Shown: piece by piece, positions 1 through 64,000 of the stretch
How the letters are laid out: every line of letters begins with the position of its first letter
Numbering within the stretch: position 1 is the first letter of the stretch
NCBI GenBank assembly: GCA_029936675.1
Contig: JAPYSB010000002.1
Location: 44,184 to 108,183, forward strand
Origin: Dehalococcoidia bacterium
GTDB taxonomy: Bacteria > Chloroflexota > Dehalococcoidia > Lucifugimonadales > UBA826
Direction: 5' to 3'
Length of the DNA stretch: 64,000 bases
Notes under the pieces: generated by a model
The model's database searches: none
What the model was told of the DNA's origin: nothing
The model's input: only the letters and a program-made list of their open reading frames with translations
Program-made: the position numbers and the translations under genes

Positions 1-138
1 GTTGTAATCCGTAAGCGCCATCGCAGGATAGGCTAGTTCATAAGCTCTAGTAAGGAGTTCATCTATATGAGAAGCCCCTTCACCAAAAGAGTAAAAACTA
101 TGCGCATGTAGTTCCACATATTTAGAGCTAGCGTACAT
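1..138 (-). CDS. dnaE2: Error-prone DNA polymerase III alpha subunit (DnaE2), N-terminal PHP fragment, truncated by window edge
   Basis: Reverse complement of 1-138 reads MYASSKYVELHAHSFYSFGEGASHIDELLTRAYELAYPAMALTDYN, a typical PHP-domain N-terminus (VELHAHSxYSFxxGAS...ALTDxN). TGATG overlap with the upstream imuB-like stop. Not in the ORF track. Confidence 0.85.
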   Translation of the reverse strand, partial: MYASSKYVELHAHSFYSFGEGASHIDELLTRAYELAYPAMALTDYN

Positions 139-1607
139 CAGTAGTTTTGACGATACCAACGTTTTCCAACGCTATCTTTAAATATCGTCATGATCTTATG
201 GTCAGATGTACTGATACTATAATAGGTACGACTAATCGGATCCGGAATCCACCATAAGTCAATCTTCCAGATGTCCAAAACTTTAATTTTTAGATTATCT
301 CCATTAGATAAAGATAGAAATTTAGGAATATTATTTAGCTCTTGAACTGTGATTTTTTGAGGTAGATTAATAGACATAACAGAAAATTTTGTATCAGGAT
401 CTATAGAAATCTGCAGTGCCCTTCGCTCAGGAACCGGATGCTCTGCATTCACAGTAAGGAGCTTGTAAAGAGAGTTTTTAGCAGGAATTTTCTTGCGAAT
501 GTGACGGTCTATTTTAATCAACTGATCTCTCTTTTCGTCAAGGTGATCGCGAATTTCTTTGAAGGCTCGATACTGAATACCGTGCTCTCCAACAAAATCT
601 GAAATTGTAATCGAGATATCTTCAACTGATCCGGGCAATTCCAAATCTTCTAACTCTGATCTAAGCAATAAACATAAATCATTGGAATTACCAAGCGGTC
701 TTTTTAAGATCAAATTCTTGGCCCAAACCTGAGATCCAACAAGTTCAAGCAAAATAGATATTTTTCTAACATATTTACTTTTCAACACAGGTCGCATAAA
801 AGCCCTCTGTATCAAAAATTCTAACGTTGTAAAAAGAACTGAAAGAGAATCAGAAGGAAATGGTAAAGATACGTGTTCGGTTATATTCTGAACAGGTTTA
901 TTAAAAGAAATGTAATCACTATTTTCAGCGCGAGACAGCGATAAAGCTCTACAACCGTCATCTCCAAATTTAGAATAAATCAACCCGTAATCTTGAGCCG
1001 CTATATCACCAATTGTATGCATTCCAAATTTATGGAAATTAATAATGGTGCTTCTTTTAACAGGTAGTATATCTACACTGAAAGTAGCTAAAAAAGCATC
1101 GATGTTTTTCAATATTTTTGTAGACCCACCGGGGGTAGAAGAAAGGGCTGCGGCATATGCAGAAAATTTATTTACAGATATCCCAAATCTTGGTTCTAGA
1201 AAATATGGGATTGAATCCAATATATGAGTAACTAATTTAGCTTCACCTCCATACATTTCACTCAACCCATGGATATTTATATAAATAATCCCCAAACTTG
1301 ATCTCTCAATTTTTGGAGTTATTCGTGCAATATTTGATATGACTGAAGCGAAGATTTGTTCATAATTTTTACGGTCAAATTCAAATCTTACGGAATCTGG
1401 ATATCTAGACAATGCCGATGAAAGTGGATTTCCTTTTGAAATATTTTTTATAGTTTTAGAAAAATCTTCAACTACAGGTAATTTAGAAGATTCGCAAGAA
1501 TATAAAATAACCTCATTATCGGAGAGTTCAGGGTTTTTATTAACCTCTGATTTAACCCCAAAATGAGTTATTAAAAGGCATCCGATTTTAGAATTTCTGT
1601 TAGCCAT
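138..1607 (-). CDS. imuB: ImuB-like Y-family DNA polymerase-related protein
   Basis: 489 aa. Y-family-like segments (GIIYINIHGLSEMYGGEAKLVTHILDSI, FGISVNKFSAYAAALSS, fingers/helix-hairpin region) directly upstream of dnaE2. Confidence 0.75.
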   Translation of the reverse strand: MANRNSKIGCLLITHFGVKSEVNKNPELSDNEVILYSCESSKLPVVEDFSKTIKNISKGNPLSSALSRYPDSVRFEFDRKNYEQIFASVISNIARITPKIERSSLGIIYINIHGLSEMYGGEAKLVTHILDSIPYFLEPRFGISVNKFSAYAAALSSTPGGSTKILKNIDAFLATFSVDILPVKRSTIINFHKFGMHTIGDIAAQDYGLIYSKFGDDGCRALSLSRAENSDYISFNKPVQNITEHVSLPFPSDSLSVLFTTLEFLIQRAFMRPVLKSKYVRKISILLELVGSQVWAKNLILKRPLGNSNDLCLLLRSELEDLELPGSVEDISITISDFVGEHGIQYRAFKEIRDHLDEKRDQLIKIDRHIRKKIPAKNSLYKLLTVNAEHPVPERRALQISIDPDTKFSVMSINLPQKITVQELNNIPKFLSLSNGDNLKIKVLDIWKIDLWWIPDPISRTYYSISTSDHKIMTIFKDSVGKRWYRQNY

Positions 1608-1650
1608 ATTGTTAAATTCATTTTTATGTGCGAATAAAGTTAAGAGTGTA

Positions 1651-1680
1651 ATTATAATAGAACTTATGTTCTGTTTTCAA
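1651..1680 (-). promoter_or_regulatory. Sigma70-type promoter with embedded LexA/SOS box
   Basis: Minus strand TTGAAA-N18-TATAAT. The spacer holds the palindrome AGAAC-ATAA-GTTCT (plus-strand 1659-1672), matching the GAAC-N4-GTTC Gram-positive-type SOS box, about 50 nt upstream of imuB. Confidence 0.75.
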
Positions 1681-1789
1681 TACTAGAATAATAGGCTGTT
1701 TTTGTGTATTTCAACAAAAATTGACTGTGTTTCTAGCTAATGTTATGTTCAGCGTAGAAAAATATATTTTCACAATAGCGAGGGACAAA

Positions 1790-2743
1790 ATGAGTGTTAC
1801 TGTAGGCACTGGTAATTTTAAATATGAAGCCGTAGATTCATGGCCAACACTCCCTGATGGAGCCACACTGATAGAAACGCCCGGAGTGGCAGTGGACTCA
1901 CAAGATGAAATATACACATTCAGCCGTAATACTGACCATCCAGTGATGGTTTTTAATAGAGATGGCAACTTCTTAAGAGGATTTGGGGCAGGTATATTTA
2001 GCAATAGGACACACGGTATCTTGATAGGCCCTGACGATACTGTCTACTGCGCGGATGATGGGATCCACACAATAACTAAGTTCACTAGGGAAGGTGAACT
2101 ACTCATGACAATAGGTACTCCAGGTAAATCCTCAGAAATATGGAAAGGCGACCCTTTCAACCGCCCAACACATGCGGCGGTATCAAAAAAGAGTGGAGAT
2201 ATATTCATAACCGACGGATACGGAAATTTTCGAGTTCATAAATATTCAGCTGAGGGTCAATACATCAAATCATGGGGAGAACCCGGTATAGAGCCTGGTC
2301 AATTCCTCAGACCTCACAATATAGCTGTAGACGACAACGACAGGGTCATTGTGGCCGATCGTGAAGCCCATCGAGTGCAGGTTTTTGATACAGATGGCAA
2401 TGTTATAGACGTTTGGAACAATATATTCATGCCCAACGGGCTGACTATCGGCCCAGACGGAAATATATATATTGGCGAACTACCAGGTATGACACAAGCA
2501 GATCCTACTCCTCCTAACCATGGACACAACATAAGTATCATCAGTCCTTCTGGTGAAAAACTCGGTAGAATTGGTCATCCTGAAGAAGGTGAAGAACCTG
2601 GTAAATTCATAGCACCTCATGGTATTGGTGTAGATTCACACGGAGATATATATGTTGGTGAAGTTTCATATACGATCAGGGGCAGCCATATGACTCCACC
2701 AAAGGAACTTCGTAGCCTAAGTAAACTTAGAAAAGTAACTTAG
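1790..2743 (+). CDS. NHL-repeat beta-propeller protein (peptidylamidoglycolate lyase-like)
   Basis: Repeated DxxDRVIVADREAHRVQVFDTDG-type NHL motifs. Start moved to ATG 1790 by similarity to the paralog at 34243. Confidence 0.75.
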   Translation: MSVTVGTGNFKYEAVDSWPTLPDGATLIETPGVAVDSQDEIYTFSRNTDHPVMVFNRDGNFLRGFGAGIFSNRTHGILIGPDDTVYCADDGIHTITKFTREGELLMTIGTPGKSSEIWKGDPFNRPTHAAVSKKSGDIFITDGYGNFRVHKYSAEGQYIKSWGEPGIEPGQFLRPHNIAVDDNDRVIVADREAHRVQVFDTDGNVIDVWNNIFMPNGLTIGPDGNIYIGELPGMTQADPTPPNHGHNISIISPSGEKLGRIGHPEEGEEPGKFIAPHGIGVDSHGDIYVGEVSYTIRGSHMTPPKELRSLSKLRKVT

Positions 2744-2747
2744 CCTT

Positions 2748-3290
2748 TTAAGCCAGATCGTCAGGTATAGGCCACCCATCGGGTATATGTTGAAAGTCAT
2801 CTTCTACCTTGTACACATTCATTCCGCGCGCCTCGTAATTGGACAAAGCGTATGGATGATCTAGACTACAAGTATGCAGCCATACCCTAGATGCTCCCAT
2901 GGAAAATGCGTCGTCTAAAGCATTTGTCAGAAGGTGACCACCCAACCCGCTTCCAAGGTATCCCGGAATTAATCCGAAGTAGGATACTTCCACATTGTTA
3001 TTATCTTGGGGATCCAACATATAAAACCCAATGGGTTTACCTGAGAGTTCCATGATCCACAAAGATATGCATGAATCTGAAATCCATTCTTCCCATTCAC
3101 TTAAACTCCAGTAATACCTATCAACCCAGTACCATTCCCTACCAACTGTCCTATAGAGCCATTGAGCAAAAGCAGAATCTGGTTCTCTGACTTGGGTTAT
3201 TTTCAAATCGGTTTGAACAACCAACTTTCGATTGATATTTTCCCGAGAAAGTATTTCCAGATAATGCACGGTCATAGGAAAATCTATCAT
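2748..3290 (-). CDS. GNAT-family N-acetyltransferase
   Basis: Acetyl-CoA-binding region IPGYLGSGLGGHLLTNALDDAF followed by VWLHTCSLDHPYALSNYEARGM. ATGA overlap with the upstream enolase-family gene. Confidence 0.8.
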   Translation of the reverse strand: MIDFPMTVHYLEILSRENINRKLVVQTDLKITQVREPDSAFAQWLYRTVGREWYWVDRYYWSLSEWEEWISDSCISLWIMELSGKPIGFYMLDPQDNNNVEVSYFGLIPGYLGSGLGGHLLTNALDDAFSMGASRVWLHTCSLDHPYALSNYEARGMNVYKVEDDFQHIPDGWPIPDDLA

Positions 3291-4405
3291 GACAATTTGT
3301 ACCTATCCAGCAGCTCCATATTTAATTCAAATCCAATCCCGGGTCTGTCAGGCACAGTAACATATCCATCAGTGTCGGGGGTCATTCGTGGTATAAACAT
3401 CTCTGACCTAAGTGGGTCAACCGCAACTGGATAGTATTCCAAGAATTCCCCATGAGGTATACCAGCGGCAAGAGGTAATTGAAGTTCTTGGCAGCCATGC
3501 GGAGCTATCGATACACCTTTTTCTTTAGCTAGATCGGTTATATCTTTAGCAATGTCATATCCAGGGCAAATTGCAACGTCAACGTTCAGAATATCAGCTC
3601 CCTGATGATCAAGGAGGGTTTCGAAATGAGAAAGGTGGTATCCGTTTTCACCAGTAGCAATTTTCACCTTCGAGTTTTCTTTCAAAACACCATGTTCTCT
3701 ATACCGATGTATTGGCATAGGTTCCTCAAACCAATACACTCCAAATTTATCTAGTTCATGAGCAAAGTCTAATGACTGATTCAGATCTAAAGCACAATTT
3801 GCATCAACCATCAAAACCACATCATCCCCTACAGCCTTTCTAGCCGCCTCCACCCTGAGCATATCACCCCTAATACCTTCATTTGGATCACCGATTTTAA
3901 TCTTCACAGCACCAGCATTCATTTCATTAATATTGAAAAGAACCTCATCTTGAAGTTCTTTGAGTCCTTTCCCCTCGGCATAATAACCTCCAGCAATATA
4001 TGTTCTGATGCGGTCTTGGCTCCCTCCTAGTAATTCATGAACTGATTTTCCTAAGGCTTTACCTTTTATATCCCAACAGGCGATATTTATTGCTGCTAAA
4101 ACTTGTGTGTTAACTCCCCCTGGACCAAATATTTTTATGTGTTTTTCACCCAAATCTTCCGCTATCTTCCTAGTTTCAAGCGGGTCTCTTCCAATCAACA
4201 AGTCACGAAAATAATCGACAAAAGGAGGAAACACATTCAAAGGCCTTTCAGCAGCAGTACCACCATTCCAACCAAACCCATCGATTCCTTCATCCGTTTT
4301 AACTGTGACTTTATGGAGCCTGCCTGGGCCATAAAAATGGCCTCCATTCCAAATCCCTGGCCTTTCCCACTCAAAAACTTCACTTATTACATCAGTAATT
4401 TTCAT
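3287..4405 (-). CDS. Mandelate racemase/muconate lactonizing enzyme (enolase superfamily)
   Basis: 372 aa. KIKIGDPNEGIRGD, VDANCALD, WFEEPMP, ATGEN and APHG motifs. Confidence 0.85.
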   Translation of the reverse strand: MKITDVISEVFEWERPGIWNGGHFYGPGRLHKVTVKTDEGIDGFGWNGGTAAERPLNVFPPFVDYFRDLLIGRDPLETRKIAEDLGEKHIKIFGPGGVNTQVLAAINIACWDIKGKALGKSVHELLGGSQDRIRTYIAGGYYAEGKGLKELQDEVLFNINEMNAGAVKIKIGDPNEGIRGDMLRVEAARKAVGDDVVLMVDANCALDLNQSLDFAHELDKFGVYWFEEPMPIHRYREHGVLKENSKVKIATGENGYHLSHFETLLDHQGADILNVDVAICPGYDIAKDITDLAKEKGVSIAPHGCQELQLPLAAGIPHGEFLEYYPVAVDPLRSEMFIPRMTPDTDGYVTVPDRPGIGFELNMELLDRYKLS

Positions 4406-5358
4406 TAGGCTAAAACCTTCCGTCTCTTGGCTTTAATGAACGACTCAGAACCAAACGTAATAGCACCCGCACCTACAAATACAAGGCCTCCTAGCAATCC
4501 TCGGCCTGGATCCTCTGAAAGAACCAACCATGCCAATAGAACCCCCGCAGGCGGTTGTATAAATGAGTAAAATGTTACTGTCGAAGGTAAATATTTCTTT
4601 ACCAACCATGCATTGGCAAGAAATCCGAATCCAGCGATCACAAATCCTTGATAGGCAAGCGCTAACCAAAATCTTAACTCAATGGTGTATTGTGGGGATT
4701 CAAAAAGCAAACTGCCTATGAAAAACAACGTTATTCCTATAACAAGTTGCCCAAACATGATTTTCGCCTCAGACATTTTTTGTGCAAAATTGGACATCAA
4801 AACCAACCGCAACCCCAACAAAATGGCTGACAAAAGGCTCATCAAGTCACCTTCTATGGAAACACCTGGTATGACAATTCCCGCATCCCCAAAAACTATC
4901 GTCAGTATACCTATGTAGGACAGAACAATTGCCAATATTTTCCATCGAGTAAGAGTATCGGTTGGAACTAAGAAATGGGCTATTACTGCCGCCCAAATGG
5001 GGTAAGTGGAATTTAGCGCGGTGGCATGCCCAGCAGTAGTCAAATATTGACCTACATTCATGAACATAATCTGTACTGTGAAAAGAGCCCCTACTATCAA
5101 AATTGGGCAAATTTCATTTTTGTTAACTTTAAAAGACTCTTTTCTGAGGAGCATATAAGCAAAAGTTACCGTCCCTCCGAGCACAAATCTCATCCATCCC
5201 ACTTGCAAAGGTGATCCATACTCAAGAGATGCTTTTATACTTACGTGATTACCTCCCCAAAGCAAAGAGAGGAATATCTGAAAAACAGTGGGCATCAGCC
5301 CCGCTGGCTTTCTTTTTTCAAGCGTATCTACTTTTTCTTCCGGTTGTGGGGATAACAT
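4405..5358 (-). CDS. DMT/EamA family transporter
   Basis: About 10 TM segments with EamA-like repeats (LSLLWGGNHVSIKASLEYGSPLQVGWMRFVLGG). Confidence 0.8.
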   Translation of the reverse strand: MLSPQPEEKVDTLEKRKPAGLMPTVFQIFLSLLWGGNHVSIKASLEYGSPLQVGWMRFVLGGTVTFAYMLLRKESFKVNKNEICPILIVGALFTVQIMFMNVGQYLTTAGHATALNSTYPIWAAVIAHFLVPTDTLTRWKILAIVLSYIGILTIVFGDAGIVIPGVSIEGDLMSLLSAILLGLRLVLMSNFAQKMSEAKIMFGQLVIGITLFFIGSLLFESPQYTIELRFWLALAYQGFVIAGFGFLANAWLVKKYLPSTVTFYSFIQPPAGVLLAWLVLSEDPGRGLLGGLVFVGAGAITFGSESFIKAKRRKVLA

Positions 5359-5431
5359 AAAAAAGGATTTTACCTCACCCAGCTCAATGGAGACAGCTAG
5401 GTGGGTACTTTGTTATCCTTTCTGTACAAAT

Positions 5432-6502
5432 ATGGCATCTATAAAAGACATAAAGCTAACGGTGGTAGACCAATCACCGATTCGGCGTGGCGGCACCCCT
5501 GCCGATGCGTTAAATGAGTCAGTTGACCTAGCAGTACATACAGAAAACCTTGGATATTCTAGGTATTGGGTAGCGGAACACCACAATTCCAACTCTTTTT
5601 CCGGAACGAGTCCAGAAATTCTAATAGGGCAGATAGCAGCAAAAACCTCAACTATCCGTGTCGGAAGCGGCGGTGTTATGTTAAGCCATTACTCTGCACT
5701 TAAAGTGGCTGAACAATTTAGTGTATTGGATTCTTTCCATCCAAGCAGAATTGACCTCGGAATTGGCAGAGCCCCCGGTAGCGATAGAAGAACTGCCGCT
5801 GCTTTAACATACCCAAGACCAACAATGGACGTTTTCAGTGACTTTCCTCAAATGGTCAAAGACCTGTTAAGTTTTCTAGAAGATGCCGTGGAAGATGATC
5901 ATCCTCTCTCAGGTATTAGAGCTCAATCTTCGGGTAAAGATACATACCCGTCAGTGTGGCTCCTAGGATCGAGTGATTATAGTGCTAGATTAGCAGCAGA
6001 AATGGGCCTTCCGTTTAGCTTCGCGGATTTTTTTGGAAACACCTCAGAATACGGTCCTCAGGTTACTGATTTCTATAGAAATAACTTCAAACCATCTGAC
6101 TATTTATCAGAACCCAAAGTAAATGTAAGCCTGCAGGTGATATGCGCCGATACAGAGGAAAAAGCTAAATTCGTTGGATCTTCAAGGAGTATTAACAAAA
6201 TTATATCGACAATGGGAATCACAACGAAAGGTTTGTTGCCCCCAGAAGAAGCTTCCGTATGGCCATTAGACGATCAGGCCAAGGCCTATATGGAACAAAC
6301 CACCCAAAGCTATATAGAAGGTGACCCCGACCAAGTAAGAGAAGGAATTATCTCATCATCAGAACGCTATCAAACCCCTGATATAGGGATAGTATCCAAT
6401 TGTTACTACTTTGATGACAGAAAAAAATCATACTCTTTAGTTGCAGAATCTGTGGGTGTTCATCCGAATTCAAAAACCAATGTAGCAACTGCAGAATTTT
6501 AG
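5432..6502 (+). CDS. LLM-class flavin-dependent oxidoreductase (luciferase-like)
   Basis: GYSRYWVAEHHNSNSFSGTSPEILIGQIAAKTSTIRVGSGGVMLSHYSALKVAEQF. ATG at 5432 gives the canonical N-terminus. Confidence 0.85.
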   Translation: MASIKDIKLTVVDQSPIRRGGTPADALNESVDLAVHTENLGYSRYWVAEHHNSNSFSGTSPEILIGQIAAKTSTIRVGSGGVMLSHYSALKVAEQFSVLDSFHPSRIDLGIGRAPGSDRRTAAALTYPRPTMDVFSDFPQMVKDLLSFLEDAVEDDHPLSGIRAQSSGKDTYPSVWLLGSSDYSARLAAEMGLPFSFADFFGNTSEYGPQVTDFYRNNFKPSDYLSEPKVNVSLQVICADTEEKAKFVGSSRSINKIISTMGITTKGLLPPEEASVWPLDDQAKAYMEQTTQSYIEGDPDQVREGIISSSERYQTPDIGIVSNCYYFDDRKKSYSLVAESVGVHPNSKTNVATAEF

Positions 6503-7839
6503 TTGGGATTGGCTATATAGGCATCAGGATGAGCAGGCTTTTTTGCAAACAGGAAACAAAATCCTCCAATGACTGCCAATACGCCAAGTACGGCGAACGC
6601 TGTTTGATAGGTGCCGGTCGAGTCACGCATTACCCCAGCAAAAACCGGTCCGATCAGCAACAGCACGTTCATTGGTACCTGAGATATCCCCATTATCTTG
6701 CCATAATTTTTTCTGCCAAAATAATCTCCTCGTATGGAAGAAGATATAGGATTCCTTCCACCAAATCCTATCCCGAACAGCAAAGCAAACCCGTAGGCCG
6801 CAAAAAGATTGGAAGGCCCGAAAGTTAAAATAAAAACCCCAAGGGCCTGACATAGGGTAAACATCATTAGTGCCACATTTTTGGGCATCCGATCCCCAAC
6901 ATACCCTCCAACCAATTGGAATACCATAGAAACCGCTGTATAGGCCGAAACAACAAATGCAGCCGTCTGCAAACTGTATCCTTGATCTGTCATCATAGGC
7001 GCAAGATGTAACATAAATGCCAACAAAACCATCGATGTGAATCCATGGCCAAGACTTATAAACCAAAAGGCCGGGGCTCTCAAAGCCTGTGATACCGTGA
7101 AGTCATACTCTTGCTCGATTGTTACACCACTGATTAAAGCTTCCTTGTTCCGTCTTTCAATGCCTTCTTCCGTATCGCCGTCCGGAAGCAATCCATAATC
7201 TTCCGGTTTATTTCTAAGGAGGCTAGTCAACGGAAGGGCCAGCAGTATAGTGACTATCCCTAGGATGAACGCAGTTAAGCTCCAGCCTGGCCTATCTAAA
7301 AAGTCTGGGTCTACAAGCCAGGCCAACAGTGGTACAAGGAATAGTGCCCCAAACCTAGAAAGGGCATTAGACAGGCCCATGGCAAACGATCGTCTTCTGA
7401 CAAACCAATTGTTCATCATAGTATTTAAAGCCAACCAACTACCTAGTCCCTGACCAAGAGCTATAACCAGGTAAGAAAAATAGAAGATTAACAAATGATT
7501 TATACGGCTAAACACTATCCATCCACACCCCATGATTATCATTCCTATTAAAACCATGCGTTTAGTGCCAAACCTATCCACTAGGTAACCTTCCACAGGG
7601 CCTAAAATACCGCCTTCAACCCTCGTAAACGATAACGCTAGAGACAGTTGAGTCCTGTTCCACCCAAAGGCCCTTTCCATTGCAACCGCCCAGATACCCA
7701 TGGCATGGAAAAGAGGGGTAGTGGCTACCAACATTACAGCACCAAAGACTGGAACTAGATACCAACCATAAAATGTGTTTTTTCGCCTGTTGCCTAATTT
7801 ATTTTTGGCATTTTGAAACAAAGCTTGGGCACTTTCCAA
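6499..7839 (-). CDS. MFS transporter (monocarboxylate/oxalate-formate antiporter-like)
   Basis: 12-TM hydrophobicity pattern; WNRTQLSLALSFTRVEGGILGPVEGYLVDRFGTKRM. Confidence 0.8.
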   Translation of the reverse strand: MESAQALFQNAKNKLGNRRKNTFYGWYLVPVFGAVMLVATTPLFHAMGIWAVAMERAFGWNRTQLSLALSFTRVEGGILGPVEGYLVDRFGTKRMVLIGMIIMGCGWIVFSRINHLLIFYFSYLVIALGQGLGSWLALNTMMNNWFVRRRSFAMGLSNALSRFGALFLVPLLAWLVDPDFLDRPGWSLTAFILGIVTILLALPLTSLLRNKPEDYGLLPDGDTEEGIERRNKEALISGVTIEQEYDFTVSQALRAPAFWFISLGHGFTSMVLLAFMLHLAPMMTDQGYSLQTAAFVVSAYTAVSMVFQLVGGYVGDRMPKNVALMMFTLCQALGVFILTFGPSNLFAAYGFALLFGIGFGGRNPISSSIRGDYFGRKNYGKIMGISQVPMNVLLLIGPVFAGVMRDSTGTYQTAFAVLGVLAVIGGFCFLFAKKPAHPDAYIANPN

Positions 7840-7994
7840 TTACAGAATTTTTTGGTGGAACTATTAGTCTGCCGGTATGAATATGTCATTAGATACAGGA
7901 ATTAAGATTCACAAATACTAACTCACAAATACTTACTGGTAAAGTTCAGTCCTACGGCATGGAGCTGAACCTCACGAGGGAGTTAATATAGAAT

Positions 7995-9245
7995 TTAATC
8001 CTGATTTCGCACCGAAGGGGAGAAGATCCAAAAAACTATTGAAATAACAACCCCAAGAGCCCCCATGAACACTAAACTTGATCGAACCGACGTGATCCCT
8101 GCCATCCAACCCACAAAAAGGCTAAAGAAGACGACCATACCCATACCAATTCGGTAAGCGCTCATCGCCCGGACCCTGTATTGGTCTTCCGCCAATGTTT
8201 GAGTTAAAACACCATTTGTCGTTCGAAATGCGGTCTGGGTAGCACCAAAAATTGCGAGGACCAAAAAAGCTGGAACTATCCACAAAGATTGACTCAATAA
8301 AAGAGTCATAATGGCACCACCAAGAGCAGAAAGAATACAAAGCATGCCCCGCCATTTTGGAAATCCAAATGCAGAAAATACAAACACCATTAGCAATCCA
8401 CCAGCTCCATTAACCGCCATCATGTAGCCGCCATAATCAACATCTCTATGAAGCACGTCTGTAGTAAACAAAGGCAACAAAAATATGACGGGATGCAAAA
8501 CAACATTTGGTGCAGCAGACAACATATAAATCAATGTCAAAGGACGCTGTTGTTTCCACAGATACTTAAACCCATCCACCATATCGGTAAACATCTGTGA
8601 AATTCCAAAACTCGTAACAAATTCTCGTTTTATGAAATAAGGAGTGGACATCGGGATTAGAGCCACTATGACCCCTAGATAGAGGAGTGCTTCAATGGTG
8701 AAATTCCAAAAAAATCCCACATTTGAAACGATGATGCCGCCAATGAATGGGCCAATCATTCTGGTACCAGGTATCGTAAGAACACTAGTAGCATATGCGT
8801 TGCTAAGAGCATGGGAGGGAACGGTATTGGCAATAAGTGCTTGGCGTATCGGCATTTTTAGTGCTTCGCAGCACCCTGCCAGCAGTGCAAATGTATACAC
8901 ATGCCACACAAGGACGGATCCTGCCCAAAGCAACAAAGCAAAGGAAAGAGCCAGCAGAACCATAAATATTTCAAGGGAAATGACCAGCTTCTTACGATTT
9001 AACCGGTCGCCTAAAACCCCACCCCAAGGGCAAATAATAATCCCAGGTAGAGCTGCGGCACCGCCTACGCCCACTACAAGCAAGGCAGAATTAGAACCAC
9101 CTTCAGTAAGGGATTTTACCAGCCATCCTAAGGTAAGTAGCTGCAGCCATTGTGCAGTATTCGCGCAAAAATTTGCCGTCCACAAATAACGATAATCAGG
9201 ATAAGCCCGCAATGAATCTAAGGTGTGTATGGTGGGTAATTTCAT
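7995..9245 (-). CDS. MFS transporter (EntS/MFS_3-like)
   Basis: GGVLGDRLNRKKLVI and EALKMPIRQALIANTVP motifs. Confidence 0.8.
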   Translation of the reverse strand: MKLPTIHTLDSLRAYPDYRYLWTANFCANTAQWLQLLTLGWLVKSLTEGGSNSALLVVGVGGAAALPGIIICPWGGVLGDRLNRKKLVISLEIFMVLLALSFALLLWAGSVLVWHVYTFALLAGCCEALKMPIRQALIANTVPSHALSNAYATSVLTIPGTRMIGPFIGGIIVSNVGFFWNFTIEALLYLGVIVALIPMSTPYFIKREFVTSFGISQMFTDMVDGFKYLWKQQRPLTLIYMLSAAPNVVLHPVIFLLPLFTTDVLHRDVDYGGYMMAVNGAGGLLMVFVFSAFGFPKWRGMLCILSALGGAIMTLLLSQSLWIVPAFLVLAIFGATQTAFRTTNGVLTQTLAEDQYRVRAMSAYRIGMGMVVFFSLFVGWMAGITSVRSSLVFMGALGVVISIVFWIFSPSVRNQD

Positions 9246-9321
9246 ACCCGCTCAAACACGGTCAAAGGCTTTCCCAAACTAAATGATGTCTTAATTTTCA
9301 ATCGAACCTGACAGGCTTTTT

Positions 9322-10422
9322 TTATTCGGCTGTAGCTGTATATTCGTTTTTCAGCATATCCCAGTCAATCTCATATCCAAGCCCCGGTTTTGTCGGTGCA
9401 TGAACCACACCACCTTCAAATTGGATATCCTCCGCAAGTCCAAACATATTGGCCCCTGTACATGGAAAAAATTCAAAAAATTCACAGTTAGGTACTGCCA
9501 TAGTTACGTGCAAATTCGCCACGTTGTTTAATGAATTACCACCATGGTGAATCTCACATTTCATATTGAATCCTTCGGCAAGATGGCAAAGCCGAACCAT
9601 CGGGGTAATTCCTCCAGTCACGGCCACATCTCCCCTTAGTATGTCAGTTGCATACTGGGTTATCCACTGGGTCATTCCGTAATATCTTCCTGGAGCATAT
9701 TCAGTAGACATAATTGGTATGTCTAATTTATCGTGCAATTTTACATAGTTATAAATATCTTCTTCTACCAAAGGATCCTCGTACCAATAGAAATTCAGTT
9801 CTTCAATGGCCCTCCCTACTCTCATTGCATCTTCATATTGGTAGGCCCACATTGAGTCCAACATGAGTTTCATATCACCTCCCACCGCTTCCCGCACTGC
9901 CTGCGATATTTCAATATCGTAAGCAGGATTCCCATGTGGATGGATCTTGTGTGCAGTCCAACCCATCTCCTTAAATTTGATTGCTTCTTCCGCATATTCT
10001 TCTTTTGTGTCGTGAAATGCGGTACTAGAGTAAACAGGAACCAATTCTTTACAAGTACCTAATAATCGATGTATTGGCTGCTGGGCTATTTTCCCATTTA
10101 TATCCCACAGGCAAATATCGATAGCCCCAATAACATTCGTGGACACAGACCGATTCATTTTCCACATATCCCACCAGATAGCACCGATATCCTGAGGATT
10201 CCGACCCATGATCAATGGTTTGATAAATTCTATTAATGCTGGAGCAAAATGGTCCGCCCCAACCCGTGAAGAACCCAAAAACGAATTGCCACTTATACCT
10301 TCATCTGTCTCGACAGTAACGATCCCAAGTTGGCGTGTGTTGCCAAATGAGGTGCCCACACCAGTTTTCCAAGCTTCTGTGGTCCAATTGAACATTTCAA
10401 CTTTAACATTCGTTATTTTCAT
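9322..10422 (-). CDS. Mandelate racemase/muconate lactonizing enzyme (enolase superfamily)
   Basis: AHKIHPHGNPAYDIE, LMLDSMWAY, WYEDPLVEED and EIHHGGNSLNN motifs. Confidence 0.85.
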   Translation of the reverse strand: MKITNVKVEMFNWTTEAWKTGVGTSFGNTRQLGIVTVETDEGISGNSFLGSSRVGADHFAPALIEFIKPLIMGRNPQDIGAIWWDMWKMNRSVSTNVIGAIDICLWDINGKIAQQPIHRLLGTCKELVPVYSSTAFHDTKEEYAEEAIKFKEMGWTAHKIHPHGNPAYDIEISQAVREAVGGDMKLMLDSMWAYQYEDAMRVGRAIEELNFYWYEDPLVEEDIYNYVKLHDKLDIPIMSTEYAPGRYYGMTQWITQYATDILRGDVAVTGGITPMVRLCHLAEGFNMKCEIHHGGNSLNNVANLHVTMAVPNCEFFEFFPCTGANMFGLAEDIQFEGGVVHAPTKPGLGYEIDWDMLKNEYTATAE

Positions 10423-10536
10423 AATATGCCTTTCGCATCTGGATTAGCAGTGTGTATTTCACCTAGGATAATATCAGCGTGATGAGAAATCGTACAGGAT
10501 GATAGAAGAATCTAAGAATTGCTATGACCTAATTTA

Positions 10537-11217
10537 ATGGAGGACAAAGTGGATGCAAGATTAATTCCATTGCCTAATGCAAAACATTTTAGTAATAAAG
10601 AGATGGAATCTAGATCTGAAGAATTCTATATGCACATCAGACAGCGTCGAACTGTGCGAGATTTTTCTTCGGAAGGAGTATCCAGGTCCATAATCGATAA
10701 TTGCATTTTAGCCGCGGGAACAGCTCCAAGCGGAGCAAATATGCAACCTTGGCATTTCGCTGTTTCGGGTCAGGGGGAGGCTCGTAAAATCATTCGGGAA
10801 GAAGCTGAGAAAGAAGAACGGGACTTCTATCAAACAAAAGCGTCCCCAGAATGGCTAAAGGCTTTGGAACCGTTGGGGACAGACGCCAATAAATCTTTTC
10901 TAGAGACCGCACCATTCCTGATTGCCATATTTGTTAAAAGTTACGGGATATTGCCGAACGGTTCCCGGGTAAAACACTATTACGCAACAGAATCGGTAGG
11001 TATAGCGACTGGCATTCTAATAACCGCCCTGCATAATGCAGGGTTGTCCACTCTTACGCATACTCCCAGCCCAATGGGGTTTCTAAACAAAATATTCAAG
11101 CGACCAAAAAACGAACGCCCATTCTTACTCCTTGTGGCAGGCTACGCAGAAAAAGGAGCTCAAGTCCCGGATATCCAAAAGATGTCACTTGGAGAGATTT
11201 CATCCAACATAATTTGA
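10537..11217 (+). CDS. Nitroreductase family protein
   Basis: RQRRTVRDFSSEGVSRSIIDNCILAAGTAPSGANMQPWHF. Confidence 0.85.
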   Translation: MEDKVDARLIPLPNAKHFSNKEMESRSEEFYMHIRQRRTVRDFSSEGVSRSIIDNCILAAGTAPSGANMQPWHFAVSGQGEARKIIREEAEKEERDFYQTKASPEWLKALEPLGTDANKSFLETAPFLIAIFVKSYGILPNGSRVKHYYATESVGIATGILITALHNAGLSTLTHTPSPMGFLNKIFKRPKNERPFLLLVAGYAEKGAQVPDIQKMSLGEISSNII

Positions 11218-11221
11218 AACA

Positions 11222-12640
11222 TTAAGGGCAGACAGAAGGGATTGATTTCCAAAACCCAGTGGCGTCTTCGAAAGCTTTAGCAAGTTGTAAGACCCCAAAT
11301 TCATCCCTATATCTCCCAACGATCTGAACTCCAACTGGAAGGCCTTCAGGGGTAAATCCACAAGGAACCGAAATCGCAGGATGTCCCGTGGCTGTTATGT
11401 AATAACAGGATTTCATCCAAGCAATAAAGTTTTCCATTTCCACACCGTTTATCTCAGAAACCCATCTTTGCTCAATATTAAAAGGGGGTCTTTGGCTCAC
11501 AGGACATATAAGAAATTCATGTTCATCCATAAATTGGTTCATGCGTTGGAACAATTCCATTCTTTTGGCTTCGGCCCATCCTACATCTGGTCCAGATAAT
11601 TTGACCCCCTGCTCAATATCCCAAATCATTGTATCTTTCAATTTATCTCTGTTGTTCCTTAGAGTATCTCCCTGATTTATTTCCCTTCCCCAACCCCGCC
11701 AAATCAAAAACTGCTCGTTTACATCCGAAAAATCTGGCTCCGTTTCCTCAATTAAGCATCCTATATCTTTAAAAACTGACCTCTGAGATTCAATTACAGC
11801 GGTGGTTCGGGGATCAATTGGTAATCCTCCCAAATCTTGGCTCCATGCAATTTTCACATTCTTAAAATCTCTGTCCAGCGATTCCAAAAAAACTTCACCC
11901 TTTTCACTTATTGATATCGGAACCCTAGAATCAGGCCCGGCTATAGCTGCCAGAAAAAGGGCACAGTCAGAAACAGTTCGGGCCATAGGACCTTGTACTG
12001 ATATTGGACTCCAACCCACCTTAGATGGATAAGTAGGAACTCGGCCAGGAGATGTTCTAAATCCGACAACATTACAAAAATTTGCTGGGTTACGTAGAGA
12101 CCCTCCAGTATCACTTCCATCAGCAATCGGGACCATTCTAGTAGCGAGGGCTACAGCTGCACCGCCGCTACTGCCGCCGCAGGTTGTGCTGGTGTCATAA
12201 GGATTCAGCGTTTCTCCAAAAACCTCATTGTAAGTTTGAGATCCCGCTCCAAACTCTGGCGTGTTGGTCTTGCCAATTGTGATAGCCCCAGCCTTCTGCA
12301 TCCTCTCCACTATTAATGCGCTGTAGTCAGGTATGTAGTCAGCATACAGAGGTGAACCGTATGTTGTCCGAATACCTTTAGTCGGAACCAAATCCTTATG
12401 GGCGGTAGGAAGTCCGTGTAATATCCCTAAATTTTCTCCTTTGGCAATTGCTTCATCTGCGAGTCTGGCCCCATCAATTCCTAGCTCGGGATGAAGAGTA
12501 ACAATGGCGTTGACCTTAGGATTCACAGAATTTATTTGACTTAAGTGGGCATCCATCACCTCTGATGCTGAAATGCCCTTATTTTTAATTAATCTAACCA
12601 TTTCAGTGGCTGTCATATTAACTATTTCCGATTTAGACAT
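11222..12640 (-). CDS. Amidase (amidase signature family)
   Basis: Signature GGSSGGAAVALATRMVPIADGSDTGGSLRNPANFCNVVGFRTSPGRVP. Confidence 0.92.
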   Translation of the reverse strand: MSKSEIVNMTATEMVRLIKNKGISASEVMDAHLSQINSVNPKVNAIVTLHPELGIDGARLADEAIAKGENLGILHGLPTAHKDLVPTKGIRTTYGSPLYADYIPDYSALIVERMQKAGAITIGKTNTPEFGAGSQTYNEVFGETLNPYDTSTTCGGSSGGAAVALATRMVPIADGSDTGGSLRNPANFCNVVGFRTSPGRVPTYPSKVGWSPISVQGPMARTVSDCALFLAAIAGPDSRVPISISEKGEVFLESLDRDFKNVKIAWSQDLGGLPIDPRTTAVIESQRSVFKDIGCLIEETEPDFSDVNEQFLIWRGWGREINQGDTLRNNRDKLKDTMIWDIEQGVKLSGPDVGWAEAKRMELFQRMNQFMDEHEFLICPVSQRPPFNIEQRWVSEINGVEMENFIAWMKSCYYITATGHPAISVPCGFTPEGLPVGVQIVGRYRDEFGVLQLAKAFEDATGFWKSIPSVCP

Positions 12641-12656
12641 ATAAATAACTCCATTC

Positions 12657-13976
12657 TCATGTGGCGATTTTCAAATTTTGTTCAAATTCCTCTTCCGCCT
12701 TTCGCCAATCCGGTATCAATAGTTTGGCAGGATTCTCTAGCAAAAGAATACTCACCGCGCCTGCGAAACTAGCTACCACACTAATAGCGAATGCGGCATT
12801 ATAGGAATCAAAAATATCAAAGACTGGGCCTCCAACCCAACCTCCCAACGCCATGCCTATGCCGGCTCCCAGCATTTGAAACCCATGGGCTCCTCCCATA
12901 GGTGCATGCCCGAAATATTTCCTATTAAGAATTGGGAATCCTCCAGTTTCGCCCCCGTATCCAACCCCAAAACTGACAGCAAATATTAAGAAAACCCCAT
13001 CCATCGATGAGAATATCAAAAGTAATACTGGTGCTCCCTGCAAGATGTAAAAAACAGTCATTACAGTTCGCACGCCCAGCCTTTCACATAAAACCGGAGT
13101 TGTTAACCTGGTGACTATGCTGACTGCCGAAAACAATGTGAAAATTAGCGAAGCATCTATTGCACTCATACCTTTACTAGTGGCCATTGGGATTATCCAA
13201 ATCAAGATCACTGCATGCCCCACGCAACCAAGGAAATGAATAGAGCTCATATTCCAATAAGCTGCGGTTTTCTTCATATGTCCCTTGAACTCATCAAGAA
13301 GAATAGCAGGAGGTAGTTTGTCACTAAATGGTGGATCATTTTTTAAAGTACCATACGCCAGAGCTCCTACATCTGCGGGTCTGTTTTTGAATACAGAAAC
13401 CAAGGCCAGCATCATTAATGTGGAAGCAATTCCTATGGAAACAAAAGCGAAAGTCCAACCAAATGTCTGAATCATAAAAGCTACAAGAGGGGTAGCCAAG
13501 GCAGGACCTACTCCCCAGGAAGCCATAATGAGGCCCATCGCCAAACCTAGATGCCTTCTGAACCAAATCATAGCTGCGGGTATGAGTGGTACAAGAAAAA
13601 TTGCCTGAGCAATACCGAGTATGACCCCGTATGTAAGCCAAAATTGCCACAGATCTTTTACAAAAGCGGTAGCCAACATACCAATTAAATAAACAAAGAT
13701 TCCGACAAGCATCGATTTTTTTGCCCCAAACCTATCACCCAGGTTGCCTGCCCACGGAGCCACAACAGCTGACACCATGCTACAAATTGCATAGGCGAAT
13801 CCTATACCACCCTGACTCCATCCAAATTGAGCCTGCAATGGATCGATGAACACCCCAAAAGCCATTCTGATAGATGAGCCAACTATCTGCATCCCGGCAA
13901 TAATCACAACTATTACCCATGCATAATGCCAGTAGAATGTATTGGAACCAGGACCCTTAATAATTGTTTTTAGCAT
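12657..13976 (-). CDS. MFS transporter (MCT-like)
   Basis: 12-TM pattern; FGWSQGGIGFAYAICSMVSAVVAPWAGNLGDRFGAKKSM. Confidence 0.8.
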   Translation of the reverse strand: MLKTIIKGPGSNTFYWHYAWVIVVIIAGMQIVGSSIRMAFGVFIDPLQAQFGWSQGGIGFAYAICSMVSAVVAPWAGNLGDRFGAKKSMLVGIFVYLIGMLATAFVKDLWQFWLTYGVILGIAQAIFLVPLIPAAMIWFRRHLGLAMGLIMASWGVGPALATPLVAFMIQTFGWTFAFVSIGIASTLMMLALVSVFKNRPADVGALAYGTLKNDPPFSDKLPPAILLDEFKGHMKKTAAYWNMSSIHFLGCVGHAVILIWIIPMATSKGMSAIDASLIFTLFSAVSIVTRLTTPVLCERLGVRTVMTVFYILQGAPVLLLIFSSMDGVFLIFAVSFGVGYGGETGGFPILNRKYFGHAPMGGAHGFQMLGAGIGMALGGWVGGPVFDIFDSYNAAFAISVVASFAGAVSILLLENPAKLLIPDWRKAEEEFEQNLKIAT

Positions 13977-13997
13977 TTAAGTGAAAATTCTCCAGTC

Positions 13998-14198
13998 TTA
14001 ATGAAGCGGGCACATCCACAGTGCCACCGATTCCCAGGCATAAATTTCAGTTTGTGTCGATTCTATCAGGGCATCATTACGGTTTTCTATTCGGGTAGAA
14101 GCAGACATCGCAACAACATAAACGACAAACAATATTGCAGTAATTGCGACTATTACAAACTGCAAAGGCATCCCTAAGATAAAAGTATTTCTTATCAA
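13998..14198 (-). CDS. Small single-TM hypothetical protein preceding an MFS gene
   Basis: 66 aa with one strong TM helix (LQFVIVAITAILFVVYVVAM), 21 bp upstream of and co-directional with the MFS gene. Confidence 0.5.
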   Translation of the reverse strand: MIRNTFILGMPLQFVIVAITAILFVVYVVAMSASTRIENRNDALIESTQTEIYAWESVALWMCPLH

Positions 14199-14329
14199 TT
14201 GGTCACTATATTTAAGAAAGAATGGAAGGCAGTTTCATGAAATTTATGTGAGGATTATATTCCGTAACTGTCCCCCATGACTAGGTTAAAAATGGTGTGT
14301 TTACAGTCTTAATTTGAAACAGATGAACT

Positions 14330-14354
14330 GTAGGTAATCTTTCTGATAACCTAC
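14330..14354. promoter_or_regulatory. Inverted repeat / hairpin upstream of the HpcH/HpaI aldolase gene
   Basis: GTAGGTAATC-TTTCT-GATAACCTAC, 9 of 10 arm positions paired, 5-nt loop. Confidence 0.45.
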
Positions 14355-14390
14355 CGATACCATAGAAAGATAAATATCATGGAGGATGCG

Positions 14391-15182
14391 ATGCTTAGGC
14401 CTAACTTAATCAGACAAAAATTAAATGCGGAGGAACCCACCCTTAGTACCCATATACACAGTGTGTGGCCCGCAGAAATAGAAGCCATCGGGCATGCAGG
14501 CATATATGACTATGTTGAATTCGTGGCCGAGTATGGACCATCAGATTTACACGACCTTGACAACATGTGCCGAACATCCGAACTCTACAATCTTGGAAGC
14601 ATGATTAAGATAGATCAAAGCCTTATGCCTTTCCTTGCTCAACGAGGAATAGGATCTGGTTACGAAAGTGTGCTATTTACAGACGTACGAAACATAGAAG
14701 AAGTCAGGGAATGCATCAAATCAGCCAGGCCCGACCACCCTGATCATGGAGGCCTCTATGGTGTTGCCACCAGGAGAAATTCCTACATGGGATATGGCGG
14801 TACCCAAGAGTATGTAGATATGCTTGGGGACGTGGTATTAGCCTTCATGATTGAAAAAAAAGGCGCTGTCGACAATCTCGAAGAAATTTTATCTGAGCCA
14901 GGTGTGGAGATGATCCAATGGGGCGGTGCAGATTTTTCAATGAACATAGGTAAACCAAGACAAATGAACGACCCGGAAGTACAAGCGGCAAAAAAGAAGA
15001 CTTTTGAATTAGGAATAAAAATGGGAGTTCCTCCAAGGGCTGAAATACAATCGGCCGACGAAATGAAAGAGTATCTAGATATGGGAGTAAGAGATTTCTC
15101 GCTAGGTACAGACATATCAATACTTTACTCATTTTGGAAGAACGAAGGAGAGAAAGTACTAAGGGCAATGCAGGGAGAGTAG
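14391..15182 (+). CDS. HpcH/HpaI aldolase-family protein
   Basis: PTLSTHIHSVWPAEIEAIGHAGIYDYVEFVAEYGPSDLHDLDNMCR ... EPGVEMIQWGGADFSMNIG. GGAGG 5 nt before ATG 14391. Confidence 0.8.
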   Translation: MLRPNLIRQKLNAEEPTLSTHIHSVWPAEIEAIGHAGIYDYVEFVAEYGPSDLHDLDNMCRTSELYNLGSMIKIDQSLMPFLAQRGIGSGYESVLFTDVRNIEEVRECIKSARPDHPDHGGLYGVATRRNSYMGYGGTQEYVDMLGDVVLAFMIEKKGAVDNLEEILSEPGVEMIQWGGADFSMNIGKPRQMNDPEVQAAKKKTFELGIKMGVPPRAEIQSADEMKEYLDMGVRDFSLGTDISILYSFWKNEGEKVLRAMQGE

Positions 15183-15267
15183 GTGTCAATAATTGAACCC
15201 TATGAAACGATGAGTTTTAAGTTTAAATAGCTGCAAATACCCCCAAAGAAACTAAAGGAGTACGTAA

Positions 15268-16023
15268 ATGTATACAACAGAACAATACGAAGGGATCATC
15301 GCTGAGACTATCACTATCAATGGAACGGGCGGCGACGCAATTCACACCTACCTTGCAAGGCCTATGGGGCCGGGGCCGTTCCCTGCAGTAGTTCTAGCTC
15401 ATCATTTACCAGGATGGGATGAACTGTATCGTGAATTTACCCGCAAACTAGCACATCATGGGTACCTTGCGATTTCCCCAGACCTGTATTGCAGAGAGGC
15501 ACACGGTACCCCCGAAGATGTTGCAGCTGCCGTCAGGGCAGATGGTGGAGTTTCAGACGATCAAGTGATAGGGGATCTAGAAGCCGCAGCTAAGTACATT
15601 AGATCGCTGCCAAGTTCAAATGGCAAAGTGGGAATATTCGGAACATGCTCCGGCGGTAGGCACGTATTTCTAGCTGGATGTAGACTCGACTGTTTCGATG
15701 CCATAGTGGAATGCTGGGGCGGAAACGTGATTATGTCTGACGACCAACTTACCGACAAACAACCTGTATCTCCAAATTCATATACAAAAGATTTGAATGC
15801 ACCGCTACTAGGACTTTTCGGAGATCTAGACCAAAGCCCTACCCCTGAACAAGTTAATCAACATGAAGAAGAGTTGAAGGCAGCAGGAAAGGACATCGAA
15901 TTTCATAGGTATCCTGAAGCAGGCCATGGTTTCTTTTATTTTGACCGACCTATTTACCATCAAAGTTCTGCAGTTGACGGGTGGAGCAAAATGTTAACGT
16001 TCCTGGGTAAAAAATTAGCTTAA
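15268..16023 (+). CDS. Dienelactone hydrolase family protein
   Basis: GKVGIFGTCSGGRHVFLAGC nucleophile region, LGLFGDLDQSPTPEQ and EAGHGFFYFDRPIY. Confidence 0.88.
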   Translation: MYTTEQYEGIIAETITINGTGGDAIHTYLARPMGPGPFPAVVLAHHLPGWDELYREFTRKLAHHGYLAISPDLYCREAHGTPEDVAAAVRADGGVSDDQVIGDLEAAAKYIRSLPSSNGKVGIFGTCSGGRHVFLAGCRLDCFDAIVECWGGNVIMSDDQLTDKQPVSPNSYTKDLNAPLLGLFGDLDQSPTPEQVNQHEEELKAAGKDIEFHRYPEAGHGFFYFDRPIYHQSSAVDGWSKMLTFLGKKLA

Positions 16024-16039
16024 AAGGGAAAGATACGCT

Positions 16040-16318
16040 ATGTGCACAATGATATGTGAAAGAGCTGAGATGGAAGGAAGCGCCAAAGGCAGGGATGGCT
16101 GGTTTCCATTAGAAATGGCAAACGTATCCTATGATCATCCTTTTAATGCCCCTTGGGAGTATGGATTGAATATAGATTTTGTTAACCAATCTCAGGGAGT
16201 TGGATCGAGAGTCGCTGTGGAATTAAGTCCCCAGTCGGCAAAAAGGCTTGCTGAAACCATAATGGAGGCACTTAAGAGGGGAGAAGCTGACCCACAAATC
16301 AAAGTTTCGATTCTATAG
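16040..16318 (+). CDS. Small conserved protein, DUF6295-like
   Basis: MCTMICERAEMEGSAKGRDGWFPLEMANVSYDHPFNAPWEYGLNIDFVN; family recalled from memory. Confidence 0.6.
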   Translation: MCTMICERAEMEGSAKGRDGWFPLEMANVSYDHPFNAPWEYGLNIDFVNQSQGVGSRVAVELSPQSAKRLAETIMEALKRGEADPQIKVSIL

Positions 16319-16328
16319 TAAGCAATTT

Positions 16329-16724
16329 CTATTTGGAAGTTGGACGCGTCAATATATACAACGTACCTATAACGGCAAGAGAGATGACTGTAGCTTTAAA
16401 TATCCAACCATAAGGCGTTATAGGAGATATTGATACTGCTGAAAAAAACCATATACAGCTAACAGAGATTATTTTGGCTCTTTTAGGCATAGCGCCCGTT
16501 TCCATAAATTGTTTTACCTGGCTTCCAAATAGCCGGTGTTCTGTAACCCAGCGATACATTTTCTCGTTTGACCGCATGAAACAGACCGCAGAAAGAATAA
16601 GAAAAACTGTGCCAGGCAACCCGGGAAGAAAATATCCAGCTATTCCTATTCCCAAAAACATCAAACCGAGGAAATAAAGAATTATCTTCTTAAATTTAAT
16701 AAACAGAACAGTCGAACTCCTCAT
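16329..16724 (-). CDS. YbaN/DUF454 family membrane protein
   Basis: LGLMFLGIGIAGYFLPGLPGTVFLILSAVCFMRSNEKMYRWVTEHRLFGSQVKQF. Confidence 0.85.
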   Translation of the reverse strand: MRSSTVLFIKFKKIILYFLGLMFLGIGIAGYFLPGLPGTVFLILSAVCFMRSNEKMYRWVTEHRLFGSQVKQFMETGAMPKRAKIISVSCIWFFSAVSISPITPYGWIFKATVISLAVIGTLYILTRPTSK

Positions 16725-17072
16725 GGTATCTTACTCAAACAGCCTACCACGAATCATTACAGCTCGAAACAACTCTAAATAAACTCCAAAATAGTAGTTT
16801 ACCCATCATTTAATTCAAACTGCTTAGAGGCTTTGGAAGAGTTATTCAGCCGAGATCAAGAATATTTCACGGCGATCGGTGGAGACCAATTGTCTTTGGC
16901 CTAATCTCTTAATGTTTCAGCCAATCAGGTGTCAGGATTCGCAGAATTTATGGCAGACCAAATGAACTAACTTCTTACGCCCATTTTTAGTGAGGGATTA
17001 AGTGATTTTTCCAATATATCAACCTAATTTTTAGAATTTATAAATACTAATACTCTCAATAGGAGCGAATTA

Positions 17073-17855
17073 ATGAGGTTACAAAACAAGGTTGCCGTTA
17101 TAACAGGAGGCTCGTCGGGAATGGGGAGAGCTACAGCTGAACTTTTTGCTTCGGAAGGGTGCACAGTAGTTATAGCTGGACGCAGAAAAGATTTAGGAAC
17201 CGAAGTGGCCGATAAAATCAACGGAAATGGAGGGGAATGTATATTCATCAATACCGATGTATCCGTGTCGAAAGATGTGGAATTTTTGGTAAATAGCACA
17301 ATCAATAACTTTGGAAAAATAGATGTCCTATTTAACAATGCTGGTATAAATAACGAAGCCCAAGGCGATCCTCACAAAGAGGATGAAAACTTATTTGACT
17401 CAGTGTTGAATGTGAATCTAAAAGGGGCTTTTTTGTGCACCAAATATGTAGTAGAAAATATGATGGAAAACCGTTCAGGTTCGATAATAAATAATTCCTC
17501 AGTTTTGGACAGTCGAGCCGCCAACAGTTCGTCAACTTCATATCATGTATCGAAGGGGGGGTTGGCAATGTTGACCAAAAAATCATCTCTTTCATATGCT
17601 AAATACAACATCAGGGTAAATTCCATACAGCCTGGAGCAATTGCAACAGAAATGTCAGGTGTCAATTGGAATGACCTTGAGAATGAAAAAGTGAATCAGG
17701 AGAGGAGTAAAATGCAGCCGATCGTACGAATGGGCCTACCGGTTGATGTTGCATATGCAGCTTTATTTTTTGCCTCTGAAGAGTCCTCTTTTATAACAGG
17801 GGCGAGCCTGCTCGTAGACGGGGGAACAAGCGCAGCATATAACTGGGCACCTTGA
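17073..17855 (+). CDS. Short-chain dehydrogenase/reductase (SDR)
   Basis: TGGSSGMGRAT, NNAGINNEA, YHVSKGG and FITGASLLVDGG motifs. Confidence 0.92.
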   Translation: MRLQNKVAVITGGSSGMGRATAELFASEGCTVVIAGRRKDLGTEVADKINGNGGECIFINTDVSVSKDVEFLVNSTINNFGKIDVLFNNAGINNEAQGDPHKEDENLFDSVLNVNLKGAFLCTKYVVENMMENRSGSIINNSSVLDSRAANSSSTSYHVSKGGLAMLTKKSSLSYAKYNIRVNSIQPGAIATEMSGVNWNDLENEKVNQERSKMQPIVRMGLPVDVAYAALFFASEESSFITGASLLVDGGTSAAYNWAP

Positions 17856-17947
17856 ACTATAACTTAGTCTATAATTACTCTCCGTGAAACCATATAAATA
17901 TCGGAGTCGACCACACGAGTTAAATGCACCTGTAGGTTTTATACTTT

Positions 17948-19216
17948 TTGGGTAATACAGAAGACTCTACCAATATAAAACCTTGGTCTGCTTTCAGGTT
18001 TCCAAATTTCAGGATGCTATGGATATCCGGATTATGTGCTTCAGTTACCATGCAGATCCGGCTGCTTGGATTTGGTGTGTGGCTTTATGAGGAGACAGGT
18101 TCAGGGATACAACTCGGACTACTAGGATTGGTACAACTCGCTGTCCAAATGCCAGCCTCATTGTTTGGAGGAGCATTCGCTGACCAGTTTGATCGAAAAA
18201 AGCTAATAGCGATCACCCAATGTTTTAGCTTCTTCTTAATAACCCTTGCCGCAATTCTATTAATTAGTGATTCCTTGAGGCCATGGCACATATATGCCAT
18301 GGTCGCAATACTCGGAGTTACCAGCACAATGGGAGGGCCAGCCCGTTCTGCTATTACAGCCAATGTAGTACCCACTTCCCACCTGCTGCATGCTGTTACT
18401 TCTAATACAGCTACATATCAAATAAGCTCCATCCTAACACCTTTATTATTTTCCGTTGCATATAAATTAGTTGGGTTACCTGCTGTATTTTTAATAGGTG
18501 TCTGCTTCTCCCTACCAGCCTCAATAATACCTTTGTTTATTAATGCCAAATACGGTACTGATGGAACTGACAAACCATCAGAAGGCTCTATGATTTCAAG
18601 ATTATGGGAAGGATTCACATTTGTTAGAAACCACCCCATACTTCCTGGTCTATATATCATGGACATAGGGGTTACCGTCGTAAGCTTTTACCGAGAAATC
18701 ATGCCTTTGATAGTCGATAAATTATTCAAGCAGGGTGCCTGGGCTATAGGACCTCTCTCAGCCGCCAATTCTCTGGGCGGAGTTTCTGGTAGTTTCCTTG
18801 TCCTTTTCTTGGCTAAATATCGCTCCAAAGGAATGCTGGTTCTATACGCTACAGGAATATATTCCCTTTTGTTATTCGGCTTCGGCTCAATTCAGTTCCT
18901 TAACGTACACCCATTGTTTTTATTATTAATCGGGGGAGGAATAATTTCCGGACTGGGTGCGACTGATGCAATAGGTATGACTACCAGACAAACTACGGTG
19001 CAATTAACAACTCCTGACCATATGAGAGGTAGAGCTGTAAGTTTTCATTCTTTTTGCGCGATGGCAGCAAATAATATAGGAACATTTGAGGTTGGTTTCA
19101 TGTCCGAACGAATTGGAGCTGGAAACACTATGCTATTAGGCGGAACAGTATCTGTTTGCGTGGTCCTTCTTGTATGGCGCCTAATAACCGGGTTAAGAAG
19201 TTATAGATACCCTTAG
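17948..19216 (+). CDS. MFS transporter (EntS-like), TTG start
   Basis: SLFGGAFADQFDRKKLIAITQ and GGPARSAITANVVP. Confidence 0.8.
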   Translation: MGNTEDSTNIKPWSAFRFPNFRMLWISGLCASVTMQIRLLGFGVWLYEETGSGIQLGLLGLVQLAVQMPASLFGGAFADQFDRKKLIAITQCFSFFLITLAAILLISDSLRPWHIYAMVAILGVTSTMGGPARSAITANVVPTSHLLHAVTSNTATYQISSILTPLLFSVAYKLVGLPAVFLIGVCFSLPASIIPLFINAKYGTDGTDKPSEGSMISRLWEGFTFVRNHPILPGLYIMDIGVTVVSFYREIMPLIVDKLFKQGAWAIGPLSAANSLGGVSGSFLVLFLAKYRSKGMLVLYATGIYSLLLFGFGSIQFLNVHPLFLLLIGGGIISGLGATDAIGMTTRQTTVQLTTPDHMRGRAVSFHSFCAMAANNIGTFEVGFMSERIGAGNTMLLGGTVSVCVVLLVWRLITGLRSYRYP

Positions 19217-20079
19217 ATTATTGCTAATTTGGGCTCTGGATCAATGGAAACCCTTGTTGAAGTTATGTTTTCTTGGGCCTCTGTTGATAACTGTTGAAAC
19301 CGTGACCCAGCATCCAAAACTTTTTCAAGTAATGAGAACTCTCCACAGCTAGGGGCCGTATCTATTTTTTGCGATAACTGCCACCACAAAGCTTCATCTA
19401 TTTCTTTCTGTTCCCTATAGGGGTCGTACCAGGTAGCACAGTCTTTTTCTTTATCGGCCCATCCCCCTCTGGCAATCATCTTTATTGTCTGAATTCCTAC
19501 ATCATTTTGATTGCAAAATTGAATTAATGTATCTGAATCTTTCCGGTACTCAGGATTTCTATACATCGAAGCATTCACCGGAAACATCACAGTATCGAAA
19601 TCAAACCTCCTCAGCGCCTCCAGATGTGTAGCCGGTGAAGAAGGGCCATGTCCAGTAATACCAAGCCATTTCGTAAGCCCTTGTTCCTTCATCTCTACTA
19701 ACGCCTCCAAGGCCCCACCTTTTCCTGTCACCAGATCTAAAGTTTCAAGATCTATTACAGAATGCAATTGGAACAAATCAAAAGAGTCCACCTTCATTCG
19801 GCCCATTATGTCTTGAACATTGCTCCACACATCATCCCTAGTTCTCATTGGAGTCTTACAACCCAAAAACATCTTGGAGCGTAACTCCGGCATCCATGGC
19901 GCAACACGCTCCATTGATTCAGAATATCCAGGTGCTATATCTATATGGTTGACTCCGTAATCCAAACACATCTGGATGGCAGAATCGGCCTCTGGCTGAC
20001 TTAATTTTCCTATCGAATAGGCTCCAAAGGTAATTACTGTACTGCTGTGTCCAGTTCTCCCAAGTCGACGTTTCTCCAC
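19213..20079 (-). CDS. Aldo/keto reductase
   Basis: VEKRRLGRTGHSSTVITFGAYSIG ... VNHIDIAPGYSESMERVAPWM. GTG start at 20079 preceded by AGAGG. Confidence 0.85.
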   Translation of the reverse strand: MEKRRLGRTGHSSTVITFGAYSIGKLSQPEADSAIQMCLDYGVNHIDIAPGYSESMERVAPWMPELRSKMFLGCKTPMRTRDDVWSNVQDIMGRMKVDSFDLFQLHSVIDLETLDLVTGKGGALEALVEMKEQGLTKWLGITGHGPSSPATHLEALRRFDFDTVMFPVNASMYRNPEYRKDSDTLIQFCNQNDVGIQTIKMIARGGWADKEKDCATWYDPYREQKEIDEALWWQLSQKIDTAPSCGEFSLLEKVLDAGSRFQQLSTEAQENITSTRVSIDPEPKLAII

Positions 20080-20145
20080 AACTTGCCTCTTTTTTTGCAA
20101 TAATATCCAGAAATATATTCGCTCTAGTATAACGAAAAAAACCAA

Positions 20146-20877
20146 ATGGCTATTACAATCTCAGCAACTGAATTAGGCAACTATGCGACACGATACCCTT
20201 GTTTAAGGTGTGCCTGGGTAAGGATGCACGTCAAGGATCTTCCTTATCAAACATTCCCTTCAATATTTAGTTCAATAGACAGTTTTACTAAAAACGTCAT
20301 TTCTGAGTTTTTTGAAAAATTTTCCCGATTGCCCGACTGGTTAGAAGAAATTGGGGAGATCACTGAGAATATAAAACCTCCAAATTGGAGGAAATTTTAC
20401 AAAGATGATGAAACCACCGGCGTAAGAGTGAGAGGGGAAGCGGACGCCATATTTCATCTTTCAGACGGATCCTATGTGATTGCCGATTACAAAACCTCAC
20501 GCTACAACCCTGAAAGAAAATATGCCCTACTGTCGTATCAAATACAGTTGAATGCTTACGCATGGATAGCCGAATCCTCCGGATACAGTCCTATCAGTCG
20601 TCTTTATCTGATATTCATGGAACCGGAAAGTCAAAAAGAGTTCGCTTCATCTAGTTCAGCTATTTCAGAGATGGGAATAGCTCTTGGATTTAAATCCAAT
20701 ATAATTGAAGTTGAAAGAAGGCCAGAAAAACTGATACCACCTATATTAGATTTAGTCCATTCTGTGTCCAAAATGAAAATACCCCCGGAAGGAAGACATA
20801 GATGCCGAAACTGTGTGAAACTGAATGAAATGATTGTGCAAATGACCTATGGAATTACCCATGACCTCGACGAATAA
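20146..20877 (+). CDS. Standalone PD-(D/E)XK nuclease (RecB/Cas4-like)
   Basis: VRGEADAIFHLSDGSYVIADYKTSR plus YQIQLNAYAW motif, with flanking CLRC and CRNC pairs. Confidence 0.8.
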   Translation: MAITISATELGNYATRYPCLRCAWVRMHVKDLPYQTFPSIFSSIDSFTKNVISEFFEKFSRLPDWLEEIGEITENIKPPNWRKFYKDDETTGVRVRGEADAIFHLSDGSYVIADYKTSRYNPERKYALLSYQIQLNAYAWIAESSGYSPISRLYLIFMEPESQKEFASSSSAISEMGIALGFKSNIIEVERRPEKLIPPILDLVHSVSKMKIPPEGRHRCRNCVKLNEMIVQMTYGITHDLDE

Positions 20878-21604
20878 AGAAAACATTGTCTGGTTGGGAG
20901 TGTATGGACACCCAGATGACGAAACCTCTGCCAGTGCCGGCACTATGGTGAAACTAAGTGGCGAAGGCCACCAAGTCTACGTCATCACAGCTACGGGTGG
21001 GGAATTAGGTACATTGGGAACCGGCGGCACAAAGATCAGAAGAGAGGATCTCGCCTCCGTTAGAGAATCCGAATTAAAGGCAAATATGAAAGCCTACGGG
21101 GCAAATCCACCTTTTATGTTGCGATACGTGGACCAGGAGCTAGAAAAAGAAGATTCCGAGGTATTAGCCATAAAAATTCTAGACATAATGCACCTGGTTG
21201 AACCAGATGTTGTATCGACCTTCGGTCCAAGTGGCATATCTAACCATCCAGACCACATAGCAATCCACAAATCCACTCTGATTGCCTATAAAAAATATTT
21301 TAATCCTACAGGTGAAAACTCACCGCTTCTGATCTACCCGTCCATTCCAGAAGATATAGCCGAAATGTACAACCTACAATTAAGCGCAGTTGAAAAAAAT
21401 ATGGACTTAACCATAGGTATTGATGACACCATTGGATACAAAATAGAAGGACTAAAAAATTATAAGAGTCAAGAAGACGCCCAAGAATTTGCAGCACACC
21501 TTTCCGAAAGAAAAGGTCCCCACTTTGAATCATTCGCCGTCAGTGACTCCTCCCCGAACGACTGGGAATCATATCCAGTAGTGGATTACCTACGTTCACT
21601 ATAG
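20849..21604 (+). CDS. PIG-L family deacetylase
   Basis: YGHPDDETSASAGTMVKLSGEGHQVYVITATGGELGT and ISNHPDHIAIH motifs. Confidence 0.9.
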   Translation: MELPMTSTNKENIVWLGVYGHPDDETSASAGTMVKLSGEGHQVYVITATGGELGTLGTGGTKIRREDLASVRESELKANMKAYGANPPFMLRYVDQELEKEDSEVLAIKILDIMHLVEPDVVSTFGPSGISNHPDHIAIHKSTLIAYKKYFNPTGENSPLLIYPSIPEDIAEMYNLQLSAVEKNMDLTIGIDDTIGYKIEGLKNYKSQEDAQEFAAHLSERKGPHFESFAVSDSSPNDWESYPVVDYLRSL

Positions 21605-21627
21605 AACAAGGCAGCTTAATTTTAGCA

Positions 21628-22830
21628 TCAAATTTTAGTACTATTTTCACTGGTCAATTTCAGTGATACTGCACCAAGCACAAATATTATAGACGTGATA
21701 ACAAAGGCAACTGCATAGCTACCCGTGGTATCGAAACTCATTCCCGCTATGATGGGTCCCAAAAAGGAAGGTACAGCATTGGATATAGCAATAACGCCCA
21801 TTATCGCGCCAAAATGTTTCACTCCAAATGCGTCTATCACTATTAGTTGATAAAGAGCTCCAAAAGCTCCCAGAAAAAAACCCATGGCGGGAACAATTAC
21901 CCACACTGGAAGTCCATCTCCTGCGTAGATAAGTAGGGATGCAAAAATTGCTTGTCCGCACAGATCTAAAACCAAAGCCATGCGTGGGCCATATTTATCG
22001 GACAGGTTTCCAAAGATAAATTTGCCTGCCATTCCACAGGCGGCAAACAAGCTTACAGCTATGGATGCAGTGCTTTCTCTCACACCGTTAATGATGAGGT
22101 GGGAAGAAACTTGAGGTAATAATGAACTATAAGTAAATGTCCCGCATAGTATCGCAAAGGTGATAGCATAAAAAGTTTTTGTTCGGATTGCTTCTTTTAA
22201 AGTAAATCCAGTCAAAATTTCAGCCTTCTTTTCCGGTTCTAGGATTCCTTTACTTACAGCATCCGGATTTTTTACAATCAAATAGGAATATACGGATACC
22301 AAAATTCCCAAAGCCCCAACAACTGCATAAGCAATCCTCCAGTTATATACGGTAACCAAAAATGCAATGATTGGTTGTATCACCATTCCGCCAAAATTAT
22401 TTCCCATTGCAGTTATGCCAATCACTCTTCCTCGGTTTTCAGGAAACCACAACCCGACCAATTTACCTGGAGGCAACATTGCGGCCCCGACGATAGAGAA
22501 AGATTGGACAACACTTAGGAAATACCAATGCCATAGTTCTGTCATGAACGGCCTAACAAGATAACTAATGCCAAATGCAGCCATAGAAAAGGCCATTATT
22601 CGTCTTGATCCGTGTTTATCTATTAGTGACCCGATCAATGGTGATATTAATGATCCAAAGGCGATTAAAGACAAGGACAACCCTATCTGGGTACGCGTCC
22701 AACCAAAAGTATTTTCCAGAGGTTCAACGAAATGACCAAATGAGTATTGGGATCCACCTACTGCAACAGAAGAAGCCAAAAAGCACGCTGCGGCGATAGC
22801 CCAGCCTCTATGAAAATTAATGTTATACAA
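21628..22830 (-). CDS. MFS transporter (MCT-like)
   Basis: FGWTRTQIGLSLSLIAFGSLISPLIGSLIDKHGSRRIM. Confidence 0.8.
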   Translation of the reverse strand: MYNINFHRGWAIAAACFLASSVAVGGSQYSFGHFVEPLENTFGWTRTQIGLSLSLIAFGSLISPLIGSLIDKHGSRRIMAFSMAAFGISYLVRPFMTELWHWYFLSVVQSFSIVGAAMLPPGKLVGLWFPENRGRVIGITAMGNNFGGMVIQPIIAFLVTVYNWRIAYAVVGALGILVSVYSYLIVKNPDAVSKGILEPEKKAEILTGFTLKEAIRTKTFYAITFAILCGTFTYSSLLPQVSSHLIINGVRESTASIAVSLFAACGMAGKFIFGNLSDKYGPRMALVLDLCGQAIFASLLIYAGDGLPVWVIVPAMGFFLGAFGALYQLIVIDAFGVKHFGAIMGVIAISNAVPSFLGPIIAGMSFDTTGSYAVAFVITSIIFVLGAVSLKLTSENSTKI

Positions 22831-23656
22831 AATCGAACAAAGTTAGAGCAGTTTTACCCATAATCCAATCAATTTCTGTGGGTTTCGTGAAGACGGTATT
22901 ATCCATAGCTGTCTTCATTGCATTTCTATAGCCCTCCCTGCCACTAACGGGAGGGTAATCACTACCCCACATAATCTTCTTGTATCCGAAAGAGTCTTTC
23001 GCCATGTCTAAAAGGGGAGGGATATCATCAAAAAAATCTCTGTTGAATTTTTCCTTTAAAGCATTTGGTCTATTGTTAAATTCTCCCAGGCCATGAATTT
23101 TTATATATGTGTTCCCGAAATCAGCCAATTGCATAGCCTTTTTAAATGTAGAATACGGAGCAAGCGGGGCCTTCCCGTTTTTTGGAAATGCACTCTCTTC
23201 CCCTCCTCCCGCTAAATGCTCAATTATTATAGGGATTTGGGGAAATTCAGATACGAGCTCTGCAAATTGATCAGACGCGAAATCGTCTACGGTACCCATA
23301 CAACTAACAACCATGTCAAGTTCAGCAGCTTTTCGCCAAATGGCAAACTGGTCTGGTCCTGGAGAACGGGTAGTGGTTGTGAGGCGAACACCCACAGCTC
23401 CCTTTTCCTTATGTTCTTCCAATTTCCTTATCGAATCGTTCTTATCCGAATCTACTATGACAATTACGTTGAATTTTCCTGGAAACCTTTTGACACACTC
23501 GTATAAGTAACTATGGTCATACGTTCCATGTTCTGGCCGACCATGTTGTATTAGGACAGCATGATCCACCTGGTTCAGGGTCATCTGGTGCAACAACATT
23601 TCCACTGGTTCAAACCAGTTAACTCCAGCATGGGTGTGAGTATCCACAACGGTCAT
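22823..23656 (-). CDS. Amidohydrolase (TIM-barrel; amidohydrolase_2-like)
   Basis: MTVVDTHTHAG, IIIEHLAGG and KIMWGSDYPPVSGREGY. Confidence 0.85.
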   Translation of the reverse strand: MTVVDTHTHAGVNWFEPVEMLLHQMTLNQVDHAVLIQHGRPEHGTYDHSYLYECVKRFPGKFNVIVIVDSDKNDSIRKLEEHKEKGAVGVRLTTTTRSPGPDQFAIWRKAAELDMVVSCMGTVDDFASDQFAELVSEFPQIPIIIEHLAGGGEESAFPKNGKAPLAPYSTFKKAMQLADFGNTYIKIHGLGEFNNRPNALKEKFNRDFFDDIPPLLDMAKDSFGYKKIMWGSDYPPVSGREGYRNAMKTAMDNTVFTKPTEIDWIMGKTALTLFDFV

Positions 23657-23749
23657 TAAAATCTCCAACTTATCAATTTACCGATTTTGGTAAGTGGTAT
23701 ATCCTCATTAAGTTTTCAGGTTCATATCAAGGAATACTAGGAGTAGGAT

Positions 23750-24715
23750 ATGCCAAAATTTGTTTTTATGCCGCCGCAGGATGATCTTAAGCGTGAGTTT
23801 GCTGCCAGACTTTCCGACACTTTGCCAGAATATGATGTTCACTCTCCTGAAACAGATGCGGATGCTATAGGAGTTATCAAAGATGCGGATGCCGCTATGG
23901 GATGGATACCTCCTGAAGCTCTTGAGGTGGCTTCCAAAATCCAGTGGTTACACAATCCTGACGCTGGACCCTTTTTTGGATATTACTACGAAAATCTCTG
24001 TAAGCATTCCCTAACGATTACAAATCCTAGGGGAATCTATTGGGATCACATCTCCCACCACATCCTAATGTTTATATTGGCTTTATCTCGAGGACTCCCA
24101 TGGTATATGGACGCAAAAAGGGAACGTATCTGGGATAAAGACGCCAGAAAAACACCTTATGTTTTTCTGGGAGATTCGACTGCTTTAATCAATGGAGTCG
24201 GTGGAATAGGTCATGAAACGGCGAGATTATGTCGCGAACTCGGGATGCGGGTGATCGGAATTGACCCGAGACAAGAATATAAAATTGAAGGTGTAGAGAT
24301 GCACCAGCCTGAATCTCTTGCTGAACTTCTTCCTCAAGCCGATTTTGTGATCACCACTGTACCGCACACACCTGAGACAGAGTTTACATTCAATAAAGAT
24401 ACTTTCGGCCTTATGAAAAAAACCTCGTATTTTATAAATATAGGTAGAGGTATGGTCTGCAAGTTAGATGACCTAGCTGAAGCGGTGGAAAAAGGAGTTA
24501 TTGCGGGATGCGGACTTGACGTTTATGAAACAGAACCTTTACCTTCAGAACATAAACTGTGGGGTCTAGACAACGTTCTCATGACGCCTCACATTGCAGT
24601 GGCAGACGCAGAGAATTTATCTGAACGAAGATATCAGATACTGATAGAAAATGCCCGGCTATTTCTGGATAACGATGAACTGAATAATATCGTTGATAAA
24701 GAGAAATGGTTCTAA
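23750..24715 (+). CDS. D-isomer-specific 2-hydroxyacid dehydrogenase
   Basis: INGVGGIGHETARLCRELGMRVIGID, FINIGRGMVCKLDDLAEAVEKGVIAGCGLDVYETEPLP and MTPHIAVAD. Confidence 0.9.
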   Translation: MPKFVFMPPQDDLKREFAARLSDTLPEYDVHSPETDADAIGVIKDADAAMGWIPPEALEVASKIQWLHNPDAGPFFGYYYENLCKHSLTITNPRGIYWDHISHHILMFILALSRGLPWYMDAKRERIWDKDARKTPYVFLGDSTALINGVGGIGHETARLCRELGMRVIGIDPRQEYKIEGVEMHQPESLAELLPQADFVITTVPHTPETEFTFNKDTFGLMKKTSYFINIGRGMVCKLDDLAEAVEKGVIAGCGLDVYETEPLPSEHKLWGLDNVLMTPHIAVADAENLSERRYQILIENARLFLDNDELNNIVDKEKWF

Positions 24716-24740
24716 TAATCAAGCAAACTAGAGGAAATAA

Positions 24741-25499
24741 ATGACTAACTTGAGACAAAATAGAGCAAAAAAGAATTTAAGTGATGGGAAGATAGTATCA
24801 GTTCCTATGGGGCCTATGAATGGAGACTTAATAGAGCATTTTGGCCCTTTGGGATTTGATGCAATGTGGCTAGAAGGAGAGCACGGTCCTGTGGATTTCA
24901 ACAATATTCCCGATTTAACAAGAGCCTGTGACCTCTGGGATATGACTCCCATCGTGCGAGTTCACCAAAATGAACCGGCCACCATCTACAGAACTTTCGA
25001 TCTTGGCGCCCAAGCAATCACAGTCCCCCACATAAATACCAAAGAAGAGGCTCTTTCAGTGGTGGATTCTGGTAAATTCGCCCCAATAGGAAACAGGGGC
25101 TCCTTCACCAGTAGGCAGGGGATAGGAGTCGATGACTATTTCAGCCAAGCCAATGATCAAACCATGCTGATCATCTTGATCGAAGACATAATTGCGGTCA
25201 ATAATCTCGACGAGATACTTGAAGTTGAAAACATTGATGTATTCTTTGTGGCCCCAGGAGATTTAGCTCAAACAATGGGTTATCCCGGAGGAGCGGGCCG
25301 TAGGGAAGTAAAAGAAGTTGTGGAAGGTGCCATCAAAAAAATCAGTTCGTCAGGTAGAACTGCAGGCACACTAGCCGGAACCGATGCAGTAGGAAGATAT
25401 ATAGATTTCGGAGCCCGATTTTTCTCATTCAGTTATCTTCCATGGTTAGCCGAAGGGGCAGAAAAATTCCACGAAACTGTAACAAAGGCGACTAAATAA
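24741..25499 (+). CDS. HpcH/HpaI aldolase (2-dehydro-3-deoxyglucarate/4-hydroxy-2-oxovalerate aldolase-like)
   Basis: LGFDAMWLEGEHGPVDF, DLGAQAITVPHINTKEEA and FFVAPGDLAQTMGYPG. Confidence 0.88.
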   Translation: MTNLRQNRAKKNLSDGKIVSVPMGPMNGDLIEHFGPLGFDAMWLEGEHGPVDFNNIPDLTRACDLWDMTPIVRVHQNEPATIYRTFDLGAQAITVPHINTKEEALSVVDSGKFAPIGNRGSFTSRQGIGVDDYFSQANDQTMLIILIEDIIAVNNLDEILEVENIDVFFVAPGDLAQTMGYPGGAGRREVKEVVEGAIKKISSSGRTAGTLAGTDAVGRYIDFGARFFSFSYLPWLAEGAEKFHETVTKATK

Positions 25500-25534
25500 A
25501 AAAACTCCATACTGATTTTTCAAGGGAAATACCC

Positions 25535-26518
25535 GTGCAGAAATTCATAACTTTTGGGGAAACCATGGTCCAGTACAATGCCGAATACACTGGTGCATTT
25601 GACCCCGAGAGAAAATATTTCCCTGATGTGGCAGGTGCCGAATCTAATGTTGCAATTAACCTCTCTAAAATAACCAAAAATCAAGCTGAGATTTTCTGGG
25701 TCAGCCGACTCGGCAGAGATGATGCAGGTAGGCTAATCCAAAAAATTATTTCGCAACATATCGAAATTGACGCCCCTATTTATTTTGGTGAGAAAACGGG
25801 AATTTCCTATTTAAACCATCATACAGACGGTCAACACATAAAAACGTATTTCAGAAAAGGGAGTGCCGCAAGTGAGATACCGTTCGAGCAGGTGAAAAAG
25901 CACTTAAAAAAAGCGGACATGTTGCATATTACAGGGATCACACCAGCACTCAGTAAAACAAACTTAGAAACTGTGGTTAAGTCCCTAGAATTCTGTGCTG
26001 AAATGGATATCCCTGTTTGTTTAGATGTTAATTACCGGGAGCAACTTTGGAACCCAACTGAAGCCAAAAACACATTAGAAAAACTTTTGCCATTCATATC
26101 TATATTCAAAGTGGGGCACGATGAGGCCGAAACGATCTGGCAGTTAAATCTTTCAGCGGAGGAATATGCTGCTCACTTCTATAAAAGACCCGGTACACTA
26201 ACTATCGTGACAGAAGGCGAATCTGGGGCAGTGCTTTTTAATGGAACCGACCACATTCGTGAACCCAGCATCGAAATCAAGGTTATAGACCCCGTTGGTG
26301 CCGGCGACGCGTTTGTTGCCGGATTTCTCGGCACCTTAATTCGGCAAAATATTTCCTTGCGTGATTTTCTTAAAGCTGAGTATGAAAGCCAGATAGAACC
26401 ACTGACTAGAGCATTAAAAGTAGGGAATATCTGCGGGGCCCTTACCTGCACCAAAAAAGGGGATACTGCAGCGATGCCTACACTCGCGGAAATTGAGGAT
26501 TTTATTGGATTACTTTGA
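25535..26518 (+). CDS. PfkB-family sugar kinase (2-dehydro-3-deoxygluconokinase-like)
   Basis: FPDVAGAESNVAINLSKI, SRLGRDDAGRLI and DPVGAGDAFVAGFLGTL anion-hole motif. Confidence 0.88.
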   Translation: MQKFITFGETMVQYNAEYTGAFDPERKYFPDVAGAESNVAINLSKITKNQAEIFWVSRLGRDDAGRLIQKIISQHIEIDAPIYFGEKTGISYLNHHTDGQHIKTYFRKGSAASEIPFEQVKKHLKKADMLHITGITPALSKTNLETVVKSLEFCAEMDIPVCLDVNYREQLWNPTEAKNTLEKLLPFISIFKVGHDEAETIWQLNLSAEEYAAHFYKRPGTLTIVTEGESGAVLFNGTDHIREPSIEIKVIDPVGAGDAFVAGFLGTLIRQNISLRDFLKAEYESQIEPLTRALKVGNICGALTCTKKGDTAAMPTLAEIEDFIGLL

Positions 26519-26587
26519 TCTATCCATACCCTGCAAACTTCTCGTCAGTTAATATGTAATCCAAAATAAATAAAACGGAGTTAATCA

Positions 26588-26908
26588 ATGTACAGAATCA
26601 GACGCGTTTATAGAACCAAGCCTGGCGAAGCAGGTAACGTGGCAAAACTTGTCTATCAACAAGCAAAAATTTATCGCGATTCAGGGCACAGGGGGGAATT
26701 CACGGTTTCATACAATGGGTATACCCTACCAGGTGAACAAAATATCGTAATATTAGAATGGTTTGATGATGCAATCATGTCTCCAGGTAGAGAAGGAAAT
26801 AACATTCCTAAGGAAGCAATGGAAGCAGGAGCCAAATATAGGCCTCTTCTTGAAAGCCAACACATAGAATTTTATGAAACTGTTGATCCATCCCTGATGG
26901 GTGATTAA
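26588..26908 (+). CDS. Small ABM/dimeric alpha-beta barrel-like hypothetical protein
   Basis: 106 aa, MYRIRRVYRTKPGEAGNVAKLVYQQ..., within a co-directional catabolic cluster. Confidence 0.55.
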   Translation: MYRIRRVYRTKPGEAGNVAKLVYQQAKIYRDSGHRGEFTVSYNGYTLPGEQNIVILEWFDDAIMSPGREGNNIPKEAMEAGAKYRPLLESQHIEFYETVDPSLMGD

Positions 26909-26938
26909 TACCAAATAATTAACATCGCAGACCTATAT

Positions 26939-27331
26939 ATGCCTTTTAAATTCCAAACCGGTCATATTCCTTCAAGTCACCTTAAAGCTCCTGACGGTTC
27001 GGAAATAAGAATATTTCACGAAGTGAAAGGAGGAGGGTTAAGCGAGTGCACCCTGGCCCCAGGGCTAACTTCTAGTCCTATATCTCATAGAAGTGTTGAA
27101 GAAATATGGTTTTTTACTGAAGGTTCTGGTTTAGTGTGGCGCCAACAGGGAGATATGGAGGAAACGGTAAAGGTTGGACCCGGTGTGTCCCTTACTATCC
27201 CAAAGCATACCAAATTTCAATTTAGAAACACCGGGGAAAAACGCCTCAAGTTTATTATTTCCACTATGCCTCCATGGCCGGGGCAGTCCGAAGCAAAACC
27301 GGAAATAGGTCCATGGCCAACAAGCTTTTAA
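26939..27331 (+). CDS. Cupin-domain protein
   Basis: HRSVEEIWFFTEGSGLVWRQQGD ... VGPGVSLTIPKHTKFQFRNTGEKRLKFI. Confidence 0.85.
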   Translation: MPFKFQTGHIPSSHLKAPDGSEIRIFHEVKGGGLSECTLAPGLTSSPISHRSVEEIWFFTEGSGLVWRQQGDMEETVKVGPGVSLTIPKHTKFQFRNTGEKRLKFIISTMPPWPGQSEAKPEIGPWPTSF

Positions 27332-27351
27332 AATAACAAGGAGTACCAGCT

Positions 27352-28251
27352 ATGACTTCATCTTTTGATATTCGTTCTGATGCATTCTCAGAAATACTCA
27401 ACGAGGACTCTTCTCTCGAACACATAGCAACAGGATTTGCATTCACTGAAGGACCAATATGGGTGGGTGGGGGTCTCCTTTTCTCGGACATTCCGAATAG
27501 CAGGATTGTTCGGTATCACGTTGAAGAGGAAGGGACAAGTATATCTACGTTCAAATACCCAAGTGGCAATTCAAATGGTTTAACACTTGATCATGACGGT
27601 AACCTAATAGCTTGCGAACATACCCACCGGCGTGTATCCATGACTGATTCCAATGGCAATATAAAGGCAGTAGCCACTCGTTACAAAGGGAAAAGATTAA
27701 ATAGTCCAAACGACGTGGTTGTGAAATCAGACGGTTGGATTTACTTCACCGATCCTCCATATGGTTTGATGAATAGAACCCAGGGGAAAGAATTAGATTT
27801 TAACGGTGTTTTTAGAGTGTCTTCTAACGGTTCGGGGCTGGAACTATTGATCAAAGATATGGCAGGCCCGAACGGAATAGCCTTTTCACCCGATGAAAAA
27901 AAATTATATGTGGGCGATTCAATGGAAAAATTTATCAATGTGTATGAGATCGATGACGATGGCTATCCAGTCAATGGCAAGCAATTTGCAAATTTGGACA
28001 CGGGTGAAGAAGGCGTCCCAGATGGTATGAAAATTGATACAGAGGGACGGGTTTATTCAACTGGGCCAGGGGGGATATGGGTATTCTCAGCAGAATCCGA
28101 ACTACTGGGAAAAATACTTATGCCAGAAATTCCGGCAAATTGCGGCTGGGGAGAAGATGGCCATACCTTGTTCATGACGGCCAGAACAGGGTTATATAAA
28201 ATCAGGCTAAATTCCAAAGGGGACACATCGCTTCCCATAAACAAAAACTAA
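27352..28251 (+). CDS. SMP-30/gluconolactonase/LRE family protein
   Basis: FTEGPIWVGGGLLFSDIPNSRIVRY, NSPNDVVVKSDGWIYFTDPPYGL and GPNGIAFSPDEKKLYVGDS. Confidence 0.9.
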   Translation: MTSSFDIRSDAFSEILNEDSSLEHIATGFAFTEGPIWVGGGLLFSDIPNSRIVRYHVEEEGTSISTFKYPSGNSNGLTLDHDGNLIACEHTHRRVSMTDSNGNIKAVATRYKGKRLNSPNDVVVKSDGWIYFTDPPYGLMNRTQGKELDFNGVFRVSSNGSGLELLIKDMAGPNGIAFSPDEKKLYVGDSMEKFINVYEIDDDGYPVNGKQFANLDTGEEGVPDGMKIDTEGRVYSTGPGGIWVFSAESELLGKILMPEIPANCGWGEDGHTLFMTARTGLYKIRLNSKGDTSLPINKN

Positions 28252-28270
28252 ATCAGTAAAAGAACACAAC

Positions 28271-29647
28271 ATGACTAATTACGACATAGTTATCAACCAA
28301 GCTCACGTAATGGACCCAGAATCGAAGCTTGACCAATTACAAAATGTGGGTATATCTCAAGGGAAAATAGCGATGATCAGTGACTCACCATTGCATGGTG
28401 AGCAGGTGATAGATGCTCCAGGGCAAATATTATGTCCGGGATTTATTGATTTGCATTGTCATCCCCAAGATACTCAAATTTTTGAAGTGCAAGCATTAGA
28501 TGGTGTTACAACTACCCTAGAACTTGAAGTAGGAACAAGTGATATAGAGCATTTCTATTCCAAATGGGAAAATCAGTCGCCTATAAATTTCGGTGCAAGC
28601 ATAGGGCACATACCGGTTAGGATGAAAGTAATGAATGATCCTGGGGTATTTCTACCCTCAGGAGATGCCGGCAGAAAACTGGCAAGCAACCCAGAAATAG
28701 TGGAGATGCAGCATCTTATAAGGGAAGGTCTAGAAAAAGGGGCCCTGGCAGTAGGTTTCGGGCTAGATTACACACGAGGTGCTAGTCGATGGGAAGTCAT
28801 ACAAATGTTTAAAGTTGCAGCGGAATTTGCTGCCTCCTGCCATGTGCATCTCAGAGGCAAAGGCCACCTGGAACCATCCAACGCTATAGAGGCCTTGGAA
28901 GAAGTTATAGCAGCAGCAGCGATTACAGGGGCTCCCTTACATGTGGTCCATATAAATAGCACGGGAATGAGAGCCGTTCCACAACTTTTGGATATGATTT
29001 CAGGGGCAAATCAGTCGGGTCTGGATATCACTACTGAGTGCTATCCATACACGGCTGGGATGACAAAGATCGAATCAGCATTATTTGACGATGGATGGCA
29101 ACAGAATTACGGCATCGACTATGAACAACTTATGCGGCCTGATACAGGCGAATATTTAACAGCTAAAACATTCTCAGAGTATAGGGAGAATGGCGGCTGG
29201 ATAATAACGTTCTCTACTCCGGAAGAATCGATGAACGCCGCTATAAAAAGTCCCTTAACCATGATTGCGACCGATAGTATTATTGAGGATGGGAAAGGAC
29301 ACCCGAGGACAGCTGGCTCTTACACCAAAGTACTTGGAGAACATGTGAGGGAAAACGGTGATTTAGATCTAATGTCTGCTCTTTCAAAAATGACTATTAT
29401 GCCCGCTAAAAGACTTCAAGGCCGAGCTCCAGCCTTCTTAAACAAAGGTAGAATAAAACAGGGAGCAGACGCCGATATAGTAGTTTTCGACCCGTTGACT
29501 GTAAAAGACCAATCGACCTACACAGACCCGATTAAACCGCCTATAGGTCTAAACCATGTGATTGTTAATGGGGTTCCTGTGGTATCCAACTCAAAATTAG
29601 AAGAGGGCGCATTCCCCGGCAAGGGCATCCGCGCAAAAATTAAATGA
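28271..29647 (+). CDS. N-acyl-D-amino-acid deacylase/amidohydrolase-family protein
   Basis: APGQILCPGFIDLHCHPQDTQ, HLRGKGHLEPSNAIEAL, HVVHINSTG and ATDSIIEDGKGHPRTAGSYTKVLGEHVRE. Confidence 0.85.
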   Translation: MTNYDIVINQAHVMDPESKLDQLQNVGISQGKIAMISDSPLHGEQVIDAPGQILCPGFIDLHCHPQDTQIFEVQALDGVTTTLELEVGTSDIEHFYSKWENQSPINFGASIGHIPVRMKVMNDPGVFLPSGDAGRKLASNPEIVEMQHLIREGLEKGALAVGFGLDYTRGASRWEVIQMFKVAAEFAASCHVHLRGKGHLEPSNAIEALEEVIAAAAITGAPLHVVHINSTGMRAVPQLLDMISGANQSGLDITTECYPYTAGMTKIESALFDDGWQQNYGIDYEQLMRPDTGEYLTAKTFSEYRENGGWIITFSTPEESMNAAIKSPLTMIATDSIIEDGKGHPRTAGSYTKVLGEHVRENGDLDLMSALSKMTIMPAKRLQGRAPAFLNKGRIKQGADADIVVFDPLTVKDQSTYTDPIKPPIGLNHVIVNGVPVVSNSKLEEGAFPGKGIRAKIK

Positions 29648-29660
29648 TCGGGAGATCAAT

Positions 29661-29954
29661 ATGGCCGTTTATTCAATAAGTAGCATTAATGTTAAAGACT
29701 GGGAAACCTACGAGAAATATATGAAAAAGGTTCCCGGTATCATCGAGAAATATGGTGGGAAATATCTAGTACGGGGGGGAGAAATTTTGGCAGATGACAC
29801 TACTTGGCAACCCAAAAGAATAGTCATGCTGGAGTTCCCCACACGGGAAGATATGGATAAATTTAGAAATTCAGAGGAGTACAAACCAGTAGCAGCTTTG
29901 AGGCATAAAGCGGCTGACACGGAAGGGTTCGTCGTACTAGGATATGATGGCTAA
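29661..29954 (+). CDS. DUF1330 family protein
   Basis: VKDWETYEKYMKKVPGIIEKYGGKYLVRGG ... KRIVMLEFPTREDMDKFRNSEEYKPV. Confidence 0.9.
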   Translation: MAVYSISSINVKDWETYEKYMKKVPGIIEKYGGKYLVRGGEILADDTTWQPKRIVMLEFPTREDMDKFRNSEEYKPVAALRHKAADTEGFVVLGYDG

Positions 29955-30907
29955 CGAGCTGGTTGAGGAATCACGATAGGGAAATCCTCACCAACTTGGC
30001 TAAACCTTATCACGAGTTCAACATCGGTACTGCCTACCCCTGATAACCCCTCCATACCAAATACTTCTGAAAGGAATTGGCCACCGTTACTTAAAGAAAA
30101 TTCGGAGGTGATTTTGGAAATTTCGTAATTATCAGAATCTACCTCCAAAATCACCTCCCATTTTTCAGGAGAGAACCTTCGAGCCTCCTCTTCAGTAGCA
30201 ATTAGTTCAAATAATGGAGTGACAGAACCAATTGGTCCACTGTCATTAAATAAAAAAGTGATTTTTCCTTGCGTTGTCAAAATATCTCTTCCACTAAGAT
30301 CAGATTTCAAAAAAGAATCCCCGACAGCTTTCAAAAAATCATCTGATATGTGTCCGATACCCAAATTTTGACTATCTTCCCATTCCTGTAAAGAAGATTC
30401 TCTAGTATAGATATTATCTCCCGATTTTGCGGATTCCACATACAATCCTATCCCTAACAAATTGGCTTCAAATTTAGATAAGGAAGCGAAAGAAGTTACA
30501 GCTCCCGATGCTGAAAGTGGTACCCCTATCAAAATACCTCCCGCATCAACTCTAGCAATACCTTCAAGAATATATTTAAACGAATTTATTTTAGAAACAG
30601 AGTCAAATGTTTTTTCCTGAAGAGTTTTGTCCTCAACTTCAGGCTCGAGTATTTCTCTAAAATTTACAGGGGTCACTGTCGGTATAGGAACGGAGGTGGA
30701 AATGGATGTCGGTGATGGCCGCAGAGCTACGGAATGTTTATCTTCAGGAGTAGCAACAGGAACAATTACCACCACAGGTGTTGGCTCCTGAGTGGGTGTA
30801 ATAGGTTCCCTATTCTCCGACTCCACCAAAAAACACCCTGGAATAGTAAACATCATCAAAATACACATACATATATGGCTTAAAGATCGGATACTCATCA
30901 GCAGCAA
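29951..30907 (-). CDS. Lipoprotein, LppX/LprAFG-like
   Basis: Lipobox-like IPGCFLVES after a hydrophobic N-terminus, P/T-rich linker, then a domain resembling LppX_LprAFG. Confidence 0.65.
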   Translation of the reverse strand: MLLMSIRSLSHICMCILMMFTIPGCFLVESENREPITPTQEPTPVVVIVPVATPEDKHSVALRPSPTSISTSVPIPTVTPVNFREILEPEVEDKTLQEKTFDSVSKINSFKYILEGIARVDAGGILIGVPLSASGAVTSFASLSKFEANLLGIGLYVESAKSGDNIYTRESSLQEWEDSQNLGIGHISDDFLKAVGDSFLKSDLSGRDILTTQGKITFLFNDSGPIGSVTPLFELIATEEEARRFSPEKWEVILEVDSDNYEISKITSEFSLSNGGQFLSEVFGMEGLSGVGSTDVELVIRFSQVGEDFPIVIPQPAR

Positions 30908-30918
30908 AAGGCCACGGG

Positions 30919-31899
30919 CTACCCTGCTGCCTCCGGGTTTAAACAGGCAGGCATCGGCTCTCCTTTGAGGTGTGAAATAACATTATCGGCTGCCATCAAG
31001 CCCATTCTCCTAAGCGTGGCCGCGCTGGCACTAGCGATATGAGGGGTGATAATGACGTTCTCCATGTGGAGCAAAGGATCATCCGGCGATATTGGTTCAG
31101 GTAGGGTAACATCCAAAGCCGCTCCTGCTATTTCTCCAGCTGTTAATGCTTCTCGTAAGGCATCTGGGTCTACTGTCCCTCCTCTGGAAGTGTTAATTAA
31201 AAAAGCATTTTCATTCATCTTCCCAATTTCTTTTGAACCAATAAACCCTTGAGTTTCCGGTCCGAGGGGAACATGAACAGACACATAATCGGATGCAGAC
31301 AAAAGTCTGTCTAAATCAGAAACCCACTTAAGTCCATACATATCTTCAACATCCGGTTTACGTGTCCTCGAGTGATAAAGGATCTCCATATCAAATCCTC
31401 TTGCCCGTTTGGCGACCGCTGTACCTATCAAGCCCAAACCAACCAAACCCAAAGTTTTACCGTACACATCGGTGCCTAAATATGGCGTCTGATCAAAAAT
31501 CTTCCATTCCCCCGCAATAACCTTTCTATTAGAGCGGGTTACTTGGCGAGCTAAAGAAAGTATCAATCCCATCGTAAAGTCGGCGCATGACTCATGTAAT
31601 ATTCCGGGGGTATTACCTACAAGAACACCGTTTTTGGTTGCTGATTCCAGATCTATATTGTCAATTCCTATTGCCCTGGTTCCCACAACTTTCAAACGAT
31701 CAGCGGCGGAAAACACTTCGTCATCCATGATGTCATTGGACTCGATCATCATTCCATCACAATCTTCTGCTTTCTGTATAACCAATTCCTTCGGTGGAGG
31801 TGTTGGTTGATCCCATATCTCCACTTCAAAATTTTGTTGCAACTTGGCAATTGCATCTGGAACTATGATTCTAGTAACAAATATTTTCTTTTCTGGCAT
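30919..31899 (-). CDS. D-2-hydroxyacid dehydrogenase (glyoxylate/phosphoglycerate dehydrogenase-like)
   Basis: GLVGLGLIGTAVAKRARGFDMEILYHSR, INTSRGGTVDPDALREAL and ITPHIASAS. Confidence 0.92.
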   Translation of the reverse strand: MPEKKIFVTRIIVPDAIAKLQQNFEVEIWDQPTPPPKELVIQKAEDCDGMMIESNDIMDDEVFSAADRLKVVGTRAIGIDNIDLESATKNGVLVGNTPGILHESCADFTMGLILSLARQVTRSNRKVIAGEWKIFDQTPYLGTDVYGKTLGLVGLGLIGTAVAKRARGFDMEILYHSRTRKPDVEDMYGLKWVSDLDRLLSASDYVSVHVPLGPETQGFIGSKEIGKMNENAFLINTSRGGTVDPDALREALTAGEIAGAALDVTLPEPISPDDPLLHMENVIITPHIASASAATLRRMGLMAADNVISHLKGEPMPACLNPEAAG

Positions 31900-32063
31900 A
31901 TATAAATCTCCTATTCATCACATGCTCGGGCGAAAAAGTATACACCTATGCATTAAATACTTAACTGGCATTGAAGTTTATGTCTTGCGCTGGCGGAGTT
32001 AGTGCCTCAAAATCTTATTGATGCGTGGGCAATTTCGTATCGCACAGGAAATATCGCTCGTTA

Positions 32064-33269
32064 ATGAAAGAATCCTCACAACAAAATATTTCATATAGAT
32101 GGGTAATGCTCGCAGGTGTTTGGCTTGCCTATTTCTCATTTGGGGTAGTGCAGGGCGGCATACCTCCTCTAATTGGGCCAGTCAGTCAGGACCTGGGCTT
32201 GAGCCGTACGACGATGGGAACTGTATTGGGCGCATGGCCACTAATTTATATATTGACCGCAATTCCAGCCGGGGCTTTATTAGATAGATTCGATCTGAAA
32301 TTCACAATTATGATTGGGGTTATCTTTATTGGTATTTCCGGACTCCTTAGGGCCATAGCCATTGATTATAAAACGATACTTTTTGCGGTAATGGTATTTG
32401 GTTTAGGTGGCCCGTTCATATCGATTGGCGCACCAAAATTAATTAGCACATGGTTTTCGGAATCCGACCGGGGCCGTGCGATGGGAATATACCTGACTGC
32501 CCCCGCAGTCGGGCGGATACTTGTGTTATCAGCTACCAACAGTCTCCTAATGCCTCTTTATGATCATAGTTGGAGATTAACTTTATTGACACTGGCTGGC
32601 GTGGCTTTCATTACAGCAATAATCTGGATATTAATTGCTAGAGACCTTAAACCTGACAGCCTAAACCCCGGTGATAGAAAAGATCTCTTAGCAAGTATGA
32701 AAACTTTCCCTGATCTAGTTAGAGTGAGACAAGTACGTTTAATTCTAATCATCGTACTTGGAATGTTTTTATTCAATCATGCAACTAATAATTGGCTTCC
32801 TGAAATACTTATTGAAAAAAGTTTAAGCTCCTCAAAAGCCGGGTTGTTAGCAGCAATACCGGTTGCTACGGGGGCAGCGGGTGCAGCAGTCATCCCACAG
32901 TTTGCGAAACCCAACGCACATAAGAAAATTGTTTTTACGCTTTTTTGGATCGCCGCAGCCTGTACTATCTGCTTAATATATTTTGAAAACTCTCTGCTTC
33001 TGAGTGTACTCATCGTTCTGGGAGTCGCATCAAGAGGTGTTATGCCGATCATCATGCTTACATTAATATCATTGGTAGGGGGTGAAAAAACAGGTGCGGC
33101 CGGAGGGCTCTATTTCACAGCAGGAGAAGTAGGTGGAGTCTTAGGTCCAATTTTATTAGGCTTTTCTGCCGATATATTCAATGGGTTTAATCCTGGATTG
33201 TTTTTTCTCTCCTCTTTGTGTGTTGCACTTTCATTCGGGTCAACAATTATTACCAAAAAAACTAGTTGA
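32064..33269 (+). CDS. MFS transporter (CynX/NarK-like)
   Basis: 12-TM; GGIPPLIGPVSQDLGLSRTTMGTVLGAWPLIYILTAIPAGALLDRF. Confidence 0.8.
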   Translation: MKESSQQNISYRWVMLAGVWLAYFSFGVVQGGIPPLIGPVSQDLGLSRTTMGTVLGAWPLIYILTAIPAGALLDRFDLKFTIMIGVIFIGISGLLRAIAIDYKTILFAVMVFGLGGPFISIGAPKLISTWFSESDRGRAMGIYLTAPAVGRILVLSATNSLLMPLYDHSWRLTLLTLAGVAFITAIIWILIARDLKPDSLNPGDRKDLLASMKTFPDLVRVRQVRLILIIVLGMFLFNHATNNWLPEILIEKSLSSSKAGLLAAIPVATGAAGAAVIPQFAKPNAHKKIVFTLFWIAAACTICLIYFENSLLLSVLIVLGVASRGVMPIIMLTLISLVGGEKTGAAGGLYFTAGEVGGVLGPILLGFSADIFNGFNPGLFFLSSLCVALSFGSTIITKKTS

Positions 33270-33276
33270 GTCCTTA

Positions 33277-33762
33277 TCAATTATCAACCAACATAGAATT
33301 AATTGAAGCGTATTCAGGAACACCATTAGTTCTGTAACGAATAGCTCCAGATTGGTCAAAAATTATGAAAGTTGGTACCCGTCTTGCATCGTATTTACTA
33401 TATAAAGTCTTGCCAACATGGCTTTGCACCTCTAGCCTAACAAATATTAACTCCTGACCCAGTTGCATTTCCAACCTGTCGACGGCAGGTTTCATAGATA
33501 GGCATCCAATTCAAAGATCGGAATATAAATACAGTAAGACGGGGCGACCAGAATTGTGCAATGAGTCCCAAGCAGAAATATCCTTTAACTCATCAGGGGA
33601 ACTCGTCAAGGAATTCTGAAAAAACACTACAACTAGCACAAGAATTAGAATCGTTAGTAAAGCGGGTTTTATCGAAAAAGCGCGGTAGACCAAAAAGAAA
33701 GCTATGGTCACTATAAAAAGAGAAAACAATATGTATGAATATTGATTTAAGAAAGTAAACAT
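33277..33762 (-). CDS. Candidate selenoprotein: membrane-anchored thioredoxin-fold protein with UxxC (in-frame TGA at 33513-33511)
   Basis: ORFs 33511-33774 and 33277-33495 are in the same frame. Read-through gives ...SGRPVLLYLYSDL-U-IGCLSMKPAVDRLEMQLGQELIFVRLEV...RRVPTFIIFDQSG, a complete thioredoxin fold with a VPT cis-Pro loop. TGA falls at the first Cys of CxxC. Confidence 0.75.
33473..33491 (-). other. Candidate bacterial SECIS apical stem-loop
   Basis: Minus strand AACCTG-CCGTCGA-CAGGTT: perfect 6-bp stem, loop starts 25 nt after the TGA. A possible internal C-G pair leaves a GUC apical loop. Confidence 0.6.
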
Positions 33763-33778
33763 AAAAGGAGTCAAATAA

Positions 33779-33806
33779 AAATGGGTCGCTCAAAAGCGAC
33801 CCATTT
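33779..33806 (-). terminator. Rho-independent terminator
   Basis: 12-bp perfect stem AAATGGGTCGCT/AGCGACCCATTT, 4-nt loop, followed on the minus strand by TTTTATTT. Lies downstream of the zinc-ribbon gene. Confidence 0.85.
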
Positions 33807-33831
33807 CATTACTTTGTTCAAGTTAGTCCAG

Positions 33832-34023
33832 CTACGCGGCAGCCATATCGTGTCCACAGCACATCGGTGATTTGATTTTGCCACAACCGTTAGTACATTC
33901 TGCTACACCAACTGTCGTACCGTCGTCCTTCTCAATATTTACATGAGTCAATTCTGTTCCACATTTCCCACAAGTAATAGGATGTACTTCCATTCCGCAA
34001 TCGCCACAACTATATTTCGCCAT
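33832..34023 (-). CDS. Small Cys-rich zinc-ribbon/rubredoxin-like protein
   Basis: 63 aa MAKYSCGDCGMEVHPITCGKCGTELTHVNIEK...AECTNGCGKIKSPMCCGHDMAAA. Confidence 0.75.
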   Translation of the reverse strand: MAKYSCGDCGMEVHPITCGKCGTELTHVNIEKDDGTTVGVAECTNGCGKIKSPMCCGHDMAAA

Positions 34024-34242
34024 TATATTCTCCCTAATTCACGATTTTTAATAAAACAGTATCAGTTAACTGTCGTTCATCTCAAAGAGTCTATCGTTCA
34101 CTAAAAACACTGTCAATCAACAGAAAAAGAAATCTATATATTGAATAGATTCAATCAACAAAGTATAGTTCCGAGCCTACAAAAGACCTCTACCTAAACT
34201 ATGTTTCTGTGATCAGATAACGAATATTTCAAGGAGAAAGTA

Positions 34243-35166
34243 ATGGCAACCAAACCTTTACGAGTGAGTTACGGCGAGTACACATATGAAAATGTTCCTG
34301 GTTGGGCCCCTTTACCGAGTGGATGGGAATGGAATCACGTGGTGGGGGTTTGTGTTGATAGTCAAGATCGTATTTTCGCCTACAACAGAAGCGAGCACCC
34401 AATGATTGTATTAGATAAAGACGGAACTATTTTAGCCACGTGGGGTGAGGATAGTTTCTCATCAGCACATCACGTGCAAGTTGGGCCCGCCGATTCCATA
34501 TGGACAACCGATATAGGTGACCATACTGTACGTAAGTGGTCGGCTGAAGGCGAACAATTGATGATGTTGGGTACCCCAAATGAACCCGCCCCTGAGCAAA
34601 GTGGAGAACCCTTTAACAAACCCACTGACATAGCTTTTGGTCTAGACGGCTCGATCTATATTTCTGACGGATACGGTAACTCCAGAGTTCATCATTACAC
34701 GCCCGAAGGAAAGTTAATTGGGTCATGGGGTGAAAGAGGAACTGGACCCGGACAATTTATGACTCCACACGGCGTTGAGGTAGACCCTTCTGGTCTTGTT
34801 TATGTCGCAGACCGTGAGAACAACCGAATTCAGATTTTTACATCATCAGGGCAATATGTCTCAGAATGGAAAGGAGTTCACAGGCCAAATGAAATTTTGC
34901 ATGGTAGTGACGGAGCGATGTACGTAGCAGAACTTGGCATGAGGCAAGGAACCAGTCCTGATGCCGATGAAGTCACAGTTGTTACTCCTCATTCTGGAGT
35001 CAAAATTATGACGAAAAATGGACAGTGGCTAGGTGGATGGGGCGCGGACACACATACAGCTGGTGATATAGTGGCCGCTCACGCAGTTGGGATTGACTCA
35101 GAGGGAAGTCTATACGTCGGTGAAACTTTGGACGGTGCCCGACTTCAAAAATTTATTAGAGTTTAG
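34243..35166 (+). CDS. NHL-repeat beta-propeller protein (peptidylamidoglycolate lyase-like), paralog of the 1790 gene
   Basis: GPGQFMTPHGVEVDPSGLVYVADRENNRIQIFTSSG-type NHL motifs. Confidence 0.82.
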   Translation: MATKPLRVSYGEYTYENVPGWAPLPSGWEWNHVVGVCVDSQDRIFAYNRSEHPMIVLDKDGTILATWGEDSFSSAHHVQVGPADSIWTTDIGDHTVRKWSAEGEQLMMLGTPNEPAPEQSGEPFNKPTDIAFGLDGSIYISDGYGNSRVHHYTPEGKLIGSWGERGTGPGQFMTPHGVEVDPSGLVYVADRENNRIQIFTSSGQYVSEWKGVHRPNEILHGSDGAMYVAELGMRQGTSPDADEVTVVTPHSGVKIMTKNGQWLGGWGADTHTAGDIVAAHAVGIDSEGSLYVGETLDGARLQKFIRV

Positions 35167-36457
35167 CGTTTTCAGTTCTCCGGGCTCGGGAATCTTCTTC
35201 CCTTGCCGGAGGACTAGCTAAAACAAAACACAAAAACGATAAAAACAGAAACCCCAAAATTATTTTGAAAGCTAGATCGTAACTACCTTGACTATCATAA
35301 ATAGCCCCAGCTAATAAAGGACCGGCTATCCCAGGAATAATAACTCCCTGCCGAATTAAACCGTTCAAAGTCCCGTAATTTTTCATACCGAAAAGTTCAG
35401 TTACTGCCAATGGCCCGAGAGCACCTATACCCCCCATTCCGAGGCCAAAAACCGATAATGAAATAAATATCGAAATAAAGTTATCGGAAGAAAAAAATAT
35501 AAAGGCCGCTACACCGATAACCTGAATCCCTACAACCATCGCATAGGCCCACCTAGCAGTAGTATTCTCACTAACCCTCCCAAATATGACTTTAGAGACT
35601 ACTCCACCAAATGCCAAAACAGAAAGGCACAGGCTTATTTTGTCAGCTGAAAGTTGAATATCCTGTAAGTGGGCAGCCAGTTGTGTAACTAGAGTGGTCC
35701 TCACAAACTGCTGTAGGGTCATCCCAATCGCAATAAACCAAAAAGCCCTGGTTTGTAAGGCTGACCGAATTGACAACCCATCAAGCATTTTTTTCGAAGA
35801 ATACTGCTTAAGACCTTTAGGAGCCCAACGTTTATTTTGTTCCTTTAATACAAATTCAATCCCGTCTCTTATGAAAATAAAAGAGGCGATCGAAAATACT
35901 CCCAGAAAAATTGCGGTAAAAAGAAACCCGCTTCTCCATCCACCAAAAGCAATAACAAGAGTTAAGATCGGAATCGAAACCATGCCTCCAAAATTGTTAC
36001 CTGCCGTAACAAACCCCATCATACGTCCACGAGTTTCAGGGAACCACAACTGCACCAAACGTCCAGTGGCCAATCCGGTACCGGGGGCTCCGGCAAAAAC
36101 GAGGAGCGAGAAAAAATAAAATTGCCATAATTCAGTCATTATTGATCTGAGAAAAAACCCTACCGCTATAGACCCTAAAGAAACCGCCATTACATACCTA
36201 GATCCAAAAATATCTATGGTTCGACCAATTAAAGGTGATAGGAAATGAGCTAATACTCCGAGTGTTAGGGCAAAGTTGATCTGAGTTCTTGTCCATCCAA
36301 ACTCTTCTTGCAGGGGGACTATAAAAAGGCCAAACCCGTATTGAGCAAACCCTATTGACCCTCCGATAGATAGAAAAGATACAGCTACTACTACCCATCC
36401 CTTGTAAATACCACGGGGTGGGTTTTCAGATGGATTTTTGGTTACTTCAGAAGGCAA
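35156..36457 (-). CDS. MFS transporter (MCT-like)
   Basis: FGWTRTQINFALTLGVLAHFLSPLIGRTIDIFGSRYVM. Confidence 0.8.
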   Translation of the reverse strand: MPSEVTKNPSENPPRGIYKGWVVVAVSFLSIGGSIGFAQYGFGLFIVPLQEEFGWTRTQINFALTLGVLAHFLSPLIGRTIDIFGSRYVMAVSLGSIAVGFFLRSIMTELWQFYFFSLLVFAGAPGTGLATGRLVQLWFPETRGRMMGFVTAGNNFGGMVSIPILTLVIAFGGWRSGFLFTAIFLGVFSIASFIFIRDGIEFVLKEQNKRWAPKGLKQYSSKKMLDGLSIRSALQTRAFWFIAIGMTLQQFVRTTLVTQLAAHLQDIQLSADKISLCLSVLAFGGVVSKVIFGRVSENTTARWAYAMVVGIQVIGVAAFIFFSSDNFISIFISLSVFGLGMGGIGALGPLAVTELFGMKNYGTLNGLIRQGVIIPGIAGPLLAGAIYDSQGSYDLAFKIILGFLFLSFLCFVLASPPAREEDSRARRTENAKL

Positions 36458-36517
36458 CAGAAACTACGAATTGAAAATAAATCATCGCTGAAGACTAACA
36501 TTTAATTGTTTAAGCAG

Positions 36518-39500
36518 CTATCTTTTTAATCTCAAAAGATTAGGAATCGTTTCATGCATAAACTCGTAAATTATGGGGATAATGAGCAAGGTCAGAAATG
36601 TGGAACTAGCCAAGCCTCCGATAACAACAATCGCCAAATCAGACCCTATAATTCCTCCTCCTTCATCTCCGACAAAAACCGCCAGTGGAATCAAGGCCAG
36701 TGCAGTAGTGATAGCAGTCATTAATATCGGACGCAGTCTCACTACTCCCCCTTCAATAAGGGAATCACGAACAGACATACCCTTGTCTTGTAATTGCTGT
36801 ACAAACGCTATCAATACGATAGCATTCGTCACCACAAGACCGATCAACAACAACAACCCCATCATTGACGGTAACCCCAAGGAACTTCCGGTAACAGCCA
36901 GCCCAACCAAGGCACCTATCCCTGCCAAAGGCAAACTGAAAAGTATTACAAACGGGTTCCTCAGAGACCCCAGACTACCGACCATCACCAAATACACTAG
37001 AACAATACTTATAGCCATTGCTAAAAATATGTCTTGAAACCCCTCAGCTATATCTGCAAATATTCCCCCCGACTCAATAATAACTCCGGGGTTGTTTTGC
37101 TCAACAGAATACCTTATTTTCTCGACTTCCAAGCCAATCGCCCTCGCATCCTCATCCGTTATCATGCCTGTTATTGTTGCCGATCTTTTGCCGTTGGTTC
37201 TTCCAACCGCAATTGGAGCCTCCTGTAACACAGAATCAACCAATTCCTCTATAGAAACAGATCCAAGAGGGCCTGAAATCATCACATCATCAAAAGAACC
37301 CATACCTCCGTACATTCCCCTACCAACTCTAAGTATTACTTTGACGTCTTTACCATCTATGACATAGCTACCAACAGTTTGACCTTTCATGGGTTCACTT
37401 ACTCTTTGCGCTACTTCTCTGGATGTAAGTCCGATTTTAGAGGCTGCTTCCGAATCAACCTTTAAGATCATTTCTGGCCTCAAACCAGTAAGGTCACTTT
37501 CAATGTTCTCAATTCCCTTAACAGTCGTTATAGCTTCCATTAATTGGGAATTGGCACGAGTTACGTCTTCAAAAGAAGTGCCGATTATCTGCAATTCAAG
37601 CCCAGCGGCCGGCGGCCCTCCCGTACCTTCTTCAACCATGTAGGTTCGGCCATCAGTCGATGGGAGAGCATCTCTCAAAGTGTCGGCTATATCAGATGGT
37701 GCCGAATTATCAATATTCACAAATATATTTGCACTCCCTAGTGGTCCCGCGCCGGGAAAAGATGCTATCCCTACACCGCCTATCGTAGTCAAATAGTTCT
37801 CGACATTTCCTGCTATGCGCAATCTCTCAAGTTCTGATTCAACGCTCAGAACGGCAGCATCTTTTTCTTCAGCAGTCGCACTGGGTGAGACAGAAATACC
37901 GACAGAAATGTATCTATCTGGCCCCGCTGGAAACAATGTAACCGGAATAAATCGCAAAAGCCCCAAACTACCTACACACAATATCAAGGCAATTCCAACC
38001 GAGGCTAGCTTGTGTGTAAGTGCCCACTCCAAAGTAGGTTTATATATCTTCTGAATTGCCGTGAGGGAAGGTTCAGTGTCATCACCTTCAGTAAGATCTC
38101 CCGGTCTCAGTAAAAAAGCACCCGCTACGGGAACGAAAGTTACTGAAACAAGTAGAGACGAAATCAAAGCAAATGTAACTGACAAACAAAAAGGGAAAAA
38201 GAAAGAACCTACTATGCCTTGAATAAAACCCAGAGGAGCAAAAACTACAATAGTAGTAAGAGTGGAAGCTGTTATCGGAGCGGCAACCTCCCTCGTTGCA
38301 TTTAAAGCCGCAACTTTAGGGCTTTCTCCTCTCTGCATGTGCCGGTATACATTTTCAAGTACAACTATACTATCGTCGACTACCCGACCGACGGATATGG
38401 CTAGGCCCCCTAAAGTCATAATGTTCAAAGTGAGGTCGGTAAAACCCATCAACAGAACACCCCCCAGGATACTGATAGGTATAGTCAACGCTATTACTGA
38501 AGTAGGTCTTAAAGAAAGGGTAAGACCTTTTAGAACACCTCCACGAACGTTAAGAAGAAAAAGAAACACTCCAACAACGGCAAAAATAAACCCGTACATC
38601 CCTTCACTTTTGAGAGTGTTTAATTGGCTTTCAATTTCAGGCCCTCCATTGTAGATTTCCACAACTTGAATTTTTTCTGTATCCGCGATAGCCATCACTT
38701 TAGATAAGGCAACAGCCGAAACATCCACAGTGTTAGCGTCGGGATCTTTTGTGACACTTATACCTAAACTCTGTATTCCATTGGTACGAGATATGGAATT
38801 AGTCGGGGAAGGCACAAGAGATACAACTGCAACGTCAATGAGGGTTATCACTTTCCCGTCAGTAGAGCCAACAGGTATTTGCTTTACATCCTCGATTGAG
38901 GAAATGCTATTGCTAGTTCGAACTGAAACCATTTTTGTCCCATCAAATAAATATCCGGATGGAACAGAAAAATTACTCTCTCCAAGAGCTTTGGAGACAT
39001 TTGGAATTAAAATATCAAAACGTGCCAAGGCATCAGGGTCCAACGCTACTAGGAGATCGAATATTTGATTTCCGGTAACAGCTACATTTTGAATTCCCTG
39101 AACAGAATTTAAACTTGGTTCAATCTGGCTTTCAGCCACATTAGATAGGGAAGAGAAATCACCTTCACTCCAGGTTAAGCTCAACTGCAATATCGGTTCG
39201 CTACCAGGATCTATTCCCCTCACATTCGGCACACTTGCACCATCTGGCAATTCCAATGAAACCAATCGTGTTTCCAAATCTTTCTTTGCCTGATCCATGT
39301 CTGAACCGTATTCGTAAAAAAGCAGAAGTATCGATTTACCCTCGACAGAGGTGGACTGAATAGATTCCAAATTGCCCAAACCGGAGATATGCTGTTCTAA
39401 TGGCTCAGTTATTGCTTGGACCACTTCTTCCGAACCAGCATTCGGATAATCTACATTAACTGTCAACAGGGGAAACTGAACTCTTGGTAGAACTTCGACA

Positions 39501-39601
39501 GGCAAGGAAGTAAATGTGAATATACCTGCAGCTAAAATAATAATGAAGGCTAAAACCGTTACTGACCCTCTTCGAAGGGCCAAATCCGTAATGTAGCTCA
39601 T
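36518..39601 (-). CDS. RND-family efflux transporter (AcrB/MMPL-like permease)
   Basis: 1027 aa. FTSLPVEVLPRVQFPLLTVNVDYPNAGSEEV, AISVGRVVDDSIVVLENVYRHMQRGESPKVAALNATREVAAPITASTLTT, LLLLIGLVVTNAIVLIAFVQQ. Confidence 0.93.
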   Translation of the reverse strand: MSYITDLALRRGSVTVLAFIIILAAGIFTFTSLPVEVLPRVQFPLLTVNVDYPNAGSEEVVQAITEPLEQHISGLGNLESIQSTSVEGKSILLLFYEYGSDMDQAKKDLETRLVSLELPDGASVPNVRGIDPGSEPILQLSLTWSEGDFSSLSNVAESQIEPSLNSVQGIQNVAVTGNQIFDLLVALDPDALARFDILIPNVSKALGESNFSVPSGYLFDGTKMVSVRTSNSISSIEDVKQIPVGSTDGKVITLIDVAVVSLVPSPTNSISRTNGIQSLGISVTKDPDANTVDVSAVALSKVMAIADTEKIQVVEIYNGGPEIESQLNTLKSEGMYGFIFAVVGVFLFLLNVRGGVLKGLTLSLRPTSVIALTIPISILGGVLLMGFTDLTLNIMTLGGLAISVGRVVDDSIVVLENVYRHMQRGESPKVAALNATREVAAPITASTLTTIVVFAPLGFIQGIVGSFFFPFCLSVTFALISSLLVSVTFVPVAGAFLLRPGDLTEGDDTEPSLTAIQKIYKPTLEWALTHKLASVGIALILCVGSLGLLRFIPVTLFPAGPDRYISVGISVSPSATAEEKDAAVLSVESELERLRIAGNVENYLTTIGGVGIASFPGAGPLGSANIFVNIDNSAPSDIADTLRDALPSTDGRTYMVEEGTGGPPAAGLELQIIGTSFEDVTRANSQLMEAITTVKGIENIESDLTGLRPEMILKVDSEAASKIGLTSREVAQRVSEPMKGQTVGSYVIDGKDVKVILRVGRGMYGGMGSFDDVMISGPLGSVSIEELVDSVLQEAPIAVGRTNGKRSATITGMITDEDARAIGLEVEKIRYSVEQNNPGVIIESGGIFADIAEGFQDIFLAMAISIVLVYLVMVGSLGSLRNPFVILFSLPLAGIGALVGLAVTGSSLGLPSMMGLLLLIGLVVTNAIVLIAFVQQLQDKGMSVRDSLIEGGVVRLRPILMTAITTALALIPLAVFVGDEGGGIIGSDLAIVVIGGLASSTFLTLLIIPIIYEFMHETIPNLLRLKR

Positions 39602-39819
39602 AATGGTCCTTTGGAAAATTTACTAATTCCATTCCATTAGCGATGATATGAGGATACTGATGGAAATTAAATAAACATTAAATGAATTTTGTTACATAAA
39701 ACAATTTATGTAATTAAATAGTGTGTTAATACAGATTTTCAGTCAACCAGTTCAATTGGGGACATCAGACTAAACTTTAGGCATAAAAATTTCATGACTT
39801 TTCATAACACCAAGACACT

Positions 39820-41103
39820 TTGAATACATCGTCGGCTAATTCCAACAAAGGTCGCTCCATTTGGAACCCGTTAAATCCGATTAATGGGTGGTGGGCAGTG
39901 GCAGTTTGTTTCAGCATATCAACCGCCCTTGTCGGGTTTAGCACCTATACATTCGCTTTGTTTGGCGATGAAATGTCAGTAGAATTTGGCTGGACCCGTA
40001 CGCAGATCAACGCTTCGCTTTCCTTCCTAGCGATTGGCCAGATCCTAGGTCCTTTATTTGGCCGCATTATAGATCGCAAAGGACCAAGAATCATAGTCGC
40101 TTTATGCGTAAGCCTTACGGCCTCAAGTTACATCCTGAGACCAATGATGACTGAGCTATGGCATTGGTACGCTTTAAGCTTTCTACAATATGCCGGGTTC
40201 TCTGCCACAATGACTCCTGTCGGCCGAATTGTTGGATTATGGTTTCCCAACACAAGAGGCAGGGTTATGGGAATTGCAATGATGGGTAATAACTTCGGCG
40301 GGGTGGTTATGCCTGGAATTGTCGGGGCGGTAATTGCCCTCGGGGGATGGCAATCTGGTTACTACCTACAGGGATTATTAACTTCTTTCGTAGCGGTAGC
40401 GGTGCTTATCGCACTTAGGGAACCGAAAATGGGACGACTAAACCTAAAAGTACCGAACAATCTATCAAGTACTTTTTCAGAACCGGCAAAACTACCAGGA
40501 ATGTCCATATCGGAGGCAGCACGATCAAAGACTCTTTATATACTTCTATATATATTTCTGGTGGGAGCTACACCCTTTGCCTCTTTATTACCACAGCTAA
40601 TTTCTCATTATGTTAATGAAGGCGTGAATTCAACTACCGCAGCGACAGCTATGAGCATTTTGGCTCTTGCCGGAATGGCTGGAAAACTAGTATTTGGCAT
40701 TCTAGGCGAGAAAATAACCGCCCGATATGCAATGATGGTGTCTTTCTTTGGATTATCTGTGGCCCTCCTATTATCAGTGAATCCCACTGTTCCTGGCATT
40801 ATCTGGGTTTGCTCCCCCCTGTGGGGTCTTTGCATGGGAGCGTTTGGGACACTTACAAACATGATTGTGCAGGATTATTTCGGCCTAAAAAGTTTTGCCA
40901 GTATCATGGGAGTAGCAGGGTACGGTACCGCTGTATCATTCGCTGTTGGCCCTTTGCTGGCTGGCTTATCCTACGACAACCTTGATAGCTATCGCCCCAT
41001 TTTCTATGGGACTGTCATCGTTATGGCAATAGGAATTTTTGCCTTGAAAGCTATGGGAACCCCCGAAAGAGATTTTTTGCGAAAAAATGAAAATAACCGA
41101 TAG
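39820..41103 (+). CDS. MFS transporter (MCT-like), TTG start
   Basis: FGWTRTQINASLSFLAIGQILGPLFGRIIDRKGPRIIV. Confidence 0.8.
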   Translation: MNTSSANSNKGRSIWNPLNPINGWWAVAVCFSISTALVGFSTYTFALFGDEMSVEFGWTRTQINASLSFLAIGQILGPLFGRIIDRKGPRIIVALCVSLTASSYILRPMMTELWHWYALSFLQYAGFSATMTPVGRIVGLWFPNTRGRVMGIAMMGNNFGGVVMPGIVGAVIALGGWQSGYYLQGLLTSFVAVAVLIALREPKMGRLNLKVPNNLSSTFSEPAKLPGMSISEAARSKTLYILLYIFLVGATPFASLLPQLISHYVNEGVNSTTAATAMSILALAGMAGKLVFGILGEKITARYAMMVSFFGLSVALLLSVNPTVPGIIWVCSPLWGLCMGAFGTLTNMIVQDYFGLKSFASIMGVAGYGTAVSFAVGPLLAGLSYDNLDSYRPIFYGTVIVMAIGIFALKAMGTPERDFLRKNENNR

Positions 41104-41151
41104 GTGCCATATGGTGAATTTAACGGTATCTCATTAGTCTGAATTTTTAAG

Positions 41152-41643
41152 TTACCGATTCTCTTCCAGGCACTCTATTAGAAACGCTAAAGACCCCTTG
41201 GTAAAAGAGACCATATTTTCTTCTCTTTTTTCGATCCCGGTTTCCAAAGTTTTGGAGCGGGATAAAGGGCCTGAAACACCAATGCAGGAATGACCAGCAG
41301 AATCTCCATACCGGTTCCCTGTAGGGCCCGTGGCTCCAGTCTCACTCAACCCCCATGTAGTACCTAGCAATTCCCGTATCGTTTTGGCATTCAGGGAGGC
41401 ATATTGCTCTGTGGAAGCTCTCAATCCTTCCATTTGTTCATCATTTACCGCTAATAAATTGCGTTGCGCCACTCTGGTATATATGACGGATCCACCCATA
41501 AAATATTTAGAAGCCCCGGGTATAGCCAGCAAATGCGCTGCAATTAAACCACCAGAAGATGATTCTGCAATTCCAATAGTTTGATTAGATTCAATTAGAA
41601 GATCCGCTGTCAGGTTCGCTAATCGCAAAATTTCCGTATCCAT
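41152..41643 (-). CDS. CinA C-terminal/PncC-like nicotinamide-nucleotide amidohydrolase
   Basis: IGIAESSSGGLIAAHLLAIPGASKYFMGGSVIYT ... GLSETGATGPTGNRYGDSAGHSCIGVSGP. Confidence 0.87.
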   Translation of the reverse strand: MDTEILRLANLTADLLIESNQTIGIAESSSGGLIAAHLLAIPGASKYFMGGSVIYTRVAQRNLLAVNDEQMEGLRASTEQYASLNAKTIRELLGTTWGLSETGATGPTGNRYGDSAGHSCIGVSGPLSRSKTLETGIEKREENMVSFTKGSLAFLIECLEENR

Positions 41644-41753
41644 ACCTGCTCCTTAATATACCTAATAAAGACCGCCCCAAAAAAATCTATTTGTAATGTT
41701 CTCTAGGGGTTAAGATAAACGTTAAAGTCAATTATTACAAAGGAAAATATTTT

Positions 41754-41903
41754 ATGAGTAGGGGTTGGTTTATTCTTGTCGGCGCATTTTCTGTGTCATT
41801 GGGGCTCGTTACTGGAGGACTCATAAAAGGAAATATTGAAATTACAGCGGTCGGCTTCGTAATTGGAATCGGTATTTTTTTGATCCGGAACTGGCTTAAA
41901 TAG
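41754..41903 (+). CDS. Small two-TM membrane protein (49 aa)
   Basis: MSRGWFILVGAFSVSLGLVTGGLIKGNIEITAVGFVIGIGIFLIRNWLK, preceded by AAAGGAAAA. Below the ORF-track cutoff. Confidence 0.55.
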   Translation: MSRGWFILVGAFSVSLGLVTGGLIKGNIEITAVGFVIGIGIFLIRNWLK

Positions 41904-41918
41904 ATCTATATTTATAGT

Positions 41919-42992
41919 CTACCGCCTCGCCCTCACATACTGAGGTGGCCATACAGAATCTTGACCATCTAACTCAACCTGCGCGTTCAACGGCCAGTAA
42001 GGATTCCTGAGTAGTTCTCTTCCCAGAAGAATAGCATCTGCCTCTCCATTCCGCAGAGTTTGCTCAGCTTGAGAAGCGTCGGTAATCAAACCAACTGCTC
42101 CAGTTAAAATTCCAACTTCTTTTTTTATGGCAGCTGCAAACGGTACCTGATATCCAGGGAATGCATCCAAGTTTTGAGACGGTGAATTTCCACCGGAGGA
42201 ACAATCTATCATATCAACACCCTCCTCCTTTAACCAACCTGAAAGTTCTATTGAATCTTCAAGCGACCACCCGTCTGGCATATATTCCGTTGCAGATATG
42301 CGAACCAATAACGGCATAGACTCTGGAATAGACTTTCTTACTGCAGAGACAATGTCTATGGGTAATCGACACCTATTCCTCAACGTTCCTCCATAGCTGT
42401 CGTTCCTATTATTGGATAGGGGCGACATGAACTCACAAGCCAAGTATCCATGAGCTAAATGTAATTCCAATACTCTAAATCCCGCTTCAACAGACCTAAC
42501 TGCAGATATGGAGAAGGCTGAGATTATTGAATCTATATCCTCCATTGTCAGTTCATCAGGGACAACCCACCCTTCGTCAAATTCAAGCGAACTAGGTCCG
42601 ACTATATCCCATCCACCCTTCTCTTTTGTTAAAACATCGCCACCTTCCCATGGTCTTTTGTGTGATGCTTTCCTACCTGCATGGGCCAGTTGAATAGAGG
42701 GAGTTGCCCCTTGCGAATCAATAAAACTGGCAATCGGCTGCAATACAGAAGCCTGTTCATCAGACCAAATACCCAGATCTTGCGGGGATATTCTTCCCTC
42801 AGGGGATACCGCCGTCGCCTCAGCCATGACAAGTCCAGCGCCTCCCACAGCTCTAGTCCCTAAATGAACCATATGCCAATCTGTTGCCACGCCATCTTCA
42901 TTATTAGCTGAATATTGACACATTGGTGCTACGAAAAGCCTGTTCCGTATTTTTTCCCCTCTTATCGTGATAGGGGTAAATAAATTGCTCAT
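41919..42992 (-). CDS. Old yellow enzyme/NADH:flavin oxidoreductase (YqjM/NamA-like)
   Basis: RNRLFVAPMCQYSANNEDGVATDWHMVHLGTRAVGGAGLVMAEATAV, LELHLAHGYLACEFMSPLSNNRNDSYGG. Confidence 0.93.
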   Translation of the reverse strand: MSNLFTPITIRGEKIRNRLFVAPMCQYSANNEDGVATDWHMVHLGTRAVGGAGLVMAEATAVSPEGRISPQDLGIWSDEQASVLQPIASFIDSQGATPSIQLAHAGRKASHKRPWEGGDVLTKEKGGWDIVGPSSLEFDEGWVVPDELTMEDIDSIISAFSISAVRSVEAGFRVLELHLAHGYLACEFMSPLSNNRNDSYGGTLRNRCRLPIDIVSAVRKSIPESMPLLVRISATEYMPDGWSLEDSIELSGWLKEEGVDMIDCSSGGNSPSQNLDAFPGYQVPFAAAIKKEVGILTGAVGLITDASQAEQTLRNGEADAILLGRELLRNPYWPLNAQVELDGQDSVWPPQYVRARR

Positions 42993-43016
42993 ATCGTTAA
43001 AACTCTTTCATACTTT

Positions 43017-43376
43017 TTATCCTACTCTTATCAATTCAAATTCAACTTTCCCTTGTTCAACCAATTTCTTTATTTTTCTCTGCTTGACAGACATCTGACT
43101 AAAAGAAGACTTGAATTCCACCAAAACTATTTTGTCTTCTTCGAACTGTATCCCATCGATTGGGCTGCCGAGAAATCTAAATTGTTTGCTATCCCAAGGG
43201 TAAGCTTCAACTAAAGGTAAAAACTGTTCGGTTATTTGGCCGTATCGGGTGGACTGACTCCTAAGCCGTGATTTAAGCTCTGAGACTGCAGATTTAAGTT
43301 TGAAGCACAAACTGGTAACAAAAAATAAAGACACCAATAAAATAAATAATAACCACCACGAGACCAAAATTTCCAT
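43017..43376 (-). CDS. Membrane-anchored Holliday junction resolvase-like endonuclease
   Basis: N-terminal TM, coiled segment, FLGSPIDGIQFEEDKIVLVEFKSSFSQMSVKQRKIKKLVEQGKVEFELIR. Confidence 0.7.
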   Translation of the reverse strand: MEILVSWWLLFILLVSLFFVTSLCFKLKSAVSELKSRLRSQSTRYGQITEQFLPLVEAYPWDSKQFRFLGSPIDGIQFEEDKIVLVEFKSSFSQMSVKQRKIKKLVEQGKVEFELIRVG

Positions 43377-43407
43377 GCGTATACCTCTTAGTAAATGGTG
43401 ACGTAGG

Positions 43408-44565
43408 CTATTGTAAACAGGCTAATTTATCTTCTAATTTTTTCCCGAATTCTAGACATTGCCATTTCCTTACCTGAGGTTCTGATACCTCTTCCCCAAA
43501 CCTACTTGGATCTCTGGAAAGTCTGTCAAGACTAATAGTTGGCCATAAAAGGCTAGGATCTACACCAATATTTTCCCCCAGCGCCTTCCTCCATTCTTTT
43601 AATTCTTTCAATCTGGTATTAGCCTTTTCTCTTTCTTTACTCGACATTACATTTGTTCTTGTGTTTTGCCTGCGAGGTCGTTCAACCGGGGGTTGATTGA
43701 GGGCTTCTGTCACCACTTTTCTAATCCGTTTCGACACTTCGGAACGACCCCACATACCAATCCCCTTAATCTCTGAATAATTAGAATAAGGTTCCCTGGC
43801 AATAGCCACTAACACTGAATCTCCTACGATTTTAAAAGGTGGGCGATCCCTGCCTATAGCCTCATCTTCTCGGACGGAATATAACGATTGCAAAACTGAC
43901 AAAGCCTTACCATCTAAGTTTTTACTTCCTTTAACTTCCAAAAAGGCGGTGTCCTCATCTCTAGGATTGAACTTTACAAGTTGCAACCTCTCACACTCCT
44001 CTTTCAACCATGAAATCCGTCCGAGGCTTTCGAGTTTGTTTGTCATAACTTCCATAGCTCGGAATAAATACCTGACGTCATCCGCCGCATACTTTCTAGC
44101 CTCTTTACTAAGGGGTCGTATACTCCAGTCGCTCCTCTGAAGCTTTTTATCTTTGGTCACATCAGCATCGATATATTCTTTCAAAACCGAATCGAGTCCC
44201 AATTTCTTTGATCCTAGAAGGGCAGCGGCCAGGCTGGTGTCGAAAACATTGCGGAATGAAAAATCATAATCTCTATTCAGACTACGAACATCATAATCAC
44301 CAGCATGAAGGATTTTGACAATTTTATCGTTATCGAGCACTTTACCTAGAGAAGATAAGTCATCTATTGCTAGCGGATCAACAAGGTATATATCTTCACC
44401 TACACATAGTTGAATCAAACATACATATTCTGGATATCTGAAAAAACCGTTTCCTTCTATGTCAATGCTTACGTAACGGTTAGACAATGAATCCTCAATG
44501 ATCTTCTCTAGATCATCTGAGGAAGTTAGAATTTTGGGTGTCTCGTCTATGGCTCTCAAACTCAT
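43408..44565 (-). CDS. rnd: Ribonuclease D (3'-5' exonuclease with HRDC)
   Basis: YVSIDIEGNGFFRYPEYVCLIQLCVGEDIYLVDPL, ILHAGDYDVRSLNRDY, YAADDVRYLFRAMEVM, then HRDC-like region. Confidence 0.9.
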   Translation of the reverse strand: MSLRAIDETPKILTSSDDLEKIIEDSLSNRYVSIDIEGNGFFRYPEYVCLIQLCVGEDIYLVDPLAIDDLSSLGKVLDNDKIVKILHAGDYDVRSLNRDYDFSFRNVFDTSLAAALLGSKKLGLDSVLKEYIDADVTKDKKLQRSDWSIRPLSKEARKYAADDVRYLFRAMEVMTNKLESLGRISWLKEECERLQLVKFNPRDEDTAFLEVKGSKNLDGKALSVLQSLYSVREDEAIGRDRPPFKIVGDSVLVAIAREPYSNYSEIKGIGMWGRSEVSKRIRKVVTEALNQPPVERPRRQNTRTNVMSSKEREKANTRLKELKEWRKALGENIGVDPSLLWPTISLDRLSRDPSRFGEEVSEPQVRKWQCLEFGKKLEDKLACLQ

Positions 44566-44680
44566 TTATGAATTTTATTTCTTACATGAAGTATAACCTA
44601 ATAGAATTCACCTTATAAATTTGCAGAATTTTTGATCTTTATGTAAGTTTCAAATCCATTTAATAAGCAAGGACAATAAT

Positions 44681-45232
44681 ATGGTAAGGATACCCCCGTG
44701 GAGCAGAGAGGAAACAATCCTGGCGCTTCACACGTATATGAACCATGGCCGTGTACGGGAAAATAGTATTGAGGCCAAGGAGTTAAGCGCCTGTTTGAGG
44801 CATCTTACAGACCCATATACTACATCTGATCCTATTAAATTTAGAAATCCTGATGCCATTGCCCTAAAGCTTCGGAAATTTGCAGCGTTGGATCCTAGGA
44901 AAGCCTCTGGCATGCAAAAAGGAAGCAGAATGGAATTGGCAATATGGAAAGAATTTTCCTCCAATCCCGAACTTTTATCTCAAGAGGCGAAAAATATCAT
45001 CCGTTCCATTAACATTCCAACCCGCATTTCTGATCCAGGAACAAAAAGCTCGAGAGTTAGTTATGTAAGAAATACCGTAGCTGCAGGAAAAGAGACTTCC
45101 GCAGCCATAGGAAACAAACTCATACCATTGTATAAATCAGCTAAAAGGCATCCTCTGAAGGTCGTTGTCGGCTCAGCCTTTGGCCTACTGTCCACTGCGG
45201 TCGCGGTTCTATTGATCAAAAAAAAGAAATGA
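44681..45232 (+). CDS. Protein with HNH-endonuclease-associated N-terminal domain and C-terminal TM tail (no HNH seen)
   Basis: PPWSREETILALHTYMNHGRV...FRNPDAIALKLRKFAALDP resembles N-termini of HNH restriction-type nucleases. Ends HPLKVVVGSAFGLLSTAVAVLLIKKKK. Confidence 0.65.
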   Translation: MVRIPPWSREETILALHTYMNHGRVRENSIEAKELSACLRHLTDPYTTSDPIKFRNPDAIALKLRKFAALDPRKASGMQKGSRMELAIWKEFSSNPELLSQEAKNIIRSINIPTRISDPGTKSSRVSYVRNTVAAGKETSAAIGNKLIPLYKSAKRHPLKVVVGSAFGLLSTAVAVLLIKKKK

Positions 45233-45275
45233 TCACCATTAATAACAAATTTCTACATACAAGCGGGAGGCTAAC

Positions 45276-46400
45276 TTGAAAATCACTGATATCACCGTAA
45301 ATCGTATCCGAGCTCCTCAAGGAGACAATGCGAGAAGCTTTGTGGGCAGGCCGGGCCGTCTTCTTTTGCAAGTACACACTGACGAAGGTATAACCGGAAT
45401 TTCCGAAGCAGGAAGAAATTTAAAAGTTGTTAGAGCCTATTTGGAGGAATTGATAAAGCCTCTATTAGTCGGAGCTGACCCCACCCGGCCCCGAAAGGTA
45501 TGGGAATTGTTAACCTTAGGAGAAGGGCAGCAAGCAACACGTTTTCCTTCACAAATTGTCGGTTCGGTTGATGTGGCGCTTTGGGATATAGCCGGTAAGT
45601 CAGCCAATTTACCGATATACCAGCTTCTAGGTGGTGCCAGAAGAACCGACATTCCTCTCTATTGGAGCAGGGGCAATGGATGGAGCAAAAGTCCTGAAGA
45701 AATGTTAGAAGAGGTACAAGAGGGGTTTGACAAGGGTTATAGAGCGTTCAAGGTAAGAATGGATTGGAGAGATTATCGACAAGATTCAGATCCCAAAAAG
45801 GATTTGGCCATTTTCCAAAAATGTCGCGAATGGTTACCAGATGACTGCCCGTTAAGTTTTGATGCCAATTGTGGATATTCGGTCCCTACAGCGATTGAAC
45901 AAGGAAGAAGATTCGAACAATTAGGAATAGCACATTTTGAAGAACCACTCCCACAATATGATTTTCCAGGCCTGAAGCAAGTCGTTGATGCTCTTGATTG
46001 TTCAGTTTCTACAGGGGAACAGGAAATATCGTCGTGGAGGTTCCGAGACCTTATAGAGCTCGGCAACCCGGACATACTCCAACCAGATGTATTAAACGTT
46101 GGTGGTTTATCAGAAATGATACGTGTCTATGAGTTAGCGGTGGTTCACAATAAAATTGTTATGCCACATAGTCCAAGTGTTGGCGCGAATTCAATGGCCA
46201 GCCTTCATCTCTATTCCACCATTACAAATGCGGTCCGACCTCATGAATTTTCAGAGGAGTTCACAGGCCCAGCCGAGGAGGTATCTAGGCTGTATAAGGA
46301 ACCAGTGCTGCCGAAAAATGGGGTTATTTCTCTACCAGAAAAACCTGGTCTGGGTCTGGAAGTTGACCCCGACGCGCTTAAAAATTTTATAGACGAATAA
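45276..46400 (+). CDS. Mandelate racemase/muconate lactonizing enzyme (enolase superfamily)
   Basis: YRAFKVRMDWRDYRQD, SFDANCGYS, HFEEPLPQYD, STGEQE and MPHSPSVG motifs. Confidence 0.88.
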   Translation: MKITDITVNRIRAPQGDNARSFVGRPGRLLLQVHTDEGITGISEAGRNLKVVRAYLEELIKPLLVGADPTRPRKVWELLTLGEGQQATRFPSQIVGSVDVALWDIAGKSANLPIYQLLGGARRTDIPLYWSRGNGWSKSPEEMLEEVQEGFDKGYRAFKVRMDWRDYRQDSDPKKDLAIFQKCREWLPDDCPLSFDANCGYSVPTAIEQGRRFEQLGIAHFEEPLPQYDFPGLKQVVDALDCSVSTGEQEISSWRFRDLIELGNPDILQPDVLNVGGLSEMIRVYELAVVHNKIVMPHSPSVGANSMASLHLYSTITNAVRPHEFSEEFTGPAEEVSRLYKEPVLPKNGVISLPEKPGLGLEVDPDALKNFIDE

Positions 46401-46448
46401 ACTTTAACGTTATAAATAATCAAATTTGACTTAAGGAATGGTCACAGC

Positions 46449-48014
46449 ATGAAATACGACACAATCATAATCGGTGCAGGTTCCGCCGGATCCATCTTAG
46501 CTACCCGATTAACTGAGAACCCAGATAAGTCGGTGCTTTTGCTCGAAGCTGGACCTGACTACCCAGATTTAGATAGCCTCCCGGAGGAGGTCAAATATGG
46601 CTACGCTACGGGAACAGAAATATCCACCAGTGACCACAATTGGCAATACATTGCAAGAGGAACCGACAAGGCCGAAATATCCGTACCGAGAGGAAAGGTC
46701 ACCGGGGGGTCGAGCGCAATCAACGGCCAGATATTCCTTAGAGGCATTCCTCAAGACTATGACAACTGGTCTGACATGGGCAATGATTTATGGGATTACC
46801 GGCAACTGGTACCGTATTTCAACAAAGTGGAGACAGATACCACATACCAAGATGACCCAGGAGATTTTCACGGATCCACCGGGCCAATAATTTGTCATAG
46901 ATTTCCAAGAGACAAGTGGCTTCCAGCAAGTGAGGCTTTCGAACAAGCTTGTTTGGATGCAGGTTTCCCCGCCTGCGAAGATGCCAATGCACCAGACACG
47001 ACAGGTGTTGGACCGTTACCACTTAACAATCCAAATGGAATAAGGTGGTCCACGGCTATAGGCTATCTAGGGCTATCCAGGCATAGGTTAAATCTAACAA
47101 TACGTCCGGAAGTAGTGGTAAAAAAAATTATATTTGATAGCTCAGGCGACGAACCTAAAGCCACAGGAGTGGAAGTGGTGTCAGGAGACGAGACTTTCGT
47201 TCTAGAAGGGGAAGAAATAATACTTAGTGCTGGTGCGGTAGTTTCCCCTCAAATACTCATGCTATCCGGAATCGGTCCAAAAGATCATCTCAATAGCCAC
47301 GGAATTGAAACAATCCACGATGTCCCCGCAGTCGGGCAAAATCTAGCTGACCATCCAATGGTATATGTCACGTGGAAAACAAAGCCGGGTGTAGAGCTAG
47401 ATTCACTGGGTCCGAGAATACAGTTGACTCTTCGATATACAGCCGAAGGCTCCAGTCTTGAAAACGATATGATTGTTTATATGATGGCTGTTGCGAGCGA
47501 CAGACCAGAAAGAGGTGGATTAAGATCCAGCCCCATAGGAATACAAACCAATCTCTGCATTAATTTGGCGAAAGGGAAAGGCGAAGTAAAGTTAAATTCA
47601 AGTGATTACAGAGACCAGCCATACCTTGACTACAATTATCTAGCAGAGGAGGAAGATCGAAGACGGTTCCGTGACGGAGTGAGAATGTTAGTAGGTTTAG
47701 AAAATCATCCTGACATGTCATCTCTCATTGAGGAACGATTAACGCCGCTAGACTCTGATTTACAATTTGATAAATCGCTAGACTCCTGGTTAATGAAAGA
47801 GGTCACAACAGGACACCATATCTCCTGCACTAACAAAATGGGGCCTAAATCTGATCCTAATTCTGTGGTTGACCAAACGGGAAAAGTCCACGGCATCAAA
47901 AATTTGAGAGTCGTTGACGCCTCTATCATGCCAGAGTGCGTTAGGGCAAATATCAACGTTACTGTTATGACGATGGCAGAAAGAATATCGGACTTCATCA
48001 AAGAAGACAGCTAA
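46449..48014 (+). CDS. GMC-family oxidoreductase (choline dehydrogenase-like)
   Basis: IIIGAGSAGSILATRLTENPDKSVLLLEAG, PRGKVTGGSSAINGQIFLRG and NLRVVDASIMPECVRANINVTVMTMAERISD. Confidence 0.93.
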   Translation: MKYDTIIIGAGSAGSILATRLTENPDKSVLLLEAGPDYPDLDSLPEEVKYGYATGTEISTSDHNWQYIARGTDKAEISVPRGKVTGGSSAINGQIFLRGIPQDYDNWSDMGNDLWDYRQLVPYFNKVETDTTYQDDPGDFHGSTGPIICHRFPRDKWLPASEAFEQACLDAGFPACEDANAPDTTGVGPLPLNNPNGIRWSTAIGYLGLSRHRLNLTIRPEVVVKKIIFDSSGDEPKATGVEVVSGDETFVLEGEEIILSAGAVVSPQILMLSGIGPKDHLNSHGIETIHDVPAVGQNLADHPMVYVTWKTKPGVELDSLGPRIQLTLRYTAEGSSLENDMIVYMMAVASDRPERGGLRSSPIGIQTNLCINLAKGKGEVKLNSSDYRDQPYLDYNYLAEEEDRRRFRDGVRMLVGLENHPDMSSLIEERLTPLDSDLQFDKSLDSWLMKEVTTGHHISCTNKMGPKSDPNSVVDQTGKVHGIKNLRVVDASIMPECVRANINVTVMTMAERISDFIKEDS

Positions 48015-48057
48015 TATAAAAATACTTTCGCCCACGCAATCTAATCGACTTTAAATA

Positions 48058-48456
48058 ATGGAGCAATTAAAAATGCCTAGCCAATTTGACAGGGGTTTGG
48101 AAATGAGAAAATCAGTCCTTGGTGAAGAATATGTGGAGGAATCTTTTGCCAAAGCAACCGATTTTGATAGGCCTTTCCAGGAATTTATAACTGAAAATGC
48201 ATGGGGAGGAGTATGGACGAGAGGACCTCTTGATAAGAAGACAAAAAGTCTTATAACTCTCTCAGTTTTGGTCGCACTCCGTGCTGAAGGTGAAATAGGT
48301 TTGCACACAAGAGGCGCTATAAACAACGGCGTCACGCCCGATGAGATAGTCAGTCTTTTGATACATGCCTCCGCTTATGCAGGCGTGCCAGCGGCAGTTT
48401 CATCCATCAAAATAGTTAAAAAGACTCTGCAGGAGATGGGCGAATTACCCTCGTAA
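48058..48456 (+). CDS. Carboxymuconolactone decarboxylase family protein
   Basis: LDKKTKSLITLSVLVALRAEGEIGLHTRGAINNGVTPDEIVSLLIHASAYAGVPAAVSSI. Confidence 0.92.
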   Translation: MEQLKMPSQFDRGLEMRKSVLGEEYVEESFAKATDFDRPFQEFITENAWGGVWTRGPLDKKTKSLITLSVLVALRAEGEIGLHTRGAINNGVTPDEIVSLLIHASAYAGVPAAVSSIKIVKKTLQEMGELPS

Positions 48457-48460
48457 ATCG

Positions 48461-49645
48461 TTAACCAACAACCGTATTAATTCGATCTTCGGTATAACCC
48501 AAAACCTCAGAAAGGATTTCTTTTGTGTGTTGCCCCAATAAAGGCGGTGTAGTTATTTCTGCAGCTGAGTCTGAAAGTTTAATAGGGCACCCTAACACTT
48601 GGAATTCACCCCTGTCGGGATGCTCTATATCGACTATCATATCCCTTTGCTGTAGGTGTTCATTGTTGTAGATGTCTCGGGCGTTTAAAACAGCTCCACA
48701 GGGAATTCCCGCATCCCCCAAAACTGACATAGCGTCCTGCTTAGTATTTTTTGCTGTCCAATCCTCGATAACCGAGTCTATTTCTTCTGAATTTTTATTA
48801 GGGTCATCAAAAATTTCCGAATCGCACAAATCTTCTCTGCCTATCGCATTCATGAAATCTTCCCAGATATTTCTCCTTTGAGACATGGCCAAAACATAAA
48901 CGTAATCATCTGGTCCACCGGGGGCGCACTTGTATACACCGGCGCCTGCTCGGCCCGGCGTTCTGGGACCCCTTCGTGCAGGAGGCTCACCGGTATCACT
49001 GTATGAACTCATCGAAGCTCTGGACAAACTAACTACGGCATCTTGCATTGAGACCTCTAATACCTGGCCCTTCCCCGTACTCTGTCTTTGTATGATGGCA
49101 GCTAATATTCCAACCACTCCATGCAACCCAGTGCCGCTATCTCCAATGTTAGGACCAGGCTTCAGAGGAGGCCCGCCCGGTATACCAGTTACCGCCATAG
49201 CCCCTCCCGCTGCCTGGGCTACTGGATCAAAGCTTTTATATTTACTGTAAGGGCCGTATGTTCCAAAACCTTTTATTCTCGCAAATATTATTTGTGAATT
49301 AATATCGGACAAAGTGTCATAGGTATACCCTAATCTCTCCAAAACTCCCGAAGCGAAATTTTCAACCAAAACATCACATTTTGTTACTAGGTCTCTAAAC
49401 ACTTCCTTGTGCTTATCGTTCTTGAGATCCAAAGTTATACTTCGCTTATTACTGTTGAAATTTAAAAAATACGGCGAAGTCTTGTTAGTATCCGAAAGTT
49501 GTACAGATCGACCAGGGTCCCCCTTCCCAGGCTGCTCGACTTTAATAACATCGGCCCCTAACCAACCCAACACTTGAGTACAAGATGGTCCAGCTTCATA
49601 TTGAGTTAAATCCAAAATTCTAATGCCTTCTAAAGCCTTTTCCAT
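48461..49645 (-). CDS. CaiB/BaiF family CoA-transferase
   Basis: MEKALEGIRILDLTQYEAGPSCTQVLGWLGADVIKVEQPGKGDPGR, NSNKRSITLDLKN. ATG at 49645. Confidence 0.93.
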   Translation of the reverse strand: MEKALEGIRILDLTQYEAGPSCTQVLGWLGADVIKVEQPGKGDPGRSVQLSDTNKTSPYFLNFNSNKRSITLDLKNDKHKEVFRDLVTKCDVLVENFASGVLERLGYTYDTLSDINSQIIFARIKGFGTYGPYSKYKSFDPVAQAAGGAMAVTGIPGGPPLKPGPNIGDSGTGLHGVVGILAAIIQRQSTGKGQVLEVSMQDAVVSLSRASMSSYSDTGEPPARRGPRTPGRAGAGVYKCAPGGPDDYVYVLAMSQRRNIWEDFMNAIGREDLCDSEIFDDPNKNSEEIDSVIEDWTAKNTKQDAMSVLGDAGIPCGAVLNARDIYNNEHLQQRDMIVDIEHPDRGEFQVLGCPIKLSDSAAEITTPPLLGQHTKEILSEVLGYTEDRINTVVG

Positions 49646-49747
49646 CTTTGCTACCTCCCTGCAAGATAAGTGGTTAAGTGGCAGTATATACCTGTTCAAA
49701 GAGTATTAGAACGCCTAGAATATGGGCCCGATTAAGAGGAGTTACAA

Positions 49748-49987
49748 ATGAGTTCAATCAAAATGTATGGCACGACTTGGTGTGGAGATTGCACTAGGGC
49801 TAAAACATTTTTTGACCGCAATCAAATAGAATACGACTGGACTAATGTAGACGATAAGCCAGAGTATCAGGAATATATTAAGGAATTAAATAATGGTAAC
49901 CAGCGAGTTCCCACTATTATTTTTTCGGACGGGACATTCCTGGTTGAACCAACAGATGAAGAACTAGCAAATAAGCTGGGACTTTAA
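49748..49987 (+). CDS. Glutaredoxin/mycoredoxin-like protein
   Basis: KMYGTTWCGDCTRAKTFFDRNQIEYDWTNVDD, NQRVPTIIFSDG. Confidence 0.92.
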   Translation: MSSIKMYGTTWCGDCTRAKTFFDRNQIEYDWTNVDDKPEYQEYIKELNNGNQRVPTIIFSDGTFLVEPTDEELANKLGL

Positions 49988-51097
49988 TTAAATCCTATCT
50001 CTTGCATCGTGCACATACCTACCCACTATCTCACCATCTTTTGACACCACATTTGTATAAGGAAATTTAACTGTCAATGTACAAGCATGTCCGGGCGCCG
50101 CAATGACAAAATCACCCACATTCAGTGGAGCTCCATTTAACCTAACAACCGCATGTTCCTCATTTTGAATAACAAGCTCAGTATCAGGGTATTGAACTAG
50201 TGAAAATCTATGTTGCAGGGGTTGATCCGAAGAACAGGATTTAGATCCTATATCAATAGTGACTGTATCCATCTCAGCATCTTCATCAACTATCTGGCCC
50301 AATATTAAACTTGCTATGCGAAATCCTAATTCTTCCATTTCGGCATTTCGAGTGTCCCAGTAAATCCACGTTCCAGGTGTTGGTCGAATATTGGGATTAT
50401 CTGCATAGTGTTGAAACGACCACGATCCCCCCGCAAGATTATCTTTAACTTGTATTCCACTAGTATTTGCAGCACGCCAAATTTCCTCCATCAGCCCTAT
50501 GTTCCTTTTAACCATAAGGCTCCTTTCTTTGAAACTTGGAATATATAAAGTCTCACCATCAAAGACATGTACACCAATAGGGCTTAACCCATCGGTAGCA
50601 TCAATGCTTTGGTAGAATTCATTAGCGTTTGTACCGGGCTGAACTCCCGTACGGCGCATACCTGTATCAAGGTCCATATAGACGCCAATATCCCCATCTA
50701 TTACTTTGGAAACTTCAGATAAAAGATTCAAATGCACTTTAGAGCTAGCTATGGCCCTAAAATCGGTTCCTGGAAACGATTTAATTAGGTTGGAAAACCT
50801 TTCTAATTTCCTCGGATGCACCATGGGATATGCAATGACGATTTCGCTTGCGCCACACCCTGCTACTACTTCAGCTTCCTTCAACGTCGCACATTTAAAA
50901 GATTTTATTCCCCTGTTCAACTGAATATTCAAAACATCAGAAGATTTATGTGTCTTCGCATGCGGTACAACATTTTCTGGCTCACCACAAATGCGAATAA
51001 TTTCATCGATATTTTCTTCCACAATATGGGAATATGTGAGCATAGCGGGTGTATCTAGAGCGTTTGGATTAGCCAGTTTATATATGCCTTGATGCAT
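49988..51097 (-). CDS. D-threonine aldolase-like PLP enzyme (alanine racemase fold)
   Basis: DTPAMLTYSHIVEENIDEIIRI, VVPHAKTHKSSDVLNIQL, GVYMDLDTGMRRTGV and C-terminal HAVVRLNGAPLNVGDFVIAAPGHACTLTVKFP. Confidence 0.87.
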   Translation of the reverse strand: MHQGIYKLANPNALDTPAMLTYSHIVEENIDEIIRICGEPENVVPHAKTHKSSDVLNIQLNRGIKSFKCATLKEAEVVAGCGASEIVIAYPMVHPRKLERFSNLIKSFPGTDFRAIASSKVHLNLLSEVSKVIDGDIGVYMDLDTGMRRTGVQPGTNANEFYQSIDATDGLSPIGVHVFDGETLYIPSFKERSLMVKRNIGLMEEIWRAANTSGIQVKDNLAGGSWSFQHYADNPNIRPTPGTWIYWDTRNAEMEELGFRIASLILGQIVDEDAEMDTVTIDIGSKSCSSDQPLQHRFSLVQYPDTELVIQNEEHAVVRLNGAPLNVGDFVIAAPGHACTLTVKFPYTNVVSKDGEIVGRYVHDARDRI

Positions 51098-51134
51098 TGT
51101 TCCTCCTGTTAAATCATTAACTCATATATTTCGG

Positions 51135-51413
51135 TCAGCTATCCAAAAAAGACTTTATTGATTCTGAATCCAGTAGCGGATAGATATCAAATTTGGCTGG
51201 AACAATTTCCGACCATTCGTTAAGAAGGCGGTGGAGCACCTCGTTGGAATCGACATCAAATGTGGCCACGGCACCCCTTCCGGCGCGAGCATAAAAACTT
51301 ATCGCCAAACCTTTGTCTAATTTATCCTGAGCCCACGGCCAATATTTTCGCCTTTGTTCTTTTACTTCAGAAGGTCTTTCAGGATTTGGTGAACTAACTA
51401 CTAGAAATAACAT
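51135..51413 (-). CDS. Small muconolactone-isomerase/DUF3303-like protein
   Basis: MLFLVVSSPNPERPSEVKEQRRKYWPWAQDKLDKGLAISFYARAGRGAVATFDVDSNEVLHRLLNEWSEI. ATG at 51413. Confidence 0.6.
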   Translation of the reverse strand: MLFLVVSSPNPERPSEVKEQRRKYWPWAQDKLDKGLAISFYARAGRGAVATFDVDSNEVLHRLLNEWSEIVPAKFDIYPLLDSESIKSFLDS

Positions 51414-51498
51414 ACTTGCTCCCGTGACGGAAATTATATACTCAGAACACTGACAAATTGCTAAGGCAAATAAAATATACAAAAAAGGAATACCCGGT

Positions 51499-52602
51499 AT
51501 GAATTCCACTAACAACGAGAATCTCAACCCTCAAGAACAATCCGTATTCTTTTATGGTGATGATGCTCCGTCTTACAACGTTGAATTCATTAGCCATCTC
51601 AACCATATTTCAGAATCTAAAAAAATATCGGAAGATAATTATTCTATTGGCGGTGAGGTGGAAAGATTAGAAACAACTATGGCGCAAAAACTGGGAAAGG
51701 AAGCTTCTGTCTTTTTTCCAACCGGAACTTTAGCCAACCACGTGGCAATTAGGCAATTATGCTTATCCAACAAAAGAGCCATTGTTCCAGAACAAAGCCA
51801 TATTTACCAAGATAGTGGAGATGCGGTCCAGCAACTTAGTGGAATAAATTTGATTCCTCTTGGCCCAAACAAACCATATTTTGGTTTGGATGAGCTAAAA
51901 GGAGCATTAAATACATCAATTAGTGGAAGAGTGACTACCCCCATCGGTGCAGTGGTTATTGAAACCCCCGTCAGGAGATGTTACGGACGGGTGATGCCAT
52001 ATGAGGCGATGAAAGATGTAACCGGTTACTGTCACCAACAGGGAATCCCAACTCATCTGGATGGAGCTCGCCTTTTGATAGCGAGTGTTGTCACTAAAAT
52101 TAGTTTGGAAGCCTATAGCAACCTATTCGATACTGTTTATATATCAATGTGGAAATATTTTGGAGCCCCTTACGGAGCGGTACTGGCAGGATCGAAGGAA
52201 TTTTGTGAAAACCTATACCATGTAAGGAGAATGTTCGGCGGTAGTTTGCCGTCTGCCTCTTTAGCAGCGGCACTGGCTCTAAACGGGCTTGAAACTTTTC
52301 AAACCGATGCAGAATTAGCAAACGAGAAATCTGCTGAATTGCTGGAATCTCTCGACAAATTCCCGGATATTAATGTGAAGCCATACCAGGACGGTTCAAA
52401 CATCATCCCTGTTGAAATTGACCAAAATGTAGACCTGGCCAAATTATACGAAAGCCTCCGATCTCAAAATGTCTTCATCAACACCAATACAGAGTCAGAG
52501 AGAATTCTACATCTGACAATGAATCTTTCCGTACTGAGGAGGCCAAACAATGAACTTCTCAGAATATTCGCAAAGGCTATTGAAGATGCTAGGTCGATTT
52601 AA
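51499..52602 (+). CDS. Threonine aldolase/beta-eliminating lyase family PLP enzyme
   Basis: FFPTGTLANHVAIRQL, GIPTHLDGARLL, SMWKYFGAPYGAVLAG. Confidence 0.88.
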   Translation: MNSTNNENLNPQEQSVFFYGDDAPSYNVEFISHLNHISESKKISEDNYSIGGEVERLETTMAQKLGKEASVFFPTGTLANHVAIRQLCLSNKRAIVPEQSHIYQDSGDAVQQLSGINLIPLGPNKPYFGLDELKGALNTSISGRVTTPIGAVVIETPVRRCYGRVMPYEAMKDVTGYCHQQGIPTHLDGARLLIASVVTKISLEAYSNLFDTVYISMWKYFGAPYGAVLAGSKEFCENLYHVRRMFGGSLPSASLAAALALNGLETFQTDAELANEKSAELLESLDKFPDINVKPYQDGSNIIPVEIDQNVDLAKLYESLRSQNVFINTNTESERILHLTMNLSVLRRPNNELLRIFAKAIEDARSI

Positions 52603-52608
52603 GGCCGT

Positions 52609-53532
52609 TTATGAGTATTTACCTTTAATCTGTGGTGCTGTGTCACTGTGACCTTGCTCTTCTCTTTCTAATCGAGTTGCCCTCTCCCACTCCCTTTTTA
52701 AATCATCTCGAACTTTTAAGGTCAGCAAACCCAATCCTTCTCCCTCAAGAGTTACTGTGTCACCGTCCATAATAGGGCTTAAGCCTCTGTGGTTAGTCCC
52801 CGTAGCCAACACATCCCCTGGCTCTAAGGTGTGTATTGAAGTTATCCACTCCAAAGCTCGAGGTATTTTGTGAGCCATATCATCAGTATTAAAATTCTGT
52901 TTCAGATCCCCATTCACATGTAGATTGATTTGTAAATTTTGCGGATTTTTAATTTCGTCAGCAGTAACTAAATAAGGGCCCATAGGAGCGAAAGTATCTC
53001 TTGATTTCATTTGGTAAAACACGCCACCTCCGCTGGTTAACCCTCTAGCCGACATGTCTATAAAATTCATATATCCAAAGATATAGTCATAAGCCTCTTC
53101 AGCTTTAATTTTAGTGGCCTTTTTCCCTATTACCAAAGCCAACTCAGCTTCAGGTTCAAATATCGTGGCCGGTACATCAGGTAAAACAATAGTCCCACCG
53201 TCCGGCAGTACAGCGTTTGGTGATTTTGGAAAAGCATTGATAGGAGCAGGCTCATCCCTAGTACCATCTTCCATGTAATTAACCGCCATGCAAACAATGT
53301 TGTGTGGCTTAGGGACAGGCGAATTAAAAGTTACGGAAGCAACATCTATTCCATCCTCAGCAGCAACTAATTTTTCGATTTCAGGTCTGTAATCATCGAA
53401 GGATTCTATAATCCTATTAAGTAATCCCTGGGCATGATTATGCTCATCTACAGGAACTGCTTTGGATATATCTACAATTTTGTCCCCTTTAACAACTCCC
53501 AAAGTAAAATTATTAAAAAACGCCAGTTTCAT
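52609..53532 (-). CDS. Fumarylacetoacetate hydrolase family protein
   Basis: FEPEAELALVIGKKATKIKAEEAYDYIFGYMNFIDMSARG, RDTFAPMGPYLVTADEI, GDVLATGTNHRG. Confidence 0.92.
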   Translation of the reverse strand: MKLAFFNNFTLGVVKGDKIVDISKAVPVDEHNHAQGLLNRIIESFDDYRPEIEKLVAAEDGIDVASVTFNSPVPKPHNIVCMAVNYMEDGTRDEPAPINAFPKSPNAVLPDGGTIVLPDVPATIFEPEAELALVIGKKATKIKAEEAYDYIFGYMNFIDMSARGLTSGGGVFYQMKSRDTFAPMGPYLVTADEIKNPQNLQINLHVNGDLKQNFNTDDMAHKIPRALEWITSIHTLEPGDVLATGTNHRGLSPIMDGDTVTLEGEGLGLLTLKVRDDLKREWERATRLEREEQGHSDTAPQIKGKYS

Positions 53533-53638
53533 AGCTATTACACTCCTTCCGAAAAAACCCGTTTCCAAAACAATGATCGTTAGCATATCATTAAGCTAAT
53601 TAATAAGTGTCATGCAATAAAACATTAGGAGGGAAGCT

Positions 53639-54112
53639 ATGCCTTCAATAGCAGGATTGGGACACGTTGGTATATACACACACGATCTTTCAAAAATGCG
53701 CGATTTCTATTCGAGAGTAATGGGTCTCGAAATCACTGATGAAGAAATTGAAGAAAGGGGCATCGTTTTCATGTCTTCGAATCCAGAGGAAGAACATCAC
53801 GAATTCGTGTTGATGAAAGGGAGGGATGTACCTGAAGGTTCCAAAATGGTTCAACAAATCTCATTTTATGTAAATGAGTTATCTGAATTAAAGGACTTTC
53901 ATCAGCTTTTTGTATCCGAGGAAGTTCGTATAGAGCGAACTGTAAGCCATGGAAACGCCTTCGGTATGTATGCGCTTGACCCCGAGGGCAACACTATAGA
54001 AATCTATTATCGAACGGGCTTTCCCGTACCACAACCATGTGCTGACCCTGTCAATCTGCAAGATTCAGAAGAGTCGTTGATAGCTCAGGCTAAGTCAAGG
54101 ATCCCTGCATAG
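53639..54112 (+). CDS. VOC-family (extradiol dioxygenase/glyoxalase-like) protein
   Basis: GLGHVGIYTHDLSKMRDFYSRVMGLEITDE ... DPEGNTIEIYY. Confidence 0.9.
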   Translation: MPSIAGLGHVGIYTHDLSKMRDFYSRVMGLEITDEEIEERGIVFMSSNPEEEHHEFVLMKGRDVPEGSKMVQQISFYVNELSELKDFHQLFVSEEVRIERTVSHGNAFGMYALDPEGNTIEIYYRTGFPVPQPCADPVNLQDSEESLIAQAKSRIPA

Positions 54113-54117
54113 GAACC

Positions 54118-55278
54118 TTGACTATATCTTGGCCAACAGAGCAGATTGAAAAGCGACAAGCATTGCTTGAGGCGGTACATGGTACCCAAAGTGAAATAGA
54201 GGCGCATTTCCAAGAATCGGAGGATCAGGGCCACCTCGCACAAGCCACCGCTGATGCTCTGCTTGACGCAGGTTTGTTAGGCTTAAAACTTCCCCTTGAA
54301 CTGGGTGGAGCTGAGGCAGACCCAGTTACCCAAATGAAGGTAATATCCGAAATTGCCGCTATAGACACGTCTGCTGCATGGTGCACCATGGTTTCTGCAA
54401 CCAATGTAGGTTCTGCAGGAGCATTCCTACCAGACAGAGGAATAGATGCGGTTTTCGATCAAGGGACTCATCCTATGATTGTTGGTGTAGGAATGCCCTT
54501 CGGTGAAGCCAACAAGACAGATGACGGATTCTTTGAGATATCGGGCAAATGGCCATATGGAAGTGGCATAAAAACTTCCAGATGGGTCACGGCTGGTGCA
54601 AAGGTAAAACCTGCAATCCAAAGTGATGTTCCATTTGAAATACGAGCCATTTTAAAAACAGAAAAGGTGCAAATTATCGAAAATTGGGATGTGTCAGGTC
54701 TAAGAGGCAGTGGCAGCAATGATTTTTTCGTTGAAAAAGCAATAATACCTGAATACATGACCTGGGCCGGGGACGGCACCCCTAATCGCGGCGGATTTTT
54801 ATACAATATTAAGAGACCCGCTTTTGTGGTATTCGGTCATGCTGGAATAGCATTGGGTACAGCAAAAAGGTCTCTTGTAGAAATTACGCATTTTTCACAA
54901 ACGAGGTCTAGAAATTTACCCGGACAAAGTTCTATATCCTCAAACCCTATATTTCAAGCTGATATAGCTCAGCTTGATCTTAAATTAAGAGCGATGAATG
55001 CTTTAGCCACCGAAGAATTTGGAGAAGTCTGGCAATACGCGCAAACAGGTGAAAAGTTAAGTGATAAAGAGCAAGCCAAAATCAGGGCCATTGGCTCTTG
55101 GGTCACAAAAGAATCCCTAGATATAGTCACAAAATCCTTTCAGTATGCAGGCGGTGCCGCTTTGAATAAAAATAATCCTCTTCAGCAGTGTTTTAGAGAT
55201 ATGTATGCGGCCTCCCAACACTACATGGTTAGCGCTACGCATTTTCAATCTTATGGGAGCGAGTACTTCAACAAATAA
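54118..55278 (+). CDS. Acyl-CoA dehydrogenase-fold flavoprotein (group D monooxygenase/HsaA-DszC-like possible), TTG start
   Basis: LGLKLPLELGGAEADPVTQMKVISEIAAIDTSAAWCTMVSATNVG; GLRGSGSNDFFVEKAIIPEYMTW. Confidence 0.85.
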   Translation: MTISWPTEQIEKRQALLEAVHGTQSEIEAHFQESEDQGHLAQATADALLDAGLLGLKLPLELGGAEADPVTQMKVISEIAAIDTSAAWCTMVSATNVGSAGAFLPDRGIDAVFDQGTHPMIVGVGMPFGEANKTDDGFFEISGKWPYGSGIKTSRWVTAGAKVKPAIQSDVPFEIRAILKTEKVQIIENWDVSGLRGSGSNDFFVEKAIIPEYMTWAGDGTPNRGGFLYNIKRPAFVVFGHAGIALGTAKRSLVEITHFSQTRSRNLPGQSSISSNPIFQADIAQLDLKLRAMNALATEEFGEVWQYAQTGEKLSDKEQAKIRAIGSWVTKESLDIVTKSFQYAGGAALNKNNPLQQCFRDMYAASQHYMVSATHFQSYGSEYFNK

Positions 55279-56556
55279 ATGATTTCTGCAATATCCCAAA
55301 AATTTCTTGGCCCGGCAATGGCCTATCCTTCTTACCGGGCTTACTGGTTCGGTACATTGGCATCAGTTATCGGGTTTCAGATGTTGAACTTCAGTCAATT
55401 CTGGATCATACATGATTTAACTGAATCACCTCTATATTTGGGTTATGTTGGCTTGGCTACCGCACTTCCCGCCATAGTGTTGAATATCTTTGGAGGAGTC
55501 GTCGCAGACAGGTTGGACCGAAAAAAATTAATAGGCATAACCCAAACAATTAACGGTCTAATAATACTGATTCTAGCGGGGTTAACTTTTGCAGAGGTTA
55601 TCCAGGCATGGCACGTCATAGTTTTAGCCTTCCTTACCGGAGCTATCAATGCTTTTGACCAGCCGGCGAGAGTGGCTATATACCCCAGCCTAATTGATAG
55701 ATCAGTAATGATGAACGCTGTGGCATTAAATTCAGCAATATGGACGGGAACCAGAATAATAGCCCCGGCTATAGCAGGAGTAGTAATTTCCTTAACTGGA
55801 ACGGCTACGTCTTTTCTAATTTCAGCCCTAGGGTTTTTTACAATGGCTGCAGTAGTACTCTCAATGACAGTACCAAAAGATGAATCTGAAACTCCACCGT
55901 CATCGAAAGGAAATGATTTATTGGAAGGTGTTCGTTTCATATGGAAGAACAATGTGTTTTTGATATTAATTTGTATTACATTCTTTAACAGTTTCTTTGG
56001 TATGGCATATATACCAATGATGCCTATCTTCGCTGTAGATATACTCAAGGTAGGTGCAGATGGTCAAGGGGTTTTGATGGGTCTAGGTGGGATTGGCGCC
56101 CTATCAGCCACAATGATTATTGGAAGGACCGGAAATTTCAAACAAAAAGGACTGTTAATAATATTTGGGTCCGTATTTTTTGGTCTTTCAATAGCTGGTT
56201 TTGCCCTCTCTTCGATGCAATATGGGAATTATTACGTTGCACTCATTCTTCTTTTTATCGTCGGCGTAAGTAGTTCCTGCTACATGATATCGATAATGAG
56301 TTCGCTACAAATAATGGTTCCAAACCACATGAGGGGAAGAGTTATGGGATTTTACGGGATGACATGGAGCATAATGCCTCTAGGCGGGATGTATGTTGGT
56401 TCGCTATCAAGATATATAGGGGAAGACACCACCGGAGTTCCTATTGCAGTGGCAATAGGCGGGATTCTCATCGCCGTTTTCGCAATCGGGCCTTTCTTTA
56501 TGAATCGAAATGTAAGAAATCTTGGAACGATATTGCAGACTCATCAAGCGAATTAA
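55279..56556 (+). CDS. MFS transporter (EntS-like)
   Basis: FGGVVADRLDRKKLIGITQTINGLIIL, INAFDQPARVAIYPSLI. Confidence 0.82.
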   Translation: MISAISQKFLGPAMAYPSYRAYWFGTLASVIGFQMLNFSQFWIIHDLTESPLYLGYVGLATALPAIVLNIFGGVVADRLDRKKLIGITQTINGLIILILAGLTFAEVIQAWHVIVLAFLTGAINAFDQPARVAIYPSLIDRSVMMNAVALNSAIWTGTRIIAPAIAGVVISLTGTATSFLISALGFFTMAAVVLSMTVPKDESETPPSSKGNDLLEGVRFIWKNNVFLILICITFFNSFFGMAYIPMMPIFAVDILKVGADGQGVLMGLGGIGALSATMIIGRTGNFKQKGLLIIFGSVFFGLSIAGFALSSMQYGNYYVALILLFIVGVSSSCYMISIMSSLQIMVPNHMRGRVMGFYGMTWSIMPLGGMYVGSLSRYIGEDTTGVPIAVAIGGILIAVFAIGPFFMNRNVRNLGTILQTHQAN

Positions 56557-56596
56557 AGAATACTTAGTTGTTAAAACAATACGACCGATAACCTGC

Positions 56597-57844
56597 TCAC
56601 GATTCAGTCATCTGGGGCTCTCGTGAAAAGAAAACCAAAATGGCCCCCAGAAGAAGAGCTCCGATCACCAATACAAACCCTGGTCGGTAGGTATCGGTGA
56701 TATCAAACAACAGCCCAACCAATACTGGGGCCACAGCTGTACCAAGTATTCTAATTGGTTGTGTTATACCTCTTATGGACCCTATATGTGCCCGGCCGAA
56801 ATATCGTGCCCACAAAGATTCACTTAGAGGAATGGTTCCTCCGAATCCAAATCCATATAGGAAAAACCCTGCCAATAACATCGGGATCAGTGAAATTGGA
56901 CCCGATACCAACATTAAAGAAACACCTATTGAAGATATAGTGTAGGCTGCCATCACAAGAAATCTCGGGTGAAATCTTTGCATTGCGAACCCCCATACTG
57001 GCTTTGACGACAGATTGGCAAGGCCGTTGACTGAAATACCAATTGCTCCGACAGTTCGGGCGAAACCTGACTCCTGAGAAAACGGAATTGCATGTATCAA
57101 CACACAAGCAAGCCCTGCCGCGATGAAAGCAAATCCAAAGACTAGGAGCCAAAAACTACTGGTTTTGATTGCTTGGGAGCGATTGAACGGTCGAAATTCA
57201 GATTCAGGTATATCTGACGAAACATGATCATCGTAGTCATCAACCCCGTCAGGTAAAAGGCCATAATCCTCTGGGGTACGCCGCATAAAGAAACTTACAG
57301 GGATAACCAGAATAAGTATAAGAGCACCGAGGGAAAAATACCCGCTTCTCCAGCCAAAATTGTCTACAACTCCAGTCAGTATCAGAGGGGTCACTAAACT
57401 ACCGAGAGATATTCCCGACGATCCTAGCGCCAGTGCCCATCCCCTCTTCCTGACAAACCACTTATTAACAGCAGAATTCACAACAAATGGACTAAATAAA
57501 TTCCATCCAACGAATCCAGCGATTAAATATACGAATAAATAAACCATTAAACTGGACTGGATCCCAAGTAGGACCAGGCAGACAGCACTCATAGAAGCCC
57601 CGGTGAATATCAGCGGTTTGGGTCCTCTCTTATCAAGAATACTTCCGACTACTATGCTCGAGAACGCTCCCGTACCAATTGCAATGGAGGGTCCCAACGT
57701 GTATTGCCAAACTTTCCAGCCTAGATCGTCCACCATCGGTAAAGTGAATACGCCAATGGCAGATTGGCTTACACTCAGGAATGCAAAATTACAAAGGATA
57801 GCTCCTAAAACTATCCACCAGCCGTAATAGAGACGTGAGAACAT
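56597..57844 (-). CDS. MFS transporter (MCT-like)
   Basis: 12-TM; VNKWFVRKRGWALALGSSGISLGSLVTPLILTGV. Confidence 0.8.
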   Translation of the reverse strand: MFSRLYYGWWIVLGAILCNFAFLSVSQSAIGVFTLPMVDDLGWKVWQYTLGPSIAIGTGAFSSIVVGSILDKRGPKPLIFTGASMSAVCLVLLGIQSSLMVYLFVYLIAGFVGWNLFSPFVVNSAVNKWFVRKRGWALALGSSGISLGSLVTPLILTGVVDNFGWRSGYFSLGALILILVIPVSFFMRRTPEDYGLLPDGVDDYDDHVSSDIPESEFRPFNRSQAIKTSSFWLLVFGFAFIAAGLACVLIHAIPFSQESGFARTVGAIGISVNGLANLSSKPVWGFAMQRFHPRFLVMAAYTISSIGVSLMLVSGPISLIPMLLAGFFLYGFGFGGTIPLSESLWARYFGRAHIGSIRGITQPIRILGTAVAPVLVGLLFDITDTYRPGFVLVIGALLLGAILVFFSREPQMTES

Positions 57845-58008
57845 CTAAACATACTAATGCATTTGAATTGGAGAATAAAATAGGTTTTAAGTTGATAAAA
57901 CTGGAGTTTATTCATGGCATACCACCCAGTCGTTAACAATGCTAGAGTTGTTGAGCCTCAGTCGCTAAATCTCAACGAGAAATTTATGTATTCTGCAAAC
58001 AGCTCTGA

Positions 58009-59334
58009 ATGAAGAATCCGGTCTTTTTAATACTGGTATTACTAATACTGTTTTCCTGTTCCTCTGTTTCTGAGGATGGTCCACAGGAACCTTTCGCTTC
58101 GCCAACTAAATTAGTGACCCAGCCTAAGGGTCTTGATGTAGAAACCAAGAATGCATCAACAGCGACACCACCATTTGTCTTCGTCCCCCCAGCTAATATT
58201 ACCCCCTCTCCGATACCCCTTACCCCAACTTCCACATCGACTCCCCTCACACCTCTTGGTTCCCTGAACATCGAGAGAGTGTTTCCGAAGGTCTCTTTCA
58301 AGAGAATGGTTGACCTAATATTCTCGGGCGTTGGTACCCCGCAGGCGTTCCTCGTTTTGCAGCCAGGTAGAATCGTGGTATTTAACTACAATGAAAGCGA
58401 TCCGCAACCTCAAGAATTCTTAGACATCCGGGGCAGGGTAAGTGATAAAGGCAACGAGGAAGGTCTTCTGGGAATGGCCTTATCTCCAGATTTTTCGGGC
58501 GACGGGCATTTCTACCTCTACTATTCCGCCGCGAACCCAAGACGTTCTGTACTTTCCCGATTTACCATCAGACCAGGCGATATTAGCAGCGGTGATCCGA
58601 GCAGTGAGCGAGTGATATTTGAGGTACCTCAACCTTATTCCAATCACAATGGAGGACAGATTCGCTTTGGCCCACAAGGCCTGTTATATATCGGTCTTGG
58701 CGACGGGGGTAAAAAAGGGGACCCTATCGGCAATGGACAGAACCTGACAACGCTGTTGGGTTCAATTATTCGCATCGACGTTAGGACGTTAGACTCGAAA
58801 GGTACATACACCGTCCCTTCCGACAATCCTTTTACAGGTTCCTCCAACGCAAAAGGCGAGATTTGGGCGTATGGGCTACGAAATCCATGGCGATTCAGCT
58901 TCGATTCTCAGACAGGAAGCTTATGGGTTGGGGACGTTGGACAGAACGATTTTGAGGAAATCAACCTGGTGACAGGGGGGAGCAATTACGGATGGAACAT
59001 AATGGAGGGATCTCATTGCTATGCTGATTCGGATGAAGCATGCGACCAGTCAGGGTTAGAGCTTCCTGTTGCGGAGTACGGCCGTGAGGAAGGTTGTTCC
59101 GTGACGGGCGGTTACGTTTATAGAGGTTCGAGATTACCAGAATTAGCAGGGGCCTATGTATATGGAGACTATTGCACTGGAAAAATATGGGCTCTAAGGC
59201 ATGATGGTAACGAGATTACCGAGCACCTGCAGATCGCCGATTCATCCTTGAACATATCGTCGTTCGCCCAATCTCCTGCTGGAGAAATATTCATACTTTC
59301 CTTTGACGAGAAAATCTACCGGTTTACCCGTTAG
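58009..59334 (+). CDS. PQQ-dependent sugar dehydrogenase-like lipoprotein (GDH/HHIP beta-propeller)
   Basis: Lipobox FSCSS; GLLGMALSPDFSGDGHFYLYYS, NHNGGQIRFGPQGLLYIGLGDGG, IWAYGLRNPWRFSFDSQTGSLWVGDVGQNDFEEIN. Confidence 0.92.
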   Translation: MKNPVFLILVLLILFSCSSVSEDGPQEPFASPTKLVTQPKGLDVETKNASTATPPFVFVPPANITPSPIPLTPTSTSTPLTPLGSLNIERVFPKVSFKRMVDLIFSGVGTPQAFLVLQPGRIVVFNYNESDPQPQEFLDIRGRVSDKGNEEGLLGMALSPDFSGDGHFYLYYSAANPRRSVLSRFTIRPGDISSGDPSSERVIFEVPQPYSNHNGGQIRFGPQGLLYIGLGDGGKKGDPIGNGQNLTTLLGSIIRIDVRTLDSKGTYTVPSDNPFTGSSNAKGEIWAYGLRNPWRFSFDSQTGSLWVGDVGQNDFEEINLVTGGSNYGWNIMEGSHCYADSDEACDQSGLELPVAEYGREEGCSVTGGYVYRGSRLPELAGAYVYGDYCTGKIWALRHDGNEITEHLQIADSSLNISSFAQSPAGEIFILSFDEKIYRFTR

Positions 59335-59445
59335 TCTGATCCAAATATTTTCTCTCGACGAGGCTCCGATTATTGATTCTGACTCACATACCGGTTTAGG
59401 TAGCACCTATCTATGGTGTCAAAGACCGACGAAATATGATGTCAC

Positions 59446-60288
59446 TCATTCTACAAACTCCAGTATTTTTCTGAAATAATTTTCTCCACCAATGATGTAT
59501 GTATCGTTGTGGTCCGCCCCTACAACAGCGTAAAAAGACTTGTTAACATTAGCTAAATCATAAATCTTTTCTCCCATCTCAATTGGAACAACCGAGTCAT
59601 TTGTTCCATGAATAACCATGAGTGGAGAGCCAAGACTGCCGGCCATTGAACCAGAAGCATATCTGTCACGAATCAGTAGATTGACCAAAAATTCAGGAAG
59701 ATAAGGGTAGTGAATTTTTGCCAAAGCCACTGTAGAGGTGAATGGAGCCTCTATTATGACTCCGCCAACGTCATATATTGATGCCATTTTAAGAGCGACT
59801 GCGCTACCTAAGGATCGCCCGAAAAAAAACACATTCTGAGTGCCTTCTTCGGATCCTACTCGATCTATCAAAAAGTCCACTGCAGCTTCAGCATCCAAAT
59901 ACAACCCTGATTCCGAAGGTGATCCCTGACTTAATCCATAACCTCTATAGTCAAAAATAAAGATACTGGCTCCCACATAAGTATGCATCAGTTTTATGTA
60001 ATCCAACCGGTCACCTATATTTCCAGCATTTCCATGAAACCAGACCAGCGCAATCTCACTCTCGCCAGGTAGGAACCATCCGTGTAGTTCAATTCCATCT
60101 GCAGAAGTTAAGTAAACATCCTCATAATTTAGGCCAACATCCGATGGGGTCATAGGCAGTTCATGGCTTGGAAAATACACAAAATATTTATCTAACACCA
60201 GGCACCCGGTTTGAATAATCGAAATGAGAATAATTAACATCACAACAAAGGTGACAGAACACAATTTACCCCTAATAAAAATCAACAT
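59446..60288 (-). CDS. Alpha/beta hydrolase (BEM46-like), secreted/lipoprotein-like N-terminus
   Basis: LHGWFLPGESEIALVWFHGNAGNIGDRLDYI, FDYRGYGLSQGSPSESGLYLDAEAAVDFL, FFGRSLGSAVAL. Confidence 0.9.
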   Translation of the reverse strand: MLIFIRGKLCSVTFVVMLIILISIIQTGCLVLDKYFVYFPSHELPMTPSDVGLNYEDVYLTSADGIELHGWFLPGESEIALVWFHGNAGNIGDRLDYIKLMHTYVGASIFIFDYRGYGLSQGSPSESGLYLDAEAAVDFLIDRVGSEEGTQNVFFFGRSLGSAVALKMASIYDVGGVIIEAPFTSTVALAKIHYPYLPEFLVNLLIRDRYASGSMAGSLGSPLMVIHGTNDSVVPIEMGEKIYDLANVNKSFYAVVGADHNDTYIIGGENYFRKILEFVE

Positions 60289-60596
60289 AAAGAATGCCCG
60301 AAATCAAATAAACCTAAACATATTAAAGTAGTCTAATTAGTTTAATTCACTCAGAGGCCAATGCGGTGATTACGGAAAAACTGGCGATCTCAGCCCTAAC
60401 AGGGCCGTATGTTAAACCGCTATGCCATGGGTCCGCTTTTAAGGGTCCGCCCTTTAAAATTTCAAACAGTTCCGCCTAACAGGTGTTTTCACCTTTTCCA
60501 GAATATAAATAATGGTTTAGAATTATCCAGGAGTGAAGTGAGCCTAACCTAAGGTTCCACCCATTCGAATATTGTGAGTCCGAAGGGGGAAGTGCT

Positions 60597-63500
60597 TTGA
60601 CTTCACAGCCGAGATGCTGGTGCGGACACCATGAACGTTATCACGGTGGGGACAGCTGCACGCTATGCGACAAGCAACGGTTACATGAATCTCACCCTTT
60701 CAGATTGGCAAACCCGGCTGAAAAAGTGGTAATGCTTGAGCGAATAGGCCGGTACGAACTAAAAGAGCGAGTGGGCGCTGGTGGCCAAGCGACCGTATAT
60801 TTGGCGGAAGATACCCTCCTTAAACGAAATGTCGCCGTTAAGGTCATGAACCAGCTTGTCTCATCCCACAGTGAGTACATAGACACTCTCATGACTGAGG
60901 CTCAACTTGTTGCTGGTCTGTCCCATCCAAACATCGCGACTGTATATGATTTCACTGTTGAGGGCGAATACGCCTGCATAGTCATGGAATATTTCCCGAA
61001 CAGCCTTGATAAAGAGCTGGCCAGGGAAGGGGCAATGGCCGTTAACAAGGCAGTCGATATCATTTCCAAAATCTGTGAGGCACTCTCTTATGCCCACAGC
61101 ATGGGATTTGTACACAGAGATATAAAACCTCACAACGTTCTTTTGGCTGCGGATGGCTCTCCCAAAGTCACCGACTTTGGTATAGCCCGAGCGAGTGATT
61201 TATCTTCTGTCACAAGTTCAAAGGGAACCCCTTTGTATATGTCCCCAGAACAATGCAAAGGAACATCAATTGACATTCGCTCCGACATTTATGCAGTCGG
61301 AATAACGTTTTACGAACTTCTAACGGGGAAAACTCCTTTCAAAGGGTCAGTCCCTCAGCTTTACCGAATGCATATAGAAGAAGAGGTCCCCGGTATCCCG
61401 GAGTCTTTTAGCGTACCTTCAAATATTGAAGACGTGATAAGAAAATGCATGGAGAAAGACCCAAAAGACCGTTATCAAAACATGGTTGAGGTCATTTCTG
61501 CCCTGGAAGTTTCTGCTGACCAGTCAACGGCAAAAAGAGTAGCACTGATAGGTCAAAACGGTGAAGGGGAGGTCCAAGTTGACCCCGACCGTTCAAGAAA
61601 AGATTGGCGCCGACAGGGTGAATACACTGTTCTGGGTGAAATAGACAAAGACGACAGAACGGGTCTTTCCTGGAAGGTTCAGGCAGAGGCGGATGAAGTA
61701 GTTATTGTAAGGAAAAACGGGAAAATAACCGACGTATTTTCTGAAGAGCGAAAAAGCATTAAATCCTTTGGTGAATCTCTCACTTCAATATTTAAAATAG
61801 GCCCAAAATACGAAGTCTTTAAAGCCACTAAAACACGATTTAACATAATTTTCTGGCTAGGGGATGACACAACACTCACTACCAGCAATAAAGATTTCAC
61901 CTTTGGATTGCCTGTTTTAACGAGTGACAATCAGGCAATCCCTGCCAAAATAGATCTCTGGCTACAGGTAAATGATGAGCTACCAAAGAACCTTCTTTTA
62001 CTACTAAGAGGTCAAGATTCTCTCAATCGATATGACCTTGCCTCAGAGATAAGAGAGGACCTGTTAGCAAAAATACTTGCTCTTAACCTTAGTCAATATT
62101 CTTTTGCCAAACTTAGAGGGAATAAAAGTTTACTCAAAGAGATAGGGGAATCAATCCGAGGAGAAGTAGCAGAAACTCTTACTACCTACGGGTTGGACGT
62201 TCAAGACTACTCAATTAGCTGGGGCTTTACCCTGCAAGAAAGAGCAGACATAACCCAGCAGAGACACCAGGTTGCTCTCCAGGATGTTCGAAATATAAAC
62301 AGGATAGACCAGTTTAGAAATGGAAATGCCCGACTAGAAGACCGGGCCCCACTCAGGGCAGCCCGAAAGCGTTCCTACTGGGCGATAGCGATAGCCGCTA
62401 TCGCTCTGATATTTGCCATAACATTTATGACTATGAACGGCGGAAACCTGATAGGCCTGGCCACGGGTGAGGGAGGTGACTCTGAAAGTGAGATTATCTC
62501 TCCTGCGGCCATGGTACCGGTTCCCCCCGCAGTCGCAGCGATACCTGAGGTTCTACCCCCAGTTGTCATACCCACTTCAGAACCTGTTATCGACAAAAAT
62601 GTGACATTTGTTCTTAAGAGAGAGACGTACATCGCTTTAGTACCGATGGACGAAAGTTTTGTTCAAATCTCCAAAATCTCAATTGATTCGTCATCTGAAA
62701 TGGACTTAAGTACTTCTTCAGTGAATATAGAAGGCGTTGAAGCAAGGGAAATTTCATATCCACCTGAAAATGTGACCTTCCTGAAAAATATGGATATTTC
62801 TATAGACGGACCCTATGAATCACATTCGATACCCGGGGAAATAGAATTTTATGTCAATCGTGATTGGATGGAATCTGAAGACGTATCTAAATCAGACATC
62901 TCACTATATAAGTACTCTGAAGGTTGGGTCGAATTAAACACAACTTATAAAGCTGACATTACCCACGTAAACTCAATTTACAGGGTTTTCTCAGCAGAAA
63001 GCCTAGGATTTTCTTCTATCTTCTCAGTAGTAATAGAAAGAAATCCCGTGGTTATCCAATCGCTCGATTTAACCCCCGCTCCTTTACTGGCAGTACCTTC
63101 GGAGCTACCAACTCCCACACCTACCCCAACTAGGACTCCTACACCAAACCCCGAAGCACGCGACAACGTAGAAGCAATAATTGGGACTGAAAATATAGGG
63201 AGTTTTGACTACCCTGGGGATGAAGACTACTGGCTACTGAATGTAGATGACTCCCTTATCAATAAGACAATAAGCATATCTGTGACTGCCGATGACGGAG
63301 CCGATACCTACCTTGAGCTTGAGTCTCCTTCCGGAACAATGGTCGCTGAAGATGATGACAGTGGTCCGGGAGAGGATGCCTTAATAGAATATGTAAAGTT
63401 AAATGAACGCGGCCAATACAAAGTAAAAGTAACGGCGTTCGATAACTACGTAGGTGGGTACAAGCTGGAAATACTAACCGGTACGGTTATTACTACTCCA

Positions 63501-64000
63501 ACAATCACTCCCACTGTGACTATTACACCTACACCAAACCCCGAAGCACGCGACAACGTAGAAGCAATAATTGGGACTGAAAATATAGGGAGTTTTGACT
63601 ACCCTGGGGATGAAGACTACTGGCTACTGAATGTAGATGACTCCCTTATCAATAAGACAATAAGCATATCTGTGACTGCCGATGACGGAGCCGATACCTA
63701 CCTTGAGCTTGAGTCTCCTTCCGGAACAATGGTCGCTGAAGATGATGACAGTGGTCCGGGAGAGGATGCCTTAATAGAATATGTAAAGTTAAATGAACGC
63801 GGCCAATACAAAGTAAAAGTAACGGCGTTCGATAACTACGTAGGTGGGTACAAGCTGGAAATACTAACCGGTGCGGTTATGCCTACTCCAACAGTCACTC
63901 CCACTGTAACACCTACGCCTGCTGCTCCACCAAGTCCAACTCCTACGCCTACGTCAGGCACCTCAGAAGCTGAGACATCTACGCCTACACCGACTCAGAC
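60597..64000 (+). CDS. Multidomain Ser/Thr protein kinase: Cys/His ribbon - kinase - SPFH-like - TM - PGF-pre-PGF-like - PPC-like repeats; truncated by window edge
   Basis: TTG 60597 preceded by AGGGGGAAG. MTSQPRCWCGHHERYHGGDSCTLCDKQRLHESHPF..., kinase VGAGGQATVYLAED/AVKVM/FVHRDIKPHNVLLAADGSPKVTDFGIA/GTPLYMSPEQCKG, then SPFH-like, TM (SYWAIAIAAIALIFAITFMTM), IEFYVNRDWMESEDVSKSDISLYKYSEGWVELNT...FSAESLGFSSIFSVV, repeats. Not in ORF track (no stop in window). Confidence 0.88.
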   Translation, partial: MTSQPRCWCGHHERYHGGDSCTLCDKQRLHESHPFRLANPAEKVVMLERIGRYELKERVGAGGQATVYLAEDTLLKRNVAVKVMNQLVSSHSEYIDTLMTEAQLVAGLSHPNIATVYDFTVEGEYACIVMEYFPNSLDKELAREGAMAVNKAVDIISKICEALSYAHSMGFVHRDIKPHNVLLAADGSPKVTDFGIARASDLSSVTSSKGTPLYMSPEQCKGTSIDIRSDIYAVGITFYELLTGKTPFKGSVPQLYRMHIEEEVPGIPESFSVPSNIEDVIRKCMEKDPKDRYQNMVEVISALEVSADQSTAKRVALIGQNGEGEVQVDPDRSRKDWRRQGEYTVLGEIDKDDRTGLSWKVQAEADEVVIVRKNGKITDVFSEERKSIKSFGESLTSIFKIGPKYEVFKATKTRFNIIFWLGDDTTLTTSNKDFTFGLPVLTSDNQAIPAKIDLWLQVNDELPKNLLLLLRGQDSLNRYDLASEIREDLLAKILALNLSQYSFAKLRGNKSLLKEIGESIRGEVAETLTTYGLDVQDYSISWGFTLQERADITQQRHQVALQDVRNINRIDQFRNGNARLEDRAPLRAARKRSYWAIAIAAIALIFAITFMTMNGGNLIGLATGEGGDSESEIISPAAMVPVPPAVAAIPEVLPPVVIPTSEPVIDKNVTFVLKRETYIALVPMDESFVQISKISIDSSSEMDLSTSSVNIEGVEAREISYPPENVTFLKNMDISIDGPYESHSIPGEIEFYVNRDWMESEDVSKSDISLYKYSEGWVELNTTYKADITHVNSIYRVFSAESLGFSSIFSVVIERNPVVIQSLDLTPAPLLAVPSELPTPTPTPTRTPTPNPEARDNVEAIIGTENIGSFDYPGDEDYWLLNVDDSLINKTISISVTADDGADTYLELESPSGTMVAEDDDSGPGEDALIEYVKLNERGQYKVKVTAFDNYVGGYKLEILTGTVITTPTITPTVTITPTPNPEARDNVEAIIGTENIGSFDYPGDEDYWLLNVDDSLINKTISISVTADDGADTYLELESPSGTMVAEDDDSGPGEDALIEYVKLNERGQYKVKVTAFDNYVGGYKLEILTGAVMPTPTVTPTVTPTPAAPPSPTPTPTSGTSEAETSTPTPTQ
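63138..63482 (+). repeat. Copy 1 of 390-bp-period tandem repeat (PPC-like domain)
   Basis: Identical base-for-base to 63528-63872. Confidence 0.95.
63528..63872 (+). repeat. Copy 2 of 390-bp-period tandem repeat (PPC-like domain)
   Basis: 345 bp identical to copy 1. Flanking linker DNA diverges (e.g. 63483 A vs 63873 G). Confidence 0.95.

Follow-up and report, generated by a model that had tools for sequence, protein, structure and literature searches.

A conserved putative LexA operator in the promoter of an ImuA-less imuB-dnaE2 operon of a SAR202 bacterium

The window analysed here, that is the whole stretch of 64,000 nucleotides, opens with two adjoining genes on the minus strand. The gene at 138..1607 encodes a 489-aa protein matching the Pfam IMS family (E 1.4e-8), which we annotate as ImuB, a predicted catalytically dead homologue of Y-family polymerases. 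In an alignment with Pol IV (7yll), SIDE meets a stretch of ImuB without the catalytic Asp-Glu pair, and the protein thus appears to combine a Y-family fold with the loss of the catalytic acidic residues, as expected of ImuB (PMC6511836). It also has the C-terminal extension of an ImuB, with about 150 conserved residues past the part aligned with Pol IV, ending in WKIDLWW...FKD..GKRWYRQNY. Positions 1..138 (minus strand) hold the 5' end of dnaE2, a gene that continues outside the window to G000:C4:41172 and whose ATG shares bases with the stop codon of imuB (TGATG). Its product is best described by the model PRK05672 (756 bits, below the curated 939) and carries the active-site motif PDIDIDF, which points to the error-prone C-family polymerase DnaE2. 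The two genes adjoin in 28/28 of the imuB loci that we compared. With the genes adjacent and the start of one overlapping the stop of the other, the imuB-dnaE2 operon proposed in the first-pass annotation is well supported.

No ImuA was found in the genome by a RecA-family search, in which a divergent ImuA could be missed; the only matches were recA and an archaellum-type KaiC-like ATPase. Since the canonical imuA-imuB-dnaE2 cassette includes imuA, we class the present operon as an ImuA-less variant. We also observed that this bacterial genome contains archaellum-cluster-like genes (FlaG/F-, FlaH- and FlaI-like) at L018:436-3247 (G000:C10:2248-5059).

Reading the minus strand directly from 1680 to 1651 gives TTGAAA ACAGAACATAAGTTCTAT TATAAT. 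The -35 element TTGAAA (1675..1680) agrees with the consensus at 5/6 bases and is kept as TTGAAA or TTGATA across the genus, while the -10 element TATAAT (1651..1656) agrees at 6/6 and is found in 7/8 genomes of the genus. Within the 18-bp spacer between them lies the palindrome AGAAC-ATAA-GTTCT (1659-1672, minus strand), which forms the putative LexA (SOS) operator AGAACATAAGTTCT and is the sole perfect GAACN4GTTC in the window. This inverted repeat GAAC-N4-GTTC thus overlaps the promoter elements, as in the operator class to which we assign it. The expected transcript start is about 35 nt upstream of the imuB ATG at 1607. On the other side, a divergent gene starts at 1790 and probably has a promoter of its own, TTGACT-17-TATGTT (1721..1749, plus strand), clear of the SOS box. 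The promoter layout is exactly the one previously described for this site, with the palindrome inside the spacer.

We then compared 28 imuB loci, which represent six families of the class, 12 of them from the same family and 16 from elsewhere in the class, mostly in metagenome assemblies. ImuB orthologues were found in 12/16 family genomes, and in all 12 the box occupies the same spot in the promoter, even though ImuB identity falls to 35%; a single one of these boxes has C instead of A as its outermost base. Of the 16 further full-length ImuBs of the class, 14 are preceded at 50-105 bp by a perfect GAACN4GTTC; of the other two, one has a single-mismatch box and the second (L118) a half-site only. 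The box that the first-pass annotation wished to see upstream of orthologous imuB genes is therefore present well beyond the genus. In four genomes of the same family with sizes of 1.2-1.4 Mb (G001, G002, G003 and G015), lexA was found and imuB was not detected, which suggests that the mutasome was lost upon genome reduction in these smaller genomes.

The genome as a whole (2.19 Mb, 53 contigs, 96% complete) shows no enrichment of the motif. From base composition, AGAACN4GTTCT is expected 0.07 times per window and about 2.5 times per genome, and the genome has 5. GAACN4GTTC occurs 18 times and the reversed pattern used as a control 27 times; for AGAACN4GTTCT at one mismatch or fewer, the figures are 52 and 97. 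Because these counts lie below those of the control, the motif by itself proves nothing, and the case has to be carried by position and conservation. Among the sites with at most one mismatch, of which about 50 of the 52 were listed with their surroundings, nearly all those listed are intragenic, in long reading frames. Just two of the matches listed are perfect, intergenic and accompanied by good -35 and -10 elements, namely the imuB site and one at a gene for an 83-aa protein (P0004). Two perfect sites at C46:34170 and 34237 were considered as a lexA operator and rejected; they fall within an ORF of 338 aa, apparently for dihydroorotate dehydrogenase, and are therefore chance matches.

A single LexA is encoded in the genome (P0003, C4:112941-113591; TIGR00498, 169.7 bits with a cut-off of 110.95). 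This repressor combines a winged-helix domain with a self-cleaving S24 domain, in which the cleavage site Ala-Gly (A95-G96) and the catalytic Ser137/Lys176 motifs of an S24 peptidase can be recognized. By score, its closest PDB entry is 3k2z, which we take to be the LexA of Thermotoga maritima. A first box, AGTACACTTGTTCT, lies in the -35/-10 spacer of the lexA promoter, and a second, GGAACATTAGTGCT, follows after another 26 bp; both are imperfect. Of the 12 genomes of the family with a lexA that we found, 11 keep the pair and the twelfth keeps the first box. At recA, AGAACATTTGTATT lies against the -35 element TTTACT, has two mismatches and is conserved across the family. In this genome the same motif is thus found in imperfect form both at lexA, as for autoregulation, and at recA, the lexA box being one base and the recA box two bases off the strict palindrome. 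Outside the family, a box is present within 250 bp of 28/28 lexA genes of the same class (19 perfect and 9 with one mismatch), when 0.048 chance boxes per lexA gene are expected at one mismatch. We also observed upstream of recA (L056:1375-1425) a second, outward-facing pair of half-sites, GTTCTAA-N12-15-TTAGAACA, in most of the family.

These data bear on several proposals of the first-pass annotation. Its assignment of the palindrome to the GAAC-N4-GTTC operator class is supported by the LexA gene and by the related boxes at lexA and recA. Neither of the two outcomes that it named as fatal, a genome without lexA or a motif missing from lexA/recA and orthologous imuB genes, was encountered: an apparently complete LexA is encoded, as is an apparently complete RecA, and the promoters carry boxes. 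However, the strict motif itself is absent from lexA and recA, where only related boxes occur. The same holds for its use as a probe for the regulon, which recovers imuB but misses lexA and recA and returns mostly intragenic matches.

Could the palindrome be a functionless accident of an AT-rich promoter? The genome-wide counts, which do not exceed the control, and the roughly 2.5 strict sites that any such genome should hold would be compatible with this idea. Yet a box kept at 26 of 28 imuB loci from six families, with every one of the 26 perfect sites in the 125 kb compared lying directly before imuB, excludes chance, and the same box recurs at lexA in 28/28 cases. As far as sequence comparison can tell, the conservation data have already refuted this reading, to which we give practically no weight. 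The GAAC-N4-GTTC half-sites might instead be shared by another repressor, such as a phage-like regulator of the XRE or S24 type, since helix-turn-helix regulators can have palindromic targets in common and the genome has at least one XRE-like gene. We hold this to be improbable, because a box at lexA throughout the class and near recA is the signature of LexA, and in this genome a LexA-type DNA-binding domain was found in P0003 alone.

The box also sits in an intergenic region shared with the divergent gene at 1790, which encodes a beta-propeller-repeat-like protein, and might mainly serve that gene, or both. About 50 bp past the box, however, a promoter-like sequence belonging to that gene can be recognized, and the box accompanies imuB even in distant genomes in which the sequence upstream of it is different, so that control of the divergent gene appears very improbable. 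Taking position and conservation together, we conclude from the comparative sequence data that the box at 1659-1672, within the imuB-dnaE2 promoter, is a genuine LexA SOS operator under strong conservation. Our preferred reading, with a probability of about 0.95, is that an ordinary GAAC-N4-GTTC LexA operator controls an ImuA-less ImuB-DnaE2 mutasome in SAR202.

LexA binding, steric repression, induction by damage and mutagenesis are here inferred from the protein families named above. As long as a cell is undamaged, RNA polymerase would be kept from using the promoter by a LexA dimer sitting between the -35 and -10 elements, and imuB and dnaE2 would stay silent. Upon DNA damage, RecA filaments formed on single-stranded DNA would stimulate LexA to cleave itself at A95-G96, and the operator would be freed. 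Both proteins would then be made from a single mRNA, ImuB presumably as an inactive scaffold of the Y family and DnaE2 as the working error-prone polymerase, and together they would carry out mutagenic translesion synthesis.

The second intergenic perfect site belongs to P0004 (G000:C47:102215-102463), an 83-aa protein of no known family with the promoter TTGACAGAACANNTGTTCTGTTCTAAAATGTTCTAAA. The locus, including the 37-bp predicted SOS promoter, spans L014:1480-1808 (G000:C47:102138-102466). This promoter is nearly invariant over 16 copies from 15/16 family genomes and six SAR202 genera, one copy being seen only from the second base block on and two having one or two changes; unlike its promoter, the protein drifts to about 44-45% identity. 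Searches of Pfam, NCBIfam and PDB sequences returned nothing usable for P0004, and all the relatives found come from SAR202 or from Chloroflexi bins close to it. Among named records, SAR202 cluster bacteria are nearest, and the isolate SAR202-II-177A matches at 100%. The protein is predicted with moderate confidence (pLDDT 77) to fold as an SH3/KOW-like barrel, and its fold matches are weak (best E 0.02). It is also present in genomes in which imuB was not found. On these sequence features, P0004 is the best candidate here for a new SOS gene, and its role might correspond to that of UmuD/YolD or of a division inhibitor. We regard it as an even bet that SAR202 has a very small LexA regulon, the tightest promoter of which drives a new SOS effector, the 83-aa SH3-like P0004.

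The regulon scan covered sites near the strict motif. As a further target, dinB showed no convincing box in nine relatives. Two other sites are worth recording. A AAAACTATAGTTCT site in L144 lies shortly before a 201-aa ORF. A candidate small RNA is found at L169:791-915 (G000:C48:45086-45210), where the promoter reads TTGACA-box-TATTAT with a one-mismatch box and is followed by a conserved 90-nt sequence with an GCCGCUCCUCC...GCGGC hairpin, then a terminator, and no reading frame. The RNA itself would span L169:828-915. This candidate has no Rfam match; its covariance model detects it in one genus besides its own and nowhere else in the order, and a single more distant match was set aside since it looks like terminator similarity only. 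Because only one half-site of its box is conserved in relatives, control of the candidate RNA by LexA appears doubtful.

The SAR202 lineage is abundant in the deep ocean and for the most part uncultured. For this group, the footprint-backed box gives an SOS regulon motif, roughly AGAACAnnnGTTCT with changes tolerated in one half. It also predicts inducible mutagenesis in streamlined marine genomes: in this SAR202 bacterium, DNA damage should switch on mutation-prone repair. P0004 adds a testable candidate for a new SOS gene. For the field of SOS regulation, the arrangement itself is an expected one.

Like the small SOS proteins of the YolD/UmuD type, P0004 is small, has a putative SOS-box promoter and is predicted to form an SH3-like beta barrel, YolD and UmuD being said to have SH3 cores (PMC6511836). 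It differs from both in that it has no Pfam match to either even at E 10, and in that no polymerase gene adjoins it. In the literature that we searched, we found no description of the SOS regulon of SAR202; DnaE2 has been recorded in Chloroflexi (PMC3919608), and RegPrecise has one collection for Chloroflexi regulons and another for LexA, which spans more than 25 taxonomic groups (PMC3840689). The LexA of Gram-positive bacteria has GAAC-N4-GTTC as its established motif (PMC3323433). With the SOS box of Bacillus subtilis and Mycobacterium, the box described here shares the half-sites, the 4-bp spacing, the presence of LexA and the location in promoters of lexA and recA-type SOS genes (PMC3323433). 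It departs from that box in its outer bases A...T, in the imperfect copies at lexA and recA, and in its host, a SAR202 Chloroflexota. Whenever present, the imuA-imuB-dnaE2 cassette is persistently regulated by LexA (PMC3323433), and variants without ImuA have already been described (PMC6511836). The present operon differs from the canonical cassette in having no imuA alongside. The host group is little studied and the arrangement is a known one: as in the canonical cassette, imuB and dnaE2 are adjacent, a putative LexA box lies in their promoter, and a predicted dead Y-family protein is paired with DnaE2.
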